A stretch of 64,000 bases of DNA. Source: Flavobacteriaceae bacterium PS02334. Its GTDB lineage: Bacteria > Bacteroidota > Bacteroidia > Flavobacteriales > Flavobacteriaceae. Made by a program: the position numbers and the translations under genes. This document shows positions 1-64,000 of this stretch, piece after piece. Each line of letters begins with the position of its first letter. Positions within the stretch are counted from its first letter, which is position 1. Location: the NCBI GenBank assembly GCA_029959295.1, contig JASCOH010000007.1:186001-250000 (forward strand), read 5' to 3'. The notes beneath the pieces are model-generated. The model ran no database searches, was not told the origin of the DNA, and saw only the letters and a list, made by a program, of their open reading frames with translations.

Positions 1-998
1 CTTGTATTATCGAATAACGAATCTACAGATTCCTGCAACATACGTTTTTCGTTTCTCAAGATTACTTCTGGAGCTTTGATTTCCATCAATCTTTTCAAAC
101 GATTGTTACGGATGATTACTCTTCTGTACAAATCATTCAAATCTGAAGTTGCGAAACGACCACCATCAAGTGGCACCAACGGACGCAATTCTGGTGGAAT
201 AACTGGAACTACTTTCATAATCATCCACTCCGGACGATTTTCTCTGTTCAAGTTAGACTCACGGAAAGATTCCACAACTTGAAGTCTTTTTAAAGCTTCA
301 GTCTTACGTTGTTTAGATGTTTCGTTGTTAGCTGAGTGACGCAATTGGTATGATAATTCATCCAAATCGATTCTTGCCAACAAGTCCATAATACATTCAG
401 CACCCATTTTAGCGATGAATTTATTTGGATCATTGTCATCTAAATATTGGTTTTCCATCGGAAGCGTATCTAAAATATTTAGATATTCTTCTTCTGTTAA
501 AAAGTCAAGTCTTTGTAATGATTCTCCGTCAGGATTTTTTGCAATACCCGCTTGGATTACTACGTATCTTTCGTAGTAAATGATCATGTCTAATTTTTTA
601 GATGGAAGACCTAAAATGTAACCAATTTTATTTGGAAGTGAACGGAAATACCAGATGTGAGCGATTGGCACAACCAAATTGATGTGTCCTACTCTGTCTC
701 TACGTACTTTCTTTTCAGTAACTTCCACACCACAACGGTCACAAACGATACCTTTGTAGCGGATTCTTTTATATTTACCACAAGCACATTCGAAATCTTT
801 TACTGGTCCGAAGATTCTTTCACAGAAAAGTCCGTCACGCTCTGGTTTGTGTGTTCTATAGTTGATCGTTTCTGGTTTCAAAACCTCACCTCTTGACTCA
901 GCCAAGATAGATTCTGGAGAAGCAAGACCTATCGAAATTTTGTTGAACCTTTTAATTGGGTTCTTGTCCTTATTATTATTATTTCTGTTATTCATCAT
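1..998 (-). CDS. rpoC: RNA polymerase subunit beta' (N-terminal part, cut by window edge)
   Basis: This is the N-terminal third of the largest catalytic subunit of RNA polymerase; the rest lies beyond position 1. The frame is open from a double ATG at 998/995 to the edge. The zinc-binding element with CAC and CDRC cysteine pairs lies near residues 70-90, followed by the expected beta' N-terminal sequence. An Asn-rich stretch right after the start (about residues 3-9) is a lineage-specific tail. It follows rpoB on the same strand after a 239-base spacer, so the two are probably co-transcribed. Identity is certain; which of the two adjacent ATGs is used is not. Confidence 0.97.
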
Positions 999-1189
999 AG
1001 TTTTTACTATTGATTTATTGCAATTAAAAAATTGATTTCGTTTTGTCTAAGCCTAACTTCGACTAAAACATTACCTCGGATTACTTCTCTAAACCTCAAG
1101 CGACTCTTGAAGTGCTAGTTATGATAAAATTCATAAAAAATCGGAACGGTTTACGGGTATAAATCCTAAAAACTTTATAAATAAGTAAT

Positions 1190-1219
1190 CAGTTTTCAGA
1201 TATTGCTACCTGAAAACTG
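1190..1219 (-). other. Perfect 10-bp hairpin in the rpoB-rpoC spacer
   Basis: Ten bases at 1190-1199 are the exact reverse complement of 1210-1219, with a 10-base loop. On the transcribed strand it begins 18 bases after the rpoB stop codon. No T tract follows directly, so an RNA-processing or 3'-protection element fits better than a terminator. The role is inferred. Confidence 0.55.
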
Positions 1220-1237
1220 AATACTGCCTGCTTTTTG

Positions 1238-4200
1238 TTATTCTTCTAATCTGATGTCAAGTCCAAGACCTTTCAATTCGTGCATCAATACGTTGAACGA
1301 TTCTGGCAATCCTGGTTCTGGCATAGTTTCTCCCTTAACGATAGCTTCGTAAGTTTTAGCTCTACCAATTACGTCATCCGATTTAACAGTCAAGATTTCT
1401 CTAAGTGTGCTTGAAGCCCCATAAGCCTCAAGTGCCCAAACTTCCATCTCTCCAAAACGCTGTCCTCCAAATTGAGCTTTACCTCCAAGTGGTTGTTGTG
1501 TGATCAACGAGTATGGTCCGATAGAACGTGCGTGCATCTTGTCATCAACCATGTGTCCTAATTTCAACATATAGATAACTCCAACTGTCGCAGGTTGGTG
1601 GAAACGTTCTCCAGTTCCTCCATCATAAAGATACGTATGTCCGAATCTTGGAATTCCAGCTTCGTCAGTCAATTCATTGATTTGGTCAAGAGAAGCACCG
1701 TCAAAGATTGGTGTAGCAAATTTTCTACCCAAGTTTTGTCCAGCCCATCCTAAAACTGTTTCATAAATCTGACCGATGTTCATACGTGAAGGTACCCCAA
1801 GTGGGTTCAACACGATATCAACTGGTGTTCCGTCTTCAAGGAAAGGCATATCTTCGTGACGAACGATTCTTGCAACAATACCTTTGTTACCGTGACGTCC
1901 CGCCATTTTATCCCCAACTTTCAACTTACGTTTCTTAGCGATATAAACTTTCGCCAATTTCAAGATTCCAGCTGGAAGTTCATCTCCAACAGTGATCGTG
2001 AATTTTTCTCTACGCAACGCACCTTGTAAATCGTTCAACTTGATTTTATAGTTGTGTATCAAGTCATTCACCATTTTATTGGTTTCATCATCTGCAACCC
2101 ATTGACCTTTGCTTAAGTGAGCGAAATCTTCAACAGCATTCAACATTTTTTGAGTGTATTTTTTACCTTTTGGCAATACTTCTTCACCCAAATCATTCAT
2201 AACTCCTTGCGAAGTTTTTCCGTTAACGATGTTGAAAAGTTTATCAACCAATCTGTCTTTTAATTCCACAAATTTAGTTTCAAACTCTAGTTCAAGAGAA
2301 GCCAAATCATCTTTGTCTTTACCTCTTTTACGTTTATCTTTTACCGCTCTCGCGAATAATTTTTTATCTAAAACTACACCGTGTAAAGAAGGAGACGCTT
2401 TTAATGAAGCATCTTTTACATCACCAGCTTTATCACCAAAGATTGCACGAAGCAATTTCTCTTCAGGAGTTGGATCAGATTCTCCTTTTGGAGTAATTTT
2501 TCCGATTAGGATGTCGCCAGGTTTTACTTCGGCTCCAATTCTAATCATACCATTTTCATCTAAATCTTTAGTAGCTTCTTCAGAAACGTTTGGAATATCA
2601 TTCGTTAATTCTTCGTTACCTAATTTAGTATCTCTAACCTCTAATGAATAATCATCAACGTGGATAGAAGTAAAAATGTCATCACGAACCACTTTTTCAG
2701 AGATCACGATCGCATCCTCGAAGTTATACCCTTTCCAAGGCATGAACGCTACTTTAAGGTTTCTACCTAAAGCAAGCTCTCCGTTTTGAGTCGCATAACC
2801 TTCTGAAAGTACTTGTCCTTTAATAACTCTGTCGCCTTTTCTTACGATTGGCTTCAAGTTGATAGAAGTACTTTGGTTGGTTTTTCTGAATTTGATCAAA
2901 TTATAAGTTTTGTCATCAGAGTCAAAACTTACCATTCTTTCTTCTTCAGATCTGTCATATTTAATAGTGATGATATTAGCATCAACATATTCAACAACTC
3001 CAGGACCTTCTGCATTGATCAAAACTCTTGAATCAGACGCCACTTGTCTTTCCAAACCAGTTCCAACGATTGGAGCTTCTGGTCTTAACAAAGGTACCGC
3101 CTGACGCATCATGTTTGATCCCATCAACGCTCTATTCGCATCATCATGTTCCAAGAAAGGAATCAAAGAAGCTGAAATCGAAGCGATCTGGTTTGGTGCA
3201 ACGTCAGTATAATGAATTTTATCTGGGCTAACAACTGGGAAATCGCCTTCTTCACGAGCAATAACCATATCAGCAGTAATTTGTCCAGCGCCATCCATTT
3301 GGATATTTGCCTGAGCAATCATCTTTCCTTCTTCTTCTTCAGCACTTAAATATACTGGAGTCGATTCAAGATCTACTTTTCCGTTAGTTACCTTACGGTA
3401 AGGTGTTTCGATGAATCCCATTCCGTTTACTTTAGCATAAACTCCAAGAGATGAAATCAAACCAATGTTTGGTCCCTCTGGTGTTTCAATCGGACATAAA
3501 CGACCGTAGTGCGTGTAGTGAACGTCACGAACCTCAAAACCAGCTCTTTCTCTCGAAAGACCTCCAGGTCCAAGGGCAGACAATCTTCTTTTGTGCGTAA
3601 TCTCAGCCAATGGATTCGTCTGGTCCATGAATTGAGACAACTGGTTTGTTCCAAAGAAAGAGTTGATAACTGACGATAATGTTTTAGCATTAATCAAGTC
3701 AATTGGTGTAAACACCTCGTTATCTCTAACGTTCATTCTCTCACGAATGGTTCTTGCCATACGAGCCAAACCTACACCGAATTGAGCAGAAAGTTGTTCA
3801 CCAACTGTTCTAACACGACGGTTTGACAAGTGATCGATATCATCAATCTCTGCTTTAGAGTTGATCAATTCGATTAAGTATTTTACAATAGTAATGATAT
3901 CTTCTTTGGTCAAGACTTGCTTTTCCATTGGAATATCCAAACCAAGTTTTTTGTTCATTCTGTAACGACCTACTTCACCTAAGTTGTAACGTTGGTCAGA
4001 GAAGAACAATTTATCGATAATACCACGAGCAGTCTCTTCATCAGGCGGTTCTGCATTACGCAATTGTCTGTAGATGTGCTCAACGGCTTCTTTTTCAGAG
4101 TTTGTTGGATCTTTTTGAAGCGTGTTGTGGATGATGGCGTAATCGCCTTGATTCGCATCTTCCTTGTGCAACAAAATAGTTTTCACATTAGCCTCGATAA

Positions 4201-5053
4201 TTTCTTCCACATTATCTTTGTCGATAATGGTATCACGGTCAAGGATGATCTCGTTACGCTCGATAGAAACTACCTCGCCAGTATCCTCATCCACGAAATC
4301 TTCGTGCCATGTGTTCAAAACACGCGCAGCCAATCTACGGCCTACATATTTTTTAAGACCAGTTTTTGAAACTTTGATTTCTTCTGCAAGGTCAAAAATT
4401 TCAAGGATGTCTTTATCTCTTTCAAAACCAATTGCTCTAAAAAGAGTGGTAACTGGTAATTTTTTCTTTCTATCGATATAAGCATACATTACGCTGTTGA
4501 TATCGGTAGCAAATTCTATCCAAGAACCTTTGAAAGGAATTACTCTGGCAGAATATAATTTGGTTCCATTTGCGTGGAATGATTGTCCAAAGAACACACC
4601 TGGCGATCTGTGCAATTGCGAAACAACAACACGTTCAGCACCGTTGATTACAAATGTACCACTTGGCGTCATGTAAGGAATTGTACCAAGATAAACATCT
4701 TGAACAATAGTTTCAAAATCTTCGTGCTCTGGATCTGTACAATATAGTTTTAGCCTAGCTTTTAAAGGCACACTATAGGTAAGTCCTCTTTCAATACATT
4801 CTTGAATTGTATAACGTGGTGGATCAACAAAGTAATCAAGGAATTCCAATACAAATTGATTTCTTGTATCTGTAATTGGAAAGTTTTCCATGAAGGTGTT
4901 ATAAAGCCCTTCGTTGCCTCTTTCGTCAGATTTAGTTTCCAATTGGAAAAAATCCTTAAAAGATTTAACCTGAATATCCAAGAAATCTGGATACTGAGGA
5001 ATATTTTTCGTTGAGGCAAAATTCAATCTTTCAGTCTGATTTGTTATCATCAA
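1238..5053 (-). CDS. rpoB: RNA polymerase subunit beta
   Basis: This is the second-largest core subunit of DNA-dependent RNA polymerase, 1271 residues, a normal length for Flavobacteriia. Recognisable blocks are the rifampicin-pocket region ([16 protein letters not shown], then [13 protein letters not shown]), the [12 protein letters not shown] segment, [12 protein letters not shown] in the catalytic C-terminal half and the clamp end with [18 protein letters not shown]. It starts at a double ATG. It lies between rplL (253-base spacer with an attenuator-like hairpin) and rpoC. The rifampicin pocket shows the usual sensitive-type residues as far as I can judge by eye. Confidence 0.99.
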
Positions 5054-5241
5054 TGGACAAAATTTTGATTAAAAAAAAGTGATTTTTTGTGTGTAAACAC
5101 TAAGTAATCCTTACTTTCTTTTATAATCGGTACATCTTTAAAAATAAACCAAGTTGGAGTTTATTTCTTTCTTCGTACGGATTAAAAGTTTTTCGTATTC
5201 AACTCAATGACTAATAAAACCGGATATAATTTTATTATACG

Positions 5242-5283
5242 AAAAATGGTTTAGGCCATTGAGCATAGCTCAAGACCTAAACC
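5242..5283 (-). terminator. Attenuator-like hairpin between rplL and rpoB
   Basis: Bases 5248-5264 and 5268-5283 form a long stem (GGTTTAGG pairs with CCTAAACC, TTGAGC with GCTCAA) with a 3-base loop and a small internal bulge. On the minus strand the stem is followed by a run of five T (A at 5242-5246). It starts 22 bases after the rplL stop. The layout matches the partial terminator between rplL and rpoB in enterobacteria, which sets the ratio of ribosomal protein to polymerase; that function here is inferred. Confidence 0.65.
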
Positions 5284-5305
5284 TAGTTCTTAAAACCGAG
5301 TGAAC

Positions 5306-5677
5306 TTATTTAAGTTCAACTACAGCTCCAGCTTCTTCTAATGATTTTTTAAGACCTTCAGCCTCATCTTTAGAAACACCTTCTTTAACGTTTGCCGGAG
5401 CACCGTCAACTAAGTCTTTTGCTTCTTTAAGACCTAAACCTGTAAGTTCTTTTACAGCTTTAACTACAGCTAATTTAGAAGCACCAGCTTCTTTCAATAC
5501 AACTGTGAATTCTGTTTGCTCTTCAGCAGCAGCACCAGCATCACCACCACCAGAAACTACAACAGCAGCTGCAGCTGGTTCGATACCATACTCGTCTTTT
5601 AATATTGTTGCTAAATCGTTAACTTCTTTTACAGTTAAGTTAACCAATTGTTCTGCGAATTGTTTCAAATCTGCCAT
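5306..5677 (-). CDS. rplL: 50S ribosomal protein bL12 (L7/L12)
   Basis: This is the stalk protein of the large ribosomal subunit, which recruits and stimulates translational GTPases as dimers bound to L10. It has 123 residues, a normal length. The N-terminal dimerisation domain (about 1-33) leads into a short Ala/Gly-rich hinge (about 34-52). The globular C-terminal domain follows, with the conserved [19 protein letters not shown] helix and the VELK end. It follows rplJ after 55 bases and is followed by the attenuator-like hairpin. Confidence 0.98.
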
Positions 5678-5732
5678 CTTTTCTATCGTTTAAAAATGAT
5701 TTTGTAAAATATAATTTTGTTTTGCGTACTGA

Positions 5733-6233
5733 TTAAGATTCAGCTCCTTCTTCGTTTGCGAATTGGTTCTTAAGAGCAGAAATAACTCTTTGAGCCGGAG
5801 ACTGAAGTAATCCGATGATTTCTCCGATAACCTCTTCTTTTGATTTAAGAGAAGCAAGAGAATCTAAAAGGTTATCTCCAATGTAAATTTCACTGTTGAT
5901 ATAAGCCCCTTTAAAAACTGGTTTGTCAGATTTTTTACGGAATTCTTTGATGATTTTTGCAGGAGCGTTTGCCACGTCTGCAAAGAATATAGAAGTGTTT
6001 CCTTTCAAAGTTTCTGGTAATTCACCATAGTTGTTTTCAGAAGCTTCCATTGCTTTTACAAGCAAGGTGTTCTTAACAACTTCTAATTTGATACCAGCCT
6101 TGAAGCAAGCTCTTCTTAAGTTTGAAGTAGTTTCTGCATTTAGTCCAGAAATATCTGCTACATAAACAATATTTGTACCAGCTAACTGTGCAGTTAAATC
6201 TTCAATCGCGATTGATTTTTCTTCTCTAGTCAT
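5733..6233 (-). CDS. rplJ: 50S ribosomal protein uL10
   Basis: L10 anchors the L7/L12 dimers to 23S rRNA and forms the base of the ribosomal stalk. The protein has 166 residues, a usual length. Visible features are the MTREEKSIAIEDL start, the NTLLVKAM segment of the RNA-binding domain and a C-terminal helix (QRVISALKNQFANEEG) for L12 dimers. It begins 22 bases after rplA in the order rplK-rplA-rplJ-rplL. In enterobacteria the L10-L12 complex represses its own mRNA leader; I did not identify such a site here. Confidence 0.98.
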   Translation of the reverse strand: MTREEKSIAIEDLTAQLAGTNIVYVADISGLNAETTSNLRRACFKAGIKLEVVKNTLLVKAMEASENNYGELPETLKGNTSIFFADVANAPAKIIKEFRKKSDKPVFKGAYINSEIYIGDNLLDSLASLKSKEEVIGEIIGLLQSPAQRVISALKNQFANEEGAES

Positions 6234-6255
6234 ACTAAAAATTTTTAACTACCAA

Positions 6256-6945
6256 TTATACAGCTTTAGGATCTAAAGCTATAGCAGGACTCATTGTTGA
6301 TGAGATGTGGATACTTTTAATGTAAGTACCTTTCGCTGCAGTTGGTTTCATTTTGATTAATGTTTGAATAATTTCATGCGCATTGTCGGTAATCATGTCA
6401 GCTCCAAATGAAACTCTTCCGATTCCTGCATGAACGATACCAGTTTTATCAACTTTAAAGTCAATTTTACCAGCTTTTACTTCAGTTACAGCTTTTGCTA
6501 CATCCATAGTAACAGTTCCTGTTTTAGGATTTGGCATAAGACCTCTTGGTCCTAAGATTCTTCCTAATGGACCTAATTTACCCATAACAGCAGGCATAGT
6601 GATGATTACATCAACATCTGTCCAACCGTCTTTGATTTTTTGTAAATAGTCATCCAAACCTACGTAATCAGCACCAGCAGCTTTAGCTTCAGCTTCCTTA
6701 TCTGGAGTAACTAATGCTAATACTCTAACGTCTTTTCCAGTTCCGTGAGGCAATGTTACTACACCTCTTACCATTTGATTTGCTTTTCTTGGATCTACAC
6801 CCAATTTAACAGCGATATCAACAGACTCATCAAATTTTGCAGAAGCGATAGTTTTGATTAATGCAGAAGCATCTTTCAAAGAGTAAAGCTTATTTTTTTC
6901 AATTTTAGATGCAGCCTCTTTTTGTTTTTTTGTCAATTTTGCCAT
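6256..6945 (-). CDS. rplA: 50S ribosomal protein uL1
   Basis: L1 builds the mobile L1 stalk on 23S rRNA at the ribosomal E site and in many bacteria represses the L11 operon. The protein has 229 residues. The family signature region ([19 protein letters not shown]) is intact. It follows rplK after only 8 bases, indicating translational coupling. No Shine-Dalgarno sequence precedes the ATG, as usual in this group. Confidence 0.99.
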
Positions 6946-6953
6946 GTCTTTTC

Positions 6954-7394
6954 TTAATTAGAAGGAGCGTCTCCAGTTACAGTTATACCCATAGATCTAG
7001 CTGTTCCAGCAATCATGCTCATAGCAGACTCAATTGTGAATGCATTCAAATCAGCCATCTTGTCTTCAGCGATAGCTCTAATCTGCTCAACAGTAACTTT
7101 CGCTACTTTTTTACGATTAGGCTCTCCTGAACCAGATTTCAATTTTGCAGCTTCTAATAGTTGAATAGCAGCAGGTGGTGTTTTTACAACGAAGTCAAAA
7201 GACTTATCTTTGTATACAGTAATTTGTACTGGTAACACTTTGCCAGGTTTATCTTGCGTTCTAGCATTGAATTGCTTACAGAACTCCATGATATTAACAC
7301 CAGCAGCACCCAGAGCAGGTCCAACCGGTGGCGACGGGTTCGCAGCACCTCCCTTAACTTGTAGTTTAACTACTTTACTAATCTCTTTAGCCAT
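6954..7394 (-). CDS. rplK: 50S ribosomal protein uL11
   Basis: L11 binds the GTPase-associated centre of 23S rRNA and is needed for the stringent response on stalled ribosomes. The protein has 146 residues. The N-terminal PPVGPALG motif and [11 protein letters not shown] segment, and the C-terminal RNA-binding domain ending [12 protein letters not shown], are intact. It lies 68 bases downstream of nusG and 8 bases upstream of rplA. Confidence 0.99.
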
Positions 7395-7462
7395 TGTTTA
7401 AAAATTTAACACATCATCATGGAAGCGATAGATGTGCGGTTTAATTATATGTGTAACAAAAA

Positions 7463-8017
7463 TTATACTTTTTCAACCTGCATAAAGCTCAATTCCAATG
7501 GTGTTTTTCTTCCGAAAATTTTCACCATTACTTCCAGCTTACGCTTTTCTTCGTTGATTTTTTCAACAGTTCCATTGAAACCATTGAAAGGCCCATCGAT
7601 AACCTTAATTGTCTCACCAAGAGTAAAAGGAATTGCGTGATGATTATCTGTTTTAACAGCTAGCTCATCTACTTTACCTAACATTCTGTTTACTTCAGAA
7701 AGTCTCAACGGCACAGGATCTCCGCCTTTTACTTCACCTAGAAAACCAATAACACTAGTTATAGACTTAATAATATGAGGTATTTCGCCGACAAGATTCG
7801 CTTCGATCATTACATAACCAGGAAAGTAGACTTTGTCTTTGCTGATTTTCTTTCCGTCCTTAACTGTCACTACTTTTTCAGTAGGAACAAGAACTTGAGA
7901 AATATAATCAGCCATTCCCAATCTGTTGATCTCAGTTTCGATGTAAGCTTTAACTTTATTTTCTTGTCCGCTTACAGCTCTGACAACATACCACTTTTTC
8001 ACATTATTATCTGCCAT
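7463..8017 (-). CDS. nusG: Transcription termination/antitermination factor NusG
   Basis: NusG binds the RNA polymerase clamp, supports processive elongation and links the enzyme to Rho or to the ribosome. The protein has 184 residues. The NGN domain (KKWYVVRAVSGQENKV, FPGYVMIE) covers about 8-120, and a KOW domain (IKVIDGPFNGFNGTVEKI) covers about 133-170. It follows secE after 7 bases, the nearly universal secE-nusG-rplK order. Confidence 0.99.
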   Translation of the reverse strand: MADNNVKKWYVVRAVSGQENKVKAYIETEINRLGMADYISQVLVPTEKVVTVKDGKKISKDKVYFPGYVMIEANLVGEIPHIIKSITSVIGFLGEVKGGDPVPLRLSEVNRMLGKVDELAVKTDNHHAIPFTLGETIKVIDGPFNGFNGTVEKINEEKRKLEVMVKIFGRKTPLELSFMQVEKV

Positions 8018-8024
8018 CTTTTAT

Positions 8025-8222
8025 TTAACCTTTTATCAAATTAAAGAAACCAGCCAATGCTTTTGCGAATAAATTGTCAACTCCCCAAGTAGCCAAAGCG
8101 AATAATACAGAAAAAACAGCGACAACAATTGTCAGACGCTGTACTTCTGCCCATTCCGGCCAGGTAACATTATTTTTTAATTCTCCGAATGCTTCGGATA
8201 TGTAATTAACAACTTTTGCCAT
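8025..8222 (-). CDS. secE: Preprotein translocase subunit SecE
   Basis: SecE is the small clamp subunit of the SecYEG channel in the inner membrane. From the ATG at 8222 it has 65 residues, with an amphipathic stretch ending WPEWAEVQRL and one membrane helix (TIVVAVFSVLFALATWGV). The longer open frame starting at 8267 is rejected because its first 15 codons lie inside the tRNA-Trp gene. The start lies 15 bases after that tRNA, so both are likely on one transcript. Confidence 0.97.
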   Translation of the reverse strand: MAKVVNYISEAFGELKNNVTWPEWAEVQRLTIVVAVFSVLFALATWGVDNLFAKALAGFFNLIKG

Positions 8223-8237
8223 TGTAATTTGTTTTTG

Positions 8238-8308
8238 CACGGGCGGAGGGATTCGAACCCCCATCAACGGTTTTGGAGACCGCTATTCTACCCTTGAACT
8301 ACGCCCGT
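8238..8308 (-). tRNA. tRNA-Trp (CCA anticodon)
   Basis: A complete cloverleaf reads on the minus strand: acceptor ACGGGCG pairs with CGCCCGT and the discriminator is G. The anticodon arm is GCGGT-CTCCAAA-ACCGT with anticodon CCA, and the T arm carries GTTCGAATC. It is 71 bases long and the 3' CCA is not encoded. It lies between the tuf terminator and secE. Confidence 0.97.
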
Positions 8309-8310
8309 TT

Positions 8311-8344
8311 ATTAAAAACCAGTAGCGCGATAAGGCGCTACTGG
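8311..8344 (-). terminator. Intrinsic terminator of tuf
   Basis: Bases 8319-8328 are the exact reverse complement of 8335-8344, with a 6-base loop. On the minus strand the GC-rich stem is followed by TTTTTAAT. It lies 22 bases after the tuf stop and just before tRNA-Trp. It should end or reduce tuf transcription before tRNA-Trp-secE-nusG. Confidence 0.85.
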
Positions 8345-8366
8345 CTTTATAAAATATTTATAGAAA

Positions 8367-9560
8367 TTATTCTACGATTTCAGTCACCTGACCTGCACCT
8401 ACAGTTCTACCACCTTCACGGATAGCAAAACGCAAACCAACTGTCATAGCGATTGGGCTTAACAAAGTAACATCAATTGTTAAGTTATCCCCTGGCATTA
8501 CCATCTCTACTCCTGCAGGAAGGTTAATAACTCCAGTTACGTCAGTTGTACGTACGTAGAACTGTGGACGGTAGTTATTATGGAATGGCGTGTGACGACC
8601 ACCTTCTTCTTTTTTCAAGATATAAACCTCTGCTTTGAATTTAGCGTGTGGTTTTACTGATCCTGGCTTAATGATAACCATTCCTCTTTTGATAGATTCT
8701 TTATCAATACCTCTTAACAATAAACCTACGTTATCTCCTGCTTCACCTCTATCAAGGATTTTACGGAACATCTCAACTCCTGTAATAGTAGAAGTCAATT
8801 TATCAGCTCCCATACCAATGATTTCAACAGCATCACCTGTATTAGCAATACCAGTTTCGATACGACCTGTAGCAACAGTTCCACGACCTGTAATTGTAAA
8901 TACATCCTCAACTGGCATCAAGAAAGGTTTTGCAGTATCACGAACTGGCTCTTCGATCCAGCTATCAACAGCTTCCATCAATTCAAGAATTTTAGGAACC
9001 CATGTAGCATCTCCATTCAATCCACCTAAAGCAGAACCTTGGATTACTGGACCATTATCTCCATCATATTCGTAGAAAGACAACAAGTCTCTGATTTCCA
9101 TTTCAACTAGCTCTAAAAGCTCAGCATCATCAACCATATCCACTTTGTTCATGAAAACAACCATTCTAGGAATACCAACCTGGCGACCTAAAAGGATGTG
9201 CTCACGTGTTTGTGGCATTGGTCCGTCTGTAGCAGCTACAACTAAGATAGCACCATCCATTTGAGCAGCACCAGTAACCATGTTTTTTACGTAATCCGCG
9301 TGACCTGGACAGTCAACGTGAGCGTAGTGACGATTAGCAGTTTCATACTCAACGTGAGATGTATTAATCGTAATACCTCTTTCTTTTTCTTCTGGAGCGT
9401 TATCAATCTGATCGAAAGATTTTGCTGCATTTTTAGAAAAACCTGCATCAGTCAATACTTTAGAGATTGCTGCTGTCAATGTAGTTTTTCCGTGATCCAC
9501 GTGTCCAATTGTACCTATATTTAAGTGCGGTTTGGAACGGTTAAAATTCTCCTTTGCCAT
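8367..9560 (-). CDS. tuf: Elongation factor Tu
   Basis: EF-Tu is the GTPase that delivers aminoacyl-tRNA to the ribosomal A site. Its 397 residues show the G motifs GHVDHGKT (about 19-26), DCPGH and NKVD in the GTPase domain (about 1-205), followed by beta-barrel domains 2 and 3. The C-terminal end ([22 protein letters not shown]) is typical. It stands behind three tRNA genes, as tufB does in enterobacteria, and ends at a strong terminator. No second copy is present in this window. Confidence 0.99.
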
Positions 9561-9615
9561 TTTACTTAATTTTAATCTTAGTTATATATTAGTGTTCAAA
9601 TTCAATACTTTCTTG

Positions 9616-9687
9616 AGCCAATGACGGGAATTGAACCCGTGACCTCTTCCTTACCAAGGAAGCACTCTACCCCTGAGCTACACCGGC
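9616..9687 (-). tRNA. tRNA-Thr (GGT anticodon)
   Basis: On the minus strand the acceptor GCCGGTG pairs with CATTGGC (two G-T pairs) and the discriminator is T. The anticodon arm CTTCC-TTGGTAA-GGAAG gives anticodon GGT for ACC/ACT codons. It is 72 bases long and CCA is not encoded. It is the last tRNA before tuf. Confidence 0.96.
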
Positions 9688-9763
9688 AGGGAATCCTGAT
9701 TTAGGATTTATGATTTTCAGATTAAAGATTTACTATCAAAATCTTACTTCATAAATCAAATTG

Positions 9764-9844
9764 TGGGGAGAGCAGGATTCGAACCTGCGAAGTTCACACA
9801 GCAGATTTACAGTCTGCCCTCGTTGGCCGCTTGAGTATCTCCCC
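9764..9844 (-). tRNA. tRNA-Tyr (GTA anticodon)
   Basis: On the minus strand the acceptor GGGGAGA pairs with TCTCCCC and the discriminator is A. The anticodon arm GCAGA-CTGTAAA-TCTGC gives anticodon GTA. The long variable arm makes it 81 bases, as expected for a class II tRNA. CCA is not encoded. The middle gene of the three-tRNA cluster upstream of tuf. Confidence 0.97.
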
Positions 9845-9879
9845 TTAACCATTTTATTATCAATCTTTAAAAAGAACTG

Positions 9880-9953
9880 AGCCGATAGAGGGACTCGAAC
9901 CCACGACCTGCTGATTACAAATCAGCTGCTCTAGCCAACTGAGCTACACCGGC
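9880..9953 (-). tRNA. tRNA-Thr (TGT anticodon)
   Basis: On the minus strand the acceptor GCCGGTG pairs with TATCGGC and the discriminator is T. The anticodon arm CTGAT-TTGTAAA-TCAG gives anticodon TGT for ACA/ACG codons. It is 74 bases long and CCA is not encoded. It is the first gene of the tRNA-tuf transcript. Confidence 0.96.
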
Positions 9954-9961
9954 AATTACAA

Positions 9962-9990
9962 TAAAAAAAGTCCGCTATTTCTAACGGACT
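9962..9990 (-). terminator. Terminator of hpf, overlapping the tRNA-tuf start region
   Basis: AGTCCG at 9969-9974 pairs with CGGACT at 9985-9990. On the minus strand the stem is followed by seven T. It lies 55 bases after the hpf stop and 9 bases before the first tRNA. The tRNA-tuf promoter lies just upstream of the stem, so a transcript starting there would lack part of the stem. Confidence 0.75.
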
Positions 9991-9991
9991 G

Positions 9992-10022
9992 CAAATGTAT
10001 ATCTTTTTGTTTCTTAATCAAA
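9992..10022 (-). promoter_or_regulatory. Promoter of the tRNA-Thr-Tyr-Thr-tuf operon
   Basis: On the minus strand TTTG (10022-10019) is followed after exactly 19 bases by TACATTTG (9999-9992). This matches the Bacteroidota housekeeping consensus TTTG / TAnnTTTG. The expected start point is a few bases downstream, inside the first half of the hpf terminator stem. Confidence 0.75.
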
Positions 10023-10045
10023 ATATTTTTGAAAAAAAATTTATA

Positions 10046-10348
10046 TTATATATGTGTACGGATTTTTTCTTTCCTTTTCAACAGCACTCTTTCCAATGCT
10101 TCTGCCGAAAGCTCCACTCCTTCTTCAAATGTCTTGCATTGTTTCTTAACAATAAATTCATCTCCAGGAACATGAATCTTTACCTCCGCAATTTTGTTTT
10201 CTTTATCACTCGTCTTTTCAACCTTCAAGAAGACATCTGCTGAAACTACTTTATCGTAATATTTTTCTAATTTATCCATTCTGTCTTGAATGAATCCTAC
10301 CAGTTTGGCGTCAACATTAAAGTTAACTGCTTGCACGTTTACCTTCAT
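10046..10348 (-). CDS. hpf: Ribosome hibernation promoting factor (HPF/RaiA family, short form)
   Basis: HPF binds the decoding region of idle 30S subunits and protects ribosomes in stationary phase. From the ATG at 10348 it has 100 residues with the expected beta-alpha-beta-beta-beta-alpha pattern: MKVNVQAVNF, a basic helix with DKLEKYYDK, then FLKVEKTSDKENKIAEVKI. It lacks the C-terminal dimerisation domain of long HPF. A longer frame from 10411 adds 21 non-conserved residues overlapping xerC and is rejected. It follows xerC after 31 bases and ends at a terminator. Confidence 0.93.
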   Translation of the reverse strand: MKVNVQAVNFNVDAKLVGFIQDRMDKLEKYYDKVVSADVFLKVEKTSDKENKIAEVKIHVPGDEFIVKKQCKTFEEGVELSAEALERVLLKRKEKIRTHI

Positions 10349-10379
10349 AATAAAATTTTTATAGGATTGAACATTTGAA

Positions 10380-11276
10380 TTATTTCTGATTCCGAGGATG
10401 CGCATCTCCATAAACTTTTTTAAGCTCTGCTAAACTGCTGTGCGTATAAATTTGTGTCGATGCCAGACTGGAATGCCCTAATAATTCTTTTACCGAATTT
10501 AAATCTGCCCCATTGTTCAGCATGTGAGTCGCAAATGTGTGCCTTAAAATATGCGGGCTCTTTTTTACCTTCTCTGAGACATGACTAAAGTACATATTTA
10601 TTAATCGATAGACAAGAGAATCATTTAATTTAACGCCTTTTAACGTAAGGAAAAAAAAATCCGGATCCCTAACCTGCTCTAACTTATTTCTTTCCGAAAA
10701 ATACAAATTAAATTGATTTTGGATAATTGGCAAAACCGGAAGAATTCTTTCCTTATTTCTTTTGCCCAGAACTTTCAATGTTCCTTTTGACAAATCAATA
10801 TTCGAGATTTTTAGATGAATCAGCTCCGTTCGCCTGATTCCAGTAGTATAAAATAAATCAATAATCAGCTTATCGCGAATGCCTTCAAATCCTTCCGGAT
10901 ACTTTATTTGATTCAAGACATTATCCAATTCTTTTTCAGAAAAAGGAATCTGCAATTTCTTTGGCGTTTTTAAAGCCTTGTGTTTTAACAACGGACTTGA
11001 TTCTATCTGCTTTATTTTGAGAAGGAATTTATAGAACGATTTTAACGAAGAAACTTTTCTATTTACAGAAGTATTTGAGATTCCGACATCTACCAAAGAG
11101 ACAATCCAGCTTCTGATTTGGCTGTAATTCACTTCTTCTAAATTATCCTGATCAAATTCTTTTTTAAGAAATTCCTCAAAATCAGACAAATCATTATAAT
11201 ATGCCGTAACCGTGTGAAGCGAATAATTTTTCTCTTTTTGAAGATAATCCCTATATGAATCTTTAAAATTTTGCAT
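10380..11276 (-). CDS. Tyrosine recombinase, XerC/XerD type
   Basis: A site-specific recombinase of the Xer family, which resolves chromosome dimers at dif. The 298-residue protein has an N-terminal core-binding domain (about 1-90) and a catalytic domain with all active-site residues: R148 (TTGIRR), K172, H242 and R245 (HILRH), H268 (LGHSS) and Y277 (IYTH). It lies between rpsU and hpf with no integrase-like or phage context, which favours a housekeeping Xer protein. Whether it is the XerC or XerD partner cannot be decided from this window. Confidence 0.9.
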   Translation of the reverse strand: MQNFKDSYRDYLQKEKNYSLHTVTAYYNDLSDFEEFLKKEFDQDNLEEVNYSQIRSWIVSLVDVGISNTSVNRKVSSLKSFYKFLLKIKQIESSPLLKHKALKTPKKLQIPFSEKELDNVLNQIKYPEGFEGIRDKLIIDLFYTTGIRRTELIHLKISNIDLSKGTLKVLGKRNKERILPVLPIIQNQFNLYFSERNKLEQVRDPDFFFLTLKGVKLNDSLVYRLINMYFSHVSEKVKKSPHILRHTFATHMLNNGADLNSVKELLGHSSLASTQIYTHSSLAELKKVYGDAHPRNQK

Positions 11277-11324
11277 AAAAAAAAACCGTTAGCATCAAAG
11301 TTATAAAACTTTAATCGCTAACGG
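11277..11324 (-). terminator. Terminator of rpsU
   Basis: Bases 11286-11302 pair with 11308-11324 (CCGTTAGC with GCTAACGG, AAAGTT with AACTTT) around a short loop. On the minus strand nine T follow. It ends exactly at the xerC start codon, so rpsU is mostly a single-gene transcript and xerC would depend on readthrough or its own promoter. Confidence 0.88.
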
Positions 11325-11349
11325 CAATATGTCCAAGAAAATTATTTTA

Positions 11350-11544
11350 TTAATTCTCTAATTGGTCTCTCATGTTCTGGATGTAACCAGCTTTTTGAAT
11401 CTGTGCTCTTTTGATTACAGAAGGCTTGATGAAAGCTTGACGTGCACGCAACTGACGAACAGTTCCTGTTTTATCAAATTTTCTCTTATAGCGCTTTAAT
11501 GCTCTATCGATATTTTCTCCGTCTTTAATTGGTATAATTAACAT
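11350..11544 (-). CDS. rpsU: 30S ribosomal protein bS21
   Basis: bS21 sits near the 3' end of 16S rRNA on the 30S subunit. The 64-residue protein matches the family: MLIIPIKDGENIDRALKRYKRKF, then the basic C-terminal region. In Bacteroidota ribosomes bS21, with bS6 and bS18, is known to sequester the anti-Shine-Dalgarno sequence, which explains why most mRNAs of the group lack Shine-Dalgarno sites. This gene carries a perfect one, consistent with feedback on its own synthesis (established for Flavobacterium johnsoniae, inferred here). It has its own promoter and terminator. Confidence 0.98.
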   Translation of the reverse strand: MLIIPIKDGENIDRALKRYKRKFDKTGTVRQLRARQAFIKPSVIKRAQIQKAGYIQNMRDQLEN

Positions 11545-11552
11545 AATATTGA

Positions 11553-11560
11553 CACCTCCT
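11553..11560 (-). promoter_or_regulatory. Perfect Shine-Dalgarno sequence of rpsU
   Basis: The minus strand reads AGGAGGTG, complementary over 8 bases to the conserved 16S anti-Shine-Dalgarno sequence. It lies 8 bases before the rpsU ATG. Other starts in the window have A-rich upstream regions with no such match. This supports bS21-dependent translational autoregulation. Confidence 0.9.
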
Positions 11561-11573
11561 CTCGTTAAGGGTG

Positions 11574-11603
11574 CAAAAGTAGAAAATAATTATGAATTTC
11601 AAA
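11574..11603 (-). promoter_or_regulatory. rpsU promoter
   Basis: The minus strand has TTTG (11603-11600), an 18-base spacer and TACTTTTG (11581-11574), matching the Bacteroidota -33/-7 consensus. The predicted start gives a leader of about 20-25 bases carrying the Shine-Dalgarno sequence. Confidence 0.75.
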
Positions 11604-11617
11604 TTATAAATTTCAAA

Positions 11618-12787
11618 TTATTTTACTGCAGGCTTATAATTCTGCTTGTCAATAATCATTTTCGATAAAATTTCTTTCAAAATTTCTGAAGTCCCACCAC
11701 CGATTGGCCCCAAACGACTGTCTCTTAACAAGCGTGCCAAAGGATATTCTTCCATATAACCATAACCGCCCAGCATTTGCAAACAGCTATAAATAGTCTC
11801 ATCGGCTACTTTTGTAGATTTCAATTTTGCCATTGAAGCCTCTTTGACCACATATTCCTTTTGGTTCAATCTTGCAACTGTTGCATAATTGAATACTTTG
11901 CAATGTTCAACGTCTGTCGCGTGCTCGACGATTGTGTGACGCAATGCCTGAAATTTATCAATTGTTTTTCCAAATGCTTCACGCTCTGACATATATCCAA
12001 TCGTATATTCAATCGCATATTCTGCTCTCGCGTGAGCATTTATTGCCATGATTAATCGTTCTAGTGCAAAATGCTGCATGATATAAGGAAAGCCTTTTCC
12101 TTCTTCGCCCATCAAATTTTCTGCTGAAATTTCAACATTATCAAATGCGATTTCAGCAGTATCAGAAGCTCTCCATCCTAATTTATCTAATTTTGTAGCC
12201 GTAATTCCTTTCAGATTTGAGTCTACTAAAAACATGCTTATTCCTTTATTTCCAGATTCTGGATTTGTTTTGGCCGCAACTACATAATAATCTCCGTAAA
12301 CTCCATTTGTAATAAAAGTTTTTGAACCATTTATAATGTATTTATCACCTTCCTTGACAGCTGTCGTGCGCATTCCCGCAACATCACTACCGCCAAAGGG
12401 TTCTGTAATACACAATGCTCCAATTTTATCTCCTGAAATACTTGGCACTAAATAATCTTGCTTGATTCTCTCATCACCTTCTGCATTTAAATGCGTCATT
12501 GCCAAATAAGAATGAGCCCACATCGCAGCCGCAAAACCAGAAGATTTAATTTTTTGAAGTTCTTCTAAAAAGACCACCGTATAGAACAAATCTAAATTCA
12601 TCCCACCATAAGCTTCCGGATAATTGATTCCGAAGAAGCCCATTTCGCCAAATTTTTTCCAAATAAAACGTTCTATTGTTCCCGTTTTTTCCCATTTTTC
12701 AATGTGTGGAACTACTTCTTTCTGCAAAAAATCTTGCAAACTCTTTCTAAACAATTCGTGCTCTTCAGTAAAATACATTGAATTCAT
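11618..12787 (-). CDS. Acyl-CoA dehydrogenase
   Basis: An FAD-dependent enzyme that oxidises acyl-CoA to the trans-2-enoyl-CoA and passes electrons to electron-transfer flavoprotein. The 389-residue protein has the three family domains: N-terminal helices (about 1-120), a beta domain with the ITEPFGGSDVAGMRTTA and NGSKTFITNG signatures, and a C-terminal helical domain with QMLGGYGYMEEYPLARLLRD. The position before GTSEILKEIL carries no obvious change. It stands alone between rpsU and the helix-hairpin-helix gene. The start may be the ATG at 12787 or the one three codons on. Chain-length specificity cannot be told. Confidence 0.92.
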   Translation of the reverse strand: MNSMYFTEEHELFRKSLQDFLQKEVVPHIEKWEKTGTIERFIWKKFGEMGFFGINYPEAYGGMNLDLFYTVVFLEELQKIKSSGFAAAMWAHSYLAMTHLNAEGDERIKQDYLVPSISGDKIGALCITEPFGGSDVAGMRTTAVKEGDKYIINGSKTFITNGVYGDYYVVAAKTNPESGNKGISMFLVDSNLKGITATKLDKLGWRASDTAEIAFDNVEISAENLMGEEGKGFPYIMQHFALERLIMAINAHARAEYAIEYTIGYMSEREAFGKTIDKFQALRHTIVEHATDVEHCKVFNYATVARLNQKEYVVKEASMAKLKSTKVADETIYSCLQMLGGYGYMEEYPLARLLRDSRLGPIGGGTSEILKEILSKMIIDKQNYKPAVK

Positions 12788-12946
12788 ATTTATAATAAAG
12801 GTGTTTTTATCCTATTTTTTTATAAATTCAAATATAAGGCAATTATTTTTTTATTTTCAACAGAAAAGTTGTTAATTTTTATCAATTCCGCAATTTAACA
12901 AATCGTTTTGAGCTTTAATTCTATAAATTGATAATCATTCCAAATA

Positions 12947-13831
12947 TCAATATTCCAAATACTTTTCAATTACTTGTATTTTCTCTACTGGGAAACCTTT
13001 AATTTTTACTAAATCCTCGCTATTTTTAATTCCGTTATTCATGCTTCTGTATGTCACAATTTCTTTGCTTAAAGGATATCTGAAATAAGGAAATTGTGAA
13101 AGTTCTTTGGCAGAAACGTCATTGATTTTAATTTTCTTGACATTGGGAATTGCTCCCACTTTAAATCTTTCTTTCAATTTGTCGACCACTTCAGGTGACA
13201 ATCCCCAAACATCGTTCATCTGTTCCATGCTGACAAAGCCACCGAGAATTTCTTTCTGTTTCAAGATTCTTTCTGACAAACCAGCTCCAATTCCATACAC
13301 TTTTATTAGTTCTTCTTGGGAAGCGACATTGATATCTATAACTGCGATTTTCTCTTTTTTGGCGTAAGCCTGATTTTCAAATTTCTCAAAAGGCTTGTAT
13401 TTCTTTTTATTTTTTACCCAATCTGGAAATTTGAAATATGGAGAAATTACAGCAAGCAAAGAATCAGAAACTTTGGTCAAAGCCTGAAATTCCTCAGCAG
13501 AATTTACATACTGATTTGTTTTTCTGAATTCAAGCAGTCGATCGATTTCTGCAGTTGACATTCCGAGCTTATAACCTTTGAAGTCCGTAATAAAATTTGG
13601 ATTAAAAGGATAAATTGTCGGCTTGAAGTTTTCTTTCTCAATTTTAAGCGTGTCAATTTCTGACTGAAGCGAAAGCCACTGCTGCTTTTCCAAAGAATTG
13701 TCATCCTTGATTTTTACTTCCAAGAAATGAAAAGAAATTTGCAGTCCTATTATAATAAGGAGCAAAAGAAAAATTCCCGTGCGCTGTTGCGAAGTAAACC
13801 TAAAATAGGTATTTATTTTTGGCATATACAA
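12947..13831 (-). CDS. Membrane-anchored helix-hairpin-helix protein (ComEA-like repeats)
   Basis: A 294-residue protein with one N-terminal membrane helix (about 18-36, GIFLLLLIIIGLQISFHFL) and a C-terminal part containing several helix-hairpin-helix repeats. These include DINVASQEELIKVYGIGAGLSERIL at about 168-192 and INDVSAKELSQFPYFRYPL later. Such repeats bind DNA without sequence specificity, and in ComEA they act in DNA uptake; here the role is unknown. The start may be M1 or M3. It lies next to the pspC-like gene and DUF2851. Confidence 0.78.
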   Translation of the reverse strand: MYMPKINTYFRFTSQQRTGIFLLLLIIIGLQISFHFLEVKIKDDNSLEKQQWLSLQSEIDTLKIEKENFKPTIYPFNPNFITDFKGYKLGMSTAEIDRLLEFRKTNQYVNSAEEFQALTKVSDSLLAVISPYFKFPDWVKNKKKYKPFEKFENQAYAKKEKIAVIDINVASQEELIKVYGIGAGLSERILKQKEILGGFVSMEQMNDVWGLSPEVVDKLKERFKVGAIPNVKKIKINDVSAKELSQFPYFRYPLSKEIVTYRSMNNGIKNSEDLVKIKGFPVEKIQVIEKYLEY

Positions 13832-13866
13832 TAAATTTAATGGCGGTTAAAAAGGTATTCTAAAAC

Positions 13867-14088
13867 TTAAAGATCAAAAACAGAACTTCGCTTTGTGTAG
13901 ACTAAATCCTTGAGCCGTACTAGGAAAGCCAAAGTAAGGTAAACGCCAAACCAAAGTCCGACAGTAAAAAAAGAAAGGTAAATAAAAAACAAACGTACGC
14001 TTGAAGCTCGCATTCCCAAGCGGTCAGCCAATCGGGAAGAAACTTCAAAGCCGTGTTTTTCAAAAAAATGGCGAATATTCGTTATCAT
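13867..14088 (-). CDS. Small PspC-domain membrane protein
   Basis: A 73-residue protein with the PspC domain arrangement: a short basic N-terminal segment and a paired hydrophobic region (about 31-58, FFIYLSFFTVGLWFGVYLTLAFLV). The phrase LADRLGMRASSVRLFFIYLSFFT is typical of PspC homologues. PspC relatives sense envelope stress in proteobacteria, but in Bacteroidota the function is unproven. It lies 35 bases before the helix-hairpin-helix gene and 58 bases after DUF2851, all on the same strand. Confidence 0.8.
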   Translation of the reverse strand: MITNIRHFFEKHGFEVSSRLADRLGMRASSVRLFFIYLSFFTVGLWFGVYLTLAFLVRLKDLVYTKRSSVFDL

Positions 14089-14146
14089 TTTTAAATCATT
14101 TTACAATTCAAAATTAGTGATTTCTATTATACGCTCTTAATAAATC

Positions 14147-15415
14147 TTATGTTTTCAGTAATTCTAAGCCGATTGCGCAGTTCATGCAGCGTTTTTGATT
14201 GCAATATTCGTTTTTCAATTGCAATAAAGATTGTGTTTCAAAGGCGTTTTTCGATTCGATTCCGAAATTATTGAATTTCTCAATAATCACATTTTTCTCT
14301 GCCTGAATTTCGTTTATCAAATCAATCAAATCTTCTGAAACATCTTTTCCGAGTGAGTTTGCATAAATAAATTTCAATGGAATAATGGTGTTTATCAATA
14401 GCAAATCTATAAAAGAAGTTGTAAGCGACTTTCGTTTTTTCGGACTTTCTTTATCAAATTGATAATGGGTTTTCCAATATTCCGAAACCTGGACATTGAA
14501 AATTTCATAGAAATTAGAAACCGATTTGGCTTCCAAAATCTGTGAAAACAAATTACGCCTTGAAAAATATAATTGTGCCAGCTGTGCCAGACGAATCGTT
14601 GGAAAATTATCTGGGCGATGTTTGAAAAACTGAATCGGCTCGATTATGATTTTCTTTAGCTGGTATTTTTCTTGAATATAAATCCATCGAAATTTTAAAT
14701 CTTTGAAGTAAGTATCTTCATTCTCTTTTTCTAGCAAGCCAGATCTTCCAAAAAGCAAAGCTTCACTATTTTCCAACTCGGCACTTTCTTTTCTTATAAT
14801 TGAAAACGGAATTGATTTTGCCACTTTCATCAAAATTTCTCCATTGGTGTTCAATCCAAAGTTTTTCGCTAGAAGGCAGAATAAAACAGCTTCCCAATCA
14901 TTTTCAGTTTCTGACAGCAGATTTTGAATAGGCTCCACTTTTCGTTGCAACCGTTCGAAGAATAATTTTTCCTGCCAATTCTTCAATACAAAATCATCAA
15001 TATTCTGGATTTCTTTTTCGCAATAAATCCAGCTTTTTGCAACAGCCAAAGCGTTATAATTTTCAATAGTTTTTCTGGGAATATAATTTTTAAGTTCTAA
15101 AACAGGGATTTCAGAATTGTCTTTACGAAAAACTTCTGTGTCGTGTTCCCAAACCACGTGCAAAATCACGCTTTCATAATTAGAATCCGTTTCATGATGA
15201 TGAACATACCAATCAGAAGATTTGAGATGGATTTCGACATTTCCAGCCCATTTTTGGTTTCCGATAATTATTTGCGCATTAAAAAAATCTGGACCCGCTT
15301 TTTGGAGATATTGGCCAGAATTGACAATTGTCAAAATTTCTCCCTGAACTGTTTTGAGATCTGAGAAGTCAAACTTTTGGAACCGCCAGATATAGTGAAG
15401 AAAATCTTCTTTCAT
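14147..15415 (-). CDS. DUF2851 family protein
   Basis: A 422-residue cytoplasmic protein with the DUF2851 hallmark N-terminus (FLHYIWRFQKFDF, then the GPDFFNAQI, GNVEIHLKSSDWYVHHH and VILHVVWEHD segments). The acidic and histidine residues of that block recall a nuclease-like core, which is inference only. A short C-terminal cysteine motif (YCNQKRCMNC, near residues 404-413) could bind metal. It heads the pspC and helix-hairpin-helix group. No function is established for the family as far as I know. Confidence 0.85.
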   Translation of the reverse strand: MKEDFLHYIWRFQKFDFSDLKTVQGEILTIVNSGQYLQKAGPDFFNAQIIIGNQKWAGNVEIHLKSSDWYVHHHETDSNYESVILHVVWEHDTEVFRKDNSEIPVLELKNYIPRKTIENYNALAVAKSWIYCEKEIQNIDDFVLKNWQEKLFFERLQRKVEPIQNLLSETENDWEAVLFCLLAKNFGLNTNGEILMKVAKSIPFSIIRKESAELENSEALLFGRSGLLEKENEDTYFKDLKFRWIYIQEKYQLKKIIIEPIQFFKHRPDNFPTIRLAQLAQLYFSRRNLFSQILEAKSVSNFYEIFNVQVSEYWKTHYQFDKESPKKRKSLTTSFIDLLLINTIIPLKFIYANSLGKDVSEDLIDLINEIQAEKNVIIEKFNNFGIESKNAFETQSLLQLKNEYCNQKRCMNCAIGLELLKT

Positions 15416-15496
15416 TTTGTATGGATTATAAATTTGGTAAAGGCGTAAATTTCTAATTACTAAGATAATGATTTTTTAATTGCATGTACAAAAAAC

Positions 15497-15504
15497 TATC
15501 TTTG
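15497..15504 (+). promoter_or_regulatory. -7 promoter box before the PNGase F-like gene
   Basis: TATCTTTG matches TAnnTTTG and lies 18 bases before the ATG at 15523. It overlaps codons of the longer open frame starting at 15484, which argues for the later start. No clear -33 TTTG is seen at the right distance. Confidence 0.55.
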
Positions 15505-15522
15505 CGAACCAATTTAACCTAC

Positions 15523-17193
15523 ATGAAAAAAATATACTTACTAATTTGCATCCTCATTTCTTGTTTTTCACAAGCGCAAAAAAAACCAAAAGCAATAAAA
15601 ATTACCTACTCAAAAAGTTTTAACGGCACTTTAATCGAAAATCAAGATCAGATTTTAGTTTATTCTGATGAACAAAAAGCGATTATCTCCACAGCAAAAA
15701 TACTTTCCAAAAAAACAACTTTTCCTTTTGAACAATCTTATATCGAAAGAAAAGACAACAGCTATATTCAGTCAGCGCAATTGTCTAGTTCTAAAAACAT
15801 TGTCACGATCGATAGCCTGGCTTTGGAAAAACAAACCTTTGAATTTCTCAACGACACTAAAATTATTCTGGGCTATAAATGCAAAAAAGCAAAAACAATT
15901 ATCAATTCAAATACCATTGAACTTTGGTATACTGATGAATTAAATTTGAAAGGCGCACCGACAATTTTAGGCCAAAATCTGGGTGTAGTTCTAGAATTGA
16001 ATCGTAATAATAATTTTCTAATTGCAGCGACAAAAATTGAAAAATTAAAAGCAATTCCAGAGACCATTTCTTTTCCAGATACCAAATCAAAACTAGATTT
16101 ACTGACTTATAAAGATTTGCTTTGGAAAAGTAAATTTATAACCTTGGAGATTTTCAAGAACGAAATCATTAATTTTTCAGAAGCCTCAAAATCAAACGAT
16201 AGCATTTTAAGATTTGCAAATGGAACTGTAATCCTAAAAAAAGTAAAATTTCCAGAAATTAAATCTGGAAGCCAAGTTTTTATTGACTTAACAGAACAAT
16301 CCAATGGCGACGCTTACGACAGAACTGGTTCTGTTTTTGCAATTCCAGTTAGTAAAAAACATTCTTTTTTTGACGGTTTAAAGGATGGAGCAAAAACACT
16401 TCCGATTTATGAAAACGGAAATGGAAAGCAATATCAAGGTGTTGTAAAAACAGAAAAATATTCCCCTTTATTAGAATTGATGCGCTTTTTCACGCCTTTC
16501 GGCATAAAGCAATATGATCATCTTCAGCTGAAAGACAAAACTTGGCACCAAAGCGTTCCTTATCGCCAGGATATTTCTGAATTGCAAGCAGCCTTGAGCA
16601 ATCAGGAAGTTTATATTGGAACTTTTATTGGAAATTATGACAAAGGCGGCCACAAAATAAGCTTGAACATCACGATTCACGGCGAAGAAAAACAAGATCT
16701 GAAAAATACTTTTCTTTTGCCACTTTTTAATACCACAAACGTAATGGAAATGGCTGGTCAAGAATATGCGACAATGTTTAATAATGATAAAGGAATTGAA
16801 GTCAGCTTTACTTTAGAAAAAGACCTTAAAAATGTAAAACTCCGCTATATCACGACTGGGCATGGCGGTTGGGAAAACGGAGATGAATTTGTACCGAAGC
16901 AAAACACAATATTTTTAGACGGAAAAGAAGCTTTTAATTTTGTGCCTTGGCGCATGGATTGCGGTTCATATCGCTTATTCAATCCTGCTTCTGGAAATTT
17001 TGAAAACGGATTGTCCTCTTCAGATTATAGTCGCTCCAATTGGTGTCCAGGAACTGTGACAAATCCAAATTTAATTGACTTGGGCGACTTAAAAGCTGGC
17101 AAACATACAATTCAAGTAAAAATTCCGCAGGGAAAAGACGAAGGTACTTATTTTAATTCTTGGAATGTTTCAGGGGTTTTGATTGGGGAATAA
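15523..17193 (+). CDS. Secreted GLPGLI plus peptide-N-glycosidase F-like protein
   Basis: A 556-residue exported protein with a signal peptide (about 1-18, ending FSQAQ). Residues about 24-180 resemble the GLPGLI family, with a derived motif near 144-155. Residues about 228-555 match the two-lobed PNGase F fold, including AYDR at 264-267 (position of the catalytic Asp), TGHGGW at 445-450 and SNWCPG at 505-510 with a probable C480-C508 disulfide. PNGase F cleaves N-glycans from asparagine. By rough alignment from memory one accessory catalytic Glu does not appear to be conserved, so activity is uncertain. The upstream ATG at 15484 is rejected in favour of the start at the signal peptide. Confidence 0.82.
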   Translation: MKKIYLLICILISCFSQAQKKPKAIKITYSKSFNGTLIENQDQILVYSDEQKAIISTAKILSKKTTFPFEQSYIERKDNSYIQSAQLSSSKNIVTIDSLALEKQTFEFLNDTKIILGYKCKKAKTIINSNTIELWYTDELNLKGAPTILGQNLGVVLELNRNNNFLIAATKIEKLKAIPETISFPDTKSKLDLLTYKDLLWKSKFITLEIFKNEIINFSEASKSNDSILRFANGTVILKKVKFPEIKSGSQVFIDLTEQSNGDAYDRTGSVFAIPVSKKHSFFDGLKDGAKTLPIYENGNGKQYQGVVKTEKYSPLLELMRFFTPFGIKQYDHLQLKDKTWHQSVPYRQDISELQAALSNQEVYIGTFIGNYDKGGHKISLNITIHGEEKQDLKNTFLLPLFNTTNVMEMAGQEYATMFNNDKGIEVSFTLEKDLKNVKLRYITTGHGGWENGDEFVPKQNTIFLDGKEAFNFVPWRMDCGSYRLFNPASGNFENGLSSSDYSRSNWCPGTVTNPNLIDLGDLKAGKHTIQVKIPQGKDEGTYFNSWNVSGVLIGE

Positions 17194-17195
17194 AT

Positions 17196-17227
17196 AAAAA
17201 AGCCTGACTAAATTGTCAGGCTTTTTT
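17196..17227. terminator. Bidirectional terminator between convergent genes
   Basis: AAAAAAGCCTGAC (17196-17208) is the reverse complement of 17215-17227, giving A and T tracts on both sides. It lies between the stop codons of the PNGase F-like gene (+) and the cystathionine beta-synthase gene (-). Confidence 0.9.
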
Positions 17228-17243
17228 ATTGAATTATAATGAA

Positions 17244-18605
17244 TTACTTTATAGAACCGATAATATCATATTTCGTAATAATATGATGTTTCCCGTTTCC
17301 TAAATCAACCAAAACAGCTTGATTGTCTTTTGTGAAAAGCTTAGAAACCTCTTCAATTGAAGTTCCGATTTTTACGATTGGATAAGGTTTGCCCATAACT
17401 TCACGGATTGGCTTTTCGGCTACATTTTTATCAGAAACATAACTTTGGAACAAATCTGTTTCATCAACAGACCCCACAAATCCGGTAATATCAATAACTG
17501 GAATCTGTGAAATTTTATATTTGCGCATTCTTTCGATTGCATGTGAGACCAATTCTTCCGTGCGAACAATTACCAATGGCTTGTCGATGTGATCTTTGAT
17601 TACGTCTTCTGCTTTTTTGATATCTTCATCAAGAAAACCTCTTTCGCGCATCCAATCATCGTTAAACATTTTACCCACGTAACGGCTTCCTGAATCATGA
17701 AACAAGACTACAACTACATCTTCTGGCTTGAAATGTTCTTTTAACTGCAATAAGCCTTTGATTGCAGAACCAGCAGAGTTTCCAACAAAAATCCCTTCTT
17801 CCAAAGCAATTTTTCTAGTATAAACTGCAGCATCTTTATCTGTTACTTTTGTAAAACCATCAATTAAAGAAAAGTCAACATTTTTAGGAAGAATGTCTTC
17901 CCCGATTCCTTCAGTGATATACGAATAGATTTCGTTTTCGTCAAAGATTCCTGTTTCGTGGTATTTTTTGAAAACAGAACCATACGTATCGATTCCCCAA
18001 ATTTTAATGTTTGGATTTTTTTCTTTTAGGTATTTTGCAACTCCAGAAATAGTTCCTCCTGTCCCTACTCCAACTACGAAATGCGTAATTTTCCCTTCTG
18101 TCTGTTCCCAGATTTCTGGACCAGTTTGTTCGTAATGCGCGATTGCGTTTGAAGGATTATCATATTGATTCACATACCAAGAATTTGGAGTTTCCTCGCC
18201 CAGCCTTTTTGAAACTGAATAATAAGAACGTGGATCTGTCGGCTCAACATCAGTTGGGCAAACGACAACTTTCGCACCAACAGCACGAAGAATATCCATT
18301 TTTTCTTTAGATTGCTTGTCTGTGATTACGCAAATTAATTTATAACCTTTTACGATTGCCGCTAAAGCCAAACCCATTCCTGTATTTCCAGAAGTTCCTT
18401 CGATGATGGTACCGCCTGGTTTTAATCTTCCGTCAGCTTCTGCATCTTCTACCATTTTCACGGCCATTCTGTCTTTTACTGAATTTCCTGGGTTGAAGGT
18501 TTCTACTTTTGCCAAGACTAGGGCATCTACTTCTTTGGTTACTTTATTAAGTTTTACCAAAGGTGTATTTCCGATGGTTTCAAGTATATTATTTGCGTAT
18601 TTCAT
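17244..18605 (-). CDS. Cystathionine beta-synthase (PLP domain plus CBS pair)
   Basis: A fold-type II PLP enzyme that condenses serine and homocysteine to cystathionine, or acts as a cysteine synthase-like enzyme. The catalytic domain (about 1-320) has the PLP lysine K44 in GNSVKDRM, the EGTSGNTG substrate loop and the GVGTGGTISG phosphate loop. A pair of CBS domains fills about 335-453, the arrangement of eukaryotic-type cystathionine beta-synthase without the haem domain. It stands alone, with a -7 box upstream and a shared terminator downstream. The exact substrate choice is inferred. Confidence 0.9.
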   Translation of the reverse strand: MKYANNILETIGNTPLVKLNKVTKEVDALVLAKVETFNPGNSVKDRMAVKMVEDAEADGRLKPGGTIIEGTSGNTGMGLALAAIVKGYKLICVITDKQSKEKMDILRAVGAKVVVCPTDVEPTDPRSYYSVSKRLGEETPNSWYVNQYDNPSNAIAHYEQTGPEIWEQTEGKITHFVVGVGTGGTISGVAKYLKEKNPNIKIWGIDTYGSVFKKYHETGIFDENEIYSYITEGIGEDILPKNVDFSLIDGFTKVTDKDAAVYTRKIALEEGIFVGNSAGSAIKGLLQLKEHFKPEDVVVVLFHDSGSRYVGKMFNDDWMRERGFLDEDIKKAEDVIKDHIDKPLVIVRTEELVSHAIERMRKYKISQIPVIDITGFVGSVDETDLFQSYVSDKNVAEKPIREVMGKPYPIVKIGTSIEEVSKLFTKDNQAVLVDLGNGKHHIITKYDIIGSIK

Positions 18606-18628
18606 ATTTTTTCTGTCGATTTTGAGTG

Positions 18629-18636
18629 CAAAGATA
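18629..18636 (-). promoter_or_regulatory. -7 promoter box of the cystathionine beta-synthase gene
   Basis: The minus strand reads TATCTTTG, matching TAnnTTTG, 23 bases before the start codon. The expected -33 TTTG is not evident. Confidence 0.55.
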
Positions 18637-18749
18637 AGAACTACATAATTAATTATGAATTATGAGTTATGAATTATGAGTTTTAGATTGAAATTAAAAT
18701 TGGCTTCGGGAATATTTTGCTGATTTCACCTAAATATAACCTTTGGCTT

Positions 18750-18914
18750 TTTTGCGTGAAGGATTGAAGCAGAAAGCCCGGAGCAAAAAAGGATAAAATT
18801 TCTTGTTTAAAAATAGCAACCAGAGGAAGCTCATTTTTGAACTTAGAAATTTATTCTTTTTGTGAGGACTTGAAGTGAAAAGCGTGACCCGCTTTTTCTG
18901 CGGGTCACGCCCAA
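18750..18914 (-). repeat. Dispersed intergenic element, copy 1
   Basis: This fills most of the gene-free stretch 18606-18921. Its blocks recur in the same order and orientation at 32778-32919: GAAAGCCCGGA (here 18772-18782), GCAACCAGAGGAAGCTC (18816-18832), CTTTTTGTGAGGACTTG and a GCCCAAAA end. In transcription sense each copy begins right after the stop of a minus-strand gene. The rest of the gap holds only short TTATGAATTATGAG-type repeats and the -7 box. Confidence 0.6.
18882..18910 (-). terminator. Hairpin after the porin gene
   Basis: GCGTGACCCGC (18882-18892) is the exact reverse complement of 18900-18910 around a 7-base loop. It lies 11 bases beyond the porin stop. The T tract behind it is weak (CTTTTCACTT), so termination is probable but not certain. 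It is part of the dispersed element. Confidence 0.6.
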
Positions 18915-18921
18915 AATGTTT

Positions 18922-20880
18922 TTATGAGAAGAAATTCCAAACTAAACCGAAGCGGACAATAAAATCACGATAAGGATAATTTGGCGCAGAATAAAAATCG
19001 TTTCCAGTAAAACTGGAATTGAAATGTTCTGCTTTTAAGTAAATTCTTGTGTTTCTGACTTTTGCGTTTATGAAGAAATCAACCATTGGAAATCCACCGA
19101 TTTTCTTTTGGTTTTGAACATAAAATTCTCCAAGCATACCATTATAATCATCGGCATAATAGTTTGTGAAATAGCTAAATGTGATTCCGGTTTGGAAAAA
19201 TAATGCTTTTTTGAAAATGTGATCAGAATAATATAATGTGTTTCTGGTCAAAATCTGGGGAACGTTTAAAACATCATCGCTTTGATCTACTTTTTGGTAT
19301 AATACGGTATTATCTAAAGCCCATTTTCTGAATTTAAATTCTTTTGAAACTTTTACAGAAATATAATTGATTGTTTTTCCGTATTGATTTGGTGTTGAAA
19401 TCAGGGTGTCAACATTGGGATTTGAATCTGCAAAATAAAGATGATTGTCTAAAGTTGAAAGTTGCAAACTCGCATTTACCCATTGCGTATTTGCTGTGAA
19501 TTTGATAGAATTTATCTTTTCGTTTTGAAAATTATTTGACCAATTATAGTCTACATATGAACTTTGGAAAAGATTATAATTATGATCTGGAACTTTGCTT
19601 ATGTTTTGATATTGCGCTTCGATAGTATTTTTATCGTCGAATTTATATTTCAGATTCAAATCTAGATTGGACATTTTTTGATCTGAAATTGAAGTGGAAT
19701 ATAAGAATCTTCCGTTCCAATTGTTCTTTTGGTAAGAATATTGTCCGCCAACACTGTTGATTTCGTCACTCAGCAAATTTTGAATGGTACCTTCTGGCTT
19801 CACAATCGCGCGGTTGTAGTAATAATTATATCTGAAATCATCTATAAAAAACTGGAACTGGCCGAGCGTGCTATTTTCATAAGTAGCGCCTACTCGGTTA
19901 TACATTTTGTTGTATTTTGTCTGATCTTTCAAATTTGCACTCACGTAAGAATCTCCAAATCTTGAAATAATTCTGTCAGCACCAACTGTTGGGCTTATCA
20001 GCGTATTTATCGTAGTTTGGGTGTACTCAATAAATTTATTTTCATAATTAAATTGGTGGTTTACATAAAGGTTATTGCTTCCTTTTTCAGAATTTATTCT
20101 AAAAGAATGGTCGACAAAATAACGGTTTCCTTTGAGGAAAGATTTAGCATTTAAAAAATACACATCCAGCCTTTCTCTTCTCGTGAAGTTATCATCGTCG
20201 CCTTCAAAATCTTCAATATTGGTAATTCCTCCGTTTTCTCCGTTAGACAAATCTTGCCCTGCGAAATGTGCTTTTAGAAAATACCTGCCATTTTTGGTAT
20301 TGTAGCTGGTTAAAAATTTAAAGTTTCCATTGCTAGAAAGCTGGTTTACATATTTTCCTAAAGAACGAAGACCTCTGTAGCCAATTCCGAAATTGAGCCT
20401 TTCAGAAGTATTTAAAGTAATAAACGCATCAATCATCTGTCCTTGTTCCATAACTGTTTTAAAGTACAATTCAGTCATTGGAGTTGCCACGTTGTAATAT
20501 TTTATATCGTCAACTTGAAGGTAGTTAGAATGCTTTCCTGTAAAACCAATTTCTGGATATGGCGATGTATTCTTTAGTCCATAATCTAACGTTTGAAACG
20601 TCTGTCCTTCATTTGCGAAAGGTAGTATGCCAAAGTTATCTTTTCTGAGGTAATTGAATTTGTACTCTTTTTGAATCGTCAAAGAAGTATCGACATAAGT
20701 CGTATCATTTCGAAGCGATATTATTTTGTAAAGATCAATTGTCGCAATGGAATCAGACTTTGCAGGTTCGAGTTTATTTTTACCCTTAATCGCATTGTTT
20801 TCTTTTTTCCCTTGCGCCTTATTAGTTTGGGAATGCAGAAAAAGAGGAAATAAAAAAATGAAGAAAAAATACTTGGCCAT
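18922..20880 (-). CDS. Putative outer-membrane porin (Porin_10-like)
   Basis: A 652-residue exported protein. From the ATG at 20880 it begins with a signal peptide (MAKYFFFIFLFPLFLHSQ). A low-complexity Lys/Asn linker follows, then a long series of alternating beta strands rich in Tyr, Asn and aromatic residues. It ends in RFGLVWNFFS, the terminal aromatic signature of outer-membrane barrels. The pattern fits the Bacteroidota putative porin family; its substrate is unknown. The upstream extension to 20928 is rejected because the -7 box TATCTTTG at 20896-20903 falls inside it. Confidence 0.78.
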   Translation of the reverse strand: MAKYFFFIFLFPLFLHSQTNKAQGKKENNAIKGKNKLEPAKSDSIATIDLYKIISLRNDTTYVDTSLTIQKEYKFNYLRKDNFGILPFANEGQTFQTLDYGLKNTSPYPEIGFTGKHSNYLQVDDIKYYNVATPMTELYFKTVMEQGQMIDAFITLNTSERLNFGIGYRGLRSLGKYVNQLSSNGNFKFLTSYNTKNGRYFLKAHFAGQDLSNGENGGITNIEDFEGDDDNFTRRERLDVYFLNAKSFLKGNRYFVDHSFRINSEKGSNNLYVNHQFNYENKFIEYTQTTINTLISPTVGADRIISRFGDSYVSANLKDQTKYNKMYNRVGATYENSTLGQFQFFIDDFRYNYYYNRAIVKPEGTIQNLLSDEINSVGGQYSYQKNNWNGRFLYSTSISDQKMSNLDLNLKYKFDDKNTIEAQYQNISKVPDHNYNLFQSSYVDYNWSNNFQNEKINSIKFTANTQWVNASLQLSTLDNHLYFADSNPNVDTLISTPNQYGKTINYISVKVSKEFKFRKWALDNTVLYQKVDQSDDVLNVPQILTRNTLYYSDHIFKKALFFQTGITFSYFTNYYADDYNGMLGEFYVQNQKKIGGFPMVDFFINAKVRNTRIYLKAEHFNSSFTGNDFYSAPNYPYRDFIVRFGLVWNFFS

Positions 20881-20895
20881 TGAATTCAATTTGAG

Positions 20896-20903
20896 CAAAG
20901 ATA
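20896..20903 (-). promoter_or_regulatory. -7 promoter box of the porin gene
   Basis: The minus strand reads TATCTTTG, 15 bases before the ATG at 20880, matching TAnnTTTG. It supports the shorter start of the porin. Confidence 0.55.
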
Positions 20904-20923
20904 CTTTTTTTAAGCAAAATAAA

Positions 20924-20960
20924 AACATAAAAAAACCCGCTTTGGAAGCGGGTTTTAAAA
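20924..20960. terminator. Terminator of the susC/susD/lipoprotein operon
   Basis: AACCCGCTT (20934-20942) pairs with AAGCGGGTT (20946-20954). A runs lie on both sides, giving a T tract on the minus strand. It lies 22 bases after the lipoprotein stop and upstream of the porin promoter. Confidence 0.88.
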
Positions 20961-20976
20961 AAATTTATTTAAGAAA

Positions 20977-21837
20977 TTATTCAATATCTATACCATTGAA
21001 CACTTCTATTTTTGGAACTGAAGTATATCCACTCTCTCCTACTTTTGGTATTTGATAAGTTACATACAAAGTCACAACTCTAGTACATGGGTTAAATCTA
21101 GAAACTTGACCTGTGGTAGGAATTGCTCTTATTTGCCCAGCATTTGTAGTAGCACCTGCCACAAAACGTCCAGTTTGCTGAATTGAAAAACCAGAAATTA
21201 CAAAATTTGACTCATCAAAATTCAAAACAAAATTTGGAGATCTTGTAGTTCCGATATTATCTGACCAGAAATTTTTAATTGTAATCTGACTCGCTCCTGC
21301 AGCTGCTTTTTCAATCGTATGTATAGCTTCTAACCCACCATACCAATATGTATTTGACCTAAAATCGCCTTCTAAAGCCTCAACAGGGCATGACAATTTT
21401 ATATTAATAACATGCTTAGTATTAAAAACTGCTTGGGGCAAATCCGACTCAAGTGTAAAAGAAACTTTTTTACCTGACTCAATTGCTGGATCTTTAAAGA
21501 ATTCAATCTTAAATTCACCAACAGATTCACCATTCTCTAATATATCTGTATTATTCAAAATAACATAATCTTCTCCTAATACAGCTGTAGAATTCACAAG
21601 ATCAGGAACAATTTTAACTGTATGCGAGCCAGAAACAGCTGCAAAAGTACCAATTTTAACTGTAGTTACAACAGAATTAGTATTAGAGATCACAGACAAT
21701 TGTTGCTCACCGCCTTGATTTAAAAAGTTTAGTAAAGGAGCGCCGCCATAAACAACTTGACCATTATCATCTTCACTGCTGCAATTCAAAAGTGAAAGAG
21801 ACAATAGTGCAAACGCAAAATATTTAATATTTTTCAT
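20977..21837 (-). CDS. Surface lipoprotein of a SusC/SusD operon, unknown ligand
   Basis: A 286-residue lipoprotein. The signal peptide ends at LLNC (Cys19), followed by SSEDDN, an acidic export signal typical of Flavobacteriia surface lipoproteins. Residues about 35-150 look like a Calx-beta-type or immunoglobulin-like domain (VLGEDYVI, then IEFFKDPAIESGKKVSFTL). I do not recognise the C-terminal half. It follows susD after 25 bases, so it takes the place of SusE/SusF-type proteins. A substrate-binding role at the cell surface is inferred. Confidence 0.72.
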   Translation of the reverse strand: MKNIKYFAFALLSLSLLNCSSEDDNGQVVYGGAPLLNFLNQGGEQQLSVISNTNSVVTTVKIGTFAAVSGSHTVKIVPDLVNSTAVLGEDYVILNNTDILENGESVGEFKIEFFKDPAIESGKKVSFTLESDLPQAVFNTKHVINIKLSCPVEALEGDFRSNTYWYGGLEAIHTIEKAAAGASQITIKNFWSDNIGTTRSPNFVLNFDESNFVISGFSIQQTGRFVAGATTNAGQIRAIPTTGQVSRFNPCTRVVTLYVTYQIPKVGESGYTSVPKIEVFNGIDIE

Positions 21838-21862
21838 AATCTATATTAATTAATTATACTTA

Positions 21863-23353
21863 TTAATACCCAGGGTTTTGTTGAATCGTTGGGTTTCCAG
21901 AAACTTCTGATTGTGGTATTGGTAATGTGAATCTATAATCTCCATTTGAAAGTGTAGTTGGCAAAGATTTTATTTGATCATCTGTTGGATTTCTGTCAAT
22001 TGCTCTTCCTGCCAAATTCCCTAAGCGTTTAAGATCCAAATATCTAAATCCTTCGAAACATAGTTCTAGTCTTCTCTCGTCAATTAGACCTGCATAAGCA
22101 GCCGTAGGAGTAGCATAAACAGGTGTAGCAACCGGATTATCATTTCTTGCAGTTTTAACATCCCCAATGTAAGATGCTGCAGTAGATAAATCATTTTCAG
22201 CAATAGCACATTCAGCTAAAATGAAATAAATCTCAGAAAGCCTGAAAATTTTCAAGTCATTTCTTAAAGGCTGGCTTCCTTTACCAGGATATTTATTAAT
22301 TGGAATTATATCTTTAGCAATATAATCAACTCTAGTATCATAATCAGGATCTAAAACCTTAGTTATATCAACAAATTCGCTAACCCTTTTATCGCCTGGT
22401 ATAGAATTCAAAAGGTTAAATAAATTTCTTCCCATTTCTAAATATGCTCCACCAGTTGCATTTGTAGTATTAAAATAAAAAGCAGATGCAATATTTCCCC
22501 AAGTGCCCTCTTGAGGACGAGAAAGAGCAAAGATTACTTCACCTCTCTGTGTATCAGCCCACATTCTTTTGTATGGATTATTTGTTGCATTAACTGGCGT
22601 ATCTTTAACAATTGTTAAAGTTAATCCAGATTCGTTTTTTACTTTAAGAGCATATTCTTTAGCTAAATCATATTTTTTTCTATATAGAAACATTCTTGCA
22701 TAAAGAGCATTTATCATATCCTTATTAACATATTTGTATCTATTAGCATTAGCAACAGGCAAATCAACAAAGTTTTCATTAGCAAATTCTAAATCACTTT
22801 CAATTAGAGCATAAATTTCGCCATTAGAAACTCTTGGCAATTTTGTATTTAATTCAGGTACAAAATCTAAAAGCATTACACCAAGAGCACTATCATTTGA
22901 CATATCAGTAGAAAAATAAGAAAGCAATTGAAAATAAGAGAAAGCTCTTAAAACTCTAGCTTCTGCCAAAATTGATTTACTTTTAGGTGTTTCAGGAATT
23001 TTAACTGCTTGATCTAAAAGTCTATTTACACCATTTATCACAGTATAATTATTTATCCAAATACCAGCCGCATAGCCATCAGATTGGTTTAAGAAAAAAC
23101 GATGCAAACCAACGTCTTGACCACCATTATCAACACCAATACTTACTTCATCTGTAAATACTGAAGTAAAAGCAATATCATTTGAAACATCCAAATTAAT
23201 ATAAATTTGACCTTTAAGATATTGTTCTAAATCTGCTTCCGTTTTTAAATCCATTGGCAATTCTCCGTCTTGAATAATATTAATAGCATCATCACAAGAT
23301 GCCGTAAGAACCAGAGCCAAGGCAATCGTAAAAAGAATTTTTATTTTTTTCAT
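21863..23353 (-). CDS. SusD/RagB-family outer-membrane lipoprotein
   Basis: The lid of a SusC/SusD uptake complex. The 496-residue lipoprotein has a signal peptide ending at Cys20 (LTASC) followed by DDA. An N-terminal SusD-like domain follows (EADLEQYLKGQIYIN, then AEARVLRAFSYFQLLSYF), and a C-terminal RagB/SusD domain contains FRLSEIYFILAECAIAEND, RRLELCFEGFRYLDLKRLG and the final NPGY. It is 23 bases downstream of the susC gene. No glycosidase, peptidase or sulfatase gene accompanies it, so the nutrient is unknown. Confidence 0.94.
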   Translation of the reverse strand: MKKIKILFTIALALVLTASCDDAINIIQDGELPMDLKTEADLEQYLKGQIYINLDVSNDIAFTSVFTDEVSIGVDNGGQDVGLHRFFLNQSDGYAAGIWINNYTVINGVNRLLDQAVKIPETPKSKSILAEARVLRAFSYFQLLSYFSTDMSNDSALGVMLLDFVPELNTKLPRVSNGEIYALIESDLEFANENFVDLPVANANRYKYVNKDMINALYARMFLYRKKYDLAKEYALKVKNESGLTLTIVKDTPVNATNNPYKRMWADTQRGEVIFALSRPQEGTWGNIASAFYFNTTNATGGAYLEMGRNLFNLLNSIPGDKRVSEFVDITKVLDPDYDTRVDYIAKDIIPINKYPGKGSQPLRNDLKIFRLSEIYFILAECAIAENDLSTAASYIGDVKTARNDNPVATPVYATPTAAYAGLIDERRLELCFEGFRYLDLKRLGNLAGRAIDRNPTDDQIKSLPTTLSNGDYRFTLPIPQSEVSGNPTIQQNPGY

Positions 23354-23376
23354 AATAATATTTTTAATTTTTTTCT

Positions 23377-26300
23377 TTAGAATCTAACGCTTGTTCCAAA
23401 TGAAATAGTTCTTGGATTTGGATACCCCGTGATATAATAAGCAGAGGTACTTTCAGGATCAAATCCTCTCCATTTCGTCCAAGTAAGTAAATTTTCTCCT
23501 TGTACAAAGAATTTCAAGCTCGAAATAAAAGTTTTTTCCAAGAATTTAGCAGGGACATTATATCCTATAGATGTGTTTTTCAATCTCAAGAAAGAAGAAT
23601 CGAATAAGTATCTATCAGAATCTGAATCTTGAGTCAAATTTGCAGCTGTTAATGAAGGAAAATTAGAATGATTATCAGCGGTCCATGCATTTAACAAATC
23701 TGAAGAAAGATTATCATCACCAATTGATGTTGGATCATATGCCCAACGCAATTGGTTGTCATATCTCCATACATCTTGAGTCCAGCTAAACAATACATCC
23801 ATAAAGAATCCTTTATAGTCAGCATTAAATCCAAATCCTCCTTGATAAGCTGGAATAGAACTTTTACCAGTCAATCTTCTATCTGCAATTAAGTCAGGAT
23901 TCTCTGTTGGATTCCCATCCTTATCCATAAACAATAGGTTACCATTCGATTGATTAACACCAATATAAGGGACTAAATTAAACTCTCCCGCTTTTCTTCC
24001 AGATAAATAAACTAAGTTATTACCTGATTGATCACCTTCTCCAATTGAGATGATTTCATTCTTATTATATGATGCATTTGCAAATACAGACAATTTAAAA
24101 TCTTGTTCATTAAATATGTGGTATTTAAGCAATAACTCTACCCCACTATTTCTAAGTGTTCCATTATTACCATTTTGATCATAAGTACCAATTGCTGCAG
24201 ATCTTGGAATAGAATTATACAATTTTTCAGTTTGTTTTCTATAAACATCTATATTTCCTTCTAATTTGTTATTCATTACTCTGAAATCCAAACCAATATT
24301 TGTCTGAGAAATTTCTTCCCACATAAGTGATGGATATGCAAGATTCGCAATACCAATACCTGGATCATTATTATAACCTGATCCTACAATATTTAAATCA
24401 CGTACTAAATTTGTAGCAACAAATAAAGGATTTGTTCCATAAGCAGGTGCTAAAACGTTTTGATTACCTTGAGTTCCATATGAAGCTCTTAATTTCAACA
24501 ATGAAAAGGTAGAACCTTCCATAAAACTTTCTTGATCAATATTCCATCTACCAGATACAGACCAAAAAGTTCCCCATTTGTTTTCATCACTGAATCTATA
24601 AGTAGCATCTCTTCTAACTACCCCTGTAAATCCAAATTTGTCTTTATAGTCGTAATCAATATTTGCAAAATATGAAAGTGTACCTGCATTAACTTTAGAA
24701 GCACTAGTTGTAGATACATTTTGCGCTGGTATGTTTACACCATTTACAGTATCATAATACCCTGGAACATAGGGCGCATATCCTGTACCTGCACCTGCAA
24801 CATATGTTTTAGGATTCAATCCATTTTGTGTAAAACCACTAGCTATATAGTGAGATTTCATATATTCTAAATAAACTCCAGCATCAATCTTGTGATCACC
24901 AAATGCTTTTGAATAATTTAAACTTGAAATATTAGTAAAAGTAAAATCTTTAACAGAACTTCTAGTTTCGAATCCGCCAAAAGTTGGCACATTAGCACTT
25001 GATTTCTGAACTGCTAAAGCTAGATAAGAACCTGGATCTCTAGCAAATACACGATCAGTCTGCTTAAAATCAATAGCAGATTTATTAGTAAGTGTAAAGT
25101 CATCATTTATTTTAAATGAAGCAGAAATATTAGCCAAGATACTTGTTTCATCATACCAACTTGGCATGCTACGATCTCTCAAAATATCTTCCAAGACATA
25201 AGTATCATTTGCACCTGCAAATGTAGTACCAATCTTATCAAACAATTCTTGACCTGTAGCATATAGTCCAGCTTCAGCATATGGCAATCCCATTAAGCTT
25301 CCATGTAATGGATTTTGAATAGTATTATTATTTACTCCAGCGTTTGACTCTTGATTCAATTGATTTCTTCTTGAGAAACCAAGTGCTAGTTGTGAACTAT
25401 ATACAAATCTACCGTTACTTGATTTACCATTCAAATTATTACGCAATGTAAATCTTTTAAAATCTGTAGTAGGAACCATACCGCCTTGTTCAAAATAGCC
25501 TAATGAAGTATAGTTTGACACGTTATCACCTCCAAAAGAAATACCTAAATTATGTTGTTGCATAACCTCAGAACCAAAAAACACATCACTCCAATCTGTA
25601 TCAACACCATTATACTGAGCAATTTCTTCAGGTGACATTCGGGCACCTTTTCCAAGACCCGCTCTACTTTCAAGTGTAAGTATTTGTTTTACATCAGACA
25701 TATTATAGTTATTATCTGGCAAAGTACTTATACCAGTAGTAACATCATAAGTAATCTTCAAAGCAGAACCAAAAGCCGCTCTTTTAGTAGTTATAACAAT
25801 TACACCATTTGCACCTCTATTACCATATATAGAAGTAGCTGCCGCATCTTTCAAAATATTGATTGTTTCAATATCATTTTGATTCAAGTTTCTGAACTGA
25901 TTTCCATTTGTCGGAACTCCATCAATAACGATAAGAGGATCGGTAGCCGCATTTAATGACGAAACCCCTCTAATGAATGTATCAATTTTTGCAGAACCTG
26001 GAGAACCAGAAGAAGATAAAACTGTTAAACCTGGAGCAGTTCCTTGTAGTGAATTAAGGAAAGATGCATTAGGTCTGTTCTCTAATGTTTCAGAAGAAAT
26101 AGTCGTAACAGCAGAAGATGTAGAAGCTTTTGTTCTTGTTCTGTCATATCCTGTATTGACAACTTCCACAACATCTAATTCAGTTGCACTATCCTCCATA
26201 ACAACATTCACAGTATTAGAAGCACCTACAACAACAGTTTTTGTTGTATAACCTATAAAAGTAAAAACCAATGATTGGCCTTGGCCAGCAGTAATTGAAT

Positions 26301-26478
26301 ATTTCCCGTCTAAATCTGCCACAGCAACCTTAGAGGTCCCCTTTACTGCAACAGAAACTCCTGGCAATGGCAATCCATTTTCAGTAATTATTCCTGTAAT
26401 AGTTTTTTCTTGCGCAAACGAAAACTGCATTGAAAACGCTAGCAATAGCGTAAAAATCCATTTGAACTTCGATCTCAT
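23377..26478 (-). CDS. SusC/RagA-family TonB-dependent transporter
   Basis: An outer-membrane importer energised by TonB. The 1033-residue protein has a signal peptide (about 1-22, ending SFAQ). A carboxypeptidase-like domain follows (about 25-105, GIITENGLPLPGVSVAVKGT), then the plug domain with IRGVSSLNAATDPLIVIDGVP and DIETINILKDAAATSIYG, and a barrel ending TISFGTSVRF. It heads the operon with susD and a lipoprotein. It is divergent from rnhB, sharing a 196-base intergenic region. No sigma/anti-sigma pair or hybrid sensor is nearby to suggest its inducer. Confidence 0.96.
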   Translation of the reverse strand: MRSKFKWIFTLLLAFSMQFSFAQEKTITGIITENGLPLPGVSVAVKGTSKVAVADLDGKYSITAGQGQSLVFTFIGYTTKTVVVGASNTVNVVMEDSATELDVVEVVNTGYDRTRTKASTSSAVTTISSETLENRPNASFLNSLQGTAPGLTVLSSSGSPGSAKIDTFIRGVSSLNAATDPLIVIDGVPTNGNQFRNLNQNDIETINILKDAAATSIYGNRGANGVIVITTKRAAFGSALKITYDVTTGISTLPDNNYNMSDVKQILTLESRAGLGKGARMSPEEIAQYNGVDTDWSDVFFGSEVMQQHNLGISFGGDNVSNYTSLGYFEQGGMVPTTDFKRFTLRNNLNGKSSNGRFVYSSQLALGFSRRNQLNQESNAGVNNNTIQNPLHGSLMGLPYAEAGLYATGQELFDKIGTTFAGANDTYVLEDILRDRSMPSWYDETSILANISASFKINDDFTLTNKSAIDFKQTDRVFARDPGSYLALAVQKSSANVPTFGGFETRSSVKDFTFTNISSLNYSKAFGDHKIDAGVYLEYMKSHYIASGFTQNGLNPKTYVAGAGTGYAPYVPGYYDTVNGVNIPAQNVSTTSASKVNAGTLSYFANIDYDYKDKFGFTGVVRRDATYRFSDENKWGTFWSVSGRWNIDQESFMEGSTFSLLKLRASYGTQGNQNVLAPAYGTNPLFVATNLVRDLNIVGSGYNNDPGIGIANLAYPSLMWEEISQTNIGLDFRVMNNKLEGNIDVYRKQTEKLYNSIPRSAAIGTYDQNGNNGTLRNSGVELLLKYHIFNEQDFKLSVFANASYNKNEIISIGEGDQSGNNLVYLSGRKAGEFNLVPYIGVNQSNGNLLFMDKDGNPTENPDLIADRRLTGKSSIPAYQGGFGFNADYKGFFMDVLFSWTQDVWRYDNQLRWAYDPTSIGDDNLSSDLLNAWTADNHSNFPSLTAANLTQDSDSDRYLFDSSFLRLKNTSIGYNVPAKFLEKTFISSLKFFVQGENLLTWTKWRGFDPESTSAYYITGYPNPRTISFGTSVRF

Positions 26479-26653
26479 ATTATATTTATTTGAGTTAGTT
26501 ATCCTGCAAACTTCTTAATAATTTCTTAATTAAACAAATATTACTTCGGAATAATATTTTGAATTATGTTAAAAAAAGAAAGTAATTCTGCAACAAAATC
26601 ATATATATAATTCAAAAGACGAAAGAATATTCAATAGGTTGCGTCATTTTTTA

Positions 26654-26661
26654 TATTTTTG
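26654..26661 (+). promoter_or_regulatory. -7 promoter box of rnhB
   Basis: TATTTTTG matches TAnnTTTG and lies 13 bases before the rnhB ATG, implying a very short leader. No clear -33 element is seen. Confidence 0.5.
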
Positions 26662-26674
26662 CTAAAATTATATT

Positions 26675-27301
26675 ATGTTAATTAAATCTCACACAAGTTT
26701 TGACCTAGAATGCGGAACCGATGAAGCCGGGCGTGGATGTTTAGCTGGCCCAGTAACCGCTGCCGCTGTGTTATTGCCTGGTTCCTTTGTAAACGAAGTG
26801 TTAAATGATTCTAAACAATTATCAGAAAAAAAAAGAGATTTTCTACGTCCATTGATTGAAAATGAAGCAATTTGCTATTCCGTCACCCACATCGAACCCT
26901 TAATTATTGATGAAATAAATATTTTAAATGCATCCATTCACGCCATGCAAGAATGTATCAAAAAATTAAATCCCATACCAAATTATATTATAGTAGACGG
27001 AAATCGTTTCAAACCCGTAGAAAATATTCCACACAGCTGCATCATAAAAGGGGACAGTAAGTATTTAAGCATTGCAGCTGCTTCTGTTTTAGCAAAAACC
27101 TACCGTGATGAATATATGAATCAAATTCACGAAGAATTTCCAATGTATAATTGGAAACAGAATAAAGGCTACCCGACAAAAGAACACCGCGAAGCCATCA
27201 GAAGATATGGCACTACAAAATACCACAGAATGTCATTCCGACTTTTGCCAGAACAACTCGAATTAGATTTTATTGAAGAACTTAAACCGTCACTTCCTTA
27301 A
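26675..27301 (+). CDS. rnhB: Ribonuclease HII
   Basis: RNase HII cleaves RNA in RNA-DNA hybrids and removes misincorporated ribonucleotides. The 208-residue protein has the family signature [16 protein letters not shown] (about 10-25), with the catalytic Asp-Glu pair. The second acidic residue is in YIIVDGNRF and the [20 protein letters not shown] block follows. Its last 20 bases overlap the lipB 3' end on the opposite strand. Confidence 0.98.
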
Positions 27302-28001
27302 AAGCAACAAATTCAGATTCAAAAAGTTCCGAAAAATATTTTTTGATTTTTTCTTTCACTTCTGCTTCGTCCACTTTTTCAACGCCAAGTTCGACGTTTA
27401 AAGTTGAAACCGCCTTGCCACGAATTCCACACGGAATAATATTGTCAAAATAGCCCAAATCGGCATTGACATTCAAGGCAAAACCGTGCATCGTCACCCA
27501 GCGCGAAGCACGAACGCCCATTGCACAAATTTTTCTAGCAAACGGAGTGCCAACGCCAAGCCAAACACCCGTTTCGCCTTCGCTTCTCGTGCCTATTATG
27601 TTATAGTCGGCCAAAACTCGAATAATCACTTCTTCCAGAAAACGCAGATATTTGTGAATGTCCGTAAAAAAATTCTCCAAGTCCAATATTGGATAACCCA
27701 CAATCTGACCCGGCCCGTGATAGGTAATATCGCCACCACGATTTATTTTATAAAAAGTAGCTCCTTTTGCCTCAAGCTGTTTTTCACTCAACAAAAGATT
27801 GCTAAAATCACCGCTTTTCCCCAAAGTATAAACGTGCGGATGCTCTACAAAAAGCAAATAATTCGGCGTTTCCAAATCAAGCTCCTCTCGCCTATTCCTG
27901 ATTTTTAAATCAACAATAGCTGCAAAAAGTTCTTCTTGATATTCCCAAGTCTCTTTGTAATCTTTCTGTCCAAAATCCAAAAGCTGAATTTTCTTGTTCA
28001 T
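27282..28001 (-). CDS. lipB: Lipoyl(octanoyl) transferase
   Basis: LipB transfers octanoyl groups from acyl carrier protein to lipoyl domains of 2-oxo acid dehydrogenases and the glycine cleavage H protein. The 239-residue protein shows the family motifs [21 protein letters not shown], the catalytic region [23 protein letters not shown] with its Lys and Cys, and [14 protein letters not shown]. It is convergent with rnhB with a 20-base overlap of coding ends, so no terminator fits between them. Confidence 0.97.
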
Positions 28002-28070
28002 TTTTCTCGCACTTTATGAACCACAAAGTTACAAACTAATATCCTTAAAAATACCATAACGTTTTTTTGA

Positions 28071-28432
28071 AGCGAATGGTTAGTGAAGTTTCAGCAATCC
28101 ATTTTCCCGCTTTCTGCAGTAGCTTTTCTCCGTACCGGAAGAAAAGGCTACTACCGCCAATCGGGGCTAGTTAGAAATTCATGGCTTTGACGCAGTTTGT
28201 CGATTTTGATTGCTTTTTTTATTCTACCATATAAGGCATATAAGGGAATAGAACCGAGAAGAAATTGGAGCCTAAAAAACATAAAACCAAAACCCACAAA
28301 CCATTACATTTTTCTTATATGTCTTATATGGCAAAATACACAATCACTTCCCAAAGTTTACAAAAATAAAAGACCATTCTCAACTAGCCCTGCAGCAGGA
28401 AAATGGTTTCCAAAAATTCACTGACCATTCGC
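28071..28432. repeat. Foldback element: three nested inverted repeats
   Basis: The gene-free stretch 28002-28539 is mostly one foldback structure. Outer arms at 28072-28107 and 28398-28432 match in inverted orientation over about 30 of 36 positions (GCGAATGGT, CCATTTTCC). Middle arms at 28164-28172 and 28382-28390 match perfectly (GGGCTAGTT). Inner arms at 28227-28244 and 28314-28331 match 17 of 18. A local hairpin lies at 28120-28152 (GTAGCTTTTCT with AGAAAAGGCTAC). No convincing protein is encoded. It could be a MITE-like insertion, a structured RNA or an intergenic repeat. Confidence 0.7.
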
Positions 28433-28510
28433 TGCAAAAAGAAAAATAACTTTTTGAAATCGTGTTGTGACTTTCTGACTTTTGACTTTCTGACTTTGCA
28501 ACTTATTAAC

Positions 28511-28518
28511 TATCTTTG
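28511..28518 (+). promoter_or_regulatory. -7 promoter box of lysS
   Basis: TATCTTTG matches TAnnTTTG, 21 bases before the lysS ATG. Upstream DNA is a run of GACTTTCTGACTTT-like repeats, so the -33 element is ambiguous. Confidence 0.6.
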
Positions 28519-28539
28519 CAGCCTTAAAATTAACACGAT

Positions 28540-30237
28540 ATGCAACTTTCAGAGCAAGAAATCATCAGAAGAGAAAAATTGGGCAAGTTGAGAGAACTCG
28601 GCATCAACCCTTATCCGGCAAATTTGTTTCCAGTGAACCACACTTCGAAACAGGTCAAGGAAACTTTTGAAGAAGGCAAGAAAGTGATTGTTGCAGGCCG
28701 TGTAATGAGCACCAGAATTCAAGGAAAAGCGTCATTTGCATCGTTGCAAGACAGTGAAGGTCGTATTCAAATTTACATTAATCGCGACGAAATTTGTCCT
28801 GGTGATGACAAAGATTTATACAACGAAGTTTTCAAAAAACTAATCGATTTAGGCGACTTTATCGGTGTGGAAGGCGAATTGTTTACGACTCAAGTTGGTG
28901 AAAAATCAATCCGTGTGAGCAATTTTACGCTTTTGAGCAAAACTTTGCGTCCGTTGCCGTTGCCAAAAACAGATGCTGACGGAAATATCCACGACGGTTT
29001 TACCGACCCAGAATTGCGTTACCGCCAGCGTTATGTAGATTTAGTTGTAAATCCGCAGGTGAAAGAAGTTTTCGTAAAAAGAACAAAATTGTTCAACGCG
29101 ATGCGTACTTTTTTCAACACGGCTGGTTACATGGAAGTGGAAACTCCTGTTTTGCAATCCATTCCTGGTGGTGCTGCAGCGCGTCCGTTTATCACGCACC
29201 ACAATTCTTTGGACATTCCTTTGTACATGAGAATTGCAAACGAATTGTATCTAAAAAGATTGATTGTTGGCGGTTTTGACGGCGTTTATGAGTTCTCAAA
29301 AAACTTCAGAAATGAAGGAATGGACAGAACGCACAATCCAGAATTCACAGCAATGGAAATTTATGTAGCCTATAAAGACTACAACTGGATGATGGAGTTC
29401 ACAGAAAATTTATTGGATTATTGTGCTAACGAAGTAAATGGAACTTCTGACGCCACTTTTGGTGAACACCAAGTGAGTTTCAAAGCGCCATATGCTAGAG
29501 TAACAATGACAGATGCTATCATAAAATATACTGGTTTTGATATTTCTGGAAAAACCGAACAAGAGATTTTTGAAGCTGCAAGAGGAATGGGAATTGCTGT
29601 TGACGAAACCATGGGGAAAGGAAAATTGATCGACGAAATCTTCGGAGAGAAATGTGAAGGAAACTTCATCCAGCCAACATTCATCACGGATTATCCAAAG
29701 GAAATGAGTCCGCTTTGTAAAGAACATAGAGATAATCCGGAATTAACGGAGCGTTTTGAGCTGATGATTTGCGGTAAAGAAGTGGCAAATGCTTATTCTG
29801 AATTAAACGATCCGATTGACCAGAGAGAGCGTTTTGAAGCGCAAATGCAATTGTCAGAAAGAGGCGATGACGAGGCTACGGGAATTATCGATAATGACTT
29901 TTTAAGAGCTTTAGAATATGGAATGCCACCAACTTCTGGACTAGGAATCGGAATGGACCGTTTGATCATGTTTTTGACTAACAATGCTTCGATTCAAGAA
30001 GTTTTATTTTTCCCGCAAATGCGACCTGAGAAAAAAGCGGTTGAATTATCAGAAGAAGAAAAAGGGATTATCGAAATTTTGAAAGCAAATTCTAATGCGA
30101 TGGCTTTGAATTCATTAAAAGCAAAAGCAGATTTGAGCGGTAAAAAATGGGATGCGGCAATGAAAGGTTTGGCAAAACATGCCTTGATAAAAGTAGCTGT
30201 CAATGGCGAAGAAAAAATCGCTGAATACGTAGGATAA
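28540..30237 (+). CDS. lysS: Lysyl-tRNA synthetase, class II
   Basis: Charges tRNA-Lys with lysine. The 565-residue protein has an N-terminal OB-fold anticodon-binding domain (about 55-145, VAGRVMSTRIQGKASFASLQD). The class II core follows with motif 1 (FFNTAGYMEVETPVLQ), motif 2 (FRNEGMDRTHNPEFTAME) and motif 3 (GLGIGMDRLIMFL). About 65 extra residues follow motif 3 (from about 500), a C-terminal extension seen in many Bacteroidota LysS proteins. It has its own -7 box and terminator. Confidence 0.98.
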   Translation: MQLSEQEIIRREKLGKLRELGINPYPANLFPVNHTSKQVKETFEEGKKVIVAGRVMSTRIQGKASFASLQDSEGRIQIYINRDEICPGDDKDLYNEVFKKLIDLGDFIGVEGELFTTQVGEKSIRVSNFTLLSKTLRPLPLPKTDADGNIHDGFTDPELRYRQRYVDLVVNPQVKEVFVKRTKLFNAMRTFFNTAGYMEVETPVLQSIPGGAAARPFITHHNSLDIPLYMRIANELYLKRLIVGGFDGVYEFSKNFRNEGMDRTHNPEFTAMEIYVAYKDYNWMMEFTENLLDYCANEVNGTSDATFGEHQVSFKAPYARVTMTDAIIKYTGFDISGKTEQEIFEAARGMGIAVDETMGKGKLIDEIFGEKCEGNFIQPTFITDYPKEMSPLCKEHRDNPELTERFELMICGKEVANAYSELNDPIDQRERFEAQMQLSERGDDEATGIIDNDFLRALEYGMPPTSGLGIGMDRLIMFLTNNASIQEVLFFPQMRPEKKAVELSEEEKGIIEILKANSNAMALNSLKAKADLSGKKWDAAMKGLAKHALIKVAVNGEEKIAEYVG

Positions 30238-30260
30238 ATATTTCCAAAATTATATACTAA

Positions 30261-30288
30261 ACAGAAATCTGAGGGTTTCTGTTTTTTT
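30261..30288 (+). terminator. Terminator of lysS
   Basis: ACAGAAA (30261-30267) pairs with TTTCTGT (30276-30282), followed by a T tract to 30288. It lies 23 bases after the lysS stop. Confidence 0.85.
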
Positions 30289-30385
30289 ATGCTTAAATTT
30301 CTCTTAGTTAAAAAAGAAAAAAGATTGGTTATTTTAAGAAAATGAATTAGATTTGACTTTCTAAAAACTAATCAAATAACCAATT

Positions 30386-30703
30386 ATGAAAAAAATATTC
30401 GCTATTCTTGTCTTATTCTTAGCGTTTTCAATTACTGCAAATGCACAAAATGACCCTCATAAAGCTGCGGTAAGTGATGTTGCAGCATTAAAAACTGTAG
30501 TTAAAGTTGAGGCTTCAGCAGATCGAATTTTTGAATCAATTTTTTATGACAAGCATAAATTTTTACTTCAAAGCAATCTTACTGAAGAAATGAAACAGGA
30601 AAAATTCAGAAATACTGAAGAAAGATTAGCTGCTGCTTTAGAGCCAGCTCAATTGGAAAAATTAAGAGCAAACGCAGAATTATACAAAAAACTGACACGC
30701 TAG
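30386..30703 (+). CDS. Small secreted helical protein, paralogue of the one at 34857
   Basis: A 105-residue protein with a signal peptide (about 1-20, ending ANAQ) and an all-helical charged mature part. It shares its layout with the protein at 34857-35174: a KAAVSDVAALK-like start, a central FYDKHKFLLQ segment and a final LEKLRANAELYKKLTR. I know no function. The helical, LTxxQ-like composition recalls periplasmic Spy/CpxP-type chaperones. It stands alone between the lysS terminator and a bidirectional terminator. Confidence 0.7.
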   Translation: MKKIFAILVLFLAFSITANAQNDPHKAAVSDVAALKTVVKVEASADRIFESIFYDKHKFLLQSNLTEEMKQEKFRNTEERLAAALEPAQLEKLRANAELYKKLTR

Positions 30704-30717
30704 TAATATAGTAGATA

Positions 30718-30748
30718 AAAAAAGGGACTCAAATTGAGTCCCTTTTTT
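30718..30748. terminator. Bidirectional terminator
   Basis: GGGACTC (30724-30730) pairs with GAGTCCC (30736-30742), with A and T tracts on either side. It separates the small secreted protein gene (+) from the convergent barrel protein gene (-). Confidence 0.9.
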
Positions 30749-30752
30749 TATT

Positions 30753-31703
30753 TTACAAAGAATAATTCAAATTGACAGACCAGCGATAGTTTGCTTCCAC
30801 TCGACCGCCTGTAAGATTTTGATTTATCGGCAGCATCGCATTTAATCCTACGGAAAATTTATCTTTTCCTGCTTCAAAACCAATTTTTCCGAAGAAAATA
30901 TCACCTTTTGTATCTCGAATATCTTCTTCGTATAATTTATTTGTTCCATAAACTTCGCCTGCGATTCCGGCCTGCGGGACAAGCGAAATTCCTTTAGCTT
31001 CAAATTGGTAAAACAAAGTACTTCCATAATTAAATTGGTTTCCAAATTGATAATGGTCGTCATTTTCTGTTTTGAAAGCATAATTTAGCATAGAATTCAA
31101 TCCGATTTTTTTATGCCTTACTGTGTATTCTGTTGCTAAGATATAATCCCAACTTCCTGTTCCTACTTGAAAACTAGGATTTACGCTGCCGTTGTTTTTT
31201 GAATCATATTTTCCCGTTGGCGCTTTTAAGCCGCCACCTAATTGAAATTGATGCACAAATTGCGCCGAATCAGATTTGGTTTCAAAAAGAGTATACAAAG
31301 CCAGAACAGTAATATCACCCAGACCATTGATTTTTTGCTCGCCCGTAGTCAATTGGCGATTATGAAAATGATAAGGAACCAAAGCGGAAATCTGAAGATT
31401 TTTCATTAACGGAATCCTAGCCCAAACTTGCATCGTGTTGAAATTTTCATCAATCCAAGGAGAATTATTAAAAAGTCCGTCACGGCTGGTATAGCTTTGA
31501 TTCATATAGCGAATTCCAACGAAATTTTGGTTGAGCATTGAACTGAAACCCATTCCTCCGCCACTTGCCGAACAACCACAAGCATCACAATCTTCTTCAT
31601 AAAAAAACCTTGCGTATTTTTTAAACGGATTCTGGATCGTATCTTCGGTATTTGCCGATAAAAACTGCGTTGCAAGGAGCAACAATAATAAATATTTTTT
31701 CAT
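30753..31703 (-). CDS. Outer-membrane beta-barrel protein with CDACGC motif
   Basis: A 316-residue exported protein with a signal peptide (about 1-17). A cysteine cluster at residues 39-44 (CDACGC) and a Gly-rich linker lead into a barrel domain (about 60-316) ending WSVNLNYSL. The barrel resembles the transporter/alpha-amylase-inhibitor-like barrel family often found beside MbnP and di-heme peroxidase genes; this association is from memory. It is 2 bases downstream of the peroxidase gene, so the two are co-translated. Metal handling through the Cys cluster is inferred. Confidence 0.72.
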   Translation of the reverse strand: MKKYLLLLLLATQFLSANTEDTIQNPFKKYARFFYEEDCDACGCSASGGGMGFSSMLNQNFVGIRYMNQSYTSRDGLFNNSPWIDENFNTMQVWARIPLMKNLQISALVPYHFHNRQLTTGEQKINGLGDITVLALYTLFETKSDSAQFVHQFQLGGGLKAPTGKYDSKNNGSVNPSFQVGTGSWDYILATEYTVRHKKIGLNSMLNYAFKTENDDHYQFGNQFNYGSTLFYQFEAKGISLVPQAGIAGEVYGTNKLYEEDIRDTKGDIFFGKIGFEAGKDKFSVGLNAMLPINQNLTGGRVEANYRWSVNLNYSL

Positions 31704-31705
31704 AA

Positions 31706-32749
31706 TTAAGTACGGAAATAAAATAACGGATCTTTGATATATTCTTCATCCGTCAAGGTTTTTAAGAAAGCAATTATGGCGTCTTTTTCTTCTTGTGAAA
31801 GGGAAATTCCAAGGACTCCATTTTGGTTCAAATGCGAATCTAAAGTTTCAGAATTCTGTACGCCATTCGAATAAAAATTCAGAACAGAAGCCAAAGAACC
31901 AAATCTTCCGTCGTGCATATAAGGCGCCGTCAAAGCCACATTTCTTAAGCTTGGCACTTTAAATTTATGACGGTCAGAAGCAAATCCGGTAACGGTTTCT
32001 CTTCCTAGATCATTTAAATTTGGATTTGGAGGCAGACCGTTGTTTCGGAAAGAATTATCAGTAAACAGATCTGTTTTATGGCAAGTCGAACATTTATTTT
32101 GAAACACATTCAAGCCTTGCAATTCTTGAGAATTTAAGTTTCCTCCTGCTTCATTTCTAGCATATTTGTCATACCGAGAATTGCTTGAAATCATCATCGT
32201 CATGAACTGCGCTAAAGCTTTCAACATATTTCCTGACGTAATTTGCCCTTCAAAAGCTTGATTAAACAGTTTTACATACTCTGGATCTTTTTTCAGTTTT
32301 TCCACAATATTCGCCAAATTTTCATCCATCTCAACCGGATTGTGAATTGGATTTATAGAAAGCATTTCAATAGAATTAGAAGCGCCGTCATAAAAATATT
32401 CACTCTGAAACGCCATGTTCTGAACTGCAGGAGCATTTCGAGTTCCAGCGAGATTGTCGATTCCGTGGCTAAAATCGTGTCCGTGGTGCGTGAATGCGTC
32501 AGCTTGTTCATGGCAAAACGAGCACGAAACCGTTCCGTCGCGGGAAAGTCTTCCGTCATAGAATAGTTTTCTTCCTAGCTCGAATCCTTTTTTTGTCGGC
32601 GGATTATTGGCAATATCTTGAACAACATCAGGAAAGTTTGATGGAATATTTACGGTCAATAATTCGTTGATTTCTGTGTATTCGCTGTCGTCGTCTTTCT
32701 GGCAGGAATAGAAAACAGAAATCAATAGTAAAAAGATTATTTTTTTCAT
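31706..32749 (-). CDS. Di-heme cytochrome c peroxidase, MbnH-like
   Basis: A 347-residue lipoprotein (signal peptide to Cys16, SC followed by QKDD) of the MauG/bacterial cytochrome c peroxidase superfamily. Two c-type haem sites are present: C76-S-F-C79-H80 and C220-S-T-C223-H224. The intervening region carries GTRNAPAVQNM and FYDGASNS, and the second domain ends with FKVPSLRNVALTAPYMHDG, both family hallmarks. MauG-type members oxidise tryptophan on partner proteins, and MbnH converts a MbnP tryptophan to kynurenine. Its place directly after a MbnP-like gene supports that role here; classical peroxide scavenging is the alternative. Confidence 0.88.
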   Translation of the reverse strand: MKKIIFLLLISVFYSCQKDDDSEYTEINELLTVNIPSNFPDVVQDIANNPPTKKGFELGRKLFYDGRLSRDGTVSCSFCHEQADAFTHHGHDFSHGIDNLAGTRNAPAVQNMAFQSEYFYDGASNSIEMLSINPIHNPVEMDENLANIVEKLKKDPEYVKLFNQAFEGQITSGNMLKALAQFMTMMISSNSRYDKYARNEAGGNLNSQELQGLNVFQNKCSTCHKTDLFTDNSFRNNGLPPNPNLNDLGRETVTGFASDRHKFKVPSLRNVALTAPYMHDGRFGSLASVLNFYSNGVQNSETLDSHLNQNGVLGISLSQEEKDAIIAFLKTLTDEEYIKDPLFYFRT

Positions 32750-32777
32750 AAAGTATAAGCGTTATACTTGGAATTGC

Positions 32778-32919
32778 CCCAGATGGAAGCGGAAACCCCG
32801 GAACTCAAAAGGCTATTTTTTCTTAATCATGCACAGCGACCGAAGGAAGCTCGTGCAGGATTTTAGAAAAAAAGCTTTTTGAGTGAGGAGTTGCAGCGCA
32901 CAGCTGGATCAGGCCCAAA
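32778..32919 (-). repeat. Dispersed intergenic element, copy 2
   Basis: This fills the spacer between the MbnP-like and peroxidase genes. It repeats in order the blocks of copy 1 at 18750-18914: GGAAGCGGAAACCCCGGA, GCGACCGAAGGAAGCTC, CTTTTTGAGTGAGGAGTTG and GGCCCAAAA. Copy 2 lacks the GC-rich terminator-like hairpin. It begins within 6 bases of the MbnP stop in transcription sense. Confidence 0.6.
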
Positions 32920-32924
32920 AAATA

Positions 32925-33743
32925 TTAATGATCGGCACCGCCAGCATGAACGTGATCGACTGTAAACATGGAAGTTGTGTTTTCAGCAATCGAAATTAAT
33001 TTGGCTCCGCCCATAATCGCAGCGCTTGTTTGTGCAGGATTCATTGCTTCTGAAAGTTTTACTTTTGTGTTACCGTCAAGGATTTTATTGGCATCAACAA
33101 TGAAGTGCACGCTTGGCGATTCAGTCTCGCGAACGCGCGCTGTGTTTGGAAAATCTACAGTAAATTCACGATAGTTGTCCGTTGCAGTATTGCTTCCTTG
33201 ATGTACTTGAAATGTTTTTTCGCCAGTCAAGGTTGGAGCGGTAAAAGATCCTTCAAAAACGATGAAACGGTAGCCTGTCGACCACGTCCAAGTCAAGTCA
33301 TTTGCAGCCGCTTCATCCCAAAAACTTTGCTGTGCCGTTTCGCCTTGGAGGTAGCGCTGTGAATCAACTCCGAGTCCAAATTTTATTTTTTTGTAATTGC
33401 CCGCAGGGATATTTTCTAGGTGAATTGTCGTCTGTTTTGTCTCTTCATTGATCACAAAATAGCTTGATGCTTTTGGATAAGCAACTTCAGCGCCGTTTTC
33501 ATCAATCAAGACAAAATTGCTTACTATATAATTGAATTTGTTTATTTTAAGCGTCTCTCCGTTGGAATTTGTGTGCGTTGAAACTCCTAAAATAAGGTCA
33601 TCTCCGTTTAAAGAATTATCGAAATAAAGCTCCATTTCACCGTTTCCAGAAACGGCTTGAGAACTGTCATCATCACTGCTACATGAAGCAAAAAAAGAAG
33701 CGAATGCCAAGATGGCTATAGTATTTTTCAATTGAAATTTCAT
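32925..33743 (-). CDS. MbnP-like copper-binding lipoprotein
   Basis: A 272-residue lipoprotein (signal peptide to Cys21, followed by SSDDDSS). The fold signature of the MbnP family is visible: NGEMELYFDNSL at the start, KINKFNYIVSNFVLID, NYKKIKFGLGVD, then LTWTWSTGYRFIVFEG at about 150-165 with tryptophans W152 and W154. A His-rich end (DHVHAGGADH) closes the protein. In characterised MbnP, copper binding depends on kynurenine made from tryptophan by MbnH. The partner gene lies directly downstream here. Which tryptophan would be modified is not known. Confidence 0.85.
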   Translation of the reverse strand: MKFQLKNTIAILAFASFFASCSSDDDSSQAVSGNGEMELYFDNSLNGDDLILGVSTHTNSNGETLKINKFNYIVSNFVLIDENGAEVAYPKASSYFVINEETKQTTIHLENIPAGNYKKIKFGLGVDSQRYLQGETAQQSFWDEAAANDLTWTWSTGYRFIVFEGSFTAPTLTGEKTFQVHQGSNTATDNYREFTVDFPNTARVRETESPSVHFIVDANKILDGNTKVKLSEAMNPAQTSAAIMGGAKLISIAENTTSMFTVDHVHAGGADH

Positions 33744-33881
33744 TTGTTTTATTTTTAAAGTTATAGGAAATTATACCTCGAAAATTGATTTATTTGCGAA
33801 GTAATTTTAAATTTTGGATGTAAATAATCTAGCCTGACACAATGATTTTGCGCCAATTGAAAAATTATTTTCGGTAAAACT

Positions 33882-34263
33882 TTAAGAAATGAATGAAGGA
33901 GGATGAAAAACAGAATTGCAATCTATGTGGGAATATAAATTGCTGTAAAAATTTAGAGGAGTTTTAGCAACAAATTGCTTTTCAGAACTAAAATCAAAAG
34001 AAGCTAATTCTTCAATAAATAAAACTTCAACTTCAGAATGGTGTGATTTTTTTTTCAGAAAGCGGTTTCTCATCTTCAGAAGCTTTTGCCAATTCTTGCA
34101 TCAAATGGCACTTTCCATTACAGTGCATTTCAGGCTTTTCTTTGTTGATACAAAGCACTTCAGAAATATATTCATAGTTGATGACATACTGAAAAACCGG
34201 AACAATTGGTTTCAGCAACATCATAAAAGAAACTATGAATAGGTACTTTCTCACAAAAGGCAA
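33882..34263 (-). pseudogene. Cys-containing membrane protein split by a frameshift at an A9 tract
   Basis: Two overlapping frames look like one gene. The first (34263-34033, 76 residues) has a membrane segment and a cysteine motif (C38, then C48-N-G-K-C52-H-L-M) and stops after KKITPF. The second (from about 34048 to 33882) continues with SHHSEVEVLFIEELASFDF to a plausible end FFHPP-like (VFHPPSFIS). They meet at nine A on the minus strand (T at 34047-34055). Eight A would give one 126-residue protein. A sequencing error, a real mutation or slippage are all possible. It precedes the MbnP gene by 138 bases. Confidence 0.7.
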
Positions 34264-34362
34264 AGTTAGTGCGTAATGTTAATACTATCAAAATTTTTTG
34301 TCACAATTAAACCTTTTATTTTTTCATAAGTCTTATATCAAACTAAAATTTAAAACTACATT

Positions 34363-34776
34363 ATGAAAAAATTAATTATTGCAGCAGTATTGATGATCGG
34401 AATGACATCTTTTGCACAAGAAAAACAAGCCGGAGAAAAAGGACACAAAATGGAAAGATTGACGCCAGCGCAAAGAAATGAAAAACATTTGCAAAAATTG
34501 ACTTCTGAACTTAGCTTGAATGAAAAACAGCAAAAAGAAGTTGGGACAATCTTAGCGGAGCAATCTGCAAAAAGAGAAGCAAAACATGAAGAAAGAAAAA
34601 AATTGACAGATGCGCAACGCGATGAAAGAAAAGCTGAAATGGAAGCTAATGATGCTAAAATAAAAGCAATTCTTACGCCAGAACAAACTAAAAAATGGGA
34701 AGAATTGAAAGCGAAAAAGAAAGAAGAAATGATAGAAAAACATCAAGATAGAAAAGAAAAAAGAGCTAAAAAATAA
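34363..34776 (+). CDS. Secreted Spy/CpxP-like helical protein
   Basis: A 137-residue exported protein with a signal peptide (about 1-18, ending SFAQ). A very charged, fully helical mature part carries LTPAQ and ILTPEQTKKWEELKAKK motifs, the LTxxQ pattern of Spy/CpxP periplasmic chaperones. In proteobacteria such proteins respond to envelope stress and copper, which fits the neighbourhood, but the match is by composition only. It lies divergent from the frameshifted Cys protein and 80 bases upstream of a second small secreted protein on the same strand. Confidence 0.68.
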   Translation: MKKLIIAAVLMIGMTSFAQEKQAGEKGHKMERLTPAQRNEKHLQKLTSELSLNEKQQKEVGTILAEQSAKREAKHEERKKLTDAQRDERKAEMEANDAKIKAILTPEQTKKWEELKAKKKEEMIEKHQDRKEKRAKK

Positions 34777-34856
34777 TTCTTTCTTGAAAATTAATTCTAG
34801 ATTTTGGCATATTGGCTTTAAATTTGATATATTTATACCAAACTAATTTATTTATC

Positions 34857-35174
34857 ATGAAAAAATTAATTGCCGCTTTTGTCTTTATCCTTGCTTTCTC
34901 GTTGAATGCAAATGCTCAGGCAAATGCCAGCGAACTTGCCAAAAATGACGTAGCTGCTTTATCTGGAGCAGTTCAGTTGTCAGAGCAGAACAAGGCGAGT
35001 TTTTTAGATATTTTCAAGCAAAAACATGAGGCTTTCGCAAAAGAGACTTCTGAAATGAAAAAGAAGATCATTGCAAAGTCAGTAGATGCGAAATTGAGAG
35101 GTATCTTAAGCGCTGAACAAATGGCGAAACTGGATAAAAACCCAGAATTGCTGAAAAAATTGACCCAGAATTAA
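34857..35174 (+). CDS. Small secreted helical protein, paralogue of the one at 30386
   Basis: A 105-residue exported protein, exactly the length of its paralogue. From the ATG at 34857 it has a signal peptide (about 1-20, ending ANAQ). Shared features with the protein at 30386 are ASELAKNDVAALSGAV, FKQKHEAF and the C-terminal EQMAKLDKNPELLKKLTQ. A longer frame from 34812 is rejected because it would place 15 residues ahead of the signal peptide. Function unknown; probably an envelope protein. A bidirectional terminator follows. Confidence 0.7.
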   Translation: MKKLIAAFVFILAFSLNANAQANASELAKNDVAALSGAVQLSEQNKASFLDIFKQKHEAFAKETSEMKKKIIAKSVDAKLRGILSAEQMAKLDKNPELLKKLTQN

Positions 35175-35193
35175 TTCGAAATTTTTTATAAAA

Positions 35194-35226
35194 CTAAAAG
35201 GCTTTCCAATCGGAAAGCCTTTTTTA
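35194..35226. terminator. Bidirectional terminator
   Basis: AAAAGGCTTTCC (35196-35207) is the exact reverse complement of 35212-35223 with a 4-base loop and A/T tracts. It lies between convergent genes, the small secreted protein (+) and hemL (-). Confidence 0.92.
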
Positions 35227-35228
35227 TT

Positions 35229-36515
35229 TTAGAACTGTTTTGATATTTTATCAACAGCGTTTATAGTAAAATCTAAATCTTCGTAAGTCAAAGCATCGGT
35301 GATAAACCAGGTTTCATAAGCTGACGGCGCGATGTAAACTCCTTCCTGCAATAATCCGTGGAAGAATTTCTTGAAATAGTCGTTATCGCCTTTTGAAGCA
35401 GTTTGCAAATCAGTTACTGCATTTTCGTCAAAGTGAACCGAAATCATTGAACCGACTCTGTTAATCGTGAATTTTACGTTATTTTGAGTCAGTTTTTCGC
35501 TGATTCCTTTCTCTAAGTAAGCCGTTTTTTGTTCCAATCTTTGAAAAATGGCTGGCTCAGAATTCAAAGCTTTTAGCATTTCAAGACCTGCGGCCATGGC
35601 CAAAGGATTTCCTGATAAGGTTCCTGCTTGGTAAACCGGACCGACTGGCGCTAGATAATTCATGATTTCGTTTCGCGCTGCAAAAGCTCCAACTGGCAGT
35701 CCACCGCCGATTACTTTTCCGAAAGCCACGATATCTGCTTTTATTCCGAATAATTCTTGCGCGCCTCCTTTTGCCAGGCGAAATCCTGTCATTACTTCGT
35801 CAAAGATTAACAAGGTGCCGTTTTCATCGCAAAGATTTCTCAAGGCTTGCAGAAAGCCGTCTTTTGGCGGAATACAGCCCATATTTCCGGCGACAGGCTC
35901 TATGATTATTGCTGCAATTTCATTCTTATTGGATTCAAATAATTCTTTTACGCTATCCAAATCATTGTATTTGGCAAGCAAAGTGTCCTTCGCAGTTCCT
36001 TGTGTGACACCTGGACTGTTTGGCGTGCCGAAAGTCATGCCGCCACTTCCCGCTTGGATTAAAAACGAATCAGAATGGCCGTGGTAACAGCCTGCAAATT
36101 TGATAATTTTATCTCTATTTGTAAATCCTCTTGCCAAACGGATGGCGCTCATGCAGGCTTCTGTACCTGAGTTTACAAAACGAATCTTATCGATATTCGG
36201 AACCATTGAAACCGCCAATGCAGCGATTTCTGTTTCCAAAGCAGTCGGCATTCCGAAGGAAGTTCCCAGCTTTGCTCTCTCGATTACGGCATTTACAACC
36301 GGTTCAAAAGCATGGCCTAAAATCATAGGTCCCCAAGAATTGATATAGTCGATTAATTTGTTTCCGTCTTCGTCAAATAAATAAGCTCCTTTGGCAGATT
36401 TAACGAAGATTGGTGTTCCTCCAACGCCTTTGAAAGCGCGGACTGGGGAATTTACGCCGCCCGGAATTACTTTTTCAGCCTCAGCAAAAAGCTGGCTGCT
36501 TCTTTGGTATATCAT
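35229..36515 (-). CDS. hemL: Glutamate-1-semialdehyde 2,1-aminomutase
   Basis: A PLP enzyme of the C5 haem pathway that turns glutamate-1-semialdehyde into 5-aminolevulinate. The 428-residue protein shows the family motifs [18 protein letters not shown], the [17 protein letters not shown] block, [11 protein letters not shown] and the PLP-lysine segment [15 protein letters not shown]. Length is normal. No other hem genes are adjacent. The presence of a di-heme peroxidase nearby is probably coincidence. Confidence 0.98.
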
Positions 36516-36599
36516 AGTTTATTTTTAGAGTTGCAAAGGCACAAAGTTACAAAGTTGATTTTCTTTGCGATTGCATTTTATAAATGTTTGTGATAAGTC

Positions 36600-37472
36600 T
36601 TACTTCACTTTTAAAGACTGTCCGATTGAAATTGAATTATCAGACAGATTGTTCCATTGTTTCAAGTCATCAACGCTTATATTGAATTTCTTTGAGATAG
36701 AATATAAAGTATCTCCTTTTGAAACTTCATAATAATTTCCTCCCGTAGTTGAAGGTTTTGGCGTTGAAGTACTCACAACTGGCGGACTTTTAGTGATTGG
36801 CGTAAAATCCCTGCCTAAAACTTCAGCATCATATTGGTGCAAATTATAACGCTCGATATAGCTGATCAATTTCTCAGGATATTTTGGATCTGTGGCGTAA
36901 CCGGCCGCTCTCAATCCTTTTGCCCAAGCTTCATAATCGCCTTTTTCTAGTTTGAAAAGGCTTGCATAACGGCTTCTTCCTGTTAAGAATTCAGCGTGGT
37001 CGCGGTAAGAATCTGCGGGATCTTTGTACTTTCTGAAACACTCTTGCGAAGCGTCATCATCGTGGCGAACACTCTCACCTTCCCAACCGGTGTGGCATTT
37101 TATTCCGAAGTGATTGTTTGCTGTCTTGCTTAAAGTTCCTGCACCTGCGCCTGATTCTAAGATTCCCTGGGCCAAGATTATACTTGCCGGGATTCCGTAT
37201 TGTCTCATGTTTGATTGGGCAATATCTTTAAATTGGGCTACATAATTGTTTACGACATCGCTGTACACTACGGTTTTTGAAGTCGATTCGATCACTTCAG
37301 TAGTACGCGTTGAAGTTGGCGATTTTGTTGTGGCAACAGTTCTTGTTGGCGTTGTTCTTTTCCTTGTTACAACTGGTTTTGTGGTTCTTTTGCTGGTTGC
37401 TACTTTTGATTTTGAAGAGCCACAGCTTGCCAGAATTGCAAGAGCCAACAGAAATAAGATTTTTTTAAACAT
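36600..37472 (-). CDS. Glucosaminidase-domain lipoprotein with LysM
   Basis: A 290-residue peptidoglycan hydrolase. The signal peptide ends at LASC (Cys16), marking a lipoprotein. A Thr/Lys-rich linker (about 20-65) precedes a glucosaminidase domain (about 75-225), with IPASIILAQGILESGAGAGTL holding the catalytic Glu, NNHFGIKC and the FRKYKDPADSYRDHAEFL segment. A LysM peptidoglycan-binding motif closes the protein (about 245-290, YEVSKGDTLYSISKKFNISVDDLKQWN). Its 5' end overlaps the 3' end of the upstream ACC deaminase-like gene by 8 bases. Confidence 0.92.
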   Translation of the reverse strand: MFKKILFLLALAILASCGSSKSKVATSKRTTKPVVTRKRTTPTRTVATTKSPTSTRTTEVIESTSKTVVYSDVVNNYVAQFKDIAQSNMRQYGIPASIILAQGILESGAGAGTLSKTANNHFGIKCHTGWEGESVRHDDDASQECFRKYKDPADSYRDHAEFLTGRSRYASLFKLEKGDYEAWAKGLRAAGYATDPKYPEKLISYIERYNLHQYDAEVLGRDFTPITKSPPVVSTSTPKPSTTGGNYYEVSKGDTLYSISKKFNISVDDLKQWNNLSDNSISIGQSLKVK

Positions 37473-38367
37473 TTGTAGTTATTTTGGGTAATTGTTTTTT
37501 CTCTAATAACTGGTTCATTCCTTGGATTCCCTGCAATCCGCCGGTGTGAATCAGAAGTATTTTTGAATTGGATGGAAAATAATCCTTAGCAATCAAATCT
37601 AAAACTCCGAAAGCCATCTTACTAGTATAAACGGGGTCTAACGGAATATTATTACTTTGATTGAAATTATTTATAAAATTAATCAACTCTAAATCAATCT
37701 TTCCGTAGCCGCCAAAATGATACTCGTTAATCAATTTCCAATTATCGGTTTTTGCAAACTTACAAATTTCTTCTCGCAAGAAGTCTCCTTTTAACGCAGG
37801 AAATCCCAAAACTTTTTGGTGCGACAAAGCCGAATTGATTAATCCAGAAATCGTTCCGCCAGTTCCAACGGCACAGCAGATGTAATCGAATTGCGAATCT
37901 TCTTTTATTAAAATCTCCTCACAGCCTTTTACGGCCAAATCATTTGTCCCGCCTTCTGGAATCAGGTAAAAGCTGCCGAATTGTTGCTTTAATTGTTCGA
38001 TAAATTCTGGATTCTCTTTATTGGAATAGTCATTTCTTGAGATAAATTCGAACTGCATTCCGTTTTCTTGGGCGAATCTTAATGTTGGGTTTTCTCGGAT
38101 TTTCTCTCGCAATTCATCGCCACGAATAATTCCGATGGTCTTGAAATTATGTTCTTTTCCTGCGAAGGCGACGGCTGCGATGTGGTTTGAAAATGCGCCT
38201 CCGAAAGTCAATAGCGCGGTTTGGTTTTCTGCTTTGGCTTGAAGCAAATTATATTTTAGCTTTCGGTATTTATTTCCTGAGATAAAAGGATGGATTAGGT
38301 CTTCGCGACGAATGGCGAGGGTAATTCCGTTTTTTTGGAGGGGAAGATATTGTGTTGGTATTTCCAA
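37465..38367 (-). CDS. 1-aminocyclopropane-1-carboxylate deaminase/D-cysteine desulfhydrase family protein
   Basis: A fold-type II PLP enzyme of 300 residues. It has the PLP lysine in ISGNKYRKLKYNL (about 30-42), the FGGAFSNHIAAVAFAGK block and the GTGGTISGLI phosphate loop. Members deaminate D-cysteine or ACC; in bacteria without plant contact D-cysteine desulfhydrase activity is the likelier of the two (inferred). Stop and start overlap with the downstream LysM glucosaminidase gene suggests translational coupling, though no functional link is obvious. Confidence 0.85.
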   Translation of the reverse strand: MEIPTQYLPLQKNGITLAIRREDLIHPFISGNKYRKLKYNLLQAKAENQTALLTFGGAFSNHIAAVAFAGKEHNFKTIGIIRGDELREKIRENPTLRFAQENGMQFEFISRNDYSNKENPEFIEQLKQQFGSFYLIPEGGTNDLAVKGCEEILIKEDSQFDYICCAVGTGGTISGLINSALSHQKVLGFPALKGDFLREEICKFAKTDNWKLINEYHFGGYGKIDLELINFINNFNQSNNIPLDPVYTSKMAFGVLDLIAKDYFPSNSKILLIHTGGLQGIQGMNQLLEKKQLPKITTNV

Positions 38368-38472
38368 AATATAATTTTTAACTGTTCATTTTAGGTTTTC
38401 AAATGTACAAAACACGTACTAACACGCTTTAACTACGCTTGAGACACGGAGTAGCTACGCTTAAGCCTAGTC

Positions 38473-38817
38473 TCAGTCATACTTTTCAGGCTTCAAATAC
38501 CTGAAAAAACTCCAAATCTTTCGCTTTTGCAGATAATTTAGGTCGTTTTCATTGGCATAGGCTTCTCTTTCAAAACTGATATTTCTATATGCCTTATTTT
38601 TATCTCTAAATTGAAGCAATCGAAACAAATATTCCAAAAAATAAAGCATGAAAAAAGGCAAAATTAAGAGTTCTACTTGTTGTCTAATGTGAATTTTTTC
38701 GTGATTTAAAAGCACTTTATTTTCTTTGTCTAAAAAATTCCTGATAATTACGAAGGGATAAAGCGTCATGCCTCGATATCCTTTGGGAATTAAATATTTG
38801 GAAACGATTAGAAACAT
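38473..38817 (-). CDS. Small membrane protein with HEXXH-type zinc motif
   Basis: A 114-residue protein with a zincin-like HEKIH motif (about residues 39-43, LLNHEKIHIRQQVELL). A hydrophobic segment follows (LPFFMLYFLEYLFRLLQF) and then FEREAYANEND, which can supply the third, glutamate ligand. This is the minimal layout of a gluzincin peptidase close to the M48/M56 groups. Substrate and activity are unknown. Its start overlaps the upstream region of the divergent DUF5522 gene. Confidence 0.65.
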   Translation of the reverse strand: MFLIVSKYLIPKGYRGMTLYPFVIIRNFLDKENKVLLNHEKIHIRQQVELLILPFFMLYFLEYLFRLLQFRDKNKAYRNISFEREAYANENDLNYLQKRKIWSFFRYLKPEKYD

Positions 38818-38845
38818 TAATTATAAAGTTTATAAATTTGTAGCT

Positions 38846-39022
38846 ATGAACGAGCAAAATAATGAAAATAAATTAAAAGAAGGCGAAGATTTTTATTATA
38901 CTCCCGAAGGCTATAAATGTTTTACAGAAAAATATCATTTGAAACGCGGGTATTGCTGTAAAAGCGGGTGCAGGCATTGCCCGTATGGGTTTGATAAGAA
39001 AACGAGCTCAATTAGAAAATAA
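38846..39022 (+). CDS. DUF5522 family small Cys-rich protein
   Basis: A 58-residue protein with FYYTPEGYKCFTEKYHLKRG followed by CCKSGCRHCPYGF. Five cysteines close to each other suggest a metal site. The short family is common in Bacteroidota and has no known function. The ATG at 38846 is preferred; a frame from 38768 would add 26 residues that lie inside the divergent zincin-like gene. Gene-free DNA up to hutU holds short ACTTAGCAACTT repeats. Confidence 0.8.
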   Translation: MNEQNNENKLKEGEDFYYTPEGYKCFTEKYHLKRGYCCKSGCRHCPYGFDKKTSSIRK

Positions 39023-39145
39023 GCGAATTAGAAAATTAGATAATTCCTTTATTCGGTAAAAAAATATTCAGACAGATAGAATTTAAAATATAACGATTTT
39101 CGGACTTTGCGACTTAGCAACTCTGAAACTTAGCAACTTAAAAAA

Positions 39146-41128
39146 ATGACTTTCAAGGAACAAATACAACAGGGAATTCCATCGATTCTGCCAGAACCAA
39201 AACCTTATGAAGCGAATATCAATCATGCTCCGAAGCGAAAAGAGATTCTTTCTGAAGAGGAGAAAAAACTGGCTTTGAGAAATGCACTGCGTTATTTTGA
39301 GCCGAAAGACCATCCGGTTTTGATCAAGGAGTTTTTGGAAGAATTGAATACTTACGGAAGAATTTACATGTACCGGTTTCGTCCGGATTATGAGATGAAA
39401 GCGCGCCCGATTGAGGAATATCCTGGGAAATCTGAGCAGGCAAAAGCGATCATGCTGATGATTCAGAATAATCTGGATTATGCCGTGGCACAGCATCCGC
39501 ATGAGCTGATTACTTATGGTGGCAATGGCGCCGTTTTTTCTAACTGGGCTCAGTATTTATTGACGATGAAATATTTGTCCGAAATGACTGACGAGCAGAC
39601 TTTGACCATGTATTCTGGGCATCCGATGGGATTATTTCCTTCACATAAAGAGGCGCCGAGAGTCGTGGTAACGAACGGAATGGTGATTCCGAATTATTCA
39701 AAGCCAGACGATTGGGAGAAATTTAATGCTTTGGGCGTTTCGCAATACGGACAAATGACGGCGGGAAGCTATATGTACATCGGTCCGCAGGGAATAGTGC
39801 ATGGAACGACAATCACGGTTTTAAATGGATTCAGAAAGATAAAAAAATCTCCGACAGGGGGTTTATTCGTAACTTCTGGTTTGGGAGGCATGTCTGGCGC
39901 ACAGCCAAAAGCCGGAAATATTGCAGGATGCGTGACAGTTTGCGCCGAAGTGAATCCGAAGATTACGCAGATTCGTCATTCTCAAGGCTGGGTGAACGAA
40001 ATCGTTGAAAACATTGAAGATTTAGTTCCAAGAGTTAGAAAAGCTTTGAAAAATAAGGAAGTGATTTCGATTGCCTATTTAGGAAATGTGGTGGATGTCT
40101 GGGAGCGTTTTGACCAAGAAAACCTGCATATTGATTTGGGTTCTGACCAGACTTCGCTTCACAATCCGTGGGCGGGAGGTTATTATCCAACAGGCCATAC
40201 CTTTGAAGAATCGAACGAAATGATGGCCAATAATCCTGAGAAATTCAAGGCAGAAGTTCAAAAAACATTGCGCCGCCATGCGGATGCGATTAACAAACAT
40301 ACCGCAAAAGGAACGTATTTCTTTGACTATGGAAATGCTTTTTTATTAGAAGCTTCCCGTGCTGGAGCTGATGTTTTTGCTCCGAATGGCATTGATTTCA
40401 AATATCCGAGCTATGTTCAAGATATTATGGGACCGATGTGTTTTGACTATGGATTTGGGCCTTTCCGTTGGGTTTGCGCTTCTGGAAAACCGGAAGATTT
40501 AGCGAAAACTGACAGGATTGCAAGTGACGTTTTAGAGGAATTGGCCAAAACTTCTCCGGAGGAAATCCAACAGCAGATGCAGGATAATATCAAGTGGATC
40601 AAAGGCGCTCAGGAAAATAAATTGGTCGTTGGCTCGCAAGCTAGGATTTTATATGCGGATGCGGCAGGAAGGATTAAAATTGCGGAAGCTTTCAACCAGG
40701 CGATTGCCAAAGGCGAAATTGGGTACGTGATTTTAGGACGCGACCACCACGATGTTTCAGGAACGGATTCTCCTTACAGAGAAACTTCAAATATTTATGA
40801 CGGATCGAAATTTACGGCGGATATGGCGATTCAAAACGTAATCGGCGATAGTTTCAGAGGCGCGACTTGGGTTTCGATTCACAATGGCGGCGGCGTTGGC
40901 TGGGGCGAGGTGATTAACGGTGGTTTTGGTATGGTTCTTGATGGTTCTAGTGAGGCTTCAAGACGCTTACAATCAATGCTTTTCTGGGACGTGAACAACG
41001 GAATTTCAAGAAGAAGCTGGGCGCGAAACGACGAAGCGATTTTTGCCATAAAACGAGCCATGGAAACGCAACCTTTGTTAAAAGTTACCATCCCTAATAA
41101 AGTGGACGACGCGCTTTTAGATTTTTAA
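39146..41128 (+). CDS. hutU: Urocanate hydratase
   Basis: Urocanase converts urocanate to imidazolonepropionate in histidine degradation, using tightly bound NAD+. The 660-residue protein is the long Bacteroidota form. It contains ITYGGNGAVFSNWAQYLLTMKYL, the NAD-binding GGLGGMSGAQPKAG, and the active-site region FDYGFGPFRWVCASGKPEDL. The end region GGGVGWGEVINGGFGMVLDGS is also typical. No hutH, hutI or hutG lies next to it. The two short genes downstream on the same strand appear unrelated. Confidence 0.97.
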   Translation: MTFKEQIQQGIPSILPEPKPYEANINHAPKRKEILSEEEKKLALRNALRYFEPKDHPVLIKEFLEELNTYGRIYMYRFRPDYEMKARPIEEYPGKSEQAKAIMLMIQNNLDYAVAQHPHELITYGGNGAVFSNWAQYLLTMKYLSEMTDEQTLTMYSGHPMGLFPSHKEAPRVVVTNGMVIPNYSKPDDWEKFNALGVSQYGQMTAGSYMYIGPQGIVHGTTITVLNGFRKIKKSPTGGLFVTSGLGGMSGAQPKAGNIAGCVTVCAEVNPKITQIRHSQGWVNEIVENIEDLVPRVRKALKNKEVISIAYLGNVVDVWERFDQENLHIDLGSDQTSLHNPWAGGYYPTGHTFEESNEMMANNPEKFKAEVQKTLRRHADAINKHTAKGTYFFDYGNAFLLEASRAGADVFAPNGIDFKYPSYVQDIMGPMCFDYGFGPFRWVCASGKPEDLAKTDRIASDVLEELAKTSPEEIQQQMQDNIKWIKGAQENKLVVGSQARILYADAAGRIKIAEAFNQAIAKGEIGYVILGRDHHDVSGTDSPYRETSNIYDGSKFTADMAIQNVIGDSFRGATWVSIHNGGGVGWGEVINGGFGMVLDGSSEASRRLQSMLFWDVNNGISRRSWARNDEAIFAIKRAMETQPLLKVTIPNKVDDALLDF

Positions 41129-41143
41129 TATTTTTCAATCAGC

Positions 41144-41311
41144 ATGCAGCAATTAAATAGTATATCATTATTATTCATGAGTCTTGGATTTTTAATTTTA
41201 GGGCTGCTTTTTGAAAATGCATTTATAAAAATCGTCATCCTCACAGCAGCCGCAGTTCTAAGCATTGTGGCCGCAATCAGGAGTTTCAAGGAGAAGAATA
41301 AAAAGAAATAA
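41144..41311 (+). CDS. Small two-helix membrane protein
   Basis: A 55-residue frame starting 15 bases after hutU. Two hydrophobic stretches (SLLFMSLGFLILGLLF and FIKIVILTAAAVLSIVAAI) are joined by a short turn with an acidic residue, and a basic tail (KEKNKKK) follows. The tight spacing, membrane pattern and clean stop support a real gene, though I do not recognise the family. It is too short for strong coding statistics. Confidence 0.6.
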   Translation: MQQLNSISLLFMSLGFLILGLLFENAFIKIVILTAAAVLSIVAAIRSFKEKNKKK

Positions 41312-41335
41312 GACTATAACTATTAAAACTTTGCT

Positions 41336-41875
41336 ATGAAAACGATTAAATTTTTACCGCTATTCTGCCTTTTTATGCTGGCCTCTTGTTTGTCTGTTCA
41401 GGTAAATACTGACTATGATAAAAATGCAGATTTTACACAATATAAGACTTTTGCTTTCCATAAAACCGGGATTGACAAAGTGGAAGTTTCTGATTTAGAC
41501 AAGCGAAGAATCTTAAATGCTATCGATGCTGAAATGACGGCAAAAGGTTTTACAAAAAGCGACAAACCTGATATTTTGGTTAATATTTTCACCAAATCAA
41601 GACAGCAAGTTGACGTGAACCAGTTTAACGCCGGATGGGGTTATGGCTGGGGATGGGGATGGAATCCTTGGATGTGGGGAGGTAGAAATACTTCTGTTAC
41701 TACCACTACTGAAGGCACTTTGTACATTGATTTAGTTGATGCTAAGAAAAAAGAACTGATCTGGCAAGGTGAAGGTGTTGGCGTTTTGACTCAAAACATG
41801 AAACATAAAGACGAAAGAATTCAGGAGTTCGTGAAAAAGATTTTGGTAAAATACCCTCCAGAAATCAAGAAATAA
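41336..41875 (+). CDS. DUF4136 lipoprotein
   Basis: A 179-residue lipoprotein with a signal peptide ending LASC (Cys18). The DUF4136 pattern follows: VNTDYDKNADFTQYKTFAFH, then IDAEMTAKGFTKSDKPDILVNIF, a Gly/Trp-rich insert (GWGYGWGWGWNPWMWGG, about 104-120) and TEGTLYIDLVDAKKKELIWQGEG. The family is envelope-associated and of unknown function. It follows the small membrane protein gene after 24 bases and ends at a terminator. Confidence 0.88.
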   Translation: MKTIKFLPLFCLFMLASCLSVQVNTDYDKNADFTQYKTFAFHKTGIDKVEVSDLDKRRILNAIDAEMTAKGFTKSDKPDILVNIFTKSRQQVDVNQFNAGWGYGWGWGWNPWMWGGRNTSVTTTTEGTLYIDLVDAKKKELIWQGEGVGVLTQNMKHKDERIQEFVKKILVKYPPEIKK

Positions 41876-41894
41876 TCCTTACGCATACTTAACT

Positions 41895-41922
41895 TAAAAA
41901 ACCGCACTTCGCGGTTTTTTTT
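41895..41922 (+). terminator. Terminator after the DUF4136 gene
   Basis: AACCGC (41900-41905) pairs with GCGGTT (41911-41916), followed by a T tract to 41922. It lies about 20 bases after the stop. Confidence 0.85.
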
Positions 41923-42006
41923 ATGTACTTATACTTCTATTTTATGGAATAACAATCTGGCAGATTGATTTGAAATAGTATTACGAATAGCTTGCTCTCC
42001 TTAATT

Positions 42007-42222
42007 TCAATCATATAAAAAATTCATCAACTCATCAAATAGAGGAACGGCATGGTTTGCTGATTTCAATCTTTCATCGAGCGCAATTGAGTCTTCCTCA
42101 ACAGATTTGTTATAAACTTCAAGCTGTTCTTCTGACAACGCACTTTTTAAAGCTTTTATCTTTATTGAAAGAATTAGAAGCTTTGCATTCATTTTATTTT
42201 CTAGATTCATAAAAAATGACAT
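42007..42222 (-). CDS. Hypothetical protein, short and helical
   Basis: A 71-residue frame (alternative starts at M5 and M11) with a mildly hydrophobic helix and a charged second half (LSEEQLEVYNKSVEEDS). I do not recognise it. The composition looks protein-like, but there is no neighbour or motif to support it and the surrounding DNA is very AT-rich. Confidence 0.4.
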   Translation of the reverse strand: MSFFMNLENKMNAKLLILSIKIKALKSALSEEQLEVYNKSVEEDSIALDERLKSANHAVPLFDELMNFLYD

Positions 42223-42556
42223 TAAATTATTTGTAAAAAAATAAGATATCTGAAGCTTAAAATCACAATTACATCTTTTTAAACAAATTGAATATTAAAA
42301 AAAATTCACTATCGTAATAATTTATGATAAAAATAAAAAATATAACAATACAAAAACAAATTAACTATTGACAAATATAAAAAGATAGCTTTTGAATGAT
42401 TTAGCTAAATTTTCGTTTACTTATTGATCTCGATTAATTGCAGGATTGACATTTAATTGTCAACCGCATTTCATCACTGTGGTTTTTTTTATGCTTTTTT
42501 AAGAGTCCTTTCGATTAAAGATTTGTAATTTTACAAAAACAGAAACGTTTAAAAAT
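42223..42556. other. AT-rich gene-free stretch with a terminator-like end
   Basis: No gene is evident. The only structure is near the right end: TTGACA and TGTCAA (42446-42463) form a small hairpin, followed by AACCGC/GTGGTT (42462-42484) and eight T (42483-42490), the shape of an intrinsic terminator on the plus strand. As no plus-strand gene precedes it, a small RNA or a leader of the hydroxylase gene are possible readings. Confidence 0.35.
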
Positions 42557-44317
42557 ATGGAAACGGAATTTGAAAGCAATCCTTTGATAGACAGACTTCC
42601 TGAGCATTTGAAACAATTTATTAAGCCTCAGGATTATGAAGATTACACACCGATAAATCAAGCAGTTTGGCGCTATGTGATGCGTAAAAACGTAGATTAT
42701 CTTTCAAAAGTTGCTCACAATTCTTATCTCGACGGACTTAAAAAAACAGGTCTTGAAGTAGACAATATTCCAAACATGTATGGCATGAACCGAATTTTGA
42801 AAGAAATCGGCTGGGCTGCGGTAGCCGTTGACGGATTTATTCCGCCAAATGCTTTCATGGAATTCCAGGCTTACAACGTCTTGGTCATTGCCTCAGATAT
42901 CAGACAATTAGAACACATCGAATATACGCCTGCGCCAGACATTATCCACGAAGGTGCTGGCCACGCTCCTATTATTGCCAATCCTGAATATGCTGAATAT
43001 TTGAGACGTTTTGGCGAAATAGGCTGCAAGGCAATTTCCTCTTCGCGCGATTATGAAATGTATGAAGCCATCCGATTGCTTTCAATTTTAAAGGAAGCTG
43101 AAGGAACGCCCCAAAGCGAGATCGATGCGATTGAGAAAAAAGTAGAAGATCTGCAGAACAATATGGGCGAATTGTCAGAAATGGCTCTGATCAGAAACCT
43201 GCATTGGTGGACGGTTGAATATGGCTTGATCGGCGATGTTGACAACCCAAAAATATACGGTGCCGGATTGCTTTCTTCTATCGGGGAAAGTGCTTGGTGC
43301 ATGACAGACAATGTGAAAAAATCGCATTACGACATCAATGCAGCTTACCAAAGTTTTGATATTACGAAACCACAGCCACAGTTATTTGTGACGCCAGATT
43401 TTGCACATTTGAGTTCTGTTTTGGAAGAATTTGCAAATAAAATGGCGCTTCGAACCGGAGGACTTTCTGGAGTACAGAAATTAATACAATCTAACGCTCT
43501 AGGAACAATTGAACTCAGTACCGGACTTGAGATTTCTGGAGTTTTCACGAATGTAATTGAAGAAAACGGAAAACCAGTTTATGTTCAAACCACAGGAAAA
43601 ACCGCTTTATCTTACAGAGAAAAAGAATTGGTCGGACATTCGACTTCCTACCATGCGGAAGGTTTTGGAAGCCCGATCGGGAAATTAAAAGGAATCAATC
43701 TGGCTATCGAAGACATGAGCCCGAGAGATTTGCAAGCCTATGCGATTTATGAAGGCGAGCGCGTAACTTTAGAATTTGAAGGAGACATTACCGTTTCTGG
43801 GAAAATCATTACGGGCACGAGAAACTTGCAAGGAAAAATCATCATCATCAGTTTTGCAGATTGCACGGTAACCCACAATGACACTGTTTTATTCCAGCCT
43901 GAGTGGGGAATTTTTGACATGGCTGTCGGTAAAAAAGTGATTTCTGCTTTTTCTGGACCTGCCGACGTGAAAAGCTTTGACATGATCACGCACGTTCCTT
44001 CGAGCACGACAATTAAGGCAAAAACCAATCCTGAAAAAGAAGAATTGGAAAGCCTTTATTTAAATATCAGAAATATCCGTGAAGGAAAAACGGCTTTCAT
44101 GACGATTGAAAAAACTTTTGAAACTTTAAAAGAAAATCACCCAAAAGATTGGTTGCTTTCTGTAGAAATTGCAGAAATTTTAGACAAAGAAAATGAAACA
44201 GAACTTTTTCAGAAAGTCATAATCCACTTAGAAAAAGTAAAACACAATCGCCCCGAAGTTGCACATTTGATTTCTGGCGGATTAGAATTGATTCTAGAAC
44301 ACGAAAACGTGGAATAA
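42557..44317 (+). CDS. Aromatic amino acid hydroxylase, long form
   Basis: A non-haem iron, pterin-dependent monooxygenase, most likely phenylalanine-4-hydroxylase. Of 586 residues, about 1-330 form the catalytic domain. The iron ligands are H131 and H136 in HEGAGHAP and E221 in HWWTVEYG, all intact. The remaining 250 or so residues are an additional domain absent from the 260-residue proteobacterial PhhA enzymes; it seems to be the norm in Flavobacteriia, with unknown role. No regulatory ACT domain is seen. A strong terminator follows. Confidence 0.9.
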   Translation: METEFESNPLIDRLPEHLKQFIKPQDYEDYTPINQAVWRYVMRKNVDYLSKVAHNSYLDGLKKTGLEVDNIPNMYGMNRILKEIGWAAVAVDGFIPPNAFMEFQAYNVLVIASDIRQLEHIEYTPAPDIIHEGAGHAPIIANPEYAEYLRRFGEIGCKAISSSRDYEMYEAIRLLSILKEAEGTPQSEIDAIEKKVEDLQNNMGELSEMALIRNLHWWTVEYGLIGDVDNPKIYGAGLLSSIGESAWCMTDNVKKSHYDINAAYQSFDITKPQPQLFVTPDFAHLSSVLEEFANKMALRTGGLSGVQKLIQSNALGTIELSTGLEISGVFTNVIEENGKPVYVQTTGKTALSYREKELVGHSTSYHAEGFGSPIGKLKGINLAIEDMSPRDLQAYAIYEGERVTLEFEGDITVSGKIITGTRNLQGKIIIISFADCTVTHNDTVLFQPEWGIFDMAVGKKVISAFSGPADVKSFDMITHVPSSTTIKAKTNPEKEELESLYLNIRNIREGKTAFMTIEKTFETLKENHPKDWLLSVEIAEILDKENETELFQKVIIHLEKVKHNRPEVAHLISGGLELILEHENVE

Positions 44318-44338
44318 ATATATTTCTATAAAAACTAA

Positions 44339-44388
44339 AACCGCAGATTCGCAGATTAAAATAAATCTGTGACTCTGCGGTTCTTTTT
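44339..44388 (+). terminator. Terminator of the aromatic amino acid hydroxylase gene
   Basis: Bases 44339-44357 pair with 44364-44382 (AACCGCAGA with TCTGCGGTT, CAGATT with AATCTG) around a 6-base loop, with two mismatches. CTTTTTT follows. It rules out the upstream start at 44369 for the next gene. Confidence 0.92.
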
Positions 44389-44446
44389 TGCCCGTAGGTT
44401 TTTCGATTTAATTTTTATAAATTTATATATCACAAGAAAATCGCTG

Positions 44447-45559
44447 ATGGACGAATTTTTTAATTTTATTGAAACAACGCAAATTGAAACGCCGGTAGTT
44501 TTCTTTTTTGTGATATTCGCCTTGGGAATCGCTATATTTCACACTTTTATTTTCATGGGAATATACAAGTGGGATTTTCGCCCAAAGTGGCTTTTCTTCG
44601 CCTTAAATCCTTCATTAATCCTGCTTACTTATCTCTTTTTTGGAAATTATGTCATGGTCACTTTTGGCATTCTTTTCGCTTCCGTTTTTATCTTGGCAAT
44701 TTTAGGAATGTTTGTTTCAATCTTCATTAAAGATAAGGAGGAAGAAAATTTCAACAGAAAGCACAACATACCCAAAAAGCCACTTTGGAAGCGTATTTTA
44801 ATTACAATCGGAACTATTCTTTTCGGAATAATATTCTTGTCCATCGGCCCTTATGCTTTTGTTTTAATTCTTGCTTTAATCATTTTAACTGCAATTCTTC
44901 CTAATAAAACCAACCGATTTTTAAAATACCAAGGCATTCTTCCTTCTTCAAAAATTCGTTCTGTGGCAATGGGCTTGGCTGAAGTTCAAGGCAAATTAGT
45001 GATGATTGAAGAACTTTTAGCGCCAATTGAAAAAGTTCCCTGTATTGGATATGAATATAAAATTGAAAATATTTCTAGAGATAAAGACGGAAAAGAAAGC
45101 TTCTCAACAATATCTTCTGAAATAATTTGCAATCGGTTTTATATCGAAGATGAAACTGGAAAAATAGAGGTAAATCCAGAGAAATTAGACTTTGTTTGGA
45201 TAGAACTTAACGAACAATATCGCAGTGGCGGAAGACGCTATTCGCAATATATCATCAAAAATAATGACGAAATGTTGCTTATCGGAAAAGTTGGCCTAGA
45301 ATCAAACAAGCCTGTTTTTATGCACGAAGATATTAAAAATGTCTTCGGAATTTGTCCTGTAGAAAAAGTCGGAACTTACAATAAAAACAAGCCTTTGCTC
45401 AATTCACTGATTTATTTTTCTGTAGTTTTTGCATTCTTGACCGCCATAATTTTGATTACTCCAATCAGCATTGAAAACGGAATCGTAACGCTCAAATTCA
45501 ACTCGGAATTATTCAATTGGAAAGATTTTTTCTCTAACTTTAATGAACTTTTTAACTAA
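44447..45559 (+). CDS. GIDE-like domain membrane protein
   Basis: A 370-residue membrane protein with helices near 18-38, 50-70, 73-95 and 120-155, and one near the C-terminus. The soluble part (about 175-320) contains RSVAMGLAEVQGKLVMIEELLAPIEKVPCIGYEYKIE. This resembles the GIDE/BAM domain found in mitochondrial MUL1-type E3 ligases and their bacterial relatives; the RING finger is absent. The start at 44447 is preferred because 44369 falls inside a terminator. It is 5 bases upstream of a lemA gene, a recurrent pairing in bacteria as far as I recall. Confidence 0.68.
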   Translation: MDEFFNFIETTQIETPVVFFFVIFALGIAIFHTFIFMGIYKWDFRPKWLFFALNPSLILLTYLFFGNYVMVTFGILFASVFILAILGMFVSIFIKDKEEENFNRKHNIPKKPLWKRILITIGTILFGIIFLSIGPYAFVLILALIILTAILPNKTNRFLKYQGILPSSKIRSVAMGLAEVQGKLVMIEELLAPIEKVPCIGYEYKIENISRDKDGKESFSTISSEIICNRFYIEDETGKIEVNPEKLDFVWIELNEQYRSGGRRYSQYIIKNNDEMLLIGKVGLESNKPVFMHEDIKNVFGICPVEKVGTYNKNKPLLNSLIYFSVVFAFLTAIILITPISIENGIVTLKFNSELFNWKDFFSNFNELFN

Positions 45560-45564
45560 AAAAC

Positions 45565-46125
45565 ATGAATCCAATTCTCTCTATTGTCATCATAATTCTT
45601 ATCATCGCAGGGCTTTTGAGCGTAATTATTTCTACGTATAACAAAATCGTCATGCTGAAATTCAACGTAGAAAAAGCTTTTGCGAACATCGACGTACTTT
45701 TAAAACAACGAGCTGACGAAATTCCGAATCTTATCAAAGTTGTGAAAGAATATATGAATTATGAAGAAAATGTTTTGGAAAAACTGACGCAATTACGAAC
45801 CAAATTTCTGAATTCAAATGACACAAACGAAAAAATCGAACTGTCAAATGAAATGAACAAAAGCATGAAAACTATTTTTGCCGTTTCTGAAAACTATCCA
45901 GATTTAAAGGCTTCACAAAATTTTTCATCGTTGCAGACAAGAGTTTCTGAGTTGGAAAATGCCATCGCTGACAGAAGAGAATTTTTCAATGAAAGCGTAA
46001 ATATGTACAATATCGGAATTACGGAATTCCCAAATGTGATTCTTGCAAAAATCTTGGGATACAAAGAAAAATTGCTGTTGCAGATTTCAGAACAAGAAAA
46101 AAAATACGATGGAATTCAGTTTTAA
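45565..46125 (+). CDS. LemA family protein
   Basis: A 186-residue membrane-anchored protein. An N-terminal helix (about 4-25, LSIVIIILIIAGLLSVIIS) is followed by the conserved LemA helical-bundle sequence (YNKIVMLKFNVEKAFANIDVLLKQRADEIPNLIKVVKEY). The family is widespread, with no settled biochemical function. It sits between the GIDE-like protein and a small membrane protein whose start overlaps its last codons, so the three likely act together. A second LemA gene is at 53337. Confidence 0.92.
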   Translation: MNPILSIVIIILIIAGLLSVIISTYNKIVMLKFNVEKAFANIDVLLKQRADEIPNLIKVVKEYMNYEENVLEKLTQLRTKFLNSNDTNEKIELSNEMNKSMKTIFAVSENYPDLKASQNFSSLQTRVSELENAIADRREFFNESVNMYNIGITEFPNVILAKILGYKEKLLLQISEQEKKYDGIQF

Positions 46126-46492
46126 ATATTACGAAATACTTCACTATTTTGAAGCCGAACCCGCGATGGTTGTGATGTGCGCTGCTTTTGGCGTTCCACT
46201 TTTGATGTTTGCTTTGTCATTGCCGCTATACATTTTTCGAAAAATCGGGCTAGACAAAACCTTGAAGCCTTTTTACAGCATCCTCTATATTCCGCTGGCC
46301 ATTTCTTGGATTATTGGCTTTATTTTGATGATGATTCTGCTGTTCACAGGCGTTTCCGGAATCCGAATGGTACTGATTTGGACACTGATGTACCTAACTT
46401 ATCTCTTCTTCGGAATTTTTAACAGAAAAGCAATCAACCGATGGATTGACGACACCGGAAAGAATGCAATCAACAAAAAATCTTCTGATTAA
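46109..46492 (+). CDS. Multi-helix membrane protein coupled to LemA
   Basis: A 127-residue protein with three or four membrane helices (about 19-38, 50-72, 80-100). It begins at the ATG at 46109, inside the last codons of lemA (17-base overlap), which implies translational coupling. A frame from 46043 would add 22 residues read out of frame over lemA and is rejected. I do not recognise a named family. Its last four bases overlap the convergent DUF4230 gene. Confidence 0.7.
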   Translation: MEFSFKYYEILHYFEAEPAMVVMCAAFGVPLLMFALSLPLYIFRKIGLDKTLKPFYSILYIPLAISWIIGFILMMILLFTGVSGIRMVLIWTLMYLTYLFFGIFNRKAINRWIDDTGKNAINKKSSD

Positions 46493-47103
46493 TTCAATAG
46501 ATTTTTCTGCAAATCTGTATCTTGGTTAACCGTTTCTCCATCATATTTCAACGTCCAGCCTAAAGTATTTGTCGTAATCAAAATCTTTGAAAGTTCGCTT
46601 ATCAATCGATTTTGAGCGTTTGATTTTAACGTAGATTTCTCAATTTTTGCTTGCAGATTCTTTTTTACCGTCGCATTAATTTTGTTGTAATCATCACCCG
46701 AAAACGGATTTAATCGGCTCTGGTTGACATCATAAAATTTAATATCTGGACTGATTTTAATTTCTTCCTTTGGAATATATTCAATCGTGATCGTCTTGTT
46801 TTTCTCGTCAATATCATATTTCATCTGGCGCAGATCATACGCAACCGTCACGTCTGCATTCACGACAACAAGCGCTTTTTTTTCAAAAGAAACCATTCCC
46901 ATGAAATATTTATCTTGATCTTTATAAGTCAAAACCTCCGCAAAATGGCCCTCGGTGACAACTAATTTTCCGACATTCACAATTTGCTGTTGGATAAGAT
47001 TTGTATCATAAGTAACTGATTCTTCGCTTTTCTTAAATTCGCAAAAACGGAAAGCCAGGATGATAATTGCAATAATTCCAACGCCAATAAGTATTCTTCG
47101 CAT
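46489..47103 (-). CDS. DUF4230 family protein
   Basis: A 204-residue membrane-anchored protein with one N-terminal helix (about 4-18, IGVGIIAIIILAFRF) and an extracytoplasmic domain matching DUF4230: VGKLVVTEGHFAEVL, then FEKKALVVVNADVTVAYDL and KNKTITIEYIPKEEIKISPDI. The family is common in Bacteroidota and Firmicutes, without known function. It lies 160 bases after GSCFA, with two palindromes between them. Confidence 0.88.
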   Translation of the reverse strand: MRRILIGVGIIAIIILAFRFCEFKKSEESVTYDTNLIQQQIVNVGKLVVTEGHFAEVLTYKDQDKYFMGMVSFEKKALVVVNADVTVAYDLRQMKYDIDEKNKTITIEYIPKEEIKISPDIKFYDVNQSRLNPFSGDDYNKINATVKKNLQAKIEKSTLKSNAQNRLISELSKILITTNTLGWTLKYDGETVNQDTDLQKNLLN

Positions 47104-47146
47104 GTTTTTTTATAAAGTTATATAAATAATTTTAGTTATAGACATT

Positions 47147-47226
47147 CCTGCAAGGTTTTTAAAACCTTGCAGGTTTAATTTATTTGATTAGCAAAAATAC
47201 CTACAAGGTTTTAAAAACCTTGCAGG
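47147..47226. repeat. Twin 27-bp palindromes
   Basis: Two near-identical palindromes, 47147-47173 and 47200-47226, each reads CCT(G/A)CAAGG...CCTTGCAGG around an A/T core and are 26 bases apart. They lie between the GSCFA stop and the DUF4230 start. As RNA each forms a strong hairpin in either direction. Similar palindromes are frequent in Flavobacterium genomes as far as I remember. Confidence 0.85.
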
Positions 47227-47263
47227 ATTATCGTTCAAAATGCAAGTTTCGAGCAAGCTAAAA

Positions 47264-48214
47264 TTAGAAATTCATGAAAGGAAATCTGCTTGTCAGCACT
47301 TCAATTCGCTGTTGCAAATTGCCTAAAAACTTTTGGTGCTGTTCAGATTCACTATTAAACGGACGATGATTCAATCCTTTTTGGATGTTTTCAATTTCTT
47401 GCAAAGTCAGCATTGCTTCTTCATAAATCCAAGTTTCCGAGAATCTTTTCCAAATATAATCAATCGCCATTTGGCTTGGATGAATCATGTCTTCGGCATA
47501 AAAACGATAATCGCGAAGCTCGTCCATCATGATTTCATAACTCGGGAAATAATTTATGATTTCAGATTTTTGATTTATGATTTGATGCACCGCGGTTATC
47601 AGGTTAGCTTTGCTCCACTGATTTTCTACAAAACCATCCTTGATGTGGCGCACGGGAGAAATCGTGAAAATAATTTTTGCTTTTGGATTTGCTTCTGAAA
47701 TGGCTGCAATGATTTTTTCAAGGCTGTTTTTTATTTCATCTGCCGAAAGCAATTCTTTTTTAAATTGGTTTTGCGGTACTTTGTGGCAATTGGCAACAAC
47801 TTCTTCTGATTTTAAATTTCTATAAACCCAAGCTGTTCCTAATGTAATCAGGACGTGAGAACTTTCAGATAAATCATTGCGTAAACTTTCTAAATTAGAA
47901 TTGAGTATTTTCAGAAACAGTTCTTTATTGGAAACGCTTAAATCAGAATGCACGTCGAAAGAATGCCATCTTTCATTGTGAAAAAAGATATCTTCCTCTG
48001 CAAATTCTTCTTGGAAAATTGCCTTCGAAATATTTTTTTCCAATGCCAAAGGATGAAACAAAATTCCGAACGGATTGATGCTGTTTTTGAATTTAAAATG
48101 CGCAAACTTCTCCCCAATATTTACCGCAAAGCAAGAACCTAACGATACAATTTTAGAATTGTAATCAATTTGATAATTGCTTTTTTGAATCGGAATTGGA
48201 GTTGTGAATTGCAT
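47264..48214 (-). CDS. GSCFA domain protein
   Basis: A 316-residue cytoplasmic protein with the family-naming motif LGSCFAVNIGEKF (about 31-43), SGNH-hydrolase-like blocks (HVLITLGTAWVYRN, then IIFTISPVRHIKDG) and the DMIHPSQMAIDYIW end, which can provide the catalytic Asp-His pair. This suggests an esterase or acyltransferase fold; the substrate is unknown. It stands between alaS and DUF4230 on the same strand. Confidence 0.9.
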   Translation of the reverse strand: MQFTTPIPIQKSNYQIDYNSKIVSLGSCFAVNIGEKFAHFKFKNSINPFGILFHPLALEKNISKAIFQEEFAEEDIFFHNERWHSFDVHSDLSVSNKELFLKILNSNLESLRNDLSESSHVLITLGTAWVYRNLKSEEVVANCHKVPQNQFKKELLSADEIKNSLEKIIAAISEANPKAKIIFTISPVRHIKDGFVENQWSKANLITAVHQIINQKSEIINYFPSYEIMMDELRDYRFYAEDMIHPSQMAIDYIWKRFSETWIYEEAMLTLQEIENIQKGLNHRPFNSESEQHQKFLGNLQQRIEVLTSRFPFMNF

Positions 48215-48263
48215 GTTTTAAGTTGCTGAGTCGCAAAGATACTAAATTGCAAAGTTTTTTGCC

Positions 48264-48380
48264 CCCTCGACTGCGCTCGGGGTGACAGTATAAATAGGCA
48301 ATAAACAATACGCAATCTTATTTCATCTCGAGAATTTATATTGAACGCAATCGAATTGTCATCCCGAGCGCAGTCGAGGG
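48264..48380. repeat. REP-like inverted repeat
   Basis: The 24-base arm at 48264-48287 (CCCTCGACTGCGCTCGGG followed by GTGACA) matches the inverse of 48357-48380 at 23 of 24 positions. About 70 AT-rich bases separate the arms. The CTCGACTGCGCTCGG core is a familiar Flavobacterium intergenic repeat (from memory). It lies between the alaS terminator and the GSCFA gene start. Confidence 0.85.
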
Positions 48381-48395
48381 AACGCATTTTTGACA

Positions 48396-48426
48396 AACAA
48401 AAAACCACAACAATTAAGCTGTGGTT
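48396..48426 (-). terminator. Terminator of alaS
   Basis: AACCACA (48403-48409) pairs with TGTGGTT (48420-48426). On the minus strand TTTTTTG follows the stem. It lies 25 bases after the alaS stop. Confidence 0.8.
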
Positions 48427-48451
48427 TTTCTGTAATCTGTTTATCTAAAAT

Positions 48452-51088
48452 CTATTTCACAAAATCAACTGCTTTTTCCAAAGCTTCCTTGATTCCGGCC
48501 ACGTTCTTTCCTCCTGCTGTTGCAAAGAAAGGCTGTCCGCCACCGCCGCCTTGGATATATTTTCCTAATTCACGAACAACTTGTCCGGCGTTTAGGTTTT
48601 TTTCTGCAACTAATTCTTTAGAAATATAGCAAGTCAGCATTGGTTTTCCTTCATCGGCTGTAGCTAAAACTAGGAATACATTTGTTCCCAAAGTTCCTAA
48701 TTCATAAGCCAAGTCTTTTGCGCCTTCTGCATTTAAATCGACCTGTTTTGCCAAGAATTTCACGCCTTTGATTTCTTGAATTTCAGAAGCTAATTCTCCT
48801 TTCAAGTTTTTCGCTTTTTCTTTCAGTAAAGCTTCCACTTGCTTTTTCAATTTGGCATTTTCGTCCTGCAATGAAACCACTGCTTTCAATGAATCTTGCG
48901 GGTTTTTCAGCGCTTCTTTTATTTCTTTCAAAGCTGTTTCTTGCGATGCAAAAAACGCTTTTACGCCTTCATTGGTAATCGCTTCAATTCTTCGGATTCC
49001 TGCTGCAACGGCTCCTTCAGAAACAATTTTAAAGTGCCAGATTTCTGCTGTATTTTTCACGTGGATTCCACCGCAAAGTTCCATGCTTTCTCCGAATTTG
49101 ATTGCACGAACATTGTCGCCATATTTTTCTCCAAATAAAGCCATCGCGCCTTCTTCCACCGCTTGCTTAAACGGAATATCTCTTCTTTCAATCAAAGGTA
49201 ATTGTTCTTGAATTCTAGCATTTACAAAAACTTCCACTTCCTGAAGTTCTTCTTCAGTCACTTTTGCAAAATGTGAAAAGTCAAAACGAAGGTAATTTGG
49301 CGAAACCAACGAACCTTTTTGCTCCACGTGCGTCCCTAAAATGTGACGCAAAGCTTGGTGCAACAAGTGTGTAGCCGAGTGGTTGCTTGCTGATTCGCTT
49401 CTTAATTTTGTATTCACCAACGCCATGAATTTTCCTTCTGGATTTTCTGGCAATTCTTTGGTAAAATGCAAAATCAGGTTGTTTTCTTTCTTCGTATCTA
49501 AGATTTCGATGGCTTGGTTTGGCGTAAAAAGTGTTCCTTTATCACCAACTTGACCACCGCCTTCTGGATAAAAAGGCGTTGCATCTAAAACAATTTGGTA
49601 CAATTTACCGTCTTTTTTAGAATCTACTTTTCTATATCTTGTAATTTTTACTTCTTTTTCTACATCGTCATAACCTACGAAAGTTTCGGTATTTCCTTCG
49701 ACCAAAATCGTCCAGTCATCCGTTGAAGTTTCAGAAGCGGCGCGAGAACGTGTTTTTTGCTTTTGCAACTCCAAATCAAATTCTGCTTCATTGTAAGACA
49801 TTCCTTTTTCTTTCAAAATCAAGGCTGTCAAATCTTTTGGAAACCCGAAAGTATCGTATAATTCAAAGGCTTTTGCTCCGGAAACTTCTTGTCCTTTTGT
49901 GTCTTTTACGACATTTTCCAGCAATTGCAATCCTTGGTCCAAAGTTCTCAAAAACGAAGCTTCTTCCTCACGGATTACGTTGGTAACCAAATTTTGCTGC
50001 GATTTGATTTCTGGGAAAAACTCGCCCATTTGGTTGGCCAAAACAGCCACCAATTTGTAAATGAACGGCTCTTTTGTATCTAAAAATGTAAATCCGTATC
50101 GAATGGCTCTGCGCAAAATTCTTCTGATCACGTAACCTGCACCTGTATTTGAAGGCAATTGTCCGTCTGCGATTGCAAACGCAACAGCACGAACGTGATC
50201 CACAATTACACGAATCGCGATGTTGGTTTTGTCTTGCTCTTCGCTTACATTTTTGACTTCGTTTGAAGTGTATTTGTAACCTGTAATTTTCTCGACTTCT
50301 TCGATAAGCGGTGTGAAAACATCCGTATCATAATTCGAAGTTACACCTTGCAAAGCCATACACAAACGCTCAAAACCCATTCCTGTATCAACGTGCTGTG
50401 CTGGTAATTTTTCAAGCGAACCGTCGGCCTTACGGTTGAATTCCATAAAGACATTGTTCCAAATTTCCACCACTTGCGGATGGTCATTGTTCACCAGACT
50501 TTTTCCAGAAACTTGTGCTTTTTCTTCTGCAGTTCTCAAATCGACGTGAATTTCTGAACAAGGACCACACGGACCTTGATCGCCCATTTCCCAGAAATTG
50601 TCTTTTTTATTTCCTAAAATGATTCGGTCTTCGTCAATCAATGTTTTCCAGATATCCCAAGCTTCTTGGTCAAACGGCACATTTTCTGAAGGATTTCCCT
50701 CAAAAACAGAAACGTATAGATTTTCCTTCGGAATTTTATACACTTCCGTCAATAATTCCCAAGCCCAGTTGATGGCTTCTTTCTTGAAATAATCTCCGAA
50801 AGACCAGTTTCCTAGCATTTCGAACATCGTGTGATGGTAGGTATCAAAACCTACATCCTCTAAATCATTGTGCTTTCCTGAAACACGAAGACATTTTTGC
50901 GTATCGGCAATTCTCTTGCTTTTTGGCGTGGCGTTCCCTAAAAAGTATTCTTTAAACTGCGCCATTCCTGAATTGTTGAACATCAAGGTTGGGTCATCTT
51001 TTAGAACGATTGGCGCCGAAGGAACGATCAAATGTCCTTTGCTTTCAAAAAATTGTAGAAACTGCTTTCTGATATCTTGTGATTTCAT
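48452..51088 (-). CDS. alaS: Alanyl-tRNA synthetase
   Basis: Charges tRNA-Ala and edits mischarged serine and glycine. The 878-residue protein has the class II core (about 1-250, with FESKGH near the start and [12 protein letters not shown]), the tRNA-recognition region and the editing domain with the zinc motif HSATHLLH plus CGGIHV. The C-terminal C-Ala domain contains the [16 protein letters not shown] signature. It is divergent from the M23 peptidase gene, with 256 AT-rich bases between. Confidence 0.98.
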
Positions 51089-51344
51089 TTAAATGGGTTT
51101 AAGGTCTTGGGTTTAAGGTTCAAGGCTTTGCGAAGTGATCTTGACCGTCAACATTTTAAATTTATATTTTAATAATAAGCTGAACGTATGAAACATTTAT
51201 TAAATTTGTTCGTCTAACTATAGTAGTTTTTGTCTTATAAGAGATATTATAATAAATACAATATCAATAAACTAAAATTAGAGATGAATAAATTTTATGC
51301 TATATTTAGTCTCATAAAAGTGCAAAAATAGCATATTTTAAAAT

Positions 51345-52322
51345 ATGAAAAAGGTAAAATATTATTACGATACCGAAAATTTAGCTTACCGAAAAATTAA
51401 GCCGAAGAAAGGACAAAGATTGGGCGTAATTGCCTTGTTTTTATTGGCTTCTGGTTTGTTTGGCTTTTTGTGTTTCGTAATTTTGATCAATACGCCGTTT
51501 TTTGAAACTCCGAAGGATCGACTTCAGGCAAGGGAAATTGAGAATATGAAAATCAACTATGCCATCTTGAACAAGAAAATGGACCAAGTGGATGAAGTTT
51601 TGGAAAATGTGGCTGAACGCGACAATAATTTATACAGAGTTTATTTCAACTCCTCGCCGATTCCTGAAGAACAGCGAAAAGCAGGTTTTGGAGGCATAAA
51701 TCGCTATAAAGCTTTGGAAGGTTATGACAATTCAGAATTGGTTGTCAGTACGACAAAACGCGTGGATGTTATCTCTAAGGAATTAGTGATTCAATCAAAA
51801 TCTTTAGATGAAATTTTGAAATTGGCTAAGGAGAAAGAGAAATTATTGGTAGCTATTCCGGCGATTCAGCCTGTAAAAAATGAAGACCTAAAGCAGATGG
51901 CTTCTGGTTTTGGATATAGAAGCGATCCGTTTACAAAAATCAGAAAATTTCATGCGGGAATGGATTTTTCTGCTAAAACCGGAACTCCTATTTATGCAAC
52001 TGGAGACGGAGTTGTTGATCGCGCTGATAACACGGCATCAGGTTATGGAAACCATATTGTGATTCGGCACGGATTTGGATATGAAACTTTATACGGACAT
52101 TTGAGCAAATATAAAGTCAGAGCCGGGCAAAGAGTCAAACGTGGCGACGTGATTGGTTATGTGGGAAGCACGGGGAGATCTGAAGCGCCACATTTGCATT
52201 ATGAAGTGCACAAAAACGGGGAAGTCGTAAACCCTTTGAATTTTTATTACGGAAATATTTCGGCGGCAGAATATGCAGCCATTTCAAAATTAGCAAACCA
52301 AGAAAACCAATCTTTAGATTAA
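51345..52322 (+). CDS. M23 family metallopeptidase, membrane-anchored
   Basis: A 325-residue envelope peptidase that probably cuts peptidoglycan crosslinks. A cytoplasmic N-terminus precedes one membrane helix (about 28-50, LGVIALFLLASGLFGFLCFVIL). A coiled-coil-rich region follows (about 60-170). The LytM domain (about 190-300) has the zinc ligands in FHAGMDF and HLHYEVH, so it should be active. The stop codon overlaps the MerR-type start by one base (TAATG). Confidence 0.94.
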   Translation: MKKVKYYYDTENLAYRKIKPKKGQRLGVIALFLLASGLFGFLCFVILINTPFFETPKDRLQAREIENMKINYAILNKKMDQVDEVLENVAERDNNLYRVYFNSSPIPEEQRKAGFGGINRYKALEGYDNSELVVSTTKRVDVISKELVIQSKSLDEILKLAKEKEKLLVAIPAIQPVKNEDLKQMASGFGYRSDPFTKIRKFHAGMDFSAKTGTPIYATGDGVVDRADNTASGYGNHIVIRHGFGYETLYGHLSKYKVRAGQRVKRGDVIGYVGSTGRSEAPHLHYEVHKNGEVVNPLNFYYGNISAAEYAAISKLANQENQSLD

Positions 52323-52654
52323 TGCATTTAGACCTACCAACAGACAAAAGATATTACAGCATTGGAGAATTGGCCAAAGCTTTTGACGTAAACGCTTCAC
52401 TGATTCGTTTTTGGGACAAGGAATTTGATATTCTTAAACCAAAAAAGAACGCTAAAGGAAACCGAATGTTTACTCCAGAAGACGTGAAAAACCTGCAATT
52501 GATTTATCATTTGGTAAAAGAGCGCGGTTTTACTTTGGAAGGTGCGAAAACGCATTTGAAAGAAGGACAGAAAAAGACGTTGGATAAATTTGAAGTGATT
52601 AGCAAATTGGAATCAATCAAGGCACAGTTGAGTAGTATTAAGAATGCGTTGTAA
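52322..52654 (+). CDS. MerR-type regulator, DNA-binding domain only
   Basis: A 110-residue protein with a MerR winged helix-turn-helix (YYSIGELAKAFDVNASLIRFWDKEFDIL, then NRMFTPEDVKNLQLIYHLVKERGFTLEGAKTHL). A short helical tail follows, with no effector-binding domain and no cysteines for metal binding. It is co-translated with the M23 peptidase gene (one-base overlap), an arrangement I recall in other Flavobacteriia. Its targets are unknown. Confidence 0.9.
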   Translation: MHLDLPTDKRYYSIGELAKAFDVNASLIRFWDKEFDILKPKKNAKGNRMFTPEDVKNLQLIYHLVKERGFTLEGAKTHLKEGQKKTLDKFEVISKLESIKAQLSSIKNAL

Positions 52655-52658
52655 TTCG

Positions 52659-53270
52659 ATGAAACTTAAACAAGAACAAGATTCAAAAAAAACTATTATG
52701 GGAATGTTATCTTTTAGAAAAGGCTGTAGAACTTGTAATCAATCTAATGGAATTACTTCTTTCATTGGAGATTATGAAAATAATATTGATTATTACAAAT
52801 CTCAAACTGATCACCAAGTGTCCGGGGAAATAACCAAATCCTTAGAAAAAAACAATATTAATTGCGAGTTTTGTGGAGAAAGAAATTTCGACATTAGCAA
52901 CATTCGCTTTGATGATATAGAAATTTTCAAGCTAAGCGAAATTAAAAATTCGGCTAAAAAGAATAATACTTTTGTTTACATTTATAATATGACTAAACAA
53001 AATAATTTAGGTGGAGCATCTATTGATGATGTCTATCAGGATTATGATCAGTTTCAGCAATTTCAGTTACTTTGTAGAGAAGAAATTCAGAGTCAAATAA
53101 ATAATTATCCACAATCAAATCTCAAACATCATCCTGATGGAATTTTTTATGTCTGCTTTACGGGAAGTGGCAGTAATTTACGAATTGAAAAATTAAGATA
53201 TTCGGGATTTTCCAAAGAAGCCCTTTTAAACATTTCTAGTAATATTGGAAAAAACCCTTTTGAAGACTAA
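52659..53270 (+). CDS. Hypothetical protein with two CxxC motifs
   Basis: A protein of 203 residues from the ATG at 52659; starts a few codons later are also possible. Two CxxC pairs (CRTC and CEFC) about 45 residues apart suggest a zinc-ribbon-like site. The remainder is polar and Asn-rich with a C-terminal KLRYSGFSKEALLNI segment. No signal peptide is seen. It follows the MerR-type gene after 4 bases. Its base composition is more AT-rich than its neighbours, which may mark a recent arrival. I do not recognise the family. Confidence 0.6.
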   Translation: MKLKQEQDSKKTIMGMLSFRKGCRTCNQSNGITSFIGDYENNIDYYKSQTDHQVSGEITKSLEKNNINCEFCGERNFDISNIRFDDIEIFKLSEIKNSAKKNNTFVYIYNMTKQNNLGGASIDDVYQDYDQFQQFQLLCREEIQSQINNYPQSNLKHHPDGIFYVCFTGSGSNLRIEKLRYSGFSKEALLNISSNIGKNPFED

Positions 53271-53336
53271 GAAATTTTAGTATCGACAAGATTAAAACAA
53301 ATACAAATCAATTTATAAACTCTAAAAACAAAACAA

Positions 53337-53921
53337 ATGAAAAAATGGTTAATACCTGTAGGAATTATTGTTGTATTAATAGTAATTATCGGATTCTGGG
53401 TTGTGGGAATTAAAAACACAGCTTTGAAACACAATCAAGCCGTTGGAAAAGAATGGGGTAACGTAGAAACAGCGTACCAAAGAAGAAATGACCTTATCGG
53501 AAACTTGGTGAATACGGTAAAAGGTGCCGCTGATTTCGAAAAAGGAACGTTGACTGCCGTTGTTGAAGCGCGTGCAAAAGCGACTTCTGTAAAAATTGAC
53601 CCAAGCAATGTTACTCCTGAGCAAATGGCGCAATTCCAACAAGCACAATCGAATGTTTCTTCTAGCTTGTCAAGATTATTGGTTTCTGTGGAAGCTTATC
53701 CGCAATTGAGAGCGAACGAAAACTTCTTGAAATTGCAAGACGAATTGGCGAGCACAGAAAACCAGATTTTGACTGCAAGAACACGTTTTAACGAACAAGT
53801 CCAGATCTATAATGGTTATGTTCTTTCTATTCCAAATAGCTGGTTCTTGAGCGGATATCCTGAAAAACCATTTTTCAAATCTGTTGAAGGTGCTGAAAAA
53901 CCAGTAGAAGTAAAATTCTAA
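53337..53921 (+). CDS. LemA family protein
   Basis: A 194-residue LemA protein with one N-terminal membrane helix (about 5-26) and the usual bundle sequence (NQAVGKEWGNVETAYQRRNDLIGNLVNTVKGAADFEKGTL, then LLVSVEAYPQLRANENFLKLQDELA). It heads a three-gene cluster with two TPM-domain proteins, 15 bases and 0 bases apart, an arrangement found in many bacteria. It is only distantly similar to the LemA protein at 45565, so the two loci probably serve different partners. Confidence 0.95.
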   Translation: MKKWLIPVGIIVVLIVIIGFWVVGIKNTALKHNQAVGKEWGNVETAYQRRNDLIGNLVNTVKGAADFEKGTLTAVVEARAKATSVKIDPSNVTPEQMAQFQQAQSNVSSSLSRLLVSVEAYPQLRANENFLKLQDELASTENQILTARTRFNEQVQIYNGYVLSIPNSWFLSGYPEKPFFKSVEGAEKPVEVKF

Positions 53922-53936
53922 TAAAACAAAAAACCG

Positions 53937-54374
53937 ATGTCAAAAGTAGAAGATTTTCTAACTGCTGAAGAAGAAGCTGAAATTGTAAAAGCAATTACGC
54001 AAGCTGAAAAAAATACTTCGGGAGAAATAAGAGTCCACATCGAAAATCATACAGAAAAACCTCCGCTTGAAAGAGCTCAGGAGGTTTTTCATTTTTTAGG
54101 TATGGATCAGACTTCGTTGCGAAACGGAGTGTTGTTTTATGTCGGTGTCGCCGATCATGCTTTTGCCATTATTGGCGATGAAGGCATTGATAAAGCGGTT
54201 GAATGTGATTTTTGGGATTGCACAAAAGATGCAGTCATTTCTAATTTTAAAGAGAATAAATACAAAGAAGGTTTGGTTGCCGGAATATTAAAAGCTGGCG
54301 AACGACTCGAAAAGTACTTTCCTTTTTTAGATGGCGATAAAGATGAATTATCTAACGAAATATCAAAAGGATAA
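53937..54374 (+). CDS. TPM domain protein (cytoplasmic type)
   Basis: A 145-residue protein made of a single TPM domain. It shows EEAEIVKAITQAEKNTSGEIRVHIE near the start, NGVLFYVGVADHAFAIIGDEGIDKAV in the middle and YKEGLVAGILKAGERLEKYFP at the end. There is no signal peptide or membrane helix. TPM domains are phosphatase-like in some homologues, but the bacterial role is unsettled. It lies between lemA and the second TPM gene, whose start codon follows directly after its stop. Confidence 0.9.
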   Translation: MSKVEDFLTAEEEAEIVKAITQAEKNTSGEIRVHIENHTEKPPLERAQEVFHFLGMDQTSLRNGVLFYVGVADHAFAIIGDEGIDKAVECDFWDCTKDAVISNFKENKYKEGLVAGILKAGERLEKYFPFLDGDKDELSNEISKG

Positions 54375-55172
54375 ATGAAAATTTCAACTATAAAAAACAC
54401 GTTTTTCCTGTCGCTATTTTTGTTGATTCAGAATTTGGGTTTTGCACAAATTGACATTCCTCCTATTCCAAAACTTCAAACCAGCGTTTATGATTATGCT
54501 GGCGTGATGAATGCTTCTGAGAAATCTAATTTGGAACAAAAACTCATCAATTATTCTGATTCTACTTCCACGCAAATTGTTGTTATTACAATTGAAACTT
54601 TAAAAGGAGAAGATATCGGAATTTTAACTCCGAAATGGGGACAGACTTGGGGAATCGGCGGTTCAAAAGAAAATGACAATGGCGTTATTATTCTATTGGC
54701 TGAAAAAGAACGAAAAATCTGGATTTCGCCAGGATATGGTGTTGAAGACAAATTGACAGCGGGAATTACTGGAGAATTAGTCCGAAATGTGATTATTCCA
54801 GAGTTCAAAGCCGGAAGTTATTACAACGGATTAGACAAAGGTGCCGATGCCATTTTTGACGTCTTGAAAGGAAAATATAAAGGAACTAGAAAACAAGACA
54901 AAGGAGAATCAAGCTCCGGCGGACTGATTTTCTTTATCATCATTTTTGTCGTGCTGCTTATTATCATTTTCAAAAACAAGAATAAAGGAAACGGTGGCAA
55001 TCGCGGCGGCGGCTTAGATTTATCTGACATAATTATCTTAAGCAGTTTGGGCCGTGGCTTTGGTGGCGGTTCATCTGGAGGCGGTTTTGGCGGAGGATCA
55101 TCTGGCGGTGGTTTCGGTGGCGGATTTGGCGGCGGCGGCTTTAGTGGCGGCGGTGCTGGAGGAAGCTGGTAA
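54375..55172 (+). CDS. TPM domain protein with Gly-rich tail (YgcG-like)
   Basis: A 265-residue exported membrane protein. A signal peptide (about 1-25, ending GFAQ) precedes a TPM domain (about 33-155, VYDYAGVMNASEKSNLEQKL, then ISPGYGVEDKLTAGITG). One membrane helix follows (about 177-197), then a tail (about 205-265) made mostly of Gly and Ser with SSGGGFGGG repeats. The layout is that of YgcG-type proteins, which accompany LemA. The tail would face the cytoplasm or the outside depending on topology. A terminator follows. Confidence 0.92.
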   Translation: MKISTIKNTFFLSLFLLIQNLGFAQIDIPPIPKLQTSVYDYAGVMNASEKSNLEQKLINYSDSTSTQIVVITIETLKGEDIGILTPKWGQTWGIGGSKENDNGVIILLAEKERKIWISPGYGVEDKLTAGITGELVRNVIIPEFKAGSYYNGLDKGADAIFDVLKGKYKGTRKQDKGESSSGGLIFFIIIFVVLLIIIFKNKNKGNGGNRGGGLDLSDIIILSSLGRGFGGGSSGGGFGGGSSGGGFGGGFGGGGFSGGGAGGSW

Positions 55173-55191
55173 AACCTTTTTTAACTATTCT

Positions 55192-55221
55192 AAAAGCTCC
55201 GCTTATTGCGGAGCTTTTTTT
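55192..55221 (+). terminator. Terminator of the lemA-TPM cluster
   Basis: GCTCCGC (55196-55202) pairs with GCGGAGC (55208-55214), with an A run before and seven T after. It lies 20 bases past the stop. Confidence 0.9.
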
Positions 55222-55313
55222 GTTTCATATTTGACCAATCTTTCGAAGCCTACTTTTATCTTGCTAAAGACCAATCTAATTTTGTTTAAACATTAATTGA
55301 TTTACGGTAAGCA

Positions 55314-55590
55314 CTAGCTATTACTGCTTAAACATTTATTAATAACTAATAAGCATTTATTATTATGGCTTAAGCAATTATTGATAAGTAATAAGCAATT
55401 GTTGATATGGCTTAAGCATTTATTGATAACTAGTAAGCAATTGTTACTATAGTTTAAGCATTTATTGATATGGCTTAAGCAATTATTGATATGGCTTAAG
55501 CAATTATTGATATGGCTTAAGCATTTATAGACAACTAATAAGCAATTGCTACTACAGCTTAAGAATTTATTAATAAGTAGTAGCAAAGCT
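55314..55590. repeat. 21-bp minisatellite, about 13 units
   Basis: The unit reads roughly TAAGCAATTATTGATATGGCT with TTTATT, AACTAAT or AAGTAAT variants. Every unit is exactly 21 bases, so the array stays in register across its length. On the minus strand one frame is open throughout and would encode a seven-residue repeat like NCLSHIN, but no start or neighbour supports a protein. It lies between the TPM-cluster and polysaccharide-locus terminators. Confidence 0.85.
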
Positions 55591-55612
55591 TTATCGCCTT
55601 AATTTACCACCA

Positions 55613-55642
55613 ATAAAAAACTCCGTTATTGCTAACGGAGTT
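55613..55642 (-). terminator. Terminator of the GH30-GH5 genes
   Basis: ACTCCGTTA (55620-55628) is the exact reverse complement of 55633-55641. On the minus strand TTTTTT follows. It lies 60 bases after the GH5 stop and ends the polysaccharide locus. Confidence 0.88.
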
Positions 55643-55702
55643 GGATCACAAAGAATAAAAAAATATAAAATACTAACTTTAACTTTCTAATGTCTTTGAT
55701 AC

Positions 55703-57442
55703 TTATTTGGCCTTTTTGAATTCGAAATAATTCAGGCTGAAACCGCCCTTTTCAAATTTCACTTTTAGTTTATTGCTTCCCTTTTTCAAAGAAATATTTT
55801 TTACGGTTATGGTTTTCCAAATAGCATTTCCTCCTGTTTTTGGAAGTTCGATAGTTGCTAAAACTTTTCCTGATTCCTCTTCAATTGTCATTTTCCCAGT
55901 CTCATCGGCATTTGCATAACGAATATCTAAATTGAAATTTGTCTCTTTTGCAGTGACAGTATATTGCATCCATTCGCCAGATTCTATGAAACCTACAGAA
56001 AAACCAACACTCGATTTATCTTTACATTCTTGGATGTCAACGCCGTCATTTCGCATGGCGTAGCCTTTATTCCAAGCATCAAAATTTCCGGTTACGGTTC
56101 TATAATTTACGAAGTCATTGTCTTTATAAGCAATTCCGTTTTGCCCTAAATCATAATGAACCGCAAAAACTTTTGCAGGAAGATTGTGTTTTTTATAAGG
56201 CTTTGTTTCCTCCGTTTGCACTTGTCGAAACATCGCATCTATTACGTCTGGCTTCACAGTCACCTTATCCATTTTATAATTTTTAGCTAACTGCATCAAT
56301 GCTTTTTTAGCAAAAGCCGGAGTTGGTTTTTCACCTCCATTTTTCCAATAATCTAGAAGTTTTTGATATTCTGAATTCATGGTTACCGAAGTCACACCCG
56401 CAATATTTTCCACTTTTTTCATAGGCCAAAAAGCCCATCCGATGTTATTTTTCTCCAAAAGGGAAATAGATTCTTTAAACCAAACATTTGAATTTTCGCC
56501 GCCTTCGCCCATCCAAATCGGAACATTGTGCTCTTTTCTCAAATTCACAATATCTTGAATGGAAGCCTGGTCGTTGTAATTCCAATATTTATGGAAACTC
56601 AACACCAAATTTTCATCCCAAAGCGGAAACATGCCACTGTAATTATTTCCCCAGCAATTGCCTTCAATAATCACCAAATGGTTTTTATCAACGGTTCTGA
56701 TTGCTTTTGTGATTTCCAATTGCAATGCTCGCAACGGCGCATTTAATTTTTCGTCACAGCCGTTTTTGTTCGTTCCAGAGAAATTCCAATTTGGTTCGTT
56801 GATGATGTCATAACCGCCAATCCATGGATTGTCTTTATATCTTTCCGCTAATTTTACCCAAAGCGCAACCATCTTTTTCTTGTTGGCATCGCTTTCCCAA
56901 AGAGAAGGTTTTGACGTGTCATAATCAGAAATATTAGCGTCCATTCCTTGGCCACCAGGGGCCGCGTGAAGATCTAAAATCAGATACATTTTATTTTCTG
57001 TACACCATTTCAAAAGATCGTCGGTCATTTTAAATCCTTCTTCCAGCCAAGTATTTTGACCTGCAACCGTTTCCTTTTCAATCGGAAGCGTGTACAAATT
57101 ATAGTGCATCGGCAACCTTACGGAGTTAAAACCCCAAGATGCCAGCGAATCGATATCTCTTTTAGCGATGCCATTTTTTAGATATGCTTTATAAAATTCA
57201 TTCGTAGCTTCAGTTCCGATTAATTCTTCTATTTTGCTTTTGATCTTAAATTGAGTTCCTGCAAAGCCGTCAGTTTTTAACATATAGCCTTCCTGAACCA
57301 TCCAGCCTCCGACGCCCAAGCCACGCAAAATGATATTTTTTCCTGAACCGTCTACAATTTTTTGTCCGTCTCTATGCAAGAAACCTTGCCCAAACATGGA
57401 AAAAGAAATGGTTACAAAAAGTAATGATAAAGTCTTTTTCAT
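55703..57442 (-). CDS. GH5 glycoside hydrolase with CBM6-like module
   Basis: A 579-residue secreted beta-glycanase. A signal peptide (about 1-19) is followed by a GH5 barrel (about 25-370) with acid/base E216 in NEP and probable nucleophile E313 in WMGEGG. Residues about 425-576 form a CBM6-like module (GVDIQECKDKSSVGFSVGFIESGEWMQYTV). The GLGVGGWMVQEGYML opening recalls fungal exo-1,3-beta-glucanase relatives in GH5. It follows the GH30 gene after one base, so both enzymes act together on one polymer, probably a beta-glucan (inferred). Confidence 0.9.
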   Translation of the reverse strand: MKKTLSLLFVTISFSMFGQGFLHRDGQKIVDGSGKNIILRGLGVGGWMVQEGYMLKTDGFAGTQFKIKSKIEELIGTEATNEFYKAYLKNGIAKRDIDSLASWGFNSVRLPMHYNLYTLPIEKETVAGQNTWLEEGFKMTDDLLKWCTENKMYLILDLHAAPGGQGMDANISDYDTSKPSLWESDANKKKMVALWVKLAERYKDNPWIGGYDIINEPNWNFSGTNKNGCDEKLNAPLRALQLEITKAIRTVDKNHLVIIEGNCWGNNYSGMFPLWDENLVLSFHKYWNYNDQASIQDIVNLRKEHNVPIWMGEGGENSNVWFKESISLLEKNNIGWAFWPMKKVENIAGVTSVTMNSEYQKLLDYWKNGGEKPTPAFAKKALMQLAKNYKMDKVTVKPDVIDAMFRQVQTEETKPYKKHNLPAKVFAVHYDLGQNGIAYKDNDFVNYRTVTGNFDAWNKGYAMRNDGVDIQECKDKSSVGFSVGFIESGEWMQYTVTAKETNFNLDIRYANADETGKMTIEEESGKVLATIELPKTGGNAIWKTITVKNISLKKGSNKLKVKFEKGGFSLNYFEFKKAK

Positions 57443-57443
57443 A

Positions 57444-58889
57444 TTAATAAACTAGAGTTTGAATGGCATGCGCCGGAATTGTAACATCCGCTTTTGTCTC
57501 GTCGATAATCAAATTATATCTTAATTCTTTATCGCCTTGGTTCATGACAACCGTTACCATTTTACCATCTTTATTCAAGAAAGAAGTGCTCAACAATTGG
57601 CTTCTGCTCACAGCCGTGCTCACTCTTTTTGCTTCAGGACGGATAAATTTTGAAAAATGTCCGATATAATAATAAGACGGTGTATAAATCAATTCGCCTG
57701 TTGTCGTATCGCCATGGATTGGTGAAAAACAGAAATTTCCAACATGATTCGGACCTCCTTTTTCATCTAGAAGAATATTCCAGTCAGTCCAAGCAACAGT
57801 CCCATTATTGAAATCGTTGATCATGTTTAGTCCATATTTTTCTGCGTTTGGCCAGAATTGGTATTTTTCAGCTTTAAAAACTTCAATACAGCCTTCTGTA
57901 AACATCAGTTTTTTATCAGGATAAGCTTCGTTTACAGCTTTCACATTATTGAACATGTGCTGTCCGCCATTCCAAGTTTCATACCAGTGGAAACCCATTC
58001 CCCAAACATATTTCGAAGCTTCTGGGTCAGAATAAATCACATTGGCTCTTTGCATCATCATGTCTCTATTGTGATCCCAAACCACGATTTTTTTATCTGC
58101 GTAGCCATTTTTTTGCATTGTTGGCCCTAGGAAATTTTTCACGAAATCTCTTTCGTCTTCTGCAGTAAAAATGCAAGACTCCCACTTTTGGACAGCCATT
58201 GGTTCGTTTTGAACTGTTATTCCCCAAATTGGCATGCCTTCTTTTTCATAAGCATTGATGAATTTTGTATAATAATTCGCCCAGCTTTGTTGGAATTCAG
58301 GAAGCAGTTTTCCTCCTTTTAGCATATTTTTAGTGTCTTTCATAAAAGCTGGCGGACTCCAAGGACTTGCATACAGAGGAATATTTCCTGCTTTTTTCAA
58401 CGCTTCTTTAATCAAAGGAATTCTGAATTTCTTATCGTGATCGATGTTAAAAGATTTTAAATCTTTGTCATTTTCTTTGATGTAAGTATAACTTCCGCTG
58501 CTAAAATCAGAGCTGTGGATTGTAGTTCTGATCAAAGAATATCCGATTCCTTTTTCGGTATCATAATAGGCATTTACAAATTCTTGCTGTTTGTCTTTCG
58601 GCAATTTTGCAAAAACTTCAGCGCTTGCGTCAGTAATCGCGCCACCGATTCCCATAAAACTTTGGAAAGTCTTGCTTGGATTTACAAAAATCGAAGCTTC
58701 TGTTTCCAAAGGCTGTTTTGAAGACTTGAATTCTAAATTATCAGTCAGTTTCAACCTAGAATCTGTTTTTTCAGCTGTAGTGTATACTTTTATTTTTCTT
58801 CCATCTGTGGAAAATTTCTTGCTATTTTGCTGTCCGAAAGCTGTAATTGAAAGCAATAACAGCGCTGCTTTTAGTGTGTGTGTTTTCAT
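57444..58889 (-). CDS. GH30 glycoside hydrolase
   Basis: A 481-residue secreted enzyme with a signal peptide (about 1-19). The GH30 barrel and its beta-sandwich flank show FMGIGGAITDASAEVFAKLP, LYASPWSPPAFMK, acid/base E229 in VQNEP and nucleophile E332 in MFTEGC. Family members include beta-1,6-glucanases, glucosylceramidases and xylanases; beside SusC/SusD and GH5 in a marine- or plant-type locus, a beta-1,6-glucan or laminarin side-chain activity is likely (inferred). It follows a terminator-like hairpin. Confidence 0.92.
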   Translation of the reverse strand: MKTHTLKAALLLLSITAFGQQNSKKFSTDGRKIKVYTTAEKTDSRLKLTDNLEFKSSKQPLETEASIFVNPSKTFQSFMGIGGAITDASAEVFAKLPKDKQQEFVNAYYDTEKGIGYSLIRTTIHSSDFSSGSYTYIKENDKDLKSFNIDHDKKFRIPLIKEALKKAGNIPLYASPWSPPAFMKDTKNMLKGGKLLPEFQQSWANYYTKFINAYEKEGMPIWGITVQNEPMAVQKWESCIFTAEDERDFVKNFLGPTMQKNGYADKKIVVWDHNRDMMMQRANVIYSDPEASKYVWGMGFHWYETWNGGQHMFNNVKAVNEAYPDKKLMFTEGCIEVFKAEKYQFWPNAEKYGLNMINDFNNGTVAWTDWNILLDEKGGPNHVGNFCFSPIHGDTTTGELIYTPSYYYIGHFSKFIRPEAKRVSTAVSRSQLLSTSFLNKDGKMVTVVMNQGDKELRYNLIIDETKADVTIPAHAIQTLVY

Positions 58890-58949
58890 TATTTATTATA
58901 TTTTTTTGCAAGATCATAGCTGATTTTGGCTGAAACAAATTACGAGAAA

Positions 58950-58988
58950 TTTAAAAATAGCCTATAACCAAAAAGACTATAGGCTATT
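58950..58988 (-). terminator. Internal terminator between lipoprotein and GH30 genes
   Basis: AATAGCCTATA (58956-58966) is the exact reverse complement of 58978-58988. On the minus strand TTTAAATTT follows. It lies 23 bases after the lipoprotein stop, so the SusC/SusD/lipoprotein part and the enzyme part may be made in different amounts. Confidence 0.78.
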
Positions 58989-59011
58989 CTAACTAACTCA
59001 ACTTTAAAAAA

Positions 59012-59878
59012 TTATTCTACAACTCCTCTAAATTCTACGTTAGAGATTGTTATTCCTGTTGTTCCTAAATTTTCACCGCCCGATTTGATTACTAAATAAA
59101 CCGTACCGCTTTGAGAAAAAGTAACTCTGCTTCCAGTACCTGAGCATGATATTTCAGACAATTTCCCGTCGAAAGGAGAATTTCCGCAACCTGCCCAAGT
59201 ATTCAATGAAATTCTTTTGTCAGCTTCGCCATTTCCTGAATAATCACTTCCTTGAACTGGGGGTTTTGTAGAAACATAAACTTCAAACCATGTGTTTGTT
59301 GCGCCAGAGCCTTGAACTCGCATGTCTACCGCATATTGTTTTCCTGCTACCACTTCAAATGATTGGTAAATTCCTTGCTGGTTGCTTCCAGTTCCTTTGA
59401 TGGTTGCACTTCCTGTTGCGAAAGTCCAGCTAGCTCCAGATGGGCTGATATTTAATACTTCCCAAATTCCTTTCCCGTTAGGAAATTTTCCGTCACGAAC
59501 TATATTTCCTGCAATCGGATCAGAAACTGCTACGGTAACATCTTTAGAAAGCGACGTTGCAACGCCACCTTTTCCGATTACCGTGTGCGTGATTACGTAA
59601 TCACCCGCATCCGGAAGGAAAATATCTTTTGGAAGCCCTAAATAACCTGTATTTGGAACTCCGTCAACAATCCATTTTGAGCTTAAATAGTTGCTATTGC
59701 TGGCTTCTAGCTTGAATCTATTTGGAGATGCCGTGCTTGGTGTTATCGTGAAAGAAGCATCTGCAGTTCCTTCCAAGCCATTTCCTGAATCGGTTTCATC
59801 CGGCTGGCAAGAAGCTGTAACTCCTACTAACGCAGCAATAAAAAATATAGAATATGCTTTTTTTATAATTTTAATCAT
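59012..59878 (-). CDS. Surface lipoprotein with PKD-like and carbohydrate-binding-like domains
   Basis: A 288-residue lipoprotein with a signal peptide ending ASC (Cys24), followed by QPDETDSG. Residues about 38-115 look like a PKD domain (ASFTITPSTASPNRFKLEASNS, then DAGDYVITHTVIGKGG). Residues about 130-285 resemble a galactose-binding-like or CBM4-type sandwich (GIYQSFEVVAGKQYAVDMRVQGSG, then WFEVYVSTKPP). Such proteins replace SusE in laminarin loci of Flavobacteriia and bind the glycan outside the cell. It follows susD after 18 bases. Confidence 0.82.
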   Translation of the reverse strand: MIKIIKKAYSIFFIAALVGVTASCQPDETDSGNGLEGTADASFTITPSTASPNRFKLEASNSNYLSSKWIVDGVPNTGYLGLPKDIFLPDAGDYVITHTVIGKGGVATSLSKDVTVAVSDPIAGNIVRDGKFPNGKGIWEVLNISPSGASWTFATGSATIKGTGSNQQGIYQSFEVVAGKQYAVDMRVQGSGATNTWFEVYVSTKPPVQGSDYSGNGEADKRISLNTWAGCGNSPFDGKLSEISCSGTGSRVTFSQSGTVYLVIKSGGENLGTTGITISNVEFRGVVE

Positions 59879-59896
59879 TTCAATACTATTTATAAA

Positions 59897-61411
59897 TTAA
59901 TAATGAGGATTTTGAGTAAGCAATGTATTAGTCAATTCTAAAAGAGGAATTGGAAGCACTTCGTGAGTTCCTGCAACGAAACCTCTGCCAGATAAAACTG
60001 TAGCTGCTCTTCCTGTTCTGATCAGATCAAACCAACGGTGGCCTTCACCTGCCAATTCTAATCTTCTTTCATTGAAAATATTTTGTTCTGTTGCGGGAAT
60101 TGATGGCATATTTACTCTTCCTCTTACCGCATCAAGCAAGCTTTGCGCTCTTCCGATATCGCCACCTCCTCTTACAAGCGCTTCAGCTTCCATCAAATAA
60201 GTATCTGCAAGTCTGATGTCATACGTATTTTGATTCCAGTTTAGCTCAGGAGCACCTCCGCCAATGTGTCTATTGCTTACTCTTCCTGCAAATTTTTCAA
60301 GGAAATATCCAGTATCTTTATAACCCGGAGTGTACTTTGCAGTTCCATCAAGCACCATTTGCTTCATGTTGAGGATTGTTGCTTTCTTTCTTGGATCAGT
60401 ATTTGAAAAAGCATTAAACAAATCTTCTGTAACTGGATTGAAACTATAACCAGAAACATAATCAGGAGCCGTAGGAACTTGTGGATCATAATTTCTTGGT
60501 CCAACCATTTGGTTTAAGATATTTCCTTCAGAACCTGCAACATTTCCCCAATCGCTCCAATTACCGACATTTGAATGGCTTACTTCGAAAATAGATTCTG
60601 AATTGTACTTATTTGCAGGATTCCACAAATCAGCAAAATTAGTCAGCAATTTATTTCCGTAAGGGCTAACTGCACCTGGAGTACCATTCACAAGTGCAAG
60701 CTGTTCAGCAGCCAAAGTAAATTTATTTTGCCATAAATAAACACGGCCGAGCAATGCTCTTGCTGCACATTGTGACAAACGACCTCCTTCAACAGAAGCA
60801 GTAATTGTTGTTGGCAAATTTGGTATTGCTTCTAAGAGATCTGTTTCAATTTGTGCAAAAACGGCTTGAGGTTCAGATTGCGGAACACTGTAATATTCAT
60901 TTGGACCAAGTGGCGCGGTCATCAAAGGAATTCTTCCAAAAAAACGTACTAAGTCAAAATAAAAATAAGCGCGTAAAGATTTTGCTTCTGCTGTAAATCT
61001 ATCAATTTGACTTTGGCTCATAGGCACATTTGGCAGTTTTTTCAACAATGTATTTGCTCTAAAAACACCTTGGTATCCTTTTTTCCAATATTCTCCTTGA
61101 GGGCCAACTGATGGATTTAAAGTATATATTGACCAAACCTGAAGCTCATTGACGTCAGTTGAGCTACCTCCGCCAGCATAAAAATCATCAGAAGCAGCAT
61201 TTAATCCTGCAATTCTGCCTACAAAAGTTTCCCAGCCAACTACATCATAAACAGCAGTTAATGCAGAATAAGCTTGTATTTCATTTTGATAATAGCCGTT
61301 TTCGACCATCAATCCATTACTGTCTACGTCAAAAAAATCATCACTGCAGGACGAAATTAAAGATAGTCCGAGACACGCAATTATTACATTTTTAATTTTT
61401 ACAAATTTCAT
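59897..61411 (-). CDS. SusD/RagB-family outer-membrane lipoprotein
   Basis: The glycan-binding lid of the second SusC/SusD pair. The 504-residue protein has a signal peptide to Cys22 (LISSC) and SDDF. The SusD-like N-terminal helices contain EAKSLRAYFYFDLVRFFGRIPL, and the C-terminal RagB/SusD domain has RLADTYLMEAEALVRGGGD, RRLELAGEGHRWFDLIRTG and the end LTQNPHY. It lies 18 bases after susC. It is of a different subfamily from the SusD at 21863, as judged by its length and sequence. Confidence 0.95.
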   Translation of the reverse strand: MKFVKIKNVIIACLGLSLISSCSDDFFDVDSNGLMVENGYYQNEIQAYSALTAVYDVVGWETFVGRIAGLNAASDDFYAGGGSSTDVNELQVWSIYTLNPSVGPQGEYWKKGYQGVFRANTLLKKLPNVPMSQSQIDRFTAEAKSLRAYFYFDLVRFFGRIPLMTAPLGPNEYYSVPQSEPQAVFAQIETDLLEAIPNLPTTITASVEGGRLSQCAARALLGRVYLWQNKFTLAAEQLALVNGTPGAVSPYGNKLLTNFADLWNPANKYNSESIFEVSHSNVGNWSDWGNVAGSEGNILNQMVGPRNYDPQVPTAPDYVSGYSFNPVTEDLFNAFSNTDPRKKATILNMKQMVLDGTAKYTPGYKDTGYFLEKFAGRVSNRHIGGGAPELNWNQNTYDIRLADTYLMEAEALVRGGGDIGRAQSLLDAVRGRVNMPSIPATEQNIFNERRLELAGEGHRWFDLIRTGRAATVLSGRGFVAGTHEVLPIPLLELTNTLLTQNPHY

Positions 61412-61429
61412 AATAATCTTTATTTTATA

Positions 61430-64000
61430 TTAAAATTCTAAATTAACACCAAACATTATAGTTCTTGCCTGAGGATATTGGCCTCTGTCTATACTCAAAG
61501 TATTTCCACCAATTTCAGGATCATAGCCTGTATATTTGGTAAATGTTACTAGATTTTCACCCGTTACATAAAGTCTAGCTCTTTGAATTCTAGCTTTTGT
61601 TGTTATTTCTTTCGGAATTGTATATCCTAATTGAACCAATTTGATTCTGAAATAATCACCGTCTTGCAAATAGAAATCTGAGAATTTTGAAAAGTTACCA
61701 TTCGGATCTCCGTCTATAAGTCTTGGATATGTTGTTGAAGTGCCTTCTCCTGTCCATCTTCCTAAAGCTGCTGTTTGATAGTTAGAATTAGCAATATCCA
61801 ATCTTCTCAAGCCTTGGAAAATTTGATTTCCTGCTACACCCTGTCCTAAAACTGTCAAGTCAAAATCTTTATATTGAAGGTTTAAAGTCAAGCCATATGT
61901 CCAATCTGGTGTTGGATTTCCGATATAACTTCTATCATCAGCAGTAATTTTTCCATCTCCATTTTTATCTACAAATCTGAAATCTCCAGGCGCTGCATTT
62001 GGCTGGATCAAATTTCCTGAACCATCTCTGTGCGCATCAACTTCTGCTTGATTTTGGAAAATCCCGGCAGTTTGGTATCCGTAAAATTCATGATAAGAAT
62101 GGCCAACTTCAATTCTTGTTATATTTTGTAATCCTTGGAAACCTTCTCCGTCAAGGAATTTTTTCTCTCCCAAATAAGTTACTTTATTTTGTAGGTAAGA
62201 AACATTTCCATTAATTGAGAAATTAAGTTCGCCTATTGATTTTTTATAACCCAATTCTACCTCAAAACCGGTATTTTCCATTTTTCCGATATTTGCATAC
62301 GGATAAGCAATTGCTCCTACATATTCTGGAATTGGACTTTCACGAAGAATTTTCTCTGTATTTTTTTTGTACCAGTCAAAAGTCAGATTAAAATCTTGAA
62401 ACAAACGCATTTCAAAACCTATATTAGTTTGGTGCGTTTCCTCCCATTGTAAATCAGGATTTGCCGGTCTATTTGGACTATATCCGATTACAACACTGCT
62501 AGGCGCAGAAGTTGTTCCTGTTCCAAAAACATAGTTTCTTCCTGGCCCAACTGATAGCAGATATGCAAATTCACCAAGCATATCGCTTCCAACGGTTCCA
62601 TATCCTCCACGAATTTTGAAATTATTTACAACGTTGTTTTCTTTCCAAAATTCTTCTTTTGAAACAACCCATCCTAATGACACAGAAGGAAAAGTCCCGT
62701 ATTGTTTATTTTTAGCGAAACGAGAAGATCCATCACGTCTTACAATTCCTGTGAGCAAATATTTTTCATCAAAATCATAGTTCAAACGAGCAAATAAAGA
62801 GGTGATTCTATGCTCAACTCCTTTATAAGAAGTAGAAATTTTGTCAACTTCAGGATGTGACGTAGGGAAAGCAGCATCGTCAAAATTAGTGTAAGGAATA
62901 TTATAATAAGTAACCGAAGATCCTTCAGAAATATTATCAATATAAGCTCCTTGGCCTGCCAATAAATTGAAATTATGACGGTCAATTTTTTTAGTATAAG
63001 AAATAGTATTTTCAATATTCCAACCAAAACCTTTGTTATCAGTTCTGTTGATATTATTTTTAGAAACGATTGTTGATGAATTTAGGTAAGAGATTGGCGT
63101 AAAACTCTCACTTCCCCAATATGCTAATTTTGCTCCCAAGGTAGTTCTGAATTTCAATCCTTTTATCGGCTGAGCTTCTAAATAAGCATTTCCAACAAAA
63201 TTATCTGACCAATTAAAATTGCCAAGACGCGTTTGCATGTAAGCCAACGGATTTGTAATTTCTTGCTGTACATCTTTTGAAATTCCGTAAGGATTTCCAA
63301 AAGCATCTCTTATTATTCCAGGTTGATTATAAGGAGCGCCTGCAATTACAGCAGGATCAGTAACCACCAAAGGCGTTATCGGATCTAAATTAATAGCTGA
63401 ACTTAATGGACCTCCATATTCATTATTAGTATTCCCTAGACCGATTGTTTTTTCATTAGAATAACCTAAAGTTTGTCCAAAAGTCACCCATTCAGAGATT
63501 TTGTGAGTAGAATTCAGTCTTAAGTTTTTTCTCTTATACTTAGAAATTGCCGTTGTTACGACTCCCTCTTGATCAGTTAAACCAAAAGACACATAGTAAG
63601 TAGACTTGGCATTTCCTCCACTCAAACTTACCTCATGATTTTCTTTTTTTGCATGGTCATTAAAAATTGCATCCTGCCAGTCAGTTCCTTTTCCTAAGGA
63701 AGCTGGATTCGGGAATAATACATTACCACCTGAGGCTACAGATGATTCATTTCTTAATGTTGCATATTGGTTTACATCTAAAAGATCTAATTTTCTTGCC
63801 GCTTTAGAAAAACCAGTATAGCCATTATAAGTTACTTTTAACGAGCCTTCAACACCTTTTTTAGTTGTAATTAAGATTACCCCTGTTGCTGCTCTAGTTC
63901 CGTAAATAGCCTGAGAGGCCGCATCTTTTAAAACTTCGATAGATTCAATATCAGCTTGATTCAAAAACCCAATTCCTCCTGCGTCAACAATAACACCGTC
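61430..64000 (-). CDS. SusC/RagA-family TonB-dependent transporter (5' end outside window)
   Basis: The outer-membrane importer of the polysaccharide locus. The visible 856 or so residues begin in the plug domain (DGVIVDAGGIGF, then ESIEVLKDAASQAIYGTRAATG) and run through the barrel to the end ARTIMFGVNLEF. The signal peptide and the carboxypeptidase-like domain lie beyond 64000. The frame remains open to the edge, so the internal ATG at 63964 is not the start. It should carry beta-glucan oligosaccharides released by GH30 and GH5, if the substrate inference holds. Confidence 0.96.
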   Translation of the reverse strand, partial: DGVIVDAGGIGFLNQADIESIEVLKDAASQAIYGTRAATGVILITTKKGVEGSLKVTYNGYTGFSKAARKLDLLDVNQYATLRNESSVASGGNVLFPNPASLGKGTDWQDAIFNDHAKKENHEVSLSGGNAKSTYYVSFGLTDQEGVVTTAISKYKRKNLRLNSTHKISEWVTFGQTLGYSNEKTIGLGNTNNEYGGPLSSAINLDPITPLVVTDPAVIAGAPYNQPGIIRDAFGNPYGISKDVQQEITNPLAYMQTRLGNFNWSDNFVGNAYLEAQPIKGLKFRTTLGAKLAYWGSESFTPISYLNSSTIVSKNNINRTDNKGFGWNIENTISYTKKIDRHNFNLLAGQGAYIDNISEGSSVTYYNIPYTNFDDAAFPTSHPEVDKISTSYKGVEHRITSLFARLNYDFDEKYLLTGIVRRDGSSRFAKNKQYGTFPSVSLGWVVSKEEFWKENNVVNNFKIRGGYGTVGSDMLGEFAYLLSVGPGRNYVFGTGTTSAPSSVVIGYSPNRPANPDLQWEETHQTNIGFEMRLFQDFNLTFDWYKKNTEKILRESPIPEYVGAIAYPYANIGKMENTGFEVELGYKKSIGELNFSINGNVSYLQNKVTYLGEKKFLDGEGFQGLQNITRIEVGHSYHEFYGYQTAGIFQNQAEVDAHRDGSGNLIQPNAAPGDFRFVDKNGDGKITADDRSYIGNPTPDWTYGLTLNLQYKDFDLTVLGQGVAGNQIFQGLRRLDIANSNYQTAALGRWTGEGTSTTYPRLIDGDPNGNFSKFSDFYLQDGDYFRIKLVQLGYTIPKEITTKARIQRARLYVTGENLVTFTKYTGYDPEIGGNTLSIDRGQYPQARTIMFGVNLEF

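Follow-up and report, generated by a model that had tools for sequence, protein, structure and literature searches.

The closest described counterpart of the locus considered here is the MbnP/MbnH pair (TIGR04052/TIGR04039, PF20243; structures 7l6g and 6e1c), where MbnH oxidises a tryptophan of MbnP to kynurenine, thereby creating a copper site. In methanotrophs, MopE/SACCP and CorA/CorB present the same arrangement as the present set, i.e., a copper protein adjoining a di-heme peroxidase, and the copper site of MopE derives from a Trp-to-kynurenine conversion as proposed here for MbnP, whose sequence is described as not markedly similar to MopE or CorA (PMC3621798). As regards the outer membrane, the receptor OprC takes up copper, its copper ligands being C143, M147, H323, and M325 (PMC8610252). 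Finally, copper genes can be preceded by leader ORFs, of which the CutF-like class is delimited by a length below 150 aa, an N-terminal export signal, a Pro-Pro (PP) in the last 15 residues and a downstream gene on the same strand (PMC9973294).

The window, i.e., the whole stretch of 64,000 nucleotides from Flavobacteriaceae bacterium PS02334, carries on its minus strand all four ORFs of the set reported in an earlier note, namely a small gene with C-x9-CNGKC, a lipoprotein with LTWTWSTGYRF and a His-rich tail, a CxxCH peroxidase, and a barrel with CDACGC, with the following features in order of transcription:

33882..34263, minus strand: small Cys-motif gene, frameshifted, probable copper-responsive leader
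34263-34033, minus strand: N-terminal ORF of the small gene (76 aa), with a hydrophobic segment and C-x9-C-N-G-K-C
34073-33882, minus strand: C-terminal ORF of the small gene, with FHPPSFIS, in the other frame
34047-34055, no strand assigned: nine consecutive T as read on the plus strand, hence A9 for the gene, where the two frames part
33744..33881, minus strand: spacer separating the small gene from mbnP (138 bases)
32925..33743, minus strand: MbnP-family lipoprotein (272 aa)
33288..33290, minus strand: codon of W152, probable kynurenine site
33201..33203, minus strand: codon of H181, a near-invariant His
32946..32954, minus strand: codons of H264-V-H266, the HxH tail tracking the barrel
32750..32924, no strand assigned: repeat element between mbnP and mbnH (175 bases), repeated in part at five other places in the genome
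31706..32749, minus strand: MbnH-like di-heme peroxidase (347 aa; PF03150, TIGR04039), its N-terminus of lipoprotein type by eye
32510..32524, minus strand: heme motif CSFCH (residues 76-80)
32078..32092, minus strand: heme motif CSTCH (residues 220-224)
31871..31873, minus strand: codon of Y293, at the position of the MauG axial ligand Tyr294 by alignment end coordinates
30753..31703, minus strand: outer-membrane beta-barrel (316 aa)
31572..31589, minus strand: CDACGC motif (residues 39-44) within the barrel's N-terminal tail

The order small-mbnP-mbnH-barrel is recurrent across the Flavobacteriales: as labelled with HMMs built in this analysis on the fetched loci, the upstream genes are exactly small-mbnP-mbnH in 65 of the 80 named barrel loci. 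The co-occurrence that the earlier note proposed to look for is borne out for close barrels (E<1e-100), all 20 of which lie within 3 kb of an MbnP and within 4 kb of a small gene, while 8 of 16 weaker barrels are beside neither; in this count all 36 barrel and 79 small-gene places were computed, the MbnP places partly so, and the remaining MbnP places, compared by eye with the barrel contigs, gave none within 3 kb. The four-gene set is also found outside the order (L236, L241), in a sample of 20 loci hand-picked among the hits where L248 and L253 gave no small ORF. A literature search, to whose coverage most subscription journals are external, returned no paper dealing with either the four-gene set or the small Cys family.

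The identity of the central pair is supported by family models together with profile and fold searches, with both proteins below the NCBIfam equivalog cut-offs: MbnP scores 153.5 bits with PF20243 (cut-off 27) and 43.6 with TIGR04052 (MbnP_like_WxW; cut-off 140), and the peroxidase 187.9 with CCP_MauG (cut-off 25.6) and 225.7 with TIGR04039 (cut-off 362.85), hence its filing as MbnH-like. A single-sequence PDB search with MbnP gave no relative; profile and fold searches recovered the MbnP fold. The WxW-type motif, LTWTWSTGYRF with W152 and W154, is present and aligned. Compared with the described pair, the MbnP of the window has a single Cys in place of the four-Cys motif in the name of 7l6g, ends in a His-rich tail (DHVHAGGADH) with HxH, and is accompanied by a barrel, and no methanobactin genes were noted. 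In that sense the set is stand-alone, as had been claimed, but this is not new, since the conservation of MbnPH pairs far beyond methanobactin producers has already been stated (PMC3621798).

The reading preferred here, with a probability of roughly 0.55, is a copper-handling operon that stands alone and most likely serves acquisition, combining an MbnH-modified MbnP, a channel barrel and a copper-sensing leader ORF. Of the four-part envelope system originally suggested, MbnP, MbnH, and the barrel are thus retained; the notion of four equal structural parts was rejected for the small protein, on the grounds of its neighbours, its doubling, and its leader-like build.

Regarding this first gene, the 76-aa ORF is only part of it: in most loci its relatives measure about 118-150 aa (the longest listed reaching 185 aa), the conserved C-terminus FHPPSFIS is out of frame with the Cys-motif ORF, and in L091, L093, L096, and L118, four relatives whose codons around the run are the same, there are eight T instead of nine. 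Among 22 aligned sequences, only C35, C45, G47, C49, P119, and P120 are invariant. Of 131 small ORFs, most of them from barrel-anchored loci, 127 have both motifs, and in these the Cys motif lies 63-72 residues from the PP. Within the small family, 160 of 161 ORFs carry the PP among their final 10 residues; of 366 other ORFs with a length of 90-160 aa, just one does. The HMM gathering the family had, however, already seen the PP. Most relatives fit the CutF-like class in length, PP and downstream gene, some being longer; the export signal was judged by eye and, in the frameshifted gene described here, the PP stands in the other frame. As with the leader ORFs CruR (DUF2946, Bordetella) and CutF (Rhodobacter), the family consists of short, apparently exported ORFs with a Cys motif and a C-terminal Pro-Pro at near-fixed distance from it, located before OprC-type or CrtA/PepSY receptors, SCO or MbnPH-like genes (PMC9426467). 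It differs from them by C-x9-C-x-G-x-C instead of CXXC, a spacing of 63-72 rather than 45, and [HRK]PP rather than RAPP. Homology to DUF2946 was rejected after three kinds of search without a homologue: the PF11162 model matched 0 of 22 family members and 0 of 119 genomes, and hhalign against two DUF2946-type leaders gave a probability of 0.8%. RNAalifold on 36 of 70 small-mbnP spacers predicted no pairs, in a run without controls that constitutes weak negative evidence.

The small gene also heads many other copper-type operons devoid of MbnPH. By the authors' reading of labelled loci, with examples checked, the gene following the 78 small genes of the order sample is MbnP (29), a CxxxMD, i.e., OprC-type, receptor (19), a YHS/SCO1/SOD cluster (13), a barrel (8), a DUF4625-like gene (3), another TonB receptor (3), a DJ-1-like gene (2) or a contig end (1). 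It is not always first in the transcript, as 31 of 164 small genes are preceded, on the same strand, by a gene at a distance below 80 nt. Together with the copies doubled within one cluster (L042, L043, L173) and the leader-peptide build, these neighbours speak against the envelope partner envisaged in the earlier note, and the small gene looks more like a copper-sensing leader switch than like a working component. A trans-acting periplasmic or inner-membrane chaperone, taking copper from the OprC-type receptor or barrel encoded next to it, would agree with the N-terminal hydrophobic segment, the conserved Cys motif and the mostly copper-type neighbours, and could account for a separate copy per outer-membrane partner; we consider it unlikely, as a chaperone has no obvious need for two near-end prolines, the only invariant residues beyond the Cys motif, at such a spacing, nor for two copies in one cluster or a place before SCO1-cluster or DJ-1-like genes. 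Leaders of this kind in Bacteroidota are not a wholly new idea, because many CutF-like proteins have already been counted there (PMC9973294). In a 2025 survey, copper-related RAPP/RGPP leaders are placed in various lineages, Bacteroidota not among them, and TonB-related leaders throughout Gram-negatives (PMC12992588).

At the other end of the operon, sequence searches gave no credible solved relative of the barrel. Foldseek with its model (pLDDT 75, below 50 in the N-terminal tail) retrieved the FapF/COG4313 channels 5o67 (E 1.5e-11) and 4rl8 (E 1.0e-9), with TM-scores of 0.60-0.61 by query length over most of the chain and 13-14% identity. The predicted barrel fold resembles that of these channels, which have 12 strands; the window barrel adds the CDxCGC tail and a copper-gene context. 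OprC relatives are encoded in sister operons that begin with a member of this small family, and MbnPH pairs also sit with OprC relatives: the receptor of a paralogous cluster (L071) matches OprC with E 2.8e-41, has a TonB plug and CxxxM-HxM, and aligns with all four copper ligands, and that of L042 matches with E 5.8e-8. In the place of such a receptor, the four-gene set has a channel-type barrel of 316 aa without a TonB plug match. That the operon would instead serve copper export or detoxification, the FapF-like barrel secreting copper or copper-loaded MbnP and MbnP acting as a sponge, appears fairly improbable. FapF, the best structural match, is a polypeptide transporter by its PDB title, an E1-E2 ATPase, a heavy-metal pump by eye, lies near the set in L045, and copper can make CutF-type leaders act positively (PMC9973294); however, the association of the same leader family and of MbnPH pairs with relatives of a copper importer points the other way, as does the repression by copper of the cruR-bfrG operon, likewise noted for the oprC gene of P. 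aeruginosa, upstream of which lies a homologue of cruR (PMC9426467).

The barrel is tied to MbnP by more than proximity. Setting apart three rows near contig ends, the HxH tail is present in 97 of 100 MbnPs with a CDxCGC barrel downstream, in neither of the two with an altered motif and in 4 of 40 without barrel, so that, along with the adjacency of close homologues, this covariation upholds the barrel as an additional partner. On the MbnP tree, where a stricter HxH pattern was used and L111 (AHVH) counted as lacking it, the joint HxH/CDxCGC label changes at least eight times; placed within the barrel-type MbnPs, L036+L038, L037, and L042+L046+L047 once more lack HxH, and with it the barrel or, in L037, its intact motif.

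A second association concerns the modified residue. In barrel loci, meaning any fetched locus with a barrel anywhere and omitting rows with less than 1300 bases downstream, W152 is found in 97 of 99 MbnP genes having MbnH within 1.5 kb, the other two being unaligned. In the four without MbnH, position 152 is S, P, and G in three and W in one (L155), while W154 is kept in all four; the three losses occurred at separate places in the tree. Because the genomes of L155 and L111 hold another MbnPH pair and that of L091 (F. zepuense) an MbnH-like gene on another contig, only L139 looks MbnH-free. As to which Trp is modified, W152 rather than W154 is likely the oxidised one, given that, in barrel loci, loss of MbnH goes with loss of W152 in three cases out of four. 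Outside barrel loci, MbnH-less MbnPs keep W152 in three of four cases (L053, L059, L070), another in L053 being unaligned; L070 has MbnH slightly farther along the same gene run, L053 and L059 do not. These cases slightly lower our confidence in the preferred reading. They could also suggest, like the small number of MbnH-less barrel loci, the clustering of barrel-type MbnPs on the tree and the many barrel-less MbnPs in outer clades, that both correlations reflect shared ancestry only; this seems improbable in view of W152 changes to different residues on separate branches and of nested HxH losses accompanying that of the barrel or its motif.

That MbnH would be an ordinary cytochrome c peroxidase removing H2O2, linked to MbnP by regulation only, is very improbable despite its CCP_MauG superfamily, its sub-equivalog score and the MbnPs keeping W152 beside no MbnH, for it combines two CxxCH with Tyr rather than Met at the second heme (position 293, Tyr in 128 of 134 MbnH-like sequences, placed opposite MauG 294 and CCP 275 by alignment end coordinates, presumably the Tyr and Met axial ligands), its best PDB match is 6e1c, not a CCP, and W152 is lost in most MbnH-less barrel loci.

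According to the copper-acquisition reading, the exported di-heme MbnH would oxidise W152 of its lipoprotein partner, probably to kynurenine, and the MbnP Trp, probably turned into a copper ligand by its own enzyme, would form a copper site together with conserved His, for which H181 is one of the candidates. The HxH tail of MbnP would then exchange copper with, or dock on, a FapF/COG4313-like channel whose CDxCGC N-terminal tail distinguishes it and which may replace the OprC-type TonB receptor of the sister operons. Upstream, the nascent chain of the leader would detect copper through C-x9-C-x-G-x-C and stall at its C-terminal [HRK]PP, setting the expression of the downstream genes. More tentatively, and with doubt prevailing, Bacteroidota may thus possess a TonB-independent copper gate, i.e., a CDxCGC barrel fed by the HxH tail of kynurenine-activated MbnP and interchangeable with OprC-type receptors, both kinds of operon being under C-x9-CxGxC...[HRK]PP arrest leaders of an unnamed family arisen apart from CruR.

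For the study of how a major phylum takes up copper, the locus provides three directly testable points, namely (i) which Trp is oxidised by MbnH, the natural losses of MbnH in barrel loci pointing to W152, (ii) an outer-membrane channel whose metal motif covaries with that of MbnP, and (iii) a family of leaders that could widen the range of metal-sensing arrest peptides in Bacteroidota.

Four genes follow one another on the minus strand between 30753 and 34263, in the order small gene, mbnP, mbnH and barrel gene, with two further features between or beside them:

34263-34033, minus strand: small gene, a Cys-motif reading frame (C-terminus in another frame, 34073-33882)
33743-32925, minus strand: mbnP
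32749-31706, minus strand: mbnH
31703-30753, minus strand: barrel gene
32750-32924: repeat element separating mbnP from mbnH (five more partial copies elsewhere in the genome, 69-82% identity)
34363-34776: Spy/CpxP-like small protein, divergent neighbour (sub-threshold LTXXQ and Spy matches)

The MbnP/MbnH copper system proposed in the earlier note holds at the level of family, where the window pair is an ordinary stand-alone MbnPH; its MbnP scores 153.5 bits against PF20243 (cut-off 27) and its peroxidase 187.9 bits against CCP_MauG. Both proteins also match the NCBIfam MbnP and MbnH models, with scores below the equivalog cut-offs, and the pair therefore represents a divergent branch. This MbnP is the only one in the source genome (4.59 Mb, 69 contigs), and on the tree it lies nearest to the Flavobacterium beibuense MbnP, with which it shares 67% identity. 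Neither the barrel nor the small protein reaches the cut-off of any family in Pfam or NCBIfam. The surrounding gene setting of MbnPH is conserved, and no description of it was found in the literature searched. The window MbnH contains no Trp anywhere, residue 120 (32390-32392) being Tyr in a column that is Trp in 61/134 rows.

Respective to the tryptophan modified by MbnH, two MbnP residues were considered, namely W152 and W154 (window numbering), in MbnP genes of fetched loci holding a barrel anywhere, split by the presence of MbnH within 1.5 kb. With MbnH, residue 152 is W in 97/99 MbnPs and unaligned in two; in the four MbnH-less loci, where the mbnP-barrel gap is 22 to 145 bases, the residue is S in L091, P in L111, G in L139 and W in L155. 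All four have W at residue 154. L091, L111 and L139 form separate tree branches amid MbnH-bearing relatives, and L091 and L111 also miss H181. As for the genomes concerned, those of L111 and L155 harbour a second complete MbnPH pair, that of L091 has an MbnH-like gene on a different contig, and that of L139 yields no match of MbnH size, the sole one being a 599-aa reading frame. Where MbnH is present and the barrel absent, W is found at residue 152 in 27/30 and at residue 154 in 19/30 MbnPs. These counts thus suggest W152 as the better candidate target. Counting against it, W152 is kept in three of the four MbnPs outside barrel loci lacking MbnH within 1.5 kb (L053, L059 and L070; unaligned in the fourth), although in L070 MbnH closes the same gene run slightly past that limit; L053 and L059 retain W152 without a nearby MbnH.

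The barrel, proposed earlier as an additional partner, occurs in 35 of the 119 Flavobacteriales genomes sampled and does co-occur with the other genes: at each of the 20 matches with E<1e-100, an MbnP gene lies no more than 3 kb away and a small gene no more than 4 kb away, and exactly small-mbnP-mbnH lies upstream of the barrel in 65/80 named loci. Among the remaining 15, several stop at contig ends, four are without mbnH, L138 is without the small gene and some have extra copies. Weaker barrel matches have MbnP within 3 kb in 0/16 cases and a small gene within 1 kb in 8/16, so that small gene and barrel also pair without MbnPH; in most such loci seen, a small protein comes next downstream, matching DUF4625 above cut-off in L072, below it in L073, and no family in L074. 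The predicted barrel model (pLDDT 75.2, with residues 17-52, motif included, below 50) matches both FapF (5o67, E 1.5e-11) and 4rl8, a COG4313 channel (E 1.0e-9), and C39-D40-x-C42 is invariant across 13 divergent barrels. A variant set, L065:4422-8633, reads mbnP, mbnH, HMA protein, redoxin-like protein (by eye) and barrel, the mature end of which starts near GCCSGG.

Where an intact CDxCGC barrel lies downstream, 97/100 MbnPs carry HxH among their final 28 residues, against 0/2 whose barrel motif is altered (L037, L065) and 4/40 without barrel. The three exceptions among the former comprise a fragment plus two MbnPs that are second copies; the four among the latter are three unrelated His-rich ends and a true DHVH (L253). 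On a 77-row tree, the joint HxH/barrel label requires at least 8 changes: L036 with L038, and L042 with L046 and L047, have neither, and L037 lacks HxH and an intact barrel motif, all nested among rows having both, while the remaining barrel-less rows are outer clades contributing little to the argument. L042 and L047 have an OprC-type receptor upstream in place of the downstream barrel, and L046 a similarly sized gene. This covariation suggests that the HxH tail may pass copper to the barrel or dock on it.

In an alignment of 22 small proteins (mean column identity 32%), only six columns are invariant, namely C35, C45, G47, C49, P119 and P120. Among 131 reading frames, chiefly from barrel-anchored loci, the Cys motif and a near-end PP are each present in 129, their spacing being 63-72 in 127/127 carrying both. 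PP falls within the last ten residues in 160/161 family frames of 90-160 aa versus 1/366 others of the same loci, a count favoured by the family HMM, which had seen PP. The downstream gene is on the same strand for all 162 small genes having a neighbour (164 examined), and for 31/164 the end of a preceding gene on that strand is under 80 nt away, so first place in the operon is a rule with exceptions. The family is present in 48/119 genomes of the order and 99/247 phylum-wide. The 78 small genes of this order sample precede MbnP (29), a receptor with CxxxMD (19), a YHS/SCO1/SOD cluster (13), the barrel (8), a DUF4625-like gene (3), another TonB receptor (3), a DJ-1-like gene (2) or a contig end (1), by our own reading, a few intervening short frames being allowed and families checked on examples. 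At 20 loci hand-picked outside the order, there follow a receptor with CxxxMD (5), another receptor (5), MbnP (4, the full set being present in two), the barrel (2), an unclassified gene (1) or a contig end (1), with no small frame called in two. Close to nirK/nos-looking genes (by eye), L083, L087 and L089 have a small leader and an OprC-type receptor. In L174:2788-3717 and L176:2664-3563, the leader stands ahead of a DJ-1/PfpI-family gene (Pfam for L176 only) and a receptor-like gene, a context whose copper link is not obvious. Given the near-end PP and these varied downstream genes, the small protein is probably a leader rather than the additional envelope partner formerly proposed.

CruR is a DUF2946 uORF whose CXXC senses copper and whose C-terminal RAPP arrests translation, followed by Rho termination; its relatives head operons of OprC-type receptors, SCO, PCuAC and MbnPH-like genes (PMC9426467). 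The arrest was demonstrated in vitro; TonB-related RAPP/RGPP uORFs are universal in Gram-negatives, and copper-related ones occur in various lineages, Bacteroidota being among the exceptions (PMC12992588). CutF resembles CruR with opposite sign, 40% of CutF-like proteins being from Bacteroidota after normalisation (PMC9973294), and clusters of Pro-ended uORFs, confined to Bacteroidota, are reported ahead of sec-type genes (PMC10987492). The receptor and PepSY_TM of L090 reproduce the gene order of cruR-crtA-bp2921 (PMC12914433). As controls, DUF2946-type proteins stand at the same place before OprC relatives in Thioclava (L171, ending RGPP, just below the Pfam cut-off) and Cupriavidus (L172, ending RAPP, above it). 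DUF2946 matches 0/22 flavobacterial small proteins and none in 119 genomes (hhalign probability 0.8%), so the family would be CruR-like in working, if at all, yet is not a CruR. Possibly another leader family, HYC_CC_PP (NF047658) stands ahead of mbnP in L051 and L054 of other Flavobacteriales; its proteins are of similar build, with a Cys motif and, by eye, a PP close to the end, and lie beside mbnP/mbnH at L051:7402-7830, L051:11143-11580 and L054:7199-7642.

The window small gene is broken in frame at a nine-base A run (34047-34055), where the relatives L091, L093, L096 and L118 have A8, reflecting either an assembly error or loss of PP in this strain. A second, intact leader of the source genome (L071, G000:C33:548000-567000, 6911-9410) directly precedes an OprC-like TonB receptor with all four OprC copper ligands aligned. 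Because of the OprC and CruR parallels, we infer that copper handling by the set would be import. The set yields suggestive evolutionary evidence on the modified Trp, an MbnP-coupled channel and a probable leader family unnamed in Pfam and NCBIfam.
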